NCBI GenBank assembly: GCA_018333655.1
Contig: JAGXTJ010000009.1
Location: 1-32,760 of the forward strand
Length of the DNA: 32,760 bases
From: Bacillota bacterium
GTDB lineage: Bacteria; Bacillota; UBA994
Direction of reading: 5' to 3'
A program made the position numbers and the translations under genes. Positions within the stretch are counted from its first letter, which is position 1. The number at the start of each line of letters is the position of its first letter. This document shows, in pieces, positions 1-32,760 of the stretch. Under the pieces are notes generated by a model. It worked only from the letters and a program-made list of their open reading frames with translations, did not search any database and was not told where the DNA came from.

Positions 1-2
1 AG

Positions 3-149
3 CGGAACCAGAAATGGGTTAGTGATATTACTTGCGTCTCAAGCGATGAAGGCTGGCTATATATCGCTGGGGTTATGGACCTCTGTGGACAACCACTCAT
101 AGGTTTGTCCATGAGTAACCGCATGACGAGACATGTATTGTGGAGGTGA
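3..149 (+). pseudogene. IS3-family transposase (OrfB) remnant
   Basis: Reading frame 3 from the window edge encodes a stretch beginning NQKWVSDIT, then DEGWLYIAGVMDL and LSMSNRMTR, and ends at TGA 147-149. This matches the start of the rve (DDE) integrase core of IS3-family OrfB proteins, whose usual form is NxKWVTDITY...GWLYLAxVxDLxSRxxVGWxMSxRMT; the D of the WVSD motif is the first catalytic Asp. About 43 residues are recognisable. The match fades after MTRHVL and the rest of the catalytic domain is missing, so this is a decayed fragment. Its 5' part lies outside the window and could extend further. The ribosome-binding site of the Cys-rich peptide gene overlaps its last codons. Confidence 0.8.
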
Positions 150-154
150 TAAGT

Positions 155-232
155 ATGGTCAAAATAGTCAAGAGGGCGAGGCCTTTGTGCCAAGCCATGG
201 GCTGTGGATGTTTCTGTGGTAAGAGTGCGTAG
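155..232 (+). CDS. 25-aa Cys-rich RiPP precursor peptide (candidate)
   Basis: A 25-codon ORF starts at ATG 155 behind GGAGGTGA at 142-149, among the best Shine-Dalgarno matches in the window, and stops at TAG 230-232. The first ten residues are basic (K3, K6, R7, R9) and would be the leader. The last fourteen carry four Cys at C12, C17, C19 and C21 in a C-x4-C-x-C-x-C pattern with interleaved Gly and one Phe, ending GKSA. The next gene, 64 bases downstream, is a radical SAM/SPASM enzyme with an RRE-like N-terminus, then a GNAT and two ABC exporters. This order is typical of RiPP clusters, so I infer that the peptide is the enzyme substrate, perhaps forming thioethers (ranthipeptide-like). It resembles in concept the Clo7bot/CcpM Cys-rich peptides of clostridia, but no family membership is proven. 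A weak hairpin lies between it and the enzyme gene. Confidence 0.72.
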   Translation: MVKIVKRARPLCQAMGCGCFCGKSA

Positions 233-296
233 AAAGCATTTGTGAGGTCTGGGGCTCGTAGCCACCTTCTCTAAATTCTGACGTGGAGGGACTATT

Positions 297-1616
297 ATGA
301 TACCGTCGAAATACAATATTATAATTCGTGACTTCCCTGAACAGAGGCAGTTGCTTGTGTACAATACGTTGCGGGAAAGTATGGTCGTGGTGGATGACGC
401 CATAGAGGACATCTTCATGTCAGGGAGAACACCTAGGGAGCTTGACCCGGAGGGCCTTGACGCCCTAGTTAGGGAGGGGTTTGTTTACGAGCAAGAAGGG
501 TATGAAAAAAATTTGGTTCAGTACTTGTTTGCCTCCCGAAAGTATTCCAAGAAAGCAGTAGAAACTGTGATTATGACAACTGAAGCATGCAATTTAAGGT
601 GCAAGTATTGCTTGGAAGGGGAACTTATCGCCCCTCGGTCGATGGACGAGCAAACGGCGCATAATGTAGCCCAGCAGCTCATCGAGCGCTTGAAGGCACA
701 TGGAACTAAACGCCTGACGCTAGACTTCTTTGGAGGGGAGCCATTGTTAAACACAACACCCATTGCGGTGATAGCTCCGAAATTAAGGGAGTACTGTGCA
801 AAAAATGAAGTGTACCTTCACATTAGGGTTACAACAAACGGAACCTTGCTCGATTATGAGTGTTATCGTTTGTTGAGACGTCTGTCTGTTGATAAGATTC
901 AGGTGACAATTGATGGCCCGAAGGATGTTCATGATTATCGAAAGCCCCCTATTGATGGGGGGTCTAGCTTTCAATCTATCATTGATAATTTGCAGCACTG
1001 TGACAACGAGCACCCTAAGCTACAAATCAGGCTAAATATTGATGCGCACAACGTAGCTCGTATAAACGAGATATTGCATTACCTTGCTAGTACGGTCAAA
1101 GGATTCATTAACCAGGTGCCCAGTGTGTATGTTGCGCCAACGGAGCTGGCGTTCTGTCCATCCGAAAATTGGAACAGGTATGTTTTTTCCCCTGCCGAAA
1201 AGGCTACTGCCATGGTGAAGATTTGGGGTCAGATGGCAGAACTAGGACTCCCCGTTGCGCACTTGCCTACCTATTACCCGTGTGGTGTCTTAACTGATTG
1301 GGCCACCGTTGTAGGTGTCAGTGGCGAATTATACTGTTGCACTGCTCTAGCTGGAATCCGAGAGTTTCAGCGGGGAGATCTATCTAATGAGGATGCACAA
1401 CCAACGGGTGTTCACTTAGAGTTCCTGACAACGGATGTATGGAATCAATGCTTACATTGCATGTTTTTGCCATTATGCGGAGGTGGATGTAGAGTCCAGT
1501 CTTTGATCCGTACGGGAAATGCCTTTAATCTGGATTGTCAGCGTGAGTTTTTTGAGGGTGCACTTGAGACATACATTAAAGCTAATTACCTTGCCGAATG
1601 TAGGACGGAAATATGA
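297..1616 (+). CDS. Radical SAM/SPASM peptide maturase
   Basis: This is a 439-residue enzyme. Residues 1-85 look like a PqqD-like peptide-recognition (RRE) winged helix, with YNTLRESMVVVDDAIEDIF and LVREGFVYE typical of this class. The radical SAM core begins with C98-NLR-C102-KY-C105, and the SAM-binding GGEP motif is at 146-149. A C-terminal SPASM-type auxiliary-cluster domain carries C329, C347, C348, then C385-LH-C388, C394-GGG-C398, C414 and C435. The architecture is that of RiPP maturases that link Cys thiols to backbone carbons of short Cys-rich peptides (known for SCIFF, ranthipeptide and CcpM-type systems). The start at ATG 297 has GGAGGG at 285-290. It overlaps the GNAT gene by 4 bases, so the two are translationally coupled. 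The gene looks more AT-rich than the pyr region, consistent with acquisition by transfer. Chemistry and substrate are inferred from context. Confidence 0.88.
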   Translation: MIPSKYNIIIRDFPEQRQLLVYNTLRESMVVVDDAIEDIFMSGRTPRELDPEGLDALVREGFVYEQEGYEKNLVQYLFASRKYSKKAVETVIMTTEACNLRCKYCLEGELIAPRSMDEQTAHNVAQQLIERLKAHGTKRLTLDFFGGEPLLNTTPIAVIAPKLREYCAKNEVYLHIRVTTNGTLLDYECYRLLRRLSVDKIQVTIDGPKDVHDYRKPPIDGGSSFQSIIDNLQHCDNEHPKLQIRLNIDAHNVARINEILHYLASTVKGFINQVPSVYVAPTELAFCPSENWNRYVFSPAEKATAMVKIWGQMAELGLPVAHLPTYYPCGVLTDWATVVGVSGELYCCTALAGIREFQRGDLSNEDAQPTGVHLEFLTTDVWNQCLHCMFLPLCGGGCRVQSLIRTGNAFNLDCQREFFEGALETYIKANYLAECRTEI

Positions 1617-2161
1617 GAGGAGAAATACAAGTTTTATTTAGGGCTATAGAAGCAAAGGACGTTGGCCTTATTTGTCGTTGGGCAAACGATGACAGGGTGA
1701 ATGCTGGAGCGACATTTCGAGTTTTTCCATGGTCTGAAAGAATGGTACGCAAGATGATTGACGATGGAAACTTTGAAAGTGATGAAAAGAGGTATTTGAT
1801 AATCGAGACTGCGGAGGGAATAGCTATCGGTATAGCTATTGTCCGTGCAATTAACAGACAAGACCGAAACGCTGAGTTAGGTATTGTCATTGGGGAAATC
1901 GAATACTGGAACAAAGGGTATGGCTGGGCGGTTGCTCAAAAATTGCTCGAACTGTGTTTTAACGGTCTAGGATTAAAACGCATATACGTGTACGTGCCAG
2001 AGTTTAACCGAGCGTCAGGAATAATGGCTGCACAATTAGGGCTCGCCAAAGAAGGGGTACTACGAAAGTGTTTTTATCGAGATGCAAAATTCTGGGATGC
2101 AACCCTTTATTCACTGCTTGACGACGAATGGCAATCCCAAAGAACACTCGGAAAACGGTAA
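1613..2161 (+). CDS. GNAT-family N-acetyltransferase (RimJ/RimL type)
   Basis: This 182-residue protein has the Acetyltransf_3 layout: an N-terminal LFRAIEAKDVGLICRWAND strand-helix, a central beta region (AIGIAIVRAI...AELGIVIGE), the acetyl-CoA-binding helix start WNKGYGWAVAQKLLE (Q/RxxGxG/A type), then RIYVYVPEFNRAS and LGLAKEGVLRKCFYRDAKFWD, typical of RimJ/RimL-like enzymes that use acetyl-CoA to acetylate an amino group. The start codon ATG 1613 overlaps the end of the radical SAM gene, and a GTG-started ABC gene follows 45 bases later. In this setting it could acetylate the peptide (for example the N-terminal amine or a Lys) or protect the producer by acetylating a target. The sequence does not tell which. 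Family assignment is firm; role is inference. Confidence 0.85.
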   Translation: MRGEIQVLFRAIEAKDVGLICRWANDDRVNAGATFRVFPWSERMVRKMIDDGNFESDEKRYLIIETAEGIAIGIAIVRAINRQDRNAELGIVIGEIEYWNKGYGWAVAQKLLELCFNGLGLKRIYVYVPEFNRASGIMAAQLGLAKEGVLRKCFYRDAKFWDATLYSLLDDEWQSQRTLGKR

Positions 2162-2206
2162 GTAAAGCATAGCCCGAGAGGGCGTTATGAATGGGGGGAT
2201 GAGTTT

Positions 2207-3958
2207 GTGGCAAACAGACAGGGGATGCACTTTTTTTTGCGGTATGCGAAGAGTCAAATCGCACCTGTAATATTTGTTGTTCTGCTTGTTTTCCTGCAAG
2301 TAACTTTCGGTATACTTCTGGCTCGGCAGTTAGGGCACATTCTTGATGTGGGGCTTCTCGCTAATAAAGCAGAGTTTGGGCAGGTTTTTCTGCTGCTTGT
2401 CGTTTTATGGCTAGGTTCAGATGCAGCGCTGTTTGGTAGGCAGCTCCTGGCGGGTCGCCTAGCCGAAATCACTGTGCATAACTTGCGCGGAAAGGTCGTG
2501 CGGCACATTAGCCGCGCCACGACGGAGTCACTCGAAACTACGCATAGCGGAGACTATGTTTCTCGGCTCGGAGTCGACACTGACGCCATTAGAGTTATGG
2601 TCGCGCGCGAGATGCCGAGCCTTTTACAAGGCGCGCTCGGATTTGTGGCAGCACTTGTAGTTATGCTGGTGGTGTCTTGGCAGGTGACACTGCTAACAAT
2701 CGCTTTGGTCCCCGTCATGATGTTTGTGGCGTCTTTCTTTGGTGGGCGCATGGGGGGGAATCTTAAGGCATGGCAAGGTGGTATGGCTGCCGTTAATGTG
2801 CTTGCACAAGATACTGTCTTAGGGGTAGTTGTGGCCAAGACCTATAATTTGCACGGCTATCTTGGCAAACAGATGAGCTCGTTAGGTAAGCGTGTGGCAA
2901 ACAGCGCCGTGGCCTTAGCTTTTACCAAAGGACAGCTAAATTCAGCCATGACGGTGCTTTCGGTGATGCCGTTCCTTGTATTGTTTGGCGTGGGCGGTTA
3001 CGAGGTTATTAGAGGCAGGCTGAGCCTAGGGCAGCTGCTCATGATGCTAAACCTACTCAACAACCTAACATGGCCACTGCAGGGTATGGCGCAAAACATG
3101 GCGAGCATGAAAGCAGCGATACAGGCGGCGGAAAGGATATTCGCAGTGCTTGCACTACCCGTTGAACCAGTGCAGCAAGGCGCGTGTCCGCCGCTTAATC
3201 GTAAGGCGGAATATGCAGTGGAGTATGACCAAGTTTCGTTTGCTTATCCCGGAAAGGACGCGATTTTGTGTGAGCTAAGCCTAAAAGTTCGCAAGGGGGA
3301 GACATTGGCCCTTGTTGGGGCCAGCGGCTCCGGCAAGAGCACTTTACTTTCGCTTCTGCTCCGGTTTAGGCAGCCAAGCTCAGGCGAGTTGTTGTTTTTT
3401 GGCTGCCTCTATCATGACCTTACCCCCTCCTGCATCCGTGAACATATCGCGTATGTGGCGCAGGAAGACTTTTTCTTGCCGGTTTCCGTAGCAGAGAACA
3501 TCGGCTTCGGGCGTCTTGGCGCTTCACCGCACGAAGTAAGCGATGCCGCACGTAAGGTAGGGGCAGATGAGTTTATAGGCGAACTAGCAGGTGGTTACAG
3601 TAGTCTCCTCAGCGAGAGAGGCGGCAATTTGTCTGGGGGGCAAAGACAGCGTATTTCGCTGGCCAGAGCGGTACTGCGTGCTGCGCCGCTACTGGTGCTT
3701 GATGAGGCGACCGCCGCACTGGATATGGAGTCGGAAAGGGCGGTCTTTGACAAGTTGCTGGCGATGGATGGCACTAAGATTATTGTCACCCATCGTCTGC
3801 ACCTCTTGGAAAAGGTAGACCGCATTGTTGTTTTAGCTAACGGCAGTATTGTGGAAGAAGGCACCCATGCTGTGCTAACCGCGCGGGGTGGTCACTACGC
3901 CAATTTTGTCAGGCATGGGGAGTTTGAGCGCCATTATGGCGCGGCGGGGGTGTCGTGA
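2207..3958 (+). CDS. ABC exporter half-transporter (permease-ATPase), first subunit
   Basis: A 583-residue type IV ABC exporter with an N-terminal six-helix domain (residues about 20-310) fused to an ATPase domain. Visible motifs are Walker A GASGSGKST at 371-379, Q-loop VAQED near 417, signature LSGGQ at 475-479, Walker B LLVLDE at 495-500 and H-loop VTHRL, so the ATPase appears complete. There is no N-terminal C39 peptidase domain: the protein starts almost directly with helix 1. The start is GTG 2207, behind GGGGGGAT at 2193-2200. It lies one base upstream of the second ABC gene start and follows the GNAT gene, so it probably forms a heterodimer with the next protein and exports the modified peptide or confers self-resistance. 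Substrate is inferred from position only. Confidence 0.88.
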   Translation: MANRQGMHFFLRYAKSQIAPVIFVVLLVFLQVTFGILLARQLGHILDVGLLANKAEFGQVFLLLVVLWLGSDAALFGRQLLAGRLAEITVHNLRGKVVRHISRATTESLETTHSGDYVSRLGVDTDAIRVMVAREMPSLLQGALGFVAALVVMLVVSWQVTLLTIALVPVMMFVASFFGGRMGGNLKAWQGGMAAVNVLAQDTVLGVVVAKTYNLHGYLGKQMSSLGKRVANSAVALAFTKGQLNSAMTVLSVMPFLVLFGVGGYEVIRGRLSLGQLLMMLNLLNNLTWPLQGMAQNMASMKAAIQAAERIFAVLALPVEPVQQGACPPLNRKAEYAVEYDQVSFAYPGKDAILCELSLKVRKGETLALVGASGSGKSTLLSLLLRFRQPSSGELLFFGCLYHDLTPSCIREHIAYVAQEDFFLPVSVAENIGFGRLGASPHEVSDAARKVGADEFIGELAGGYSSLLSERGGNLSGGQRQRISLARAVLRAAPLLVLDEATAALDMESERAVFDKLLAMDGTKIIVTHRLHLLEKVDRIVVLANGSIVEEGTHAVLTARGGHYANFVRHGEFERHYGAAGVS

Positions 3959-3959
3959 G

Positions 3960-5663
3960 ATGAAGGCAGATCGTAGCAACACTAGACTGTTGAAATACAT
4001 GCAGGGCAACTGGCTCAAGTTTACCGTGGGTGGGGTAATGTCCATCCTGTCTGAGTCGGGCATCCAGCTTGGGCTTGCGCTATTGCTTAGGGGAATGGTC
4101 AACGCCTCGGTAGGCCGCGATGTTCGGTTGCTGCTCATGAGCCTCGGGCAGTATGGCCTGCTGATTTTTCTTGGGGCTGCCTTACTTCCGCTCGGCCGAC
4201 GTCTCTGTGCAGCGGCTACGGAAATGGCCGTAGCAGAGTGGCGGAACCAAACATTTGACCATGTGCAGAATCTGCCGCTAGCGTCAATCGAAGGGCGACA
4301 TTCGCAGGACCTAGTTTCTCGGCTGACCGCAGACATCGACGTAGCTCGGCGGTTTCTTGGTGAAGAGCTAGTGGATTTTGTCGCGCATGTGGCAAGTGCT
4401 CTTATATCGGCAGCGTTTATTATTATGGTTGATGCTCGGTTTGTAGCGATTCCCTTATTTTTAGTTGTGATGTCAGCTGTTGTGAACCGTGTATCAGCGG
4501 TTCCGCTGCAACGCACGAGCAAAGCCTCGCAGGCGAGACTGGCCGAAATGCATGCCAGTGTTAAAGACGTGGTACAAGGGCAGTGTGGAGCCCGAGGGTG
4601 GGGCGTTGGCGATCTGCTACTGTGCCGAGTTGACGAAAAAAACGACGCCTTGCGGGCTAACAACTTAAAGCTAGTCGGCCTGCAAAGCACTGTGGGGGTA
4701 ATAAGCAATTTTCTTGGCTCAGCCAACTTCCTAGGCGTAGTGGCGCTAGGCAGTTACATGATTTTGCAGCAAGAGTTGACACCGGGTGAGGTTGTGGCAG
4801 TAGTGCAGTTTAGTCAGACCATGGTGAGGCCCTTTAGAAATGCGGGCAGCGTCTGGTCTGCCCTCCAGCAGACACTTGCCGCCGCTGAACGTGTCTTCGA
4901 GCTGCTCGACTCTCCACCCGAGAAATTGCGCTCAAGCGGGAGCGTACCCCAAGATGATGCGGCCGTAGTTTTTCAAAACGTTTCTTTTTCATATGGGGAT
5001 GTCCCGGCTCTTAAAGGGGTATCGTTTAGCGTCCCGCATGGCAAAACTGCCGCTGTCATCGGTGAGAGCGGCGGAGGAAAAAGCACCATTTTTAAGCTGT
5101 TACTTGGCTTGTACCAAGCAGGGGGAGGGTCAATTGCGGTCAACGGCAAAGACATCGGCGAGTATTCGCTGCCTGAGCTGCGCAGCCTGACCGCTTTAGT
5201 TCCTCAGGATGCTTGGCTGTTTACAGGTACCATCTACGACAATATCACCTGCGGCAGAGAAGATGTCGGTATGGCAGAGGTGCAAAGAGCGGCAACAGCG
5301 GCTAACGCCCATGACTTTATAGCGTCACTCCCCGACGGGTATGAAACTGAGGTGGGCGAACACGGGTCAAAACTCTCAGGCGGACAACGGCAACGCATCG
5401 CCATCGCCCGCGCCTTCCTCAAGGACGCCCCAATTCTATTGCTTGATGAAGCGACATCAAGTATCGACAATGAAGCGGAGAGCTTGGTGTGGGCTGGGCT
5501 GGAGAGCCTGATGGCAGGCCGTACCACGCTACTCATTGCGCATCGGCTCACTACAGCCAGAAAGGCCGACGTTGTTTTTGTGGTAACCGACGGCCAGATT
5601 GTCGAGCAGGGGACGCACGCGGAGCTGTTGCGCGTGGAGGGCACTGTAGGCGTTTGCACTTAG
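3960..5663 (+). CDS. ABC exporter half-transporter (permease-ATPase), second subunit
   Basis: With ATG 3960 as start, which directly follows the TGA of the upstream ABC gene and has GGGGGTG at 3946-3952, this is a 567-residue exporter; in-frame starts further upstream would overlap the first gene by 20-70 bases. It has a six-helix membrane domain (about 15-310) and an ATPase with Walker A GESGGGKST at 368-376, LSGGQ at 472-476, Walker B LLLDE at 493-497 and H-loop IAHRL. Both subunits retain the catalytic Glu after Walker B, so neither ATP site is visibly degenerate, unlike many heterodimeric exporters. The adjacent, similarly sized partner suggests a heterodimer that completes the peptide export module. 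The next gene starts 75 bases downstream and is unrelated. Confidence 0.88.
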   Translation: MKADRSNTRLLKYMQGNWLKFTVGGVMSILSESGIQLGLALLLRGMVNASVGRDVRLLLMSLGQYGLLIFLGAALLPLGRRLCAAATEMAVAEWRNQTFDHVQNLPLASIEGRHSQDLVSRLTADIDVARRFLGEELVDFVAHVASALISAAFIIMVDARFVAIPLFLVVMSAVVNRVSAVPLQRTSKASQARLAEMHASVKDVVQGQCGARGWGVGDLLLCRVDEKNDALRANNLKLVGLQSTVGVISNFLGSANFLGVVALGSYMILQQELTPGEVVAVVQFSQTMVRPFRNAGSVWSALQQTLAAAERVFELLDSPPEKLRSSGSVPQDDAAVVFQNVSFSYGDVPALKGVSFSVPHGKTAAVIGESGGGKSTIFKLLLGLYQAGGGSIAVNGKDIGEYSLPELRSLTALVPQDAWLFTGTIYDNITCGREDVGMAEVQRAATAANAHDFIASLPDGYETEVGEHGSKLSGGQRQRIAIARAFLKDAPILLLDEATSSIDNEAESLVWAGLESLMAGRTTLLIAHRLTTARKADVVFVVTDGQIVEQGTHAELLRVEGTVGVCT

Positions 5664-5738
5664 CCGCGGGTGAGGTAGTGTTGTTGCGGTGCGGGGCGAA
5701 GGCCTAGCACTTCAAGGCATATGAGGGGAAGGTGCAGC

Positions 5739-7343
5739 ATGATAAATATTACTTTTTTTGGGGCATGCGATACCGTTACCGGCTCTTGTTACTTGCTGGA
5801 AACGAAGGACGCCAAAATTCTCGTTGACTGCGGCATGTTTCAGGGGGGCAAGGAACAGGCTGAACGCAATACACAGCCCTTTAGCTTCATGCCACACACT
5901 ATTGACGCCGTGCTTTTAACGCATGCCCACATAGACCATAGCGGGTTACTGCCGAAATTAGTGCGCGAAGGCTTTACGGGCGAGATAATTGCCACCCGCG
6001 CGACCGTCAGTCTGTGCAATCTCATGCTGAGGGATTCGGCGCATGTGCAACTTATGGAGGCGGAGTGGCAGAATCGCAAGGGCAAGAGGGCGGGGACAGA
6101 GGACATAGAGCCCTTGTACACCCTCGAGGACGTCGAGCGATGCCTGCGGCATTTTCGTGGGGTCAAGTACGGCGAGCACACTGAAGTTAAGGCCGGCGTT
6201 GGCGTTCGCTTTCAAGACGCCGGTCATATTCTCGGCTCCGCGATGCTTGAAATCTTTATGGAAGAGGATGGTCATGTCCAAAAAATTGTTTTTTCCGGTG
6301 ATCTCGGCCAAAAGGGTCGACCGATTGTTGCCGACCCTACCTATATCGCCGAGGCAGATTATGTTGTTGTAGAATCTACTTATGGCAATCGCTTGCATGA
6401 GTCGCCGCATCAGCGACGCGAACAGCTCAAAGACATACTTCTCGAGGCTATCAGAGACAACGAGCAGGTTATTGTCCCAGCTTTCGCCGTGGGGCGCACA
6501 CAAGATGTGCTCTATGAAATAAACGCCCTCTATAGAAGCGGTGCTATCCCACTCATACCGATATACATAGACAGCCCCTTGGCTATATCGGCGACAGAGA
6601 TTTTTCAGCAGTTTAAGGACTACTATGACGATGACACGAAAGACCTATTAAAGCGCGATATGTCTCCCTTTGCCTATCCTGGGTTGCGGTTCACGCGCGA
6701 AGTTGAGGAGAGCAAGGCGCTTAACAATGTCACCCATCCTTGTGTCATTATCTCCGCAAGTGGCATGGCCGAGGCCGGGCGCATCAGACATCACCTCAAG
6801 CACCACTTATGGCGAGAAGCCTCACATATCCTTTTTGTCGGCTACCAAGCGGGGGGTTCACTGGGGCGGCGCATAATTGAGGGAGCGCCAACGGTCATGC
6901 TTTTCGGTGAGGAGATCGCAGTGCGAGCCAAGATTCACGTTATTGACGGCTTGTCTGCCCATGCCGACCAAGCAGGATTACTGGCTTGGCTACGCGCTTT
7001 TGGACAGAGCCCCCAGGCAGTGTACCTCACCCATGGCGAAGAGACAAGCAGGGAAGTGTTGGCAGAGCTGCTGCGCCAGGAGATGGAGGCGCAAATTGTT
7101 GTGCCCGAGTGTGATGTGGTCTACGCATTAAGCGGTGAGCGGATAGGTGAGGTGCCTAAGAAGGGCACAGACATAAAATCAGCGGCCTCCTACGACGAAT
7201 TAGACTCGCTGTGGCGGGCGGCACGTAAGACTATACAGACCAAGCTGCGCACTGGTTCGCGGCGCGAAGTCAAGGAGGCGCGCAAGTTTAACGAGAGGTT
7301 GCGTAACTTGCTCTTTCAGGTTGCTCGCAAGCTAGAGCATTGA
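5739..7343 (+). CDS. Beta-CASP metallo-beta-lactamase ribonuclease (COG1236-like)
   Basis: A 534-residue protein from ATG 5739, placed 6 codons inside the longest ORF because AGGGGAAGGTG at 5724-5734 fits it best. Zinc-binding motif HAHIDH is at 62-67, followed by later metallo-beta-lactamase motifs (DAGHILGSAM, FSGDLGQKG), the beta-CASP region (VIVPAFAVGRTQDVLYEI, ISASGMAEAGRIRHHL) and the C-terminal RMMBL motif (IDGLSAHADQAGLLAWL, VYLTHGEE). These belong to the predicted RNA-processing exonucleases/endonucleases related to CPSF/YSH1. It acts in the cytoplasm on RNA; the exact substrate is unknown. The reading frame ends one base before the convergent stop of pyrE, leaving no room for a terminator between them. 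The C-terminal ~60 residues are basic and may bind RNA. Confidence 0.9.
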   Translation: MINITFFGACDTVTGSCYLLETKDAKILVDCGMFQGGKEQAERNTQPFSFMPHTIDAVLLTHAHIDHSGLLPKLVREGFTGEIIATRATVSLCNLMLRDSAHVQLMEAEWQNRKGKRAGTEDIEPLYTLEDVERCLRHFRGVKYGEHTEVKAGVGVRFQDAGHILGSAMLEIFMEEDGHVQKIVFSGDLGQKGRPIVADPTYIAEADYVVVESTYGNRLHESPHQRREQLKDILLEAIRDNEQVIVPAFAVGRTQDVLYEINALYRSGAIPLIPIYIDSPLAISATEIFQQFKDYYDDDTKDLLKRDMSPFAYPGLRFTREVEESKALNNVTHPCVIISASGMAEAGRIRHHLKHHLWREASHILFVGYQAGGSLGRRIIEGAPTVMLFGEEIAVRAKIHVIDGLSAHADQAGLLAWLRAFGQSPQAVYLTHGEETSREVLAELLRQEMEAQIVVPECDVVYALSGERIGEVPKKGTDIKSAASYDELDSLWRAARKTIQTKLRTGSRREVKEARKFNERLRNLLFQVARKLEH

Positions 7344-7344
7344 G

Positions 7345-7920
7345 CTAGGAAACTCGACTACCCGGCTTAACTATGGGGAGACCCTGCTCGCAGAGTGGGC
7401 AGGTATCAGGGGCATAAGTTTGCACGGTCATAGTCAACAGTGCCTCTGTTGGGTAGCCTAGGCTGACTTCGCCGCCGCTTCTATCCACTAGTAGGCCCAC
7501 GCCGACTATGGTCGCACCACATTGCTCTACCACACGGAGCACTTCTTTGACGGAACCGCCGGTGGTGACAATATCTTCGACGACGAGGACACGGTCGCTT
7601 GGCGCGATACGAAAGCCGCGCCGCAGGGCAAGATGGCCATCTTCGCGCTCGCAAAAAACAGCCCGCACTCCTAGAGCCCGCGCCACTTCATAGGCGATGA
7701 TGACTCCACCCATGGCGGGACCTACGACCACGGTGACGCCCTGCTTGTTGAAGCGTGCCGCTATTTCTTGGCAGAGGATGGCGGTGTAGTGGGGGTTTTC
7801 GAGAAGCCGAAATTTCTCAACGTAGAGTTTGCTGTGTAGTCCAGAGGTTAGGCGAAAATGTCCCTCCATAAAGGTACCGGTAGTCTTAAAGATCTCGCTG
7901 ATTTGTTCTATGCTTAACAA
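7345..7920 (-). CDS. pyrE: Orotate phosphoribosyltransferase
   Basis: A 191-residue enzyme that joins orotate and PRPP to give OMP, step 5 of pyrimidine synthesis. The PRPP-binding signature VLVVEDIVTTGGS is clear, preceded by VVGPAMGGVIIAYEVARALG. The C-terminal CPLC pair is characteristic of the Thermus-type PyrE subfamily rather than the E. coli form. The start is TTG 7920 (minus strand), with AAGGATGA seven bases upstream; no in-frame ATG offers a better site. It is the last gene of the minus-strand pyrC-F-K-D-E operon, 22 bases after pyrD, and converges on the ribonuclease gene with a 1-bp gap. Confidence 0.95.
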   Translation of the reverse strand: MLSIEQISEIFKTTGTFMEGHFRLTSGLHSKLYVEKFRLLENPHYTAILCQEIAARFNKQGVTVVVGPAMGGVIIAYEVARALGVRAVFCEREDGHLALRRGFRIAPSDRVLVVEDIVTTGGSVKEVLRVVEQCGATIVGVGLLVDRSGGEVSLGYPTEALLTMTVQTYAPDTCPLCEQGLPIVKPGSRVS

Positions 7921-7942
7921 GTGGTCATCCTTCTTTCTTTTC

Positions 7943-8866
7943 TTAACTTTGGTGGGCTAGTCCACGCAGCTCCGCGATATTTCTTACGCCTTGCTTTTCG
8001 GCATATAGTTTAAGCCCCCGGTGAATCTCAGGGATGATTATGGGGTTGACGAAGCTTGCCGTGCCTATGGCTACGGCTGCTGCCCCTGCCAGTATAAACT
8101 CCGCCGCGTCCTGCCAGCTGCTGATGCCGCCCATACCTACTATAGGGATTTTCACTGCCTTGAATACTTGCCAAACCATGCGTAGGGCGACAGGCTTGAT
8201 GGCAGGGCCGGAGAGCCCACCCATGATGTTGCCCAGTACGGGGCGCTGTTTGTCTACGTCGATGGCCATGCCGAGGAGGGTATTGATGAGCGAGACGGCG
8301 TCCGCGCCTTCTGCCTCTACCGACTTAGCAATGGCGGCGATGTCAGTGACGTTAGGAGAGAGCTTGACTATAAGCGGGAGTGTGCTGTGTTCTCGCACCA
8401 CCCGGGTAGCGGCCGCCGCAGATTCACAGTTAGCGCCGAAGGCCATACCGCCCTGTTTGACATTAGGGCAAGATATATTGACCTCGAGCGCGCTAACTCC
8501 GGCTACTTCGTTCAAGCGTGCCGCCAGCGCTCCATATTCCTCTAGGGTATTGCCGGAGATATTGACTATCACCGGTATTTTTTGTTGCCGCAAGAAAGGC
8601 ATTTCCCCGGAAATAAAATCTTCGACCCCTGGGTTCTCAAGGCCAATGGAGTTAATGAGACCGGCGGGACTTTCGACTAAGCGCGTGCCTAGGTTCCCCC
8701 TCCTCGGTGCGAGGGTGATACCCTTGACAACGATCGCTCCTAGGTGGTTGAGATCAAATAGGCGACCAAATTCCTGGCTGTACCCACAGGTGCCGGAGGC
8801 CGTAAGGAGGGGGCTTTGCAGGGACAGGGAGGCTATTTTTGTCTGCATAAGACTTTGCGATGCCAC
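7943..8866 (-). CDS. pyrD: Dihydroorotate dehydrogenase B, catalytic subunit
   Basis: A class 1B FMN enzyme oxidising dihydroorotate to orotate. The chosen start is GTG 8866, behind a perfect AGGAGGTGA eight bases upstream; its G also forms the last base of the pyrK stop (TAGTG). This gives 307 residues, the usual family length, whereas the longest ORF would add 37 unsupported residues. Motifs are the N-terminal SPLLTASGTCGY, IGLENPG, VNISCPNV with the catalytic Cys at about 133 (Cys is diagnostic of class 1), and the FMN phosphate site GMGGISSWQDAAEFILAGA. The partner PyrK is encoded directly upstream, so electrons should pass to NAD+ through PyrK. Confidence 0.95.
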   Translation of the reverse strand: MASQSLMQTKIASLSLQSPLLTASGTCGYSQEFGRLFDLNHLGAIVVKGITLAPRRGNLGTRLVESPAGLINSIGLENPGVEDFISGEMPFLRQQKIPVIVNISGNTLEEYGALAARLNEVAGVSALEVNISCPNVKQGGMAFGANCESAAAATRVVREHSTLPLIVKLSPNVTDIAAIAKSVEAEGADAVSLINTLLGMAIDVDKQRPVLGNIMGGLSGPAIKPVALRMVWQVFKAVKIPIVGMGGISSWQDAAEFILAGAAAVAIGTASFVNPIIIPEIHRGLKLYAEKQGVRNIAELRGLAHQS

Positions 8867-9660
8867 TAGAGGCTCACCTCCTGTGCCGAAAACACGGGTC
8901 CATCGGTGCAGACATGCCAAAACATATCGCCTTCTGCGCGAGGACAGGTGCAGCCCAGGCAGACACCCAGCCCACAAGCCATCATGCTCTCCACGCTAAC
9001 TTGTAAGGGTAGGCAAGCCTTGACGCACATTTCCTTAACGACCGCCAGCATTGTCTGGGGCCCACAGGCGAAGGCTTGAGAAAAACTTTCTTCGCCGAGA
9101 GTGGCGGCGAGTAGCCCCGCTACTGTGCCCTGGTAGGCACCACAGCCATCTTCGCTGGCCGTCACTACCTTGACGCCAAGTTCCGCGAGCTCTCGCACTT
9201 CTGCCTGGTCCTCGGCACAACGCACCCCATACAGGCAGGTAACACTAGCCCCGCTTGCGCAGAGCTTGCTGGCGAGTGGGTACATGGGGGCAATGCCCAT
9301 GCCGCCAGCAACGAGCAGCAATTTGCCTCTGAGACCAGAAATGCTGAAACCTCGCCCGAGGGGGCCGATTGTATCTACTTTGTCGCCAACTTGGTGGTGA
9401 GAGATATGCTCTGTCCCCCGACCTACGACTTTGTAGAGGATGCTTACGGTTTGGGCTCTTGAATCAATGCGGTTCAGGCTGAAGGGTCTCCGCAGCAGTG
9501 GGTCGTGCCCGCTGCTCGGGCGGACATTGATAAATTGGCCTGGCATCGCGTCAAGAGCTATTTGCGGCGAGTAGAGAGTGAGTCGCCTGACTTCTTTGGC
9601 CACTACTTGGTGTTCTACAACGGGGGCCTGCACAAGGTGCGGAGTCGTTACCAAGCGCAT
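8866..9660 (-). CDS. pyrK: Dihydroorotate dehydrogenase B, electron-transfer subunit
   Basis: A 264-residue FAD/[2Fe-2S] protein that carries electrons from PyrD to NAD+. The FAD motif RRPFSLN is near residue 58, the nucleotide-binding GKLLLVAGGMGIAPM follows, and the C-terminal Cys set in MACGLGVCLGCTC...HVC supplies the four [2Fe-2S] ligands. The start at ATG 9660 has GGGAGG about six bases upstream and overlaps the pyrF end by 13 bases. The stop shares one base with the pyrD start, so PyrK and PyrD are probably made in equal amounts. Confidence 0.95.
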   Translation of the reverse strand: MRLVTTPHLVQAPVVEHQVVAKEVRRLTLYSPQIALDAMPGQFINVRPSSGHDPLLRRPFSLNRIDSRAQTVSILYKVVGRGTEHISHHQVGDKVDTIGPLGRGFSISGLRGKLLLVAGGMGIAPMYPLASKLCASGASVTCLYGVRCAEDQAEVRELAELGVKVVTASEDGCGAYQGTVAGLLAATLGEESFSQAFACGPQTMLAVVKEMCVKACLPLQVSVESMMACGLGVCLGCTCPRAEGDMFWHVCTDGPVFSAQEVSL

Positions 9661-10586
9661 TTTTCTGCCTCCCTTAGTGCTTTATTGATGCTCTGCGTTG
9701 CTTCGAGGGCGGCGCTGCGGGCGGCCATCTTGTAATCTCCGCCGCGCTTGGTAAAGGCATATATTATATCCCGCGCTGAGTTGACAACGGCCCCGTAGCC
9801 ATCATTATTAAAGCACGTCACCACATCTTGGGGTTTCGCGCCCTGCGCACCAAAGCCGGGCACCAGGAAGTAGGCATGGGGCATAATTTTCCGGAGTTTT
9901 GCGGCCTCCGCGGGATAGGTTGCGCCAACAACTGCCCCGACCGCCGAGTAACCATCACTGTCGAGGCTGGAGAGCCCCCATTCATGGCAGAGGCGTCCCA
10001 CAACCTCAAAGACTTTTTCGCCGCCACAGTCGAGGTTTTGTATCTCTGTCCCCGAAGGGTTACTTGTTTTGACCAGGACAAAGATGCCCTTCTTGTAGTT
10101 CTGGCAACGCTCCACCAAGGGGGTGATGCCGTCACTGCCGAGATAGGGGTTGACGGTCAGGCTGTCTGAGGGAAAGGCGGGGTAGGAGGAGTCGCCTAGG
10201 GCCGTCTCCCCGAGGTAGGCGTCGGCATAGCCTGCTACCGAAGAGCCGATGTCGTTGCGCTTGCCGTCCGTGATCACAAGTAGGGAGTGTTCTCGGGCAT
10301 AGTTAAGAGTAGCAGCAAAGGCGGCTAGGCCGGGGAGTCCTAAGCATTCATAGAAGGCCAGTTGTGGTTTGACGGCGACGACAAGGTCATGCAGGGAGTC
10401 GATTAGTCCTTTGTTAAATTCTAGAACGGCCTCTGCGGCAGCCTCGAGTGTCAAACCCTTGTCTGTGCGATATTGGTTTAGTAGTGTTGGCGGCAGTTCG
10501 TTTACGCGTGGGTCTAATCCTACAACCAATGCGCTTTTCTTGGCGTACAGAGCTGAAGTTAGGCGGCGTGAGAAGGGCTCACTCAT
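9648..10586 (-). CDS. pyrF: Orotidine 5'-phosphate decarboxylase (type 2)
   Basis: Decarboxylates OMP to UMP, the last step of the pathway. The protein begins MSEPFSRRL, then LVVGLDPRV, and carries the catalytic DGKRNDIG motif (the Asp/Lys/Asp triad of ODCases) and the late motif LVPGFGAQGAKPQDV. At 312 residues it fits subfamily 2, which is longer than the E. coli type. I place the start at ATG 10586, which overlaps the pyrC stop; an in-frame ATG four codons upstream (10598) is equally possible because neither has a strong ribosome-binding site, which suggests coupling to pyrC translation. Confidence 0.93.
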   Translation of the reverse strand: MSEPFSRRLTSALYAKKSALVVGLDPRVNELPPTLLNQYRTDKGLTLEAAAEAVLEFNKGLIDSLHDLVVAVKPQLAFYECLGLPGLAAFAATLNYAREHSLLVITDGKRNDIGSSVAGYADAYLGETALGDSSYPAFPSDSLTVNPYLGSDGITPLVERCQNYKKGIFVLVKTSNPSGTEIQNLDCGGEKVFEVVGRLCHEWGLSSLDSDGYSAVGAVVGATYPAEAAKLRKIMPHAYFLVPGFGAQGAKPQDVVTCFNNDGYGAVVNSARDIIYAFTKRGGDYKMAARSAALEATQSINKALREAEKCAW

Positions 10587-11898
10587 AGACAACACCATCT
10601 TTCATAACAATTTTTCCGTTCACCATTGTCAACACGGGCCAGCCACACAGTGTGCGTCCGGCAAAGGGTGTGTTCTTGCCTAACGAGTAAAAGCGGGCGG
10701 GGTCTACAGTCTGCACTAATGTTGTGTCTATGAGTGTAAAGTCTGCCAGGCCGCCGATGATTATTTCTCCCCGTGGTAGACCGAGAATGTGCGCGGGGTT
10801 CGTCGACATAAGTAAGATTAGCTCGGCCAGGCTTAGTAGGCCAGAAGCAACAAGCTCGCTAATCATTAGGGGTAGTGCCGTCTCTAGTCCGACAATGCCG
10901 AAGGGCGCTTCTGTGTAGGGGAGGGCCTTTTCGTCGTGGTGATGTGGCGCGTGGTCAGTAGCGATGCAATCGATGACCTTGTCTTTGAGCGCCATTTTTA
11001 GCGCCGCGATATCTTCTGCCGTGCGCAAGGGAGGGTTCATCTTCGTGTTGGCGTCATGAAACTCCACAGAGTCATGGGTAAGGAGCAAATGGTGAGGCGT
11101 AACCTCGCAGGTGATGGGTACTCCCATGGCCTTCGCTTCGCGTATGAGTTCGATGCTACCACTTGTGCTGACGTGGGCGATGTGCAGTCTGCTAGACGAT
11201 TTCGCGGCGAGTTGCAGATCTCGTTTTACCATTTCTTCTTCCGCCCTAGCCGGAATTCCGGGCAGGGAAAGGGTTGCCGACCGCGAACCATGGTGCATAA
11301 CGCCCCCTCTCGCTAGCTCCTTGTCCTCGCAATGGGCGATTAGCGGTGCCTGGTGCACATGGCTGTGCTTTAGTGCCCGCGCAAAGAGCAGGGCATCGCT
11401 TACAGGTTCTCCGTCGTCAGAAAAGGCAACGGCACCTGCTGCTCTAAGAGCCACAGCGTCGGTCAAGGCCCTGCCTTGCTGTCTTAGAGTCACAGCGGCG
11501 ATAGGGTAGCAACGTACTGGAGCGCAAGCGGCCTTTTCTTTAAAGTACGCCAAGGTCGCGACGCTATCGATAGTGGGTAGAGTGTTAGGCATAGCACATA
11601 CAGCGGTGTATCCCCCAGCCGCCGCCGCGCGGCAACCGGTCAAAATCGTCTCTTTGTGCTCCCGCCCTGGCTCACGCAAATGCACATGGATGTCTACTAG
11701 TCCGGGCACAAGTACTCGGCCAGAGGCTTCAATGATGGTGCCGGATTCAAACTCAATTGTTGTGCCAGTGCCACAACAATCTGTGGACAAGTTGTAGCCT
11801 ATGGCTGCGACATGTGCTCCCTCGATAAGTATGTCGGCGAAAATATCTACTTGGTTGGCTGGGTCAAGTAGCCTAGCTCCCCGTATGAGTATTGGCAT
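10579..11898 (-). CDS. pyrC: Dihydroorotase
   Basis: A 439-residue class I dihydroorotase that cyclises carbamoyl aspartate. Zinc motif DIHVHLREPG is near residue 60, followed by LIAHCED, IAHVSTSGS and the C-terminal catalytic IATDHAPHH. The start at ATG 11898 follows AGGGGTGA. A longer ORF reaching 12033 reads through the PyrR-type leader and terminator hairpin and is rejected. It is the first gene of the minus-strand pyr operon, and its leader holds a full attenuator (11930-12021). Confidence 0.95.
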   Translation of the reverse strand: MPILIRGARLLDPANQVDIFADILIEGAHVAAIGYNLSTDCCGTGTTIEFESGTIIEASGRVLVPGLVDIHVHLREPGREHKETILTGCRAAAAGGYTAVCAMPNTLPTIDSVATLAYFKEKAACAPVRCYPIAAVTLRQQGRALTDAVALRAAGAVAFSDDGEPVSDALLFARALKHSHVHQAPLIAHCEDKELARGGVMHHGSRSATLSLPGIPARAEEEMVKRDLQLAAKSSSRLHIAHVSTSGSIELIREAKAMGVPITCEVTPHHLLLTHDSVEFHDANTKMNPPLRTAEDIAALKMALKDKVIDCIATDHAPHHHDEKALPYTEAPFGIVGLETALPLMISELVASGLLSLAELILLMSTNPAHILGLPRGEIIIGGLADFTLIDTTLVQTVDPARFYSLGKNTPFAGRTLCGWPVLTMVNGKIVMKDGVVYE

Positions 11899-11929
11899 GG
11901 CATCACCCCTTTGACATAATATCCCCAAC

Positions 11930-11959
11930 AAAAAAGCTTTCCTGCCGACGCAGGAAAGC
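11930..11959 (-). terminator. pyrC leader intrinsic terminator (attenuator)
   Basis: On the minus strand, a perfect 10-bp stem GCTTTCCTGC / GCAGGAAAGC with a four-base loop is followed directly by six T. It lies between the pyrC promoter and the pyrC start, so it can only act as a conditional terminator of the leader. Its 5' arm is complementary over 9 bases to the 3' arm of the upstream PyrR hairpin (plus positions 11993-12001), so an antiterminator can replace it. Confidence 0.88.
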
Positions 11960-11991
11960 CAAGTTAGCCCTAAGGGTACTATCGGGCGCTT

Positions 11992-12021
11992 CCTTTCCTG
12001 CCTCTCGGGCAAAATTAAAGG
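11992..12021 (-). promoter_or_regulatory. PyrR-binding RNA hairpin (anti-antiterminator) of the pyrC operon
   Basis: The minus-strand RNA contains CCCGAGAGGC (12000-12009), which matches the core CCNGNGAGGY of the known PyrR-binding loop; the flanking consensus bases do not match. An upper stem TGCC/GGCA and a lower stem CCTTT/AAAGG enclose a purine-rich internal bulge, as in Bacillus pyr leaders. When PyrR-UMP holds this hairpin, its 3' arm cannot form the antiterminator and the downstream terminator folds. Confidence 0.82.
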
Positions 12022-12037
12022 AACCATATTCATAAGA

Positions 12038-12066
12038 ACACTACCTTATCCTTGGGTGCTTGTCAA
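12038..12066 (-). promoter_or_regulatory. Promoter of pyrCFKDE
   Basis: On the minus strand there is a perfect -35 TTGACA (plus 12061-12066), a 17-base spacer and a weak -10 TAGTGT (12038-12043). The predicted transcript start near 12031 leaves about 130 bases of leader carrying the PyrR hairpin and terminator. The position just downstream of the surface-protein stop supports an independent transcription unit. Confidence 0.65.
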
Positions 12067-12085
12067 CAGAAAAACTTGCTTCCTC

Positions 12086-13267
12086 TTAGCGGCGGTTGTG
12101 CAAAATGAGGCGCAAAGTGTACCAGCCCGAGCCATAGAAGTACTCGGTGGGGTCAAAAAGGCGGTCCCTCACCAAGATTTCGCGCAGCCATCCATGGGTC
12201 CAGTCCACAGTGACTTCGATAGTCCGAAACGCATAACGGTCATCAGCGGCGTGAAACACAAGGCGGTAGCGACTTGTGCCGGGGTGAACTGGCGTTAGAC
12301 TTTCGAGGCGAGAGATGGAGTTGCGGACTTCGCCTAGCACCGCGAAGTCAGTCAAGTTAAACAAGGGGTGCTGCTGTACTTGTGGCGCCAACAATCGCAT
12401 GGGTGCGTCAGTGCCTACCCCCGTGTCTAGCCTGCCAGTACTTCGGTCGCCGCTCCACTGGAAGTAAGTGATGTCGCTGGTCTTGTGTTCCCCCAGAGTG
12501 ATTTGCCAAGGATAGTCAAAGGTAAGCTTTCTCCACCAAAAATTGCCTGGAACTGCGCCAAACGGTGGAGTAGTGAAATTCTCAATTTGCCCCGTTATTG
12601 CCAGGGAGTCCTCGTGCTGGGGCATAGTGAGCTGCGCGGTAAAACCTAGCCTTCTGCTGTTGGCGGCATTGTTCAGCATGGTAATTATCGACTCAAGTTC
12701 GCTCTCGGCGAAGTTGCCGGCTTCAATGCTTAGCCCGCGCTCGGGGGACCGGTGTACTTGCCAACGGAGTTCCTGAGTAACCGCGTTAGTTAATGGCAGG
12801 TAGGTCACCCCGCGAAAGATAAGCCAAGGCAGGCCGGTCTCTGGTGGCATGACGCGGCGTCCATTCATAGTGATGGTTTGCCTCTTAATGGTAGCCCTAA
12901 ATGTGGCTGCTGTATCGTTAAAGTGAGCATCGGGCGGGTCTAGGGGTGCAAACCTACCCCTCGTCACGATGGTAAGACCTTCTTCGGCAGTCCATGTGGT
13001 TTCTAGGCCCATGAAGCGACTCAAGTTCCAAGTGAGAGGGAAGTAGGTAGTGTTGCCGTACTCAAGCAAGGGGTATTGGTTGTTTATCTGGTTAAAGAGT
13101 ACGCCCTGCAGCCATACAGGTTGGGCAAGTAGCTTAACGTCGACCATTACTTGCCTAGTAGCCATGGCAGGCGGCATAAAGAGTGTGCTTACACCAAGTG
13201 CCAGCACCAAGTATAGGAAAACGACTCGTCTGACTATCCGCCAAGGGGACGTATGAGAGCGAGACAT
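12086..13267 (-). CDS. Secreted stalk-domain (copper amine oxidase N-like) protein
   Basis: A 393-residue protein. Residues 1-37 form a signal peptide: basic MSRSHTSPWRIVRR, hydrophobic VVFLYLVLALGVSTLFM, then an AMA-type cleavage site. The mature part starts with a repeat unit of the stalk/copper-amine-oxidase N-domain type (DVKLLAQPVWLQGVLFNQ...YPLLEYGNTTYFPLTWNLSRFMGLETTW), with a second partial copy near RRVMPPETGLPWLIFRGVTYLPLTNAV. The C-terminal 180 residues are Trp- and Phe-rich and I do not recognise them. Such domains occur in many exported proteins of Clostridia, with no catalytic copper site implied. The start at ATG 13267 has GAGGAGG. It stands alone between two pyr units, is transcribed toward pyrC, and no clear terminator follows it. 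Confidence 0.8.
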   Translation of the reverse strand: MSRSHTSPWRIVRRVVFLYLVLALGVSTLFMPPAMATRQVMVDVKLLAQPVWLQGVLFNQINNQYPLLEYGNTTYFPLTWNLSRFMGLETTWTAEEGLTIVTRGRFAPLDPPDAHFNDTAATFRATIKRQTITMNGRRVMPPETGLPWLIFRGVTYLPLTNAVTQELRWQVHRSPERGLSIEAGNFAESELESIITMLNNAANSRRLGFTAQLTMPQHEDSLAITGQIENFTTPPFGAVPGNFWWRKLTFDYPWQITLGEHKTSDITYFQWSGDRSTGRLDTGVGTDAPMRLLAPQVQQHPLFNLTDFAVLGEVRNSISRLESLTPVHPGTSRYRLVFHAADDRYAFRTIEVTVDWTHGWLREILVRDRLFDPTEYFYGSGWYTLRLILHNRR

Positions 13268-13417
13268 GTTACAACCTCCTCTAGTTTGATTAATGTTGCT
13301 AGTGCTATCAGATAATTAGACAAGCCACAAGGAAACTCCTGCAAGTAATCCTAGGTGAAGAGGGAAGTGATATGATAAAATAGGAAAGTTGATATAGTTA
13401 GATTGCGAGGCAAGGCA

Positions 13418-14944
13418 GTGGAGAATAAGAATTCCGTTTTCAAAGTGGCACTCATTCTCAGTGTGGTGTCGATTCTGAGCCGACCCCTTGGTTTTATTCG
13501 CGAGCAAGTCATTGCCTGGCGCTTTGGCGCCGGCGCAACTGTCGATGCCTATGTCGCCGCCCTTTTTATCCCCCAACTACTAGCAGGTATTATCGGGGGT
13601 ATACTGCCCACGGCCTTTCTGCCTGTGTACAGTGAGGACCGTGATACGCCAGAAGGAAGGAGCCTCGTGGCCACCACAGCGGGAGCAATTGCCCTGCTTG
13701 GCATCGCCGGTAGTGTGCTGGCACAAATATTTGCGCCACTCTTGGTGAGGGTTCTCGTGGGCAGCTTTTCGGCGGAACAACAGGCTGTGACTGCTTCACT
13801 CTTGCAAGTTCTCTCTTTTGGTACCTTTTTGATGAGTTTATCGGCTTTCTTAACCATATTGTTTAACAGCCATCAACAATTCTTCTTGCCAGCCTTAATT
13901 CCGGTTCTGCAAAACGTCATCATTATCGCGGGCTTGTTGCTACTTGGGACTTGGGGTATAGAGGGGCTGGCATGGTCCACATTGGTCTCCATGGGTGTGA
14001 CGGCGGTGCTGCTCTTCATGTTAGCGCTCTATCGTGGGTTTCCGGTCCTAGCCGTGCCGAAGTTTTGGAATCCAAAATTCATTAAAGTGCTCAAGCTTTC
14101 GGCGCCCATCTTTGTGAGCAGTCTCTTCGGGCAGGTGTACATGGTGGTTGATCGCCGCCTCGCCTCCGGGCTCGATGTGGGCAGCATCGCCGCCCTGAAC
14201 TTTGCGAATCGCCTTGTTCAATTGCCGGTTTCTATTTTTGTGGCCGCGCTGGCGACCGCGGCTTATCCCACCTTGGCCGCCCTGGCCTCGCGTGGTGATA
14301 AAAAAGGTTTTGCCTCGACCACAATTAGCAGCCTGCGGGGCTTGGTAGTGCTTCTGGTGCCAGCGACGGTAGGTCTATGGGTATTGCGTTACCCGATAGT
14401 GCGTTTGGCTTTTGAACGAGGCTCGTTTGATGCCGCTGCGACAGAGAAGACCGCCTATGCGCTGGGTTTTTATGCCTTAGGCTTGCTCGGACTGGCTACG
14501 GCACAGGTCCTAACTCGCGCTTTTTTTTCCCTGCATGATACTCTGACGCCCGTGAAAATAGGCATTGCTACCTCCTTGCTGAACACAGCCCTGGCCTTAC
14601 TCTTGGTCTACCCTTTGGCCCACGGAGGGCTAGCGTTAGCTAATTCTCTCGGAACTTCTGTTAGCTCGCTATGGCTATTTTATGCGCTGCGCAAAAAACT
14701 AGGACCTGTGCCGATGGGCATGCTGCCTCTGCTCCTAAAAGTGGGTGGGGCTTCACTAGTAATGGGTGTTACAAGCGCTGTGGTCATGGCCTTTACTGCC
14801 GGATATGGACAAATTATCTCGCTTGGAGCGGCTGTGTCGCTGGGGCTACTGGTCTATGGCCTCTCATTGCTACTGGCTGGGGTAGATGAGGTGGCCTTGG
14901 TACTAAAGAAGCTGCAAAATAGGTTTGGCAAAAAATTACGTTGA
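13418..14944 (+). CDS. murJ: Lipid II flippase MurJ-like (MviN family)
   Basis: A 508-residue polytopic membrane protein with about 14 hydrophobic segments. The N-terminal signature SVVSILSRPLGFIREQVIAWRFGAG followed by TVDAYVAALFIPQLLAGIIGGILPTAFLPVYSE is diagnostic of the MurJ/MviN branch of the MOP superfamily, and later motifs (QLPVSIFVAALATAAYPTLA, RAFFSLHDTLTPVKIG) agree. It should flip lipid-linked peptidoglycan precursor across the membrane. GTG 13418 has GAGGCAAGG six bases upstream; a TTG five codons earlier lacks one. The TGA stop at 14942-14944 overlaps the -35 box of the pyrB promoter. Confidence 0.88.
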   Translation: MENKNSVFKVALILSVVSILSRPLGFIREQVIAWRFGAGATVDAYVAALFIPQLLAGIIGGILPTAFLPVYSEDRDTPEGRSLVATTAGAIALLGIAGSVLAQIFAPLLVRVLVGSFSAEQQAVTASLLQVLSFGTFLMSLSAFLTILFNSHQQFFLPALIPVLQNVIIIAGLLLLGTWGIEGLAWSTLVSMGVTAVLLFMLALYRGFPVLAVPKFWNPKFIKVLKLSAPIFVSSLFGQVYMVVDRRLASGLDVGSIAALNFANRLVQLPVSIFVAALATAAYPTLAALASRGDKKGFASTTISSLRGLVVLLVPATVGLWVLRYPIVRLAFERGSFDAAATEKTAYALGFYALGLLGLATAQVLTRAFFSLHDTLTPVKIGIATSLLNTALALLLVYPLAHGGLALANSLGTSVSSLWLFYALRKKLGPVPMGMLPLLLKVGGASLVMGVTSAVVMAFTAGYGQIISLGAAVSLGLLVYGLSLLLAGVDEVALVLKKLQNRFGKKLR

Positions 14945-14969
14945 CATAGAACAAAGAGAACGATAGCAT
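14941..14969 (+). promoter_or_regulatory. Promoter of pyrBI
   Basis: Perfect -35 TTGACA at 14941-14946, a 17-base spacer, and -10 TAGCAT at 14964-14969. The -35 box contains the murJ stop codon, so the promoter begins inside the previous gene. About 155 bases of leader separate it from the pyrB start. Confidence 0.75.
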
Positions 14970-14980
14970 TCACGGTAGTA

Positions 14981-15033
14981 GCCTTTAATTCCGCCGTACG
15001 AGTGACGGTAAAGCCCTGTGAGGCTGGGAAGGC
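14981..15033 (+). promoter_or_regulatory. PyrR-binding RNA hairpin (anti-antiterminator) of pyrBI
   Basis: Positions 15012-15025 read AGCCCTGTGAGGCT, matching 13 of 14 positions of the PyrR loop consensus ARUCCNGNGAGGYU. The hexaloop CTGTGA sits on an AGCC/GGCT stem. The lower stem pairs GCCTT (14981-14985) with AAGGC (15029-15033). An extra small hairpin, CCGT/ACGG (14994-15008), is inserted into the 5' side, which the pyrC copy lacks. Both leaders share the 5' arm CCTTTAATT. Confidence 0.85.
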
Positions 15034-15060
15034 AAAAGTGGTCTTAACTTTTGCCTTCCC
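15026..15060 (+). promoter_or_regulatory. pyrB leader antiterminator helix
   Basis: A perfect 14-bp inverted repeat: GGGAAGGCAAAAGT at 15026-15039 pairs with 15047-15060 across a 7-base loop. It shares its 5' arm with the PyrR hairpin and its 3' arm with the terminator stem, so the three structures exclude one another. With no PyrR-UMP bound it should form and allow read-through into pyrB. Confidence 0.85.
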
Positions 15061-15079
15061 GCTGGCGGGAAGGTTTTTT
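15054..15079 (+). terminator. pyrB leader intrinsic terminator (attenuator)
   Basis: Stem CCTTCCCG / CGGGAAGG (8 bp, loop CTGG) followed by six T at 15074-15079, 52 bases before the pyrB start. It is the conditional terminator of the PyrR-type switch. Confidence 0.9.
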
Positions 15080-15131
15080 GACGCGCCTATTTTAAACTAG
15101 TTCGGAGAAGCTAGAAAAGGGGAGGTTGTTT

Positions 15132-16067
15132 ATGTTAGATTTGCTCGGACGCCACCTAGTGAGCCCTAGTGACCTGACGCTTCCAGAAATTGACTCCATC
15201 ATCACTCTAGCCCAAGACATGCAGAGGCAGAGAGGCGCTTACAGCGATATTTGCCGGGGCAAGATACTCGCCACTTTATTTTACGAGCCTAGCACGCGTA
15301 CCAAACTTAGCTTTGAGTCAGCCATGTTACGCATGGGGGGTAGTATTCTAGGTTTTAGCGATGCTAATGCCTCGGCGGTAGCTAAGGGAGAGTCGATTGC
15401 GGACACTGTTCGCGTTATGGATGCGTATGCTGACATCTTAGTTATACGACATCCCAAGGAAGGCGCGCCGAAGCTAGCGGCGGGCTACTCGCGTGTGCCC
15501 ATAATTAACGGGGGCGACGGCGGGCATCAGCACCCGACGCAGACTCTCACTGATCTCCTGACCATACATGCTTGCAAGGGCAAGGTAGAGGGGTTAAGCG
15601 TGGCCTTCTGTGGCGATCTCAAGTATGGACGCACCGTTCATTCGCTCATTGAGACATTAGCACGCTATCCTGGCAGCAAGTTCTACCTTATCAGCCCCGA
15701 GGAGTTAGTTCTTCCCCCACGCCTTAAAGAACAATTGCTCCGAACTTCTAATTGCGAAGTGTTTGAGTGCCGGCACATGGAGGAAGCGCTACCCTATGTA
15801 GATATTCTGTACATGACACGCATACAGAAAGAGCGGTTTTTCAATGAGGCAGACTACCTAAGGCTCAAGAATAGTTATATTCTGGATGGAGCAAAGCTGT
15901 CGCAAGCTAAGAGAGAGCTGATCGTTATGCATCCTCTCCCACGCGTAAATGAGATTGCCTACGAAGTAGATAATGATCCACGGGCGGTCTACTTTGCGCA
16001 AGCAGAATGTGGCGTCTACGTCCGTATGTCTCTCATGGCACACTTACTGGGGGTGACTTGCTCATGA
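15132..16067 (+). CDS. pyrB: Aspartate carbamoyltransferase, catalytic subunit
   Basis: A 311-residue enzyme that transfers the carbamoyl group to aspartate. Carbamoyl-phosphate motif YEPSTRTKLSFESAMLRMGG at 51-70, HPTQTLTD near 133 and VMHPLPRVNEI near the C-terminus are all present. ATG 15132 has GGGGAGG six bases upstream; the TTG two codons earlier would touch the ribosome-binding site and is rejected. It overlaps pyrI by 4 bases, so the regulatory subunit is co-translated and the enzyme is probably the E. coli-like PyrB-PyrI complex. Confidence 0.95.
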   Translation: MLDLLGRHLVSPSDLTLPEIDSIITLAQDMQRQRGAYSDICRGKILATLFYEPSTRTKLSFESAMLRMGGSILGFSDANASAVAKGESIADTVRVMDAYADILVIRHPKEGAPKLAAGYSRVPIINGGDGGHQHPTQTLTDLLTIHACKGKVEGLSVAFCGDLKYGRTVHSLIETLARYPGSKFYLISPEELVLPPRLKEQLLRTSNCEVFECRHMEEALPYVDILYMTRIQKERFFNEADYLRLKNSYILDGAKLSQAKRELIVMHPLPRVNEIAYEVDNDPRAVYFAQAECGVYVRMSLMAHLLGVTCS

Positions 16068-16495
16068 TAAAAGTTGCGGGAATTAAACGGGGCACAGTGA
16101 TTGACCATGTCACGGCTGGGAAAGGCTTGTGGATCTTTAACAAGCTGAACTTAGCTAGCCTCGGGCATCCAGTCGTGCTGCTCATGAACGTACCGAGTGA
16201 GAGACTAGGCAGAAAAGATATCATCAAAATTGAGGACTACACGCAAGTAGATACAGCCATGCTCGGCCTCATCGACGCCACGATTACGGTCAACATTATC
16301 GAGAATGAACAAGTGGTAGCAAAAACGCAAGTGACTCTACCTCAAGTGGTGAGCGGGTTGTTTGCCTGTGGTAATCCGCGCTGTGTATCTAACTCCGACC
16401 AATATGTAATGCCGATTTTCGAGTTGTACGAAGCAGAATCGCGTGCCTATGCCTGTGAGTATTGCGAAGAGATCACCAAGGTGGCCTGGAAGTAA
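16064..16495 (+). CDS. pyrI: Aspartate carbamoyltransferase, regulatory subunit
   Basis: A 143-residue protein from ATG 16064, overlapping the pyrB stop, with GGGGGTGA at 16049-16056. The N-terminal nucleotide-binding domain (MIKVAGIKRGTVIDHV) and the C-terminal zinc domain with C102, C107, C131 and C134 match the four zinc ligands of E. coli PyrI. It brings feedback control by nucleotides. The longest ORF starts 19 codons earlier inside pyrB and is not supported. Confidence 0.94.
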   Translation: MIKVAGIKRGTVIDHVTAGKGLWIFNKLNLASLGHPVVLLMNVPSERLGRKDIIKIEDYTQVDTAMLGLIDATITVNIIENEQVVAKTQVTLPQVVSGLFACGNPRCVSNSDQYVMPIFELYEAESRAYACEYCEEITKVAWK

Positions 16496-16569
16496 GCAAT
16501 GGTTTGCCGTTCTTCTGCGCACTCATGGTACACTACTGGTATGCTATTCATCATACCGAGGAAGTAGGT

Positions 16570-17352
16570 GTGGCCGTGTCAATTGAGCTCGTAAGTCTCA
16601 TAGCCGCTATCGGGAACCGCAAGTCTGTACGGCGTTACCAAGATACTGCTCTTGGAGAAGGTATTCGCGAAGAATTACTCGCCCCGCACAGCCTGCGCAA
16701 ACTAAACAGGGTGCCTTGTCGAGTGGAGTATGTCGAAGGAGACAAGCCTTTAGATGATATCTTCACCGGCATTATCGGTAGCTACGGCAAAATCGGCGGT
16801 GCTCGGGCTCTGCTGTGCTTAATTGTTCCGACCTTAGACCTCGAGATAGGCAAGATGGAGGCAGGGTACTTGGGCCAGCAATATGTGCTGCGGGCTACGG
16901 CACTGGGGCTGGGGTCTTGCTGGGTCGGAGGGACCTTTAACTACAAAAAACTCATGTCGCACCTTAGTATTGGGCCAGCCGAAGCAGTGTCTGCCGTGAT
17001 TGCTCTAGGTTGGCCAGCAGAGAGGCAAGATGCCGTTAGTAAGGTGCTCCATACCTTGGTGCGCCGCAAAGGGCTTAGCGAAATAGCCAGTCCGTCCTTG
17101 CTGGCGGGGCCATTATGGCTTAAAGAGGCTCTGCTGGCTGTCCGCCTAGCGCCGTCCGCCATTAATTTGCAACCATGGTATTTTGCAGGCTCCACCACGA
17201 AGGTAGAACTAAGGTCAAGCCGCAACGGCGCCTTCACGCCAATGGACATCGGAATCGCCATGTTGCACTTTGAGTTAGCTGCGCTAGCGCAAGGATGTAG
17301 CGGACAGTGGCACTTCGAAAAAAAAAGACAATTTTTCGCCGTGGAACAATAA
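16570..17352 (+). CDS. Nitroreductase-like flavoprotein (TM1586-type)
   Basis: About 260 residues with a duplicated nitroreductase-like fold. The N-terminal half has IGNRKSVRRYQD (FMN phosphate-binding Arg/Ser), IGSYGKIGGARALLCLIVP and YLGQQYVLRATALGLGSCWVGG; the C-terminal half contains RLAPSAINLQPWYF, the second FMN site. This matches the family named after the TM1586 putative nitroreductase, whose substrate is unknown. The start is uncertain: GTG 16570 has GAGGAAG five bases upstream, and GTG 16576 or the upstream ATG 16525 are alternatives. It is followed by an Fe-S protein gene with its own promoter, hence the two may work in related redox steps. Confidence 0.75.
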   Translation: MAVSIELVSLIAAIGNRKSVRRYQDTALGEGIREELLAPHSLRKLNRVPCRVEYVEGDKPLDDIFTGIIGSYGKIGGARALLCLIVPTLDLEIGKMEAGYLGQQYVLRATALGLGSCWVGGTFNYKKLMSHLSIGPAEAVSAVIALGWPAERQDAVSKVLHTLVRRKGLSEIASPSLLAGPLWLKEALLAVRLAPSAINLQPWYFAGSTTKVELRSSRNGAFTPMDIGIAMLHFELAALAQGCSGQWHFEKKRQFFAVEQ

Positions 17353-17355
17353 AAC

Positions 17356-17398
17356 AGTGACCTACATCACATTTTTTCTCCCTGCCTTGGGGTATGCT
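17356..17398 (+). promoter_or_regulatory. CRP/FNR-like operator and promoter before the Fe-S protein gene
   Basis: AGTGA-CCTACA-TCACA at 17356-17371 matches the CRP-type palindrome TGTGA-N6-TCACA at 9 of 10 positions. A -10 like TATGCT lies at 17393-17398, while the -35 position (CATTTT) is poor. If transcription starts near 17405, the palindrome is centred at about -41.5, the usual place for class II activation by CRP/FNR proteins. The motif match is seen; regulation is inferred. Confidence 0.5.
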
Positions 17399-17428
17399 TG
17401 AGCTAGTAAACCTAAGGAGGTTTTAGAA

Positions 17429-18208
17429 ATGGTATTACGTAAAATTATAAAAATTGATGAGGAATTGTGCAATGGCTGTGGTCAGTGTGTGCCCGGATGT
17501 GCCGAAGGCGCCCTACAGATCGTGGACGGCAAAGCTCGCCTGGTGAAAGAGCAGTACTGTGACGGACTTGGCGCCTGCCTGGGTGAATGCCCCACCGGGG
17601 CCCTGACCATAGAAGAGCGTGATTCCGAGGAGTATGATGTTGACGCTACTAATGTGTGGTTAACGAGTATTGGCCGCGAAACTGTCCCTCATGTAGCTCC
17701 ACCGGTTCTGCCGCCCGCTCTACAGAGTGTGCGCTCGCATGCGCCTAGGTCTGCTCATGGCGGTGGTTGCCCGGGCTCACGCCTCATGACCTTTAACAAG
17801 ACAGAGACAGCCCCGGCAAGCGAGGCTCCTCTTGGTCCCTCTAAGTCGGAACTTAGGCAGTGGCCCGTTCAGCTTATGCTCGTGCCACCAACCGCGCCCT
17901 TTCTCAGAGAGGCCGACCTGCTTATTGCGGCTGATTGTGTGCCCTTTGCCTACCCAGATTTTCACCGGAAAATGCTCAAGAATAAAGCGGTTCTGATCGC
18001 CTGCCCTAAGCTTGACGACTCGGCACATTATGTCGAAAAACTGGCGCAGATGATTCGGGTCAATGACTTTCGTAGCATTACCATTGCCCATATGGAAGTA
18101 CCTTGCTGTTTTAGTCTTGGCAAAATAGTCAGCGCGGCCATAGAGCGTGCCGGAATTAAAGTGCCGGTTATGAGCATCAATGTAGGGCTGCAGGGAGAAC
18201 TGAAATAG
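17429..18208 (+). CDS. Ferredoxin-like 4Fe-4S protein with C-terminal domain
   Basis: A 259-residue protein. Residues 1-62 are a ferredoxin domain: C14-NG-C17-GQ-C20-VPG-C24 is a complete [4Fe-4S] motif, while the second motif, C44-DGLGA-C50-LGE-C54-P, has Leu where the second Cys should be. A linker rich in Pro and Ser (about 85-140) leads to a C-terminal domain (LLIAADCVPFAYPDFHRKML...VLIACPKLDD...MEVPCCFSLGKIVSAAIERAG) with further Cys, of a type common in anaerobes but without a known activity that I can state. ATG 17429 has a strong AAGGAGG. The upstream CRP/FNR-like site suggests control by redox or a metabolite. Confidence 0.82.
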   Translation: MVLRKIIKIDEELCNGCGQCVPGCAEGALQIVDGKARLVKEQYCDGLGACLGECPTGALTIEERDSEEYDVDATNVWLTSIGRETVPHVAPPVLPPALQSVRSHAPRSAHGGGCPGSRLMTFNKTETAPASEAPLGPSKSELRQWPVQLMLVPPTAPFLREADLLIAADCVPFAYPDFHRKMLKNKAVLIACPKLDDSAHYVEKLAQMIRVNDFRSITIAHMEVPCCFSLGKIVSAAIERAGIKVPVMSINVGLQGELK

Positions 18209-18293
18209 CGTGTAGTAAAGAGCAGGAATTTTGGTGGGGATGGCGAATTAGGAAAGGAGAAGATGTATCTAAGCTTGAGGAGGACGTTATTTA

Positions 18294-18926
18294 ATGGGCA
18301 GAGCAGAACGTAGAAGGCGCGACAGGCATGGCAAGAGCAATTTACCCTGGGATAAGATTTTGGTGGCGGCGGTACTAGTATTTTTTCTTGTTAGTGCCGG
18401 TGTCGCTTACTTCTTCCCGCTGATTACCGCACGGTCCTATGCCGAAGGCAGTAATCGTATCCGCCGTATTATTATTTCTCGCGCCCTTGATCGGCTTGAG
18501 CGCACAGACCCTATTGAGTTTAGCTACTACTTCACCAATGAAGCTGGTTCGACCATAAATTTTGCGGCCAAAGAGGCAGACCACGTCGTCACTCTCACTG
18601 ACCCCATCACCAAAGAACCTAAAACCTATGACCAAGAGCCCTTGCCGGCAGAGTTTCAAAAGCTACGTGAGACCAAGGATGCCCTAGCTGCGGCCTTAAA
18701 GGACAGGGCTTTTGTCATTAGCTACAGAGAGAATGAACAACAATTTGGTCACAATATCCTGCAAGTTGTCAAGCGAGATGACGCCAACACCTTGGTGGAG
18801 GGCTACGAGTTGTACTTCGATGCCGACCATGCGCTCGATGAGATACACTTCGTCAAGCGCGTGGGCGATGATAAATTTGTGCAGCGAGTGTATCGCGGCT
18901 TAGTCGCTGGGGGAGCCGGCCAGTAG
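18294..18926 (+). CDS. Single-pass membrane protein of unknown function
   Basis: A 210-residue protein that I do not recognise. The N-terminus is strongly basic (MGRAERRRRDRHGK), followed by one hydrophobic helix at about 21-42, which predicts a type II topology with the C-terminal 165 residues outside. That part is charged and contains YYFTNEAGSTINFAAKEADHV and YELYFDADHALDEIHFVKR, with no catalytic motif visible. GAGGAGG lies eight bases upstream of ATG 18294. A 16-codon ORF (18264-18314) with its own AAGGAGAAG overlaps the start and could affect translation. A strong terminator follows. Confidence 0.8.
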   Translation: MGRAERRRRDRHGKSNLPWDKILVAAVLVFFLVSAGVAYFFPLITARSYAEGSNRIRRIIISRALDRLERTDPIEFSYYFTNEAGSTINFAAKEADHVVTLTDPITKEPKTYDQEPLPAEFQKLRETKDALAAALKDRAFVISYRENEQQFGHNILQVVKRDDANTLVEGYELYFDADHALDEIHFVKRVGDDKFVQRVYRGLVAGGAGQ

Positions 18927-18935
18927 CGGTTTTTC

Positions 18936-18966
18936 ATAGGCGGTGACGACACTGCCTATTTTTTTT
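18936..18966 (+). terminator. Intrinsic terminator
   Basis: ATAGGCGGTG / CACTGCCTAT forms a 10-bp stem (one G-T pair) with loop ACGA, followed by a run of T to 18966. It ends the unit of the membrane protein 10 bases after its stop and precedes the marR promoter. Confidence 0.85.
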
Positions 18967-19047
18967 GCCTATCCAAGAAATAATTCCTAGTGTATAATGT
19001 GAATTAAGTAGCGAGAGAAGGTATTTTATAGATAGGCGGTTATGTAA

Positions 19048-19560
19048 ATGGCAGAGAAAACCGTTCTAAAACACCTTGTGGACCTTTTTATGCAAATCGG
19101 AGCGCGAGCAACCATGGAAACTCTCGTGTCGACGGAAGACATGCTGACGAACAGCCAACTTTTGGCGCTGCGTTATATTTGGCTGCATCCAGATTGCCCG
19201 CTCTCGAGTCTGGCCGAGGGGCTTGGTATTTCTAACCCTGCCGCCACGAAGGTAATGGATCGGCTAGCGCGCAAAGACCTTGTTCTACGCAAGCAGGGCT
19301 TGGACCGGCGCCAGATTATCGCCATTCTTACCCCCAAGGGGCGAGATGTCGTGGAGAATCAGCTTCGCTTGCAGATGGTGGCCTACGCCAAGCTCTTTGA
19401 CATGATGAGTGAAACTGAACTCGCCTCGCTGCAAGCAGGGCTTGAGGGGATGGTTGACGCCGCAGTGCGACACTGGCCTGATTGGCAGCAATTATGTCTG
19501 CGCTGCGGTACTGGCTGCTCTAGGACGGACTGTCCTTTGTTCCGTTATACCGGTGCGTAG
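19048..19560 (+). CDS. MarR-family regulator with C-terminal Cys4 motif
   Basis: A 170-residue winged-helix regulator: helix-turn-helix LSSLAEGLGISNPAATKVMDRL at about 53-73 and wing GLDRRQIIAILTPKGRDV at 84-101, both typical of MarR. The tail is unusual, with C150-x2-C153-x3-C157-x4-C162 in the last 21 residues, beyond the normal MarR fold. Four spaced Cys could bind an Fe-S cluster or zinc and make the protein a redox or metal sensor; this is inference. A perfect -10 TATAAT at 18993-18998 lies upstream without a good -35, so an activator or sigma-A with weak contacts is likely. ATG 19048 has only a modest AGGCGGT. No target gene is adjacent on the same strand. Confidence 0.87.
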   Translation: MAEKTVLKHLVDLFMQIGARATMETLVSTEDMLTNSQLLALRYIWLHPDCPLSSLAEGLGISNPAATKVMDRLARKDLVLRKQGLDRRQIIAILTPKGRDVVENQLRLQMVAYAKLFDMMSETELASLQAGLEGMVDAAVRHWPDWQQLCLRCGTGCSRTDCPLFRYTGA

Positions 19561-19561
19561 T

Positions 19562-19718
19562 GCTTAAGCTATCAGGGAGATAGTCCTCTTGGTGCACGCT
19601 TAGGGAGCCTCTGTCGGTCCTTACTTGGTCCCCACCGAGGCAACCTGCATTCCCGTTGACACCTAACGAGCTGGACTTAGGGAAGTCTGAAAGTCGTTGG
19701 AGTGCCTACATGTTAAGC
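19562..19718. ncRNA. Candidate structured RNA, family unknown
   Basis: This non-coding stretch can fold with a closing helix GCTTAA (19562-19567) / TTAAGC (19713-19718) that encloses four local hairpins: CTATC/GATAG (19569-19583), GCCTC-GGT / ACC-GAGGC (19607-19641, with a TGTC bulge), CGTT/AACG (19654-19668) and GACTT-AGGG-AAGTC (19674-19687). No ORF with a ribosome-binding site is visible. I compared it from memory with 6S RNA, T-box and tmRNA and found none of their hallmark motifs. Strand is unknown. Helices this short also arise by chance, so confidence is low. Confidence 0.25.
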
Positions 19719-19742
19719 TTCTAATGCTTGTGCGTGGACTCG

Positions 19743-19764
19743 TTATGTGATGCAATACACATAA
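19743..19764. repeat. Perfect 7-bp inverted repeat
   Basis: TTATGTG and CACATAA are separated by 8 bases. Neither side has a T-run, so it is not an obvious terminator. It could be an operator or part of a mobile-element end; nothing else supports a function. Confidence 0.4.
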
Positions 19765-19788
19765 TGAAGAAGTGAGGGCACGTTTTTT

Positions 19789-19890
19789 ACCACAGAGTAC
19801 ACAGAGGTCACAGAGAAAGAAGGAGCTAAGTTAGGCAATTAAATTCGTTCTATCTTCCTCTCTTTCCCACGCCTCTGTGCCCTCTGTGGT
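19789..19890. repeat. CCACAGAG-type intergenic inverted repeat, 102 bp
   Basis: The left arm, ACCACAGAG-TA-CACAGAGG..., and the right arm, ...CCTCTGTG-CC-CTCTGTGGT, are inverted copies of about 20 bp each that continue as purine-rich (AGAAAGAAGGA) and matching pyrimidine-rich tracts around a short centre. The CACAGAG word itself repeats two to three times per arm. Similar CCACAGAG-NN-CACAGAGG elements are common intergenic repeats in many bacterial genomes (recalled, not searched). It lies between marR and the end of hydF. Confidence 0.75.
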
Positions 19891-19957
19891 TGAAATCGTC
19901 TCCTATCGCGAAGAAGAAAGACTTCTGTGTTGCCCTCGGTGTAGAGCGCCTACCTCG

Positions 19958-21142
19958 TTATGCGTTGGTGGGAATGCAGGAGGCAAACGGTCGCAGACTG
20001 CGCTCGAGAATGCCATTGTAGTAGGCCAGAAGTACTCCATAGTTAATTATAGGAATACCCGCTTCTTCTGCCTGCGCCAAACGCGATTGCATTTCTTGGC
20101 GGGTAATCATGCATGCGCCGCAATGGATAATCAGCTTGTAGTCAAGCTCCTCGGGGAAGGTCTGACCGCTTTGCCAGGTGATGCTCACTTCGCCACCTAC
20201 CCGCTTTCTTAGCAGAGCGGGTATTTTTACGCGCCCAATGTCGTCTTCTTGGCTATGGTGCGTGCAGGCCTCGGAAATTAGCACCTTGTCATGAGGGTTA
20301 AGTTTGGCGAGGGCTGCTGTTGCCTTGGTGAGCTGGGGCAAGTTGCCCTTGTGGCGCGCCATAATGATAGAGAAGGATGTTAAGGGTAAGTCGGGCGGCA
20401 GGGTGCTGGCGACAAAACCGAAGACTTGCGAGTCGGTTACCACGAGCTGCGGCGGTTCGCGGAGTGAGTGGAGGGTAGAGACGAGCTCTGTTTCACGGCA
20501 AATTATGGCGCGATGCCCGCCGTCCAAAATGTCGCGCAAGACCTGCACTTGAGGCAAGATGAGTCTGCCCTTAGGGGCAGCCTTATCTATGGGTACGACC
20601 AGTAGGACAACCCCCTCGCCATGTAGCAAGTCGTTCAGTAGAGGTGGTTCTACCGTAACCTTGGTCAGTTTTTCGGCTAGTGCATCTTTAAGGGCCGAGA
20701 CTCCATGGCCAGTAAACGCATTCACCGCCTGGGCATTATCCGGGATAAGAGGCAGCGTGTTGTCGTGGGTGTTGATGACAATAATGGATGGTATCTGGCG
20801 GCGCGCTAAATCAGCCAGTAGCTCTTGCTCAGCAGGCAGGAGGGGCAGCTCGGCCACCACGAGCAAAACAAGTTCCGCCTTGCGCAGGGCCCGCGACGTG
20901 AGCCTCTGCCGCTCGACGCCGAGCAGGCTGGCGTCGTCAAGGCCGGCGGTATCTACTAGCACCACGGGGCCGAAAGGCAAGAGTTCCATGCTCTTGTAGA
21001 CTGGGTCGGTGGTAGTTCCCGAAACGGGCGAAACTAAAGCTACTTCATGTCCACAGAGAGCATTAATGAGGGTGGATTTGCCGACATTGCACCGGCCCAA
21101 AAGTACAATGTGAGGGCGTATGGCGCGCGGGGTATTATTCAT
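19958..21142 (-). CDS. hydF: [FeFe]-hydrogenase maturation GTPase HydF
   Basis: A 394-residue scaffold on which the H-cluster 2Fe subcluster is assembled before transfer to the hydrogenase. It has an N-terminal GTPase with Walker A GRCNVGKST at 16-24, the G2/G3 region SGTTTDPVYKSME...VLVDTAGLDD, a dimerisation domain, and the C-terminal cluster site ACTHH...IIHCGAC, the C-x-H...H-C-x-x-C set of HydF. ATG 21142 overlaps the hydE end by 8 bases and follows AAGGGGG; a longer ORF to 21208 lies wholly inside hydE. It is the last gene of the operon, and the repeat-rich gap follows. Confidence 0.95.
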   Translation of the reverse strand: MNNTPRAIRPHIVLLGRCNVGKSTLINALCGHEVALVSPVSGTTTDPVYKSMELLPFGPVVLVDTAGLDDASLLGVERQRLTSRALRKAELVLLVVAELPLLPAEQELLADLARRQIPSIIVINTHDNTLPLIPDNAQAVNAFTGHGVSALKDALAEKLTKVTVEPPLLNDLLHGEGVVLLVVPIDKAAPKGRLILPQVQVLRDILDGGHRAIICRETELVSTLHSLREPPQLVVTDSQVFGFVASTLPPDLPLTSFSIIMARHKGNLPQLTKATAALAKLNPHDKVLISEACTHHSQEDDIGRVKIPALLRKRVGGEVSITWQSGQTFPEELDYKLIIHCGACMITRQEMQSRLAQAEEAGIPIINYGVLLAYYNGILERSLRPFASCIPTNA

Positions 21143-22193
21143 GTCTAGAGCCCCCTTGACGCAGGGAGCCGCCGTGCCCCCGTCCCACCTGGCGGCCGAT
21201 GCGGGCAATTCTGCCCCCCAAACAACCGCGGCAGTGTCTTAAAGTATCGTCGATGCAGCGCTTGTTCTGGTACAGCTCGTATTGCTGGCGATAAGGGGCA
21301 GGGGTGGCGTTGGGCATAACTACATTGGCGCCGCGTTGCCATCCTTTTTCGCGACCGTCCTCATCAAGGGTAGCCAAGGCCGTAGTGACAGGAATGTGCA
21401 CTTTACGCATGACTAAACGTGCTAAGGCCACCATCTTGTACGCCATCTCGGTACTGCCCTGGGGGCAGAGTCCGAGCGGCGTGGCAGGGTGGGGGATAAA
21501 GGGGCCCACGCCAAACATATCTAACTCGAGATCTCTCCCGAGCAGGATATCCCCGGCGAGATCGCTTACGGTCTGTCCGGGCAAGCCAACTAGGCACCCT
21601 GACCCAACGTCGTAGCCAAGATCTTTAAGGTTGGCGAGTGTTTCTAACCGTTTAGCCAGTGTGGAGTCAGGATGAAAACGGGCATATAAGGCAGAGTTCG
21701 ACGTCTCAAAGCGCAAGAGATAGCGGTCAGCACCAGCCTGACGCCACAAAGCAAGCTCCTCACGGGTGCGGTCGCCTAGGCTCAAGGTTATGGCTAAGTC
21801 GTGCTCCTGTTTAATACTAGCGATAAGGCTACTCATGCGCTCGCCTGTCCACCATTTGTCTTCACCCGATTGCAGTACAATAGTGCCGATACCTGCCCGC
21901 ACAAGTTCGGCGGCCGCGAGGAGTATTTCTTCTTCTGTCATGCGGTAGCGCACGATGGAGTTGTTGCCGGCTCTGATGCCACAATACTCGCATTGGCAAG
22001 AGCAGTAATTGGAGAACTCTAAAAGCCCCCGCAGCCAAATATCTGCCCCCACTTCTTGGCTGCGCACCCGGTCGGCTGCCTGCCAGAGTTCGTCTAGGTC
22101 TGCGGGTTCGGTAAGGCTGAGGAGGGAAGCGATTTCTTCTTGGCTGAGAAGATATCCTTCGCGCTCGGCGCGAGCAATCAGTTCTTTAGACAT
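21135..22193 (-). CDS. hydE: [FeFe]-hydrogenase maturase HydE (radical SAM)
   Basis: A 352-residue radical SAM protein of the biotin-synthase-like fold. The cluster motif is C64-SCQ-C68-EY-C71, and a second C-terminal Cys set, C-x7-C-x2-C in CIDDTLRHCRGC, corresponds to the auxiliary cluster site seen in some HydE proteins. Known HydE acts on a product of HydG in making the dithiomethylamine-bearing diiron unit. It overlaps both neighbours by 8 bases, so all three maturases are translationally coupled. ATG 22193 has GGGAG about 12 bases upstream. Confidence 0.94.
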   Translation of the reverse strand: MSKELIARAEREGYLLSQEEIASLLSLTEPADLDELWQAADRVRSQEVGADIWLRGLLEFSNYCSCQCEYCGIRAGNNSIVRYRMTEEEILLAAAELVRAGIGTIVLQSGEDKWWTGERMSSLIASIKQEHDLAITLSLGDRTREELALWRQAGADRYLLRFETSNSALYARFHPDSTLAKRLETLANLKDLGYDVGSGCLVGLPGQTVSDLAGDILLGRDLELDMFGVGPFIPHPATPLGLCPQGSTEMAYKMVALARLVMRKVHIPVTTALATLDEDGREKGWQRGANVVMPNATPAPYRQQYELYQNKRCIDDTLRHCRGCLGGRIARIGRQVGRGHGGSLRQGGSRHE

Positions 22194-23502
22194 AAATATC
22201 GCGTTCTCCCTTCAGCACTTCCGCTAAGTCATGGCGTACTCTTTGTCGCGCTACAGGATCTGGGATTTGGCTCAACCATTCCTCCCACTTTTCTTGGGCC
22301 CCACTGCGAGTGGTATCAGAACCAAAGTGAGCGACAAATTCTGCTAGCGTTAGAATGGCGTTAACTTGGCAAAACTCTTTGATGTCTCCTGTTTCCACCA
22401 TGTGCATAAAAGCTTTGCCTGTTCTCTGGTGGCGATAACACCCCGTGCAAAAACTAGGAACGTACCCCTTGCTGACGATGCTGTCCACACACTCATCGAG
22501 GGAGCGGTGATCGAAGCCAGAAAACTGCCCTGATTCCTGCTTGTCGGGGCGTCCGTAGCCACCCGGCGTGGTGACGGAGGCAGCGCTCAGCTGTGAGACC
22601 CCAACGTCGAGGAGAAAGTCGCGCATGGCGGGTGACTCGCGGGTAGAGAGAATGAGGCCGGTGTAGGGGACGGCTAGGCGCAAAATGGCGACGAGGCGAG
22701 CAAACTCTAAGTCGTTGACCACATGCCCGAGTGGGTAGGTGGCACCTTTAGCCGGCCGCAAGCGCGGTACAGAGATGGTGTGAGGGCCAATGCCCTTAGC
22801 TTCTTTGAGATGCTTGGCGTGGGCTAGGAGGGAACGCACTTCATAGCGATAGTCGTAGAGACCAAAGAGTACGCCTAGACCATAATCGTCGATACCGCCG
22901 TCAATGGCGCGTTCCATAGCTGTCAGGTGATAAGTATAATCTGACTTAGGGCCGCGGGGGTGCATGTAGCGATAGGTCTCTTCGTGGTATGTTTCCTGAA
23001 AGAGTTGGTAGGTGCCAATGCCTGCTTTTTTGAGCTGGCGGTAGTCTTCTACGGTAGTGGCAGCGACGTTGACGTTGATGCGCCTGATATTGTGCCCATC
23101 CACTGCGGTGTCGTAAATGGTGCGAATAGACTCGAGGACAAAATCAATGGGGGTGAAGGTTTTGTCTTCCCCCGCCTCAAGCAGCACTCTCTTGTGCCCC
23201 ATCCTAATGAGGTGCTCTGTTTGTTCGCGAACTTCGGCCTGGGTAAGATGTATGCGCGAAAGGCCCGTGTTTTCGGCGCGAAAGGCACAGTAAAGACAGC
23301 TATTCGAGCACAAATTAGAAATATAGAGGGGCGCAAAGAGCACTATCCGTTTGCCGTAGACTTTGTCTTTGACCGCTCTGGCCGCGGCAAAAATCTCCTC
23401 ATCGCCAGCATGTGGTGCAGATAAGAGGAGATCCACCTCTCTTTCATTGAGACCATGGCACTCCCTAGCCTTTTCTAGAATGTCCGTTAGGTTGTCATAC
23501 AT
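22186..23502 (-). CDS. hydG: [FeFe]-hydrogenase maturase HydG (radical SAM tyrosine lyase)
   Basis: A 438-residue enzyme that cleaves tyrosine to give the CO and CN ligands of the H-cluster. The radical SAM motif is C65-SNS-C69-LY-C72, and the C-terminal auxiliary cluster motif CTGC-x22-C (starting CTGCYRHQRTG) is exactly that of HydG and separates it from ThiH. The start at ATG 23502 lies 27 bases after the upstream regulator gene. The length is a little below other HydG proteins (about 470), mainly at the N-terminus; all catalytic motifs remain. Confidence 0.95.
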   Translation of the reverse strand: MYDNLTDILEKARECHGLNEREVDLLLSAPHAGDEEIFAAARAVKDKVYGKRIVLFAPLYISNLCSNSCLYCAFRAENTGLSRIHLTQAEVREQTEHLIRMGHKRVLLEAGEDKTFTPIDFVLESIRTIYDTAVDGHNIRRINVNVAATTVEDYRQLKKAGIGTYQLFQETYHEETYRYMHPRGPKSDYTYHLTAMERAIDGGIDDYGLGVLFGLYDYRYEVRSLLAHAKHLKEAKGIGPHTISVPRLRPAKGATYPLGHVVNDLEFARLVAILRLAVPYTGLILSTRESPAMRDFLLDVGVSQLSAASVTTPGGYGRPDKQESGQFSGFDHRSLDECVDSIVSKGYVPSFCTGCYRHQRTGKAFMHMVETGDIKEFCQVNAILTLAEFVAHFGSDTTRSGAQEKWEEWLSQIPDPVARQRVRHDLAEVLKGERDIYV

Positions 23503-23529
23503 AAAAAGTCTCCCTACCTTTTCGATTTC

Positions 23530-23775
23530 TCAAAATGTGACCGCCGCTTTTACTTTAATCCCATCGATACTGCCTAATTTCCCTGTCAGCGCGCCAATAT
23601 CATCGTTAGTGCCATCGCAAATGAGGGCAATAACCGAGAGGCCGCGCTCCCGGTGTGGTACGCCCATCCTGCCGACGATCATGTCACCGAAGTCACTGAT
23701 GATAGCATTGACTTTTTTGGCAGCCTCACTGCGACGCATAACAACGACTCCGATGACAGCAATACGATTATCCAT
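23530..23775 (-). CDS. TM1266-family (ACT-like) hydrogenase-system regulator
   Basis: An 81-residue protein starting at ATG 23775 behind a strong AGGAGG (a TTG two codons upstream is too close). The sequence DNRIAVIGVVVMRRSEAAKKVNAIISDFGDMIVGRMGVPHRERGLS contains the ACT/NikR-like fold typical of the TM1266 family, found next to [FeFe]-hydrogenase maturation genes and annotated as a putative hydrogenase-system regulator; its ligand is unknown. It is the first gene of the hyd operon, so its synthesis should respond first to the leader structure at 23791-23926. Confidence 0.88.
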   Translation of the reverse strand: MDNRIAVIGVVVMRRSEAAKKVNAIISDFGDMIVGRMGVPHRERGLSVIALICDGTNDDIGALTGKLGSIDGIKVKAAVTF

Positions 23776-23790
23776 GACCAAACCTCCTGT

Positions 23791-23822
23791 AAAACAAATA
23801 ACCTGCCCCGAAATAGGGCAGG
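23791..23822 (-). terminator. Terminator-like hairpin in the hyd operon leader
   Basis: On the minus strand CCTGCCC / GGGCAGG (7 bp, 7-base loop) is followed by TTATTTGTTTT, a U-rich but imperfect tail. It lies 15 bases before the start codon of the first hyd gene, inside the leader, so it would act as an attenuator and not as an end-of-operon signal. Confidence 0.55.
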
Positions 23823-23846
23823 AAAAATAGCGCCAGTTGGCACACC

Positions 23847-23926
23847 CCCGCCCTCAGAAACCCTTGGACTCAGGAACTGTTTATGCGTACCCTTAGGGCC
23901 AGACATCACTCCAACCCCTGAGGTAC
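23847..23926 (-). promoter_or_regulatory. Candidate cis-regulatory leader RNA of the hyd operon
   Basis: The minus-strand RNA can form alternative helices. GTACC (23922-23926) pairs with GGTAC (23887-23891). CCTCAG (23918-23923) pairs perfectly with CTGAGG (23852-23857), or, one base shifted, CTCAGG with CCTGAG (23869-23874). GGGCGGG (23847-23853) can pair with the terminator arm CCTGCCC (one G-U pair) and would then act as antiterminator. The first helix would block that antiterminator. No known riboswitch signature was recognised. Confidence 0.4.
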
Positions 23927-23930
23927 TATG

Positions 23931-23959
23931 AGCATAACGTAACGTGAAAATAAACGCAA
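23931..23959 (-). promoter_or_regulatory. Possible promoter of the hyd operon
   Basis: Minus strand: TTGCGT (23954-23959), 17-base spacer, TATGCT (23931-23936). The boxes match 3-4 of 6 positions each, but the spacing is exact and the predicted start near 23924 coincides with the first arm of the leader helix. Confidence 0.4.
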
Positions 23960-24023
23960 GCCATAGACTGGCAGATGGGTAGTTGTCTGGCAGGACTTCC
24001 TGTGTGGGTGTCCAATACTTAAC

Positions 24024-24047
24024 TTGTAGTGTTGTAGCGTTGTAGTG
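24024..24047 (+). repeat. Three tandem 8-bp repeats before galE
   Basis: Three head-to-tail units, TTGTAGTG, TTGTAGCG and TTGTAGTG, lie 18-40 bases upstream of the galE start codon, in the 5' leader or promoter region. A length-variable tract or a protein-binding array is possible; only the repetition is certain. Confidence 0.6.
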
Positions 24048-24064
24048 CGAGAGGAGAAAAAGAA

Positions 24065-25072
24065 GTGTCAATACTAGTAACCGGTGGAGCCGGGTATATC
24101 GGTAGTCACACCTGTGTTGAGCTCATCAAGAGTGGGTATGAGGTAGTAGTATTAGATAATTTGTCCAACAGCAAGCCCGAAGTCCTAAACCGCATCGCGG
24201 AGGTGGCTCTGCAGAGCGTGCAGTTTTACCAGGGGGACGTTTTGGACAAACAAGTGCTGCGCAAGATTTTTGCCGCTCACTCTATTGACGCGGTGGTGCA
24301 CTTTGCTGGGGTAAAGGCGGTAGGTGAATCGGTTGAGAAGCCGCTCAAGTACTACTACAACAATGTGGCCGGAACGATGGTCCTGCTCGATGTTATGGGC
24401 GAGTTTGGCGTGAAACGCATTGTCTTTAGCTCTTCGGCCACCGTCTATGGCGATCCTCGCGAGGTGCCCATTAAAGAAGACTTTCCCTTAGGGCCGGTTA
24501 ACCCCTATGGGCGGAGCAAGTTGATGGTGGAGGAAATCCTGCGCGATCAATGTGCAGCAGACCCTAAATTCGGAGCCTGCCTGCTTAGGTACTTTAACCC
24601 CATAGGTGCACATGCCAGTGGTCAAATGGGGGAGGACCCAAGTGGCATCCCAAACAACCTGATGCCTTTCGTGACGCAGGTGGCCGTAGGCAAGCGCCCA
24701 CTGCTGCATGTGTTTGGCAATGATTATGACACCTGTGATGGAACAGGCGTGCGCGACTACATACATGTGGTAGATTTGGCCATCGGCCATGTCAGGGCTC
24801 TAACCTGGCTGCAACAAAATAGCGGTATCGGGATATTTAACTTAGGCACAGGGAGCGGTGTTAGTGTACTAGAGCTCATTAATGCCTTTGCTCTGGCGAC
24901 GGGCGTGCACATACCTTATGCCTTCGCACCCCGACGAGAAGGAGATGTAGCCAAGTGTTTTGGCGATGCCAGTAAGGCTAGAAGCGAGCTAGACTGGCGA
25001 GCAGAGCGTGGTCTTTTGGAGATGTGTAGGGATGCCTGGTTGTGGCAGAAAAACAATCCGCAGGGCTACTAA
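24065..25072 (+). CDS. galE: UDP-glucose 4-epimerase
   Basis: A 335-residue extended SDR enzyme interconverting UDP-glucose and UDP-galactose. The NAD-binding motif GGAGYIG is at 7-13, catalytic S124 in FSSSATVYGD, Y148-x3-K152 in NPYGRSK, and FNPIGAH and GVRDYIHV are typical of GalE. The GTG start at 24065 follows GAGGAG at 24051-24056. It stands alone and supplies sugar nucleotides for surface glycans, which fits the glycan-modifying genes further on. It converges on the membrane protein at 25139. Confidence 0.95.
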   Translation: MSILVTGGAGYIGSHTCVELIKSGYEVVVLDNLSNSKPEVLNRIAEVALQSVQFYQGDVLDKQVLRKIFAAHSIDAVVHFAGVKAVGESVEKPLKYYYNNVAGTMVLLDVMGEFGVKRIVFSSSATVYGDPREVPIKEDFPLGPVNPYGRSKLMVEEILRDQCAADPKFGACLLRYFNPIGAHASGQMGEDPSGIPNNLMPFVTQVAVGKRPLLHVFGNDYDTCDGTGVRDYIHVVDLAIGHVRALTWLQQNSGIGIFNLGTGSGVSVLELINAFALATGVHIPYAFAPRREGDVAKCFGDASKARSELDWRAERGLLEMCRDAWLWQKNNPQGY

Positions 25073-25138
25073 TTGCGTGTAGTCCTGCGGAAATGGAGTG
25101 CAAGTTGGCTTTGGTCTGACAGAGAACGAGTGGCACAA

Positions 25139-25822
25139 CTAGAATTTGAACTTGCGGTTATGAAAGTAAAACACCGGCAGTGAAACTAGTGCTACCGCAA
25201 ACTGGTCGACCATCTGCCTCTTTTGCCAGGGTGCGGATTGAGTTTCCCACTCTCTACGCTGCGAGGCAAATGCTTCTTCTAGTTCAGCTTTGTCCACGGT
25301 CCTTGCGGGCGGCTTAGTTTGCCTCTCAACTATGGGGCGCGCTAAACCATGATAGTTAAAGTAGAAGCTGCTCTCAGGGAAGATCACGTTTTGGACTAGG
25401 TTGGCAATTCCCTGTGTGCTTGAAAAGAAGAAAATTAGAAAGGAAATCGTGCTGACGACAAAGAAGTAGAAGTGGCGTACCGAAAAGGCCATTTCAAAGT
25501 CTGTTGATCTGGCAGTGCGGCTCCAAAACCAGGCAAAAAAGCTGAGCGAAAAGATTAGCAAGAGCAGGCTGCGGATAATGGCCGTGCGGTCCATCATCCT
25601 CTTCCGTTCCAGTTCGTACTCTCTGAGAAACTCCTCGGCGTCCGGCGTAAAAGTGACCTCTTCCGTAGAGAATTTCGGCGGCAATACTTGGCCTTCGGTA
25701 AGGCCAAGCACAGAGTAGAAACTTTGCCTCAGGAAGGCCGCCCCGTGGAAAATCGACGTCACGAGTAACACGGCTGCGATGACGTACACAAATAGACTTG
25801 GCAAATGAAAAAACTTATGCAT
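25139..25822 (-). CDS. Three-helix membrane protein of unknown function
   Basis: A 227-residue protein with three hydrophobic segments: about 8-32 (SLFVYVIAAVLLVTSIF), 81-102 (IIRSLLLLIFSLSFFAWFW) and 114-137 (FYFFVVSTISFLIFFF), then a soluble, charged stretch and a final weakly hydrophobic FAVALVSLPVFYF before a basic end (HNRKFKF). No enzymatic motif is visible and I do not recognise the family. ATG 25822 has AAGGAGGAG, so it is clearly expressed. It lies convergent to galE and divergent from the M55 peptidase gene. Confidence 0.75.
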   Translation of the reverse strand: MHKFFHLPSLFVYVIAAVLLVTSIFHGAAFLRQSFYSVLGLTEGQVLPPKFSTEEVTFTPDAEEFLREYELERKRMMDRTAIIRSLLLLIFSLSFFAWFWSRTARSTDFEMAFSVRHFYFFVVSTISFLIFFFSSTQGIANLVQNVIFPESSFYFNYHGLARPIVERQTKPPARTVDKAELEEAFASQRREWETQSAPWQKRQMVDQFAVALVSLPVFYFHNRKFKF

Positions 25823-25966
25823 AATTTCTCCTCCTTAAAGAGTCTTACTGCTCCATACCATGTATATTCCCCTTGGCTTGCTAGTTCTCCTTTTTCTCGC
25901 GATGGGGCAATAATTGGCTATCTAGTTTTAAATTGAACAGGTGGTAAGAAGGAGGCGTTCGTTAAA

Positions 25967-26764
25967 ATGAGAGTGTATATCTCTGTGGATATGGAAGGCA
26001 TAGCCGGTGTAACGACCTTTGATGAAACGATAGTGGGCAAAGCAGACTATGAGCACTTTAGGCGACAGATGCACAAAGAGACCAGCGCCGCAGTGCGTGG
26101 CGCGCAGAGCGCCGGTGCCACGCATATCGTAGTGCGCGACGGACATGACACCGCCTGCAATCTCTTGCCAAGTGAGCTGCCAGAGGAAGTCTTGCTCATT
26201 CGCAACTGGTCTGGCGGACTGTACGGCATGATGGAAGGCATCGACGACACATTCGATGCCGTAGTTTTCGTAGGCCACCACGCCAAGGCCAACACACCTA
26301 GTGCGATACTCAAGCACACCATGAGCATGCGCATTCTAGATCTTCGCGTCAACGGTCTTTCCCTGCCTGAAGTAGGCTGGAACGCCTTGATTGCCGGATA
26401 CCACGGTGTCCCCGTGACTTTTGTCAGTGGGGACAAGGCCTTGTGTATTCAGGCCGAGGCTCTGTTTGAAGGGGTTGTTTGCGTCGCAGTTAAAGAAGGT
26501 ATGGGGGCCGCTGCGCTACACATGCACCCAGAAAAATGCTGCCACGCCATTGAAGCCGAAGTGCAGCGTGCCCTTGTCGACCGCGGCGCCTGTAAACCCT
26601 TTGTGCTAGGGGACGAGTACTGCGTCGAGGTGGAGTTTAACAGCGAGGAATGGGCTCATCGCGGCCAGTGGTACCCAGGCGCGCTTCGCCTCGATAGTCG
26701 TACCCTGCAATTTCGCAGCAGCGATTTTCTTGATTGTCTCCGTTTCTTTACCTTTGTGACGTAA
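25967..26764 (+). CDS. M55-family D-aminopeptidase (DppA-like)
   Basis: A 265-residue zinc peptidase. The N-terminal SVDMEG gives ligands D8 and E10, DGHD gives H60, and VGHHA gives H104; E135 (family E133) and H117 (family catalytic H115) are in place with a two-residue shift. These match the Bacillus DppA set, which releases N-terminal D-amino acids such as D-Ala from peptides and may recycle cell-wall peptides. AAGGAGG lies upstream of ATG 25967. No dpp transporter genes are adjacent, so it acts as a stand-alone gene here. Confidence 0.92.
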   Translation: MRVYISVDMEGIAGVTTFDETIVGKADYEHFRRQMHKETSAAVRGAQSAGATHIVVRDGHDTACNLLPSELPEEVLLIRNWSGGLYGMMEGIDDTFDAVVFVGHHAKANTPSAILKHTMSMRILDLRVNGLSLPEVGWNALIAGYHGVPVTFVSGDKALCIQAEALFEGVVCVAVKEGMGAAALHMHPEKCCHAIEAEVQRALVDRGACKPFVLGDEYCVEVEFNSEEWAHRGQWYPGALRLDSRTLQFRSSDFLDCLRFFTFVT

Positions 26765-26805
26765 GTTCTTGTTGCGGCAGGCGAAATAAATCGTTTTATT
26801 CCTGT

Positions 26806-26826
26806 AATAGCCCTTTTAGGGCTATT
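26806..26826 (+). terminator. Hairpin between the M55 and MBOAT genes
   Basis: AATAGCCC / GGGCTATT is a perfect 8-bp stem with a 5-base loop, followed by TGTCTTTCT. It could end the peptidase transcript. A -10 like TACAAT (26837-26842) for the next gene lies just after it. Confidence 0.6.
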
Positions 26827-26866
26827 TGTCTTTCTGTACAATATTGTTAGAAGGGAGGTGTAAAGA

Positions 26867-28270
26867 ATGTTGTTTCATACTCCTCTATTTGCTTTAGTCC
26901 TCCTCGCCGCCATTGTGGGCTTCTCTATAACGCAGGGCGACGCCAGAAAATGGGTGTTAGTGGTCGCTAGTGTGGCGTTCTATGCTTTTGGCGGTCCGCT
27001 CGATACGGCCCTTTTTGCCGTGCTCATCGTGGCCGTGTACTACTTGTCAATTAAGCTAGCGGAGAAGCCATCGCCGAGGGGACTAGCCTTAATACTAACC
27101 CTGCTCTTTGGTAATCTGGCCTGGTTTAAGTATGGAGACTTCTTCTATGATAATTTGGCGGCCCTGCTTGGTTTTCTCGATCTGCCCCTGACCGTGTCTA
27201 GGCCTCTGCTCTGGCTTCCCCTTGGTATTTCTTTCTATACGTTTCAGATGGCCGCTTACGTTATCGACATCTACCGCGGCGTAATAGCCCCTGAGAAAAA
27301 ACTACTCACTTTTGTGCTTTTCGTGATTTTCTTTGGTCAGCTAGTGGCCGGGCCTATCATGCGCGCCCAAGATTTTTTGCCTCAACTGCAGAAGCGCCTT
27401 GCGACGAGCTACGCCGATGTGCGTGCAGGCGCTTACCTCATTATGCGCGGTCTTATCAAGAAGATTGTCATTGCTGACCGTCTGGCAGTTCTTGTCGACG
27501 CGAGATTTGGCGAAATGGCCCTCCTAGACCATGCCTCGGCTTGGGTGGCTCTTTACTTCTTTGCTTTCCAGGTCTATTTCGATTTCTCCGGCTATACCGA
27601 CATGGGCGTCGGCTTGGGTAGAATATTTGGGCTGCGGCTTTTGCCTAATTTTAACACGCCGTACTTAGCCGCCAATGTGGCGGAGTTCTGGCGGCGGTGG
27701 CATATCACGCTTTCTACTTGGTTGCGCGACTACCTTTACATACCCTTAGGTGGCAATCGCTGCAGCAGGCGACGACGCAACTTCAATCTTTTTCTCACCA
27801 TGTTGCTCGGCGGTTTATGGCATGGGGCTGCGTGGACTTTTGTTATCTGGGGGGCTTTTCAGGGTCTGTGGCTCGTCCTCTACCGTCTGTGGAGTGAAGT
27901 TGTCATGCGCCGCTACCCCGCCTGGGACGTGCCGAGGTGGGTCAATGTCCTGCTCACTTTTCACATGCAATGTTTAAGCTATGTGTTTTTTCGCTCCGAG
28001 GGTCTCGCCGGGGCTTGGGCGATGCTTCGGCAAGTATTAGACCTTACCCAGGTAGCGACGTGGAATGCACAGATAGCCTATGTTGGCATCGTGTTCTTAC
28101 TTTTTCTGCTCCATCTCGGGGAGAAGTATGTAGACGACCATTACCGCGTTCTATTAGCCAGTTGGCAGGGGGTGCCCGCCCCGCTAAGGGGGGTAGCCTA
28201 CGTCTTAGTTTCTTTGCTCTTAATACTTAGCTTTAGACCAGCGCAGCCCTTTATCTATTTTAGATTCTAA
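26867..28270 (+). CDS. MBOAT O-acyltransferase (AlgI/DltB-like)
   Basis: A 467-residue polytopic protein with about ten helices. It begins MLFHTPLFALVLLAA, as AlgI-type proteins do, and has the family motif FWRRWHITLSTWLRDYLYIPLGGNR (H279) and the catalytic-His motif LGGLWHGAAWTFVIWG (H319). Such proteins carry acyl groups, usually acetyl, across the membrane to be placed on an extracellular polysaccharide. The start has a strong GGGAGGTG. The following gene encodes an anchored GSSQ/SGNH-like protein, a pairing known from alginate, Dlt and other glycan acylation systems, so the two probably act together. The glycan is unknown. Confidence 0.92.
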   Translation: MLFHTPLFALVLLAAIVGFSITQGDARKWVLVVASVAFYAFGGPLDTALFAVLIVAVYYLSIKLAEKPSPRGLALILTLLFGNLAWFKYGDFFYDNLAALLGFLDLPLTVSRPLLWLPLGISFYTFQMAAYVIDIYRGVIAPEKKLLTFVLFVIFFGQLVAGPIMRAQDFLPQLQKRLATSYADVRAGAYLIMRGLIKKIVIADRLAVLVDARFGEMALLDHASAWVALYFFAFQVYFDFSGYTDMGVGLGRIFGLRLLPNFNTPYLAANVAEFWRRWHITLSTWLRDYLYIPLGGNRCSRRRRNFNLFLTMLLGGLWHGAAWTFVIWGAFQGLWLVLYRLWSEVVMRRYPAWDVPRWVNVLLTFHMQCLSYVFFRSEGLAGAWAMLRQVLDLTQVATWNAQIAYVGIVFLLFLLHLGEKYVDDHYRVLLASWQGVPAPLRGVAYVLVSLLLILSFRPAQPFIYFRF

Positions 28271-28321
28271 TATCGGTGTCCGTGGGTTAAGGAGATGCCA
28301 AGCAGAAAGGGGAGTGTCAGC

Positions 28322-29341
28322 ATGAAGGGGAGCAGAGGGATTTGGCAATCGGGGCTATTCTATGGCCTTATCGTGCTGTTATTGCTCGAAGTTGTAACGC
28401 GCCTATACATGGTGGAGCGGGCCTTTCTGTCGCCTTACGGCGAACTGGCGCGCATTAATGACAACCTTGCACGCCACGAAGGCCTGCCGAAGGTCGCTTT
28501 CTTCGGGTCCAGTCAAACCCAGGCCGCAGTAGCGACTCGCGAAATGACAGAGCACTTAAGCTTGGCGCCTTATCTTCTCGTCAATGCGTCCGCTGCAGCG
28601 GGGGGACCCCGCGAAATGTTGTACCTCTTCTCCCAGAATCGAGACCTATTTCGGGATGTGGAGGTAGTCTATATCAATGTTGACCTCTGGATGTTTAATA
28701 GGCATACCTTTGTAGCTGAACAGAACGGTGGTGCGGCGTGGCGCCGTACCGCGACTCTCCGCGACCGGCTTAATTTTCCGGCGCAGGCCATGACCAGGGC
28801 GGACTGGCTGTTGGGCTGGCTCTTGGCCACCTGGGACCAACGAGATACTTGGCGGTCAGCACTGCTCGATTGGGTGCGCAATCCCTGGACATACAACCCC
28901 CATATTGTCTACGATTGCTTCGGGAGGCCGGTCGCCGGTTTTTTAACTGCCGAGCGTCCCATCACACACGAGATGCTGGTGCAGGAAGCCGAAGCTTTAG
29001 TGGCTAGTCAAATGCAGGAGTTTGCCCTCAATATGGCTGCCTACGACGACATAGCTCGGCTCGTTCAGGCCGTAAAAGCCAGTGGCGCAGAGCCCGTGTT
29101 CTTACGTGTGCCAGCGTCCCCTGCCTATAGCAGCGCCATACTACATGTGGGCATTGACCAAGAGATCATTTGGCGGGAGTTGGCAAAGCGCTTTGCTGAG
29201 GTGCCTGTACTTGATTTGAGCGGCATTGTCCTAGAGGGCCTAGATTACTGGTGGGACCCCTATCATATGTCGCTGCAAGGCGCCATGGAGTTAGCCTTAA
29301 CCATCGTCGACGATCTGCGACTTCGTCTTGGCATAAACTAA
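28322..29341 (+). CDS. Membrane-anchored SGNH/AlgX-DltD-like acylation partner
   Basis: A 339-residue protein from ATG 28322, behind GGGGAG; an ATG 9 codons earlier abuts AAGGAG and is less likely. An N-terminal hydrophobic anchor at about 11-25 is followed by an outside domain with VAFFGSSQTQ at 58-67 (nucleophile-Ser-like block), NASAAAGGPREMLYL and, near the C-terminus, D312-PY-H315, which resembles the Asp/His of SGNH hydrolases. This is the common partner of MBOAT proteins in glycan O-acylation. Overall similarity is weak and the Ser assignment is inferred. Confidence 0.72.
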   Translation: MKGSRGIWQSGLFYGLIVLLLLEVVTRLYMVERAFLSPYGELARINDNLARHEGLPKVAFFGSSQTQAAVATREMTEHLSLAPYLLVNASAAAGGPREMLYLFSQNRDLFRDVEVVYINVDLWMFNRHTFVAEQNGGAAWRRTATLRDRLNFPAQAMTRADWLLGWLLATWDQRDTWRSALLDWVRNPWTYNPHIVYDCFGRPVAGFLTAERPITHEMLVQEAEALVASQMQEFALNMAAYDDIARLVQAVKASGAEPVFLRVPASPAYSSAILHVGIDQEIIWRELAKRFAEVPVLDLSGIVLEGLDYWWDPYHMSLQGAMELALTIVDDLRLRLGIN

Positions 29342-29370
29342 TTCGCTTGGGCAGGAGTAACGCATTGTAT

Positions 29371-29399
29371 GGCGAAATTAGTTTGCAGAGTATTTCGCC
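29371..29399. repeat. Perfect 8-bp inverted repeat before fapA
   Basis: GGCGAAAT (29371-29378) and ATTTCGCC (29392-29399) with a 13-base spacer, directly ahead of the ribosome-binding site GGAGG (29402-29406). There is no T-run, so an operator or a translational hairpin is more likely than a terminator. Confidence 0.5.
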
Positions 29400-29414
29400 T
29401 GGAGGTATACTGCC

Positions 29415-31166
29415 ATGACTGACACCCTAAGAAACTATGCCACTCTAAGTGAAGGCGTTGTAAAGGTGCGCCATGCCGAAACAGGGCCATATCCGGTGCT
29501 TGTGCCGACGACAGGGATTGAACTTAAGGTCAACGGGGTACAACACATGAAGGAAGTGGCTGTTAAAGAAACGGATGAGATCTCTGTGGCAGCATTAGAT
29601 GAAGTGATGCCCGGTTCTTGGTCGATCTGGGTCAGTCCTAATCTCCTGGCGGCTTATGTGCGACTGCAGCCTGGCAAAAGAATAAAACGCTCATTGCCCA
29701 ATTTAGAGCCCACTGAAAGGCTTACCATCGTCCCTATGGAGGCTGCTGAGCCGCTACCCGCTGTTACTCTTGATGAATTGACGGCTAAGTTGCGGCAGGA
29801 GGGCCTTTTTCAGCGCGCCGATCTGAGCCTCTTGCCTATCGCCACACAGGCGCTAGAGCCCGGCCAGTACTTGATTGCCTCCGGCACGCCACCTACTCCC
29901 GGGCGTGATGCGGAGATATCGATGTTCTTTGAAACCGCGCAAAAAACAGAAAAACAAGTAAAGGAAGATAGCGCAGTAGACTTTCGTTCGCGCTATGAGT
30001 TTACTGCCGTTAAAGAAGGCCAGGTGCTGGTGAAAAAAACGCCCCCCTTGGCGGGAGTTCCTGGCACTGGGGTGCGCGGAGAACAGATACTACCCTCTCC
30101 GCCGAAAGACATTGAGCTCGTGGCTGGGAATGGCGTCATGCATCAAGACTGGGCACAGCAGCTAGTCGCTACCCGTGCTGGACGACCAGTCCTGCGTCCT
30201 GGAACGCAGACCATGGCCGTGGATGTCGTGCCTGACATGATAGTCAAAGGTAGCGTAGACATCAAATCAGGTAGTATCTCCTTCCTTGGTGATGTAACGG
30301 TGGGCGAAGATGTGACCGCGGGTTTTTCGGTCTGGGCGGGGGGCATGTTGCGAGTGGCAGGAGTGATAGAGAAAGCACACACGCAGGCTGTCTCAGGAGT
30401 TAATGTGCGCGGCAATATCATTGCCTCGCAGGTTCAGGTTGGTCCGCCGATTGACTTCTTGCGCAATGTGCGTAGTCTCCTGCCTAGTTTGCGGGAGGAC
30501 GTCAACTCGCTCACCTTGGCAGTGCAGCAAATCAAGAAGCAACTACCACCCGAAAAGCAAAAATTTTCTGCGCAGTTGATTAGCACCATGTTAAATCAAC
30601 GGGGAGAAGAGTTAGAGAACCGCGTCAAGGCGCTGCATGACGAACTGCAGCATTTAGACCATCGCTTGCTAGAGATCTATGGTCCCTCCCTGGTAGGTAC
30701 GTTAGCAAAGTTTAGGCAGGAGATCGAGCAGGGGAAGCGGACTGAAGAGCAGCTAGCCATCTTAGCACGGGTAGCTGTCGTGCTCACGGAGAAGCTAGCC
30801 GCGATTAATCCCGACGAGGCCCATCTTTCCGCCGGCAATGTCATTAACTCGCAGGTCTCATGTACCGGCGCCATGACCATCTTGGGGGGAGTGTACAACT
30901 CCAAGGTGCAGGCGGGTGGCAAGATTATGGTGCAGGGCGTGTTCCGCGGCGGGGAGATGAAAGCGGGGAGCGATGTCGCCGTCAAAGAGCTTGGTTCGGA
31001 GTCCTCGGTGGCCACGTCGATTACTGTACCCACTAGTGCTAAGGTCAAAATCGGTATAGGCTGGGAGAACAGCTCTGTCGTAATCGGTCCGCGACGCTAC
31101 AGGTTTGATAAAAAACAAACCGATGTCTCCCTTCGCCTTGAGGAAGGTAATATTCTAGTTCGTTAG
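29415..31166 (+). CDS. FapA-family (DUF342) protein
   Basis: A 583-residue cytoplasmic protein. The middle region, YEFTAVKEGQVLVKKTPPLAGVPGTGVRGEQI, followed by VKGSVDIKSGSISFLGDVTVGEDVTAGF, is the FapA/DUF342 signature. A coiled-coil segment (about 355-450; VNSLTLAVQQIKKQL...LENRVKALHDELQHLDHRLL) then leads into a right-handed beta-helix-like region (INSQVSCTGAMTILGGVYNSKVQAGGKI), bactofilin-like. Family members have been linked to polymer assembly and to flagella or polarity in different bacteria; the role here is not determined. It has a good GGAGG start and a strong terminator behind it, so it is a single-gene unit. Confidence 0.85.
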   Translation: MTDTLRNYATLSEGVVKVRHAETGPYPVLVPTTGIELKVNGVQHMKEVAVKETDEISVAALDEVMPGSWSIWVSPNLLAAYVRLQPGKRIKRSLPNLEPTERLTIVPMEAAEPLPAVTLDELTAKLRQEGLFQRADLSLLPIATQALEPGQYLIASGTPPTPGRDAEISMFFETAQKTEKQVKEDSAVDFRSRYEFTAVKEGQVLVKKTPPLAGVPGTGVRGEQILPSPPKDIELVAGNGVMHQDWAQQLVATRAGRPVLRPGTQTMAVDVVPDMIVKGSVDIKSGSISFLGDVTVGEDVTAGFSVWAGGMLRVAGVIEKAHTQAVSGVNVRGNIIASQVQVGPPIDFLRNVRSLLPSLREDVNSLTLAVQQIKKQLPPEKQKFSAQLISTMLNQRGEELENRVKALHDELQHLDHRLLEIYGPSLVGTLAKFRQEIEQGKRTEEQLAILARVAVVLTEKLAAINPDEAHLSAGNVINSQVSCTGAMTILGGVYNSKVQAGGKIMVQGVFRGGEMKAGSDVAVKELGSESSVATSITVPTSAKVKIGIGWENSSVVIGPRRYRFDKKQTDVSLRLEEGNILVR

Positions 31167-31180
31167 ATTGACCTAGGCAC

Positions 31181-31217
31181 GACCTTCTCCGCATCTGCGG
31201 GGGAGGTCTTTTATTTT
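31181..31217 (+). terminator. Intrinsic terminator after fapA
   Basis: GACCT-T-CTCC-GC pairs with GC-GGGGGAGGTC across a short ATCT loop, followed by TTTTATTTT. It starts 14 bases after the stop codon. Confidence 0.85.
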
Positions 31218-31226
31218 GGCGACCTG

Positions 31227-31279
31227 TTGACTTGGTAGGCAGCTAATTGGTATCATACAATTAAATGATTACTTAATGA
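31227..31279 (+). promoter_or_regulatory. Promoter and operator-like repeat of the arsR-cadA unit
   Basis: TTGACT (31227-31232), 18-base spacer, TATCAT (31251-31256): each box matches 5 of 6. Overlapping the predicted start is an AT-rich imperfect dyad, ATTAA-N8-TTAAT (31260-31277), in the position and style of ArsR/SmtB operators, suggesting autoregulation. Confidence 0.6.
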
Positions 31280-31293
31280 TAGAAAGATTGGTG

Positions 31294-31656
31294 ATGGCAG
31301 TGACGAAAAACAGTGGCCTCGAGCCGTGCTCAACCCATTTTGCGCCCGCAACATTGGAGAGTCTGAAAGAGAAAATTCTCGAGGTAGTGGGCCTATCGGA
31401 GCTTTTCAAAGTTCTCGCTGACGAGACGCGCACCCAAATTCTTTACATTTTATCCGAGGGAGAAATGTGCACCTGTCATCTCGCCGAAGTGCTCGAAATG
31501 AGCTTGCCGGCGATTTCACATCATCTGCGCCTCTTACGCCTAACCCGCTTAGTGAGGAGCAGAAGAGAAGGAAAAATGGTCTACTATGCGCTAGATGACG
31601 AGCATGTCCTGCACCTCATTCGCGAGGCGCAGGCGCATTTTGCGGAAGAACGCTAA
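31294..31656 (+). CDS. ArsR/SmtB-family metal-sensing repressor (CadC-like)
   Basis: About 120 residues with the winged helix LSELFKVLADETRTQILYILSEGEMCTCHLAEVLEMSLPAISHHLRLL. The MCTC pair is the alpha-3 metal site of CadC-type Cd/Pb/Zn sensors, and an N-terminal Cys (PCSTHF) could complete it. The C-terminal helix also has D-x-H-x10-H-x2-E (DEH...H..E), the alpha-5 zinc site of SmtB/CzrA. Both sites therefore look intact. The start is uncertain: ATG 31294, ATG 31276 and GTG 31300 are all possible and none has a strong ribosome-binding site. A P-type ATPase gene follows, the usual target. Confidence 0.88.
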   Translation: MAVTKNSGLEPCSTHFAPATLESLKEKILEVVGLSELFKVLADETRTQILYILSEGEMCTCHLAEVLEMSLPAISHHLRLLRLTRLVRSRREGKMVYYALDDEHVLHLIREAQAHFAEER

Positions 31657-31675
31657 CAGAAAGGGCGCGATCACA

Positions 31676-32647
31676 TTGAAGCACCATGAAGCCGAACAGC
31701 ACGAATGTGCAAAGTGCTCGCTCGAACAGCCACTTGAAGGCAGTCGCTCTGCCTCTAACCAGAGGCTCATTCCGATTGGTCTCTCGCTCTCTTTACTCGT
31801 CGTGGGCATGCTTATGCCGCCTCTCCCGCTGTGGTCTGTGCTCGTCCTGTCTATATCGTACATCATCGTAGGCTGGCCCATTATCCGCCATGCGGGGCGG
31901 AATATCTTGCGTGGTCAAGTTTTTGACGAATATGGCTTAATGACAATTGCCACTTTTGGGGCCATAGCCCTCGGTGAATTCCCAGAGGCTGTCGCTGTGA
32001 TGGTATTCTTTTCGATAGGCGAATATTTTCAAGAGCGCGCCGTAGATAATTCGCGCCGCTCCATAAAAGCGCTCTTAAGCTTGCGCCCTGACTATGCCAA
32101 CTTAAAAAATGGCGAGGTAGTCACCGCTGTCGCCCCAGAGAGCGTCAGCGTGGGGCAAGTGATTGTTGTCAGGCCGGGCGAGCGGGTACCACTCGACGGT
32201 ATAGTGCGCGAAGGTGAGTCCTTACTCGATACATCGCCCCTCACGGGTGAATCAATTCCCCGTGTGGTTACAGTTGGCCATGAAATTCTCGCCGGCACAA
32301 TCAATCAAGCAGGATTACTAGAGGTTGAAGTCACCAAGATCTACGCCAACTCTACTGTAGCCAAGATACTAGAGCTAGTGGAGCAAGCTAGTGAGCGCAA
32401 GGCCTCTACAGAACGATTTATCACCTCCTTCGCTCGCTACTACACCCCTGCCGTAGTGGTAGGAGCGGCACTGCTCGCGCTTCTGCCTCCACTCCTTATT
32501 CCTGGGCAAACCTTTGCTGTGTGGGTGTACCGCGCCCTAGTCATGCTCGTCATCTCATGTCCCTGTGCTTTAGTCGTTTCGGTGCCCTTAAGTTATTTTG
32601 GCGGCATCGGGGCGGCTAGCCGGCAAGGTATTTTATCCCGACTTTGA
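31676..32647 (+). pseudogene. cadA: Truncated CadA-type heavy-metal P1B ATPase
   Basis: TTG 31676 with AAAGGG upstream begins a His- and Cys-containing N-terminus (KHHEAEQHECAKC, a metal-binding tail). Membrane helices, the actuator motif DTSPLTGESIP and the ion-binding SCPCALVVSVPLSYFGGIGAASRQGIL follow, all normal for Cd/Zn/Pb exporters. Then the frame reads SRL and stops. The phosphorylation motif DKTGT, the nucleotide-binding domain and the last helices are missing, so only about 323 of the expected 600-700 residues remain. No other frame continues the homology, so this is a break by insertion or deletion and not a frameshift. The gene cannot encode a working pump in this form. Confidence 0.85.
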
Positions 32648-32662
32648 CAGCAAACCCTTATG

Positions 32663-32713
32663 AAAAGGACCGCAAACCCTTGTGTACGCAGGCGGATGCG
32701 GTCTTTTTGTTTT
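32663..32713 (+). terminator. Intrinsic terminator after the cadA break
   Basis: AAAAGGACCGCA (32663-32674) pairs with TGCGGTCTTTTT (32697-32708) over 12 positions including one G-T, followed by GTTTT. The first arm lies next to a direct repeat of GCAAACCCTT (32650-32659 and 32672-32681). It could belong to foreign DNA inserted into cadA or to a fused neighbouring unit. Confidence 0.6.
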
Positions 32714-32760
32714 AACCTAAATGTGTAGGGTAACGGCTCATTTTTTGACCGCAGCTAAAA

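Follow-up and report, generated by a model that had tools for sequence, protein, structure and literature searches.

The window, by which we mean the whole stretch of 32,760 nt analysed here, starts at the end of contig C9. The features discussed below all lie on its + strand:

3..149, + strand: part of a truncated IS3-type transposase (Pfam rve domain), in a frame open to the contig edge
142..150, + strand: Shine-Dalgarno sequence GGAGGTGAT, a 9-base match
155..232, + strand: putative precursor of a RiPP (ribosomally synthesized and post-translationally modified peptide), 25 aa, Cys-rich, MVKIVKRARPLCQAMGCGCFCGKSA (sequence read, Shine-Dalgarno sequence, rarity in the genome)
297..1616, + strand: radical SAM/SPASM peptide maturase, 439 aa, with a predicted RRE-like N-terminus (motifs, profiles, model)
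1613..2161, + strand: GNAT acetyltransferase of the RimJ/RimL-like kind (Pfam Acetyltransf_3)
2207..3958, + strand: ABC exporter half-transporter 1, lacking a C39 peptidase; may or may not be part of the RiPP unit
3960..5663, + strand: ABC exporter half-transporter 2, in a frame open from 3888 and of uncertain start; may or may not be part of the RiPP unit

The peptide ORF is real. It runs from the ATG at 155 to a TAG stop at 230-232 (25 codons, read directly in the sequence) and carries cysteines at residues 12, 17, 19 and 21, that is, C-x4-C-x-C-x-C; the start codon, length and Cys pattern are as the sequence-only reading had given them. In unmodified form the peptide has an average mass of 2658.3 Da. 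The rarity of such an ORF was estimated from a scan of both strands of 361,657 bases of the same genome, in which ORFs were required to have 15-60 aa, at least four Cys and a Shine-Dalgarno match of at least 7 bases at normal spacing. Three ORFs were found in total, among which the peptide ORF has the longest Shine-Dalgarno match and the sole one of 9 bases; judging from the other two, about 4e-4 are expected in the 140-nt slot 5' of the enzyme gene on its strand. Across 398 genomes of the phylum, the motif C-x3-G-C-G-C-x-C-G has five occurrences, of which the peptide is one. None of the other four adjoins a radical SAM gene, and they were set aside, one lying within an aldolase-like gene but in a different frame, two in low-complexity frames and one in a longer frame. 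The peptide has no match in Pfam or NCBIfam and no orthologue of it was found. By eye its N-terminus is similar to a Clo7bot-type leader (MKFIKKPARK), a resemblance that was rejected after comparison with shuffled sequences (about 0.2). The gap between the peptide and the enzyme gene measures 64 nt and folds no better than its shuffles; no terminator-like site was found in positions 1-400, and RNA structure and Rfam searches gave no result.

The sequence immediately upstream belongs to the IS3-type remnant. The rve match (E 2.6e-7) covers bases 3 to ~137, or positions 5-50 of a profile of 102, and ends ~5 nt 5' of the Shine-Dalgarno sequence. The insertion element was considered as the carrier of the peptide and rejected, since the homology stops before the Shine-Dalgarno sequence and the remnant is the sole copy in the assembly; its presence is probably the reason why the contig ends here. 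The contig edge and the remnant place the native promoter and any further upstream precursor genes out of view, and scanning positions 1-400 for promoters gave no sigma-70-like site 5' of the peptide. One could thus imagine that the true precursor was located upstream, either off the contig or lost in the insertion event, and that 155-232 is a remnant or a chance ORF. The position of the contig edge and of the IS3 remnant would fit such a scenario, and so would the fact that several relatives have multiple precursors in tandem. Nevertheless, the well-spaced 9-base Shine-Dalgarno sequence, the four Cys in 25 codons, the correct strand and the proximity to the enzyme gene speak against it, a combination of which the genome background predicts only about 4e-4 cases, and this scenario seems unlikely to us.

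The gene following the peptide encodes a complete radical SAM/SPASM peptide maturase. It contains the radical SAM motif CX3CX2C (CNLRCKYC, residues 98-105; Pfam Radical_SAM, E 7.8e-16), a GGEP motif at residue 146 and, between residues 329 and 414, the complete seven-Cys SPASM motif CX9-15GX4C / CX2CX5CX3C / C (C329-x13-G343-x4-C348 / C385-x2-C388-x5-C394-x3-C398 / C414). The earlier identification of this gene as a radical SAM/SPASM enzyme is therefore borne out by its motifs; the RRE-like N-terminus also proposed then is a prediction of low confidence, in which residues 8-83 adopt the beta3-alpha3 arrangement of RREs (pLDDT ~42-61). The best solved relative by sequence is CteB (5WGG, E 2.5e-19), which is also the best fold match of the AlphaFold2 model (mean pLDDT 67), a match that is partly circular because the input alignment was made of ScfB proteins. 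The top NCBIfam matches are all peptide maturases and all remain below their cut-offs. The best curated score, over the full length, is that of the geopeptide maturase TIGR04280 (214.8 bits for a cut-off of 400), followed by CefB (196.6/600), TIGR04463 (162.3/525), PapB (137.6/340), Clo7bot/CtpM TIGR04334 (117.6/600), SCIFF TIGR03974 (101.6/425) and CcpM TIGR04068 (83.5/500). In a tree that included CtpM, TIGR04463, NlpM and ScfB representatives and contained many long branches, the enzyme stands apart from the CtpM and ScfB groups and has as its sole partner (90/85) a broken homologue from genome G263. The peptide-enzyme pair is in no curated family, but systems of this type are well known.

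Only distant relatives of the enzyme, with 33% identity at best, were found in searches of 398 genomes from the phylum and 154 from one class. A scan of genome contigs with the single protein as query returned no close relatives, and the same scan with a two-row alignment mainly recovered ScfB/SCIFF loci. The regions upstream of the enzyme genes at 14 related loci were searched for ORFs of 15-60 aa on the same strand, within 500 nt, with at least three Cys and a Shine-Dalgarno match of at least 6 bases. Such an ORF is present at five of the 14 loci, against an expectation of ~0.2 that is approximate since its background was taken from the window's own genome only, and at eight when a match of at least 5 bases is accepted. 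As a positive control, a similar script recovers SCIFF precursors 5' of most ScfB genes. The loci falling outside the search definition include one on contig C6 with a SCIFF peptide, one on contig C8 whose Cys-rich peptide is downstream, and the G263 locus, with its enzyme pseudogene. That short Cys-rich ORFs recur at five to eight of the 14 loci makes the pairing of peptide and enzyme a property of the group. The peptide had been said to look like a RiPP precursor, and its position directly 5' of a maturase, in a layout repeated at several related enzymes, agrees with this.

Examples of the upstream peptides are MRIRKGRFSLTKNEIDVCDGCPGRMVCGGKSR (contig C15 of the same genome), MKFIVKPKPVNKDYEPWCPTFCPCRWPNRMV (G008) and a series of ~50 aa (G122). 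The Cys pattern varies between loci: the proposed search upstream of homologues for C-x4-C-x-C-x-C peptides did uncover a short Cys-rich ORF at many of them, but with a different pattern each time, so that the motif is not conserved. The peptide is short, as had been remarked, but its size is not exceptional, given that the peptides at related loci measure 28-55 aa and that some RiPP precursors have fewer than 20 aa (PMC11002830). Loss of the ORF beside a retained enzyme had been named as a sign against the proposal. The closest locus (G263:C29 6764-9893, L022), with an enzyme 33% and a GNAT 39% identical to those of the window, indeed lacks the peptide, but its enzyme gene is itself disrupted by a frameshift and stop codons, with an MFS transporter and the GNAT after it; the locus, whose product pathway looks dead, does not refute the proposal.

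Several loci were noted in the course of these comparisons. Contig C15 of the same genome (2051-3583, L027) encodes a second orphan radical SAM/SPASM enzyme, followed by an ABC ATPase and accompanied by a divergent HTH/TPR-like regulator; its upstream peptide has 32 aa, a 10-base Shine-Dalgarno sequence and the ending CGGKSR. The C-terminal CG(G)KS that this peptide has in common with the window peptide is suggestive only. On contig C36 (6500-7792, L028), the frame of another radical SAM/SPASM enzyme is open but for one TAG, located exactly at the Glu codon of GGEP (YGG*PLL); a peptide of 48 aa that contains Cys is encoded upstream of it, and another enzyme fragment downstream. Contig C8 (2370-2489, L031) encodes MKILREAVRMEQIEQPSEWDCAWFGLCCADGFCCKGITP, a Cys-rich peptide of 39 aa that has a good Shine-Dalgarno sequence and lies 3' of another radical SAM gene and 5' of an ABC transporter. 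The enzyme of contig C6 (L032) is of the ScfB type, is placed with ScfB in the tree and is accompanied by the SCIFF precursor TACRECQTSCQSACKTSCTVGNQVCQNKN. In G122 (C90 4720-5612, L026), the series of Cys-rich peptides (MSWLVQPxDSxSPNDAGCPWLCY...) has strong Shine-Dalgarno sequences and precedes a related enzyme. Finally, a 2.8-kb 'UNVERIFIED' record of the Enterococcus phage IME_EF3 (PQ520162.1, L192) encodes a radical SAM enzyme of the RiPP type, preceded by a Cys-rich peptide; the record is of doubtful origin and may be host DNA.

In RRE-radical SAM-SPASM maturases, the RRE binds the N-terminal segment of the precursor, a 5'-deoxyadenosyl radical abstracts a hydrogen from the acceptor residue, and the auxiliary clusters assist the attachment of the Cys sulfur. 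We consider it likely that 155-232 is the precursor of a RiPP that is thioether-cross-linked by the product of 297-1616, a sactionine being the likeliest bond. We infer from the locus that the peptide is the substrate, together with its division into leader and core, the type of bond, the acetylation and the export. The RRE-like domain would bind the basic N-terminus of the peptide (about MVKIVKRARP), and the enzyme, with its radical SAM cluster and two auxiliary Fe-S clusters, would introduce thioether cross-links into the Cys-rich C-terminal part, LCQAMGCGCFCGKSA, most likely as short sulfur-to-alpha-carbon (sactionine-type) rings.

The nature of the bond can be approached through the residues available. 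Four residues, Asp, Glu, Thr and Asn, have been reported as ranthionine acceptors (PMC8172795, PMC8326336, PMC11002830), and none of them is present among the 25 residues of the peptide. Sactionines (S-Calpha) have been reported on Met, Phe, Ala, Gly, Ser and Lys, among others, and all six occur in the peptide, a composition that no more than permits sactionines; it is the absence of any known ranthipeptide acceptor that makes a sactionine-type bond the most likely one. One alternative is that the peptide is a precursor whose product is a ranthipeptide, with S-Cbeta or S-Cgamma thioethers, as could be expected from the likeness of the enzyme to CteB, PapB and the SCIFF maturases and from the abundance of Cys. 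Yet the required acceptors are missing and every family score is far under its cut-off, so that we hold this outcome to be quite improbable. For the same reasons, the initial label 'ranthipeptide-like or CcpM-like' for the peptide-enzyme pair is not supported, the scores being far below the CcpM, PapB and SCIFF cut-offs and the peptide having no reported ranthionine acceptor.

The rings of streptosactin join residues three positions apart, Cys25-Ser28 and Cys31-Gly34 (PMC8172795). The pairs C21-S24 and C19-G22 of the window peptide have this spacing, which is a lead and not evidence, as every residue is three positions from some other. A bolder reading is that of a new thioether RiPP class, in which one enzyme would fit as many as four Cys rings, all very short and either adjacent or overlapping, into a core of 14-15 residues devoid of polar ranthipeptide acceptors (C12-M15, C17-F20, C19-G22 and C21-S24 being one example), and a dedicated GNAT would acetylate the product; we see only a slim chance for it. 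At the opposite end, there might be no cross-link, the Cys binding a metal or cluster or the enzyme catalysing C-C bond formation, epimerisation, decarboxylation or cofactor formation. SPASM enzymes do catalyse many reactions, this one has no family assignment, and CxCxC with Gly and Phe would be reminiscent of metal-binding stretches. Nevertheless, the related precursors are likewise Cys-rich while their other residues vary, which would follow from Cys being the residue that reacts, and we therefore give this possibility little weight beside a thioether-cross-linked product.

The extent of the gene cluster was considered from its downstream neighbors. The start of the GNAT gene overlaps the enzyme stop, and the protein is of the RimJ/RimL-spermidine acetyltransferase type. 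It would probably serve in the acetylation of the peptide or in the protection of the producer. A relative of it also follows the broken G263 enzyme, where an MFS transporter stands in place of the ABC pair. The GNAT was rejected as a marker of the locus, as its best relative, in G155, has no radical SAM neighbor. That relative, 43% identical, is found in tandem with a second GNAT beside an acyl-ligase-like gene (C105 4031-5147, L213), so that this type of GNAT is found also at other, probable secondary-metabolite loci.

The membership of the ABC pair, which may export the product, is a different matter. The two half-transporters could be the dedicated exporter of a peptide-enzyme-GNAT-ABC-ABC cluster: they are co-directional with the other genes, begin 45 nt past the GNAT, and several related enzymes adjoin ABC exporters. 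However, the pair is 60-62% identical to a side-by-side pair in G007, and half-transporter 1 is 58% identical to a relative in G004, and neither has a radical SAM gene, a GNAT or a peptide of the window's kind alongside; nor do these two genomes have a relative of the enzyme at E 1e-20. Since two relatives have this exporter with no RiPP genes alongside, it is at most a candidate for the export of the product. Moreover, GC content is 45-46% up to ~2000 (peptide, enzyme and GNAT) and 53-56% past ~2500, or 54% against 46% for the ABC pair and the preceding genes. We thus lean against a dedicated exporter, while granting it a reasonable chance. The ABC pair is followed by housekeeping-looking genes, one beta-CASP RNase-like and others pyrimidine-synthesis-like (the latter judged from ORF translations), and no leader peptidase gene was seen. 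The likely unit is made up of the peptide, enzyme and GNAT, a low-GC block adjoining the IS3 transposase remnant, and its GC content and the remnant suggest that it was possibly acquired horizontally.

In sum, the peptide is probably a RiPP precursor, and its enzyme belongs to a radical SAM/SPASM lineage that is so far unclassified. If it is the substrate, it would be among the smaller radical-SAM RiPP precursors, with an enzyme lineage outside every curated model. Lacking the known ranthipeptide acceptors, it would then either extend unnested sactionines to a new lineage or contain a bond of a new kind. Precursor genes of 78 nt also imply that their detection requires enzyme-anchored searches.

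A literature search under the curated family names gave tangential matches only, and the comparison with known systems was made system by system. The layout of a short Cys-rich peptide 5' of an RRE-radical SAM-SPASM enzyme is that of CteA/CteB and SCIFF/ScfB. Contrary to the latter, the enzyme is not in the ScfB clade (101.6 vs 425 bits) and the peptide has neither the SCIFF core motif nor a Thr acceptor. The Clo7bot/CtpM systems share with the window a short N-terminal region followed by a Cys-rich stretch, as well as peptide genes 5' of the enzyme and an ABC transporter 3'. Nevertheless, the enzyme falls outside the CtpM group (117.6 vs 600), the likeness of the leaders is not significant, and the Clo7bot peptides compared have 41-53 aa with polar residues between the Cys, unlike the window peptide. 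The PapA/PapB system of freyrasin also relies on a radical SAM/SPASM thioether maturase, but the enzyme reaches only 137.6 of 340 bits and the window peptide is without Cys-Asp pairs or acidic residues. For CcpM and its Cys-rich peptide system (TIGR04068), the score is 83.5 vs 500 bits. The geopeptide maturase TIGR04280, compared at the enzyme level, gives the best curated score (214.8 vs 400). At the peptide level, the comparison is with the unnested sactipeptide streptosactin (GggA/GggB), which has, as here, a short core and Cys with Ser or Gly three residues on; the window peptide differs in its four closely spaced Cys, on which rings of streptosactin spacing would overlap.
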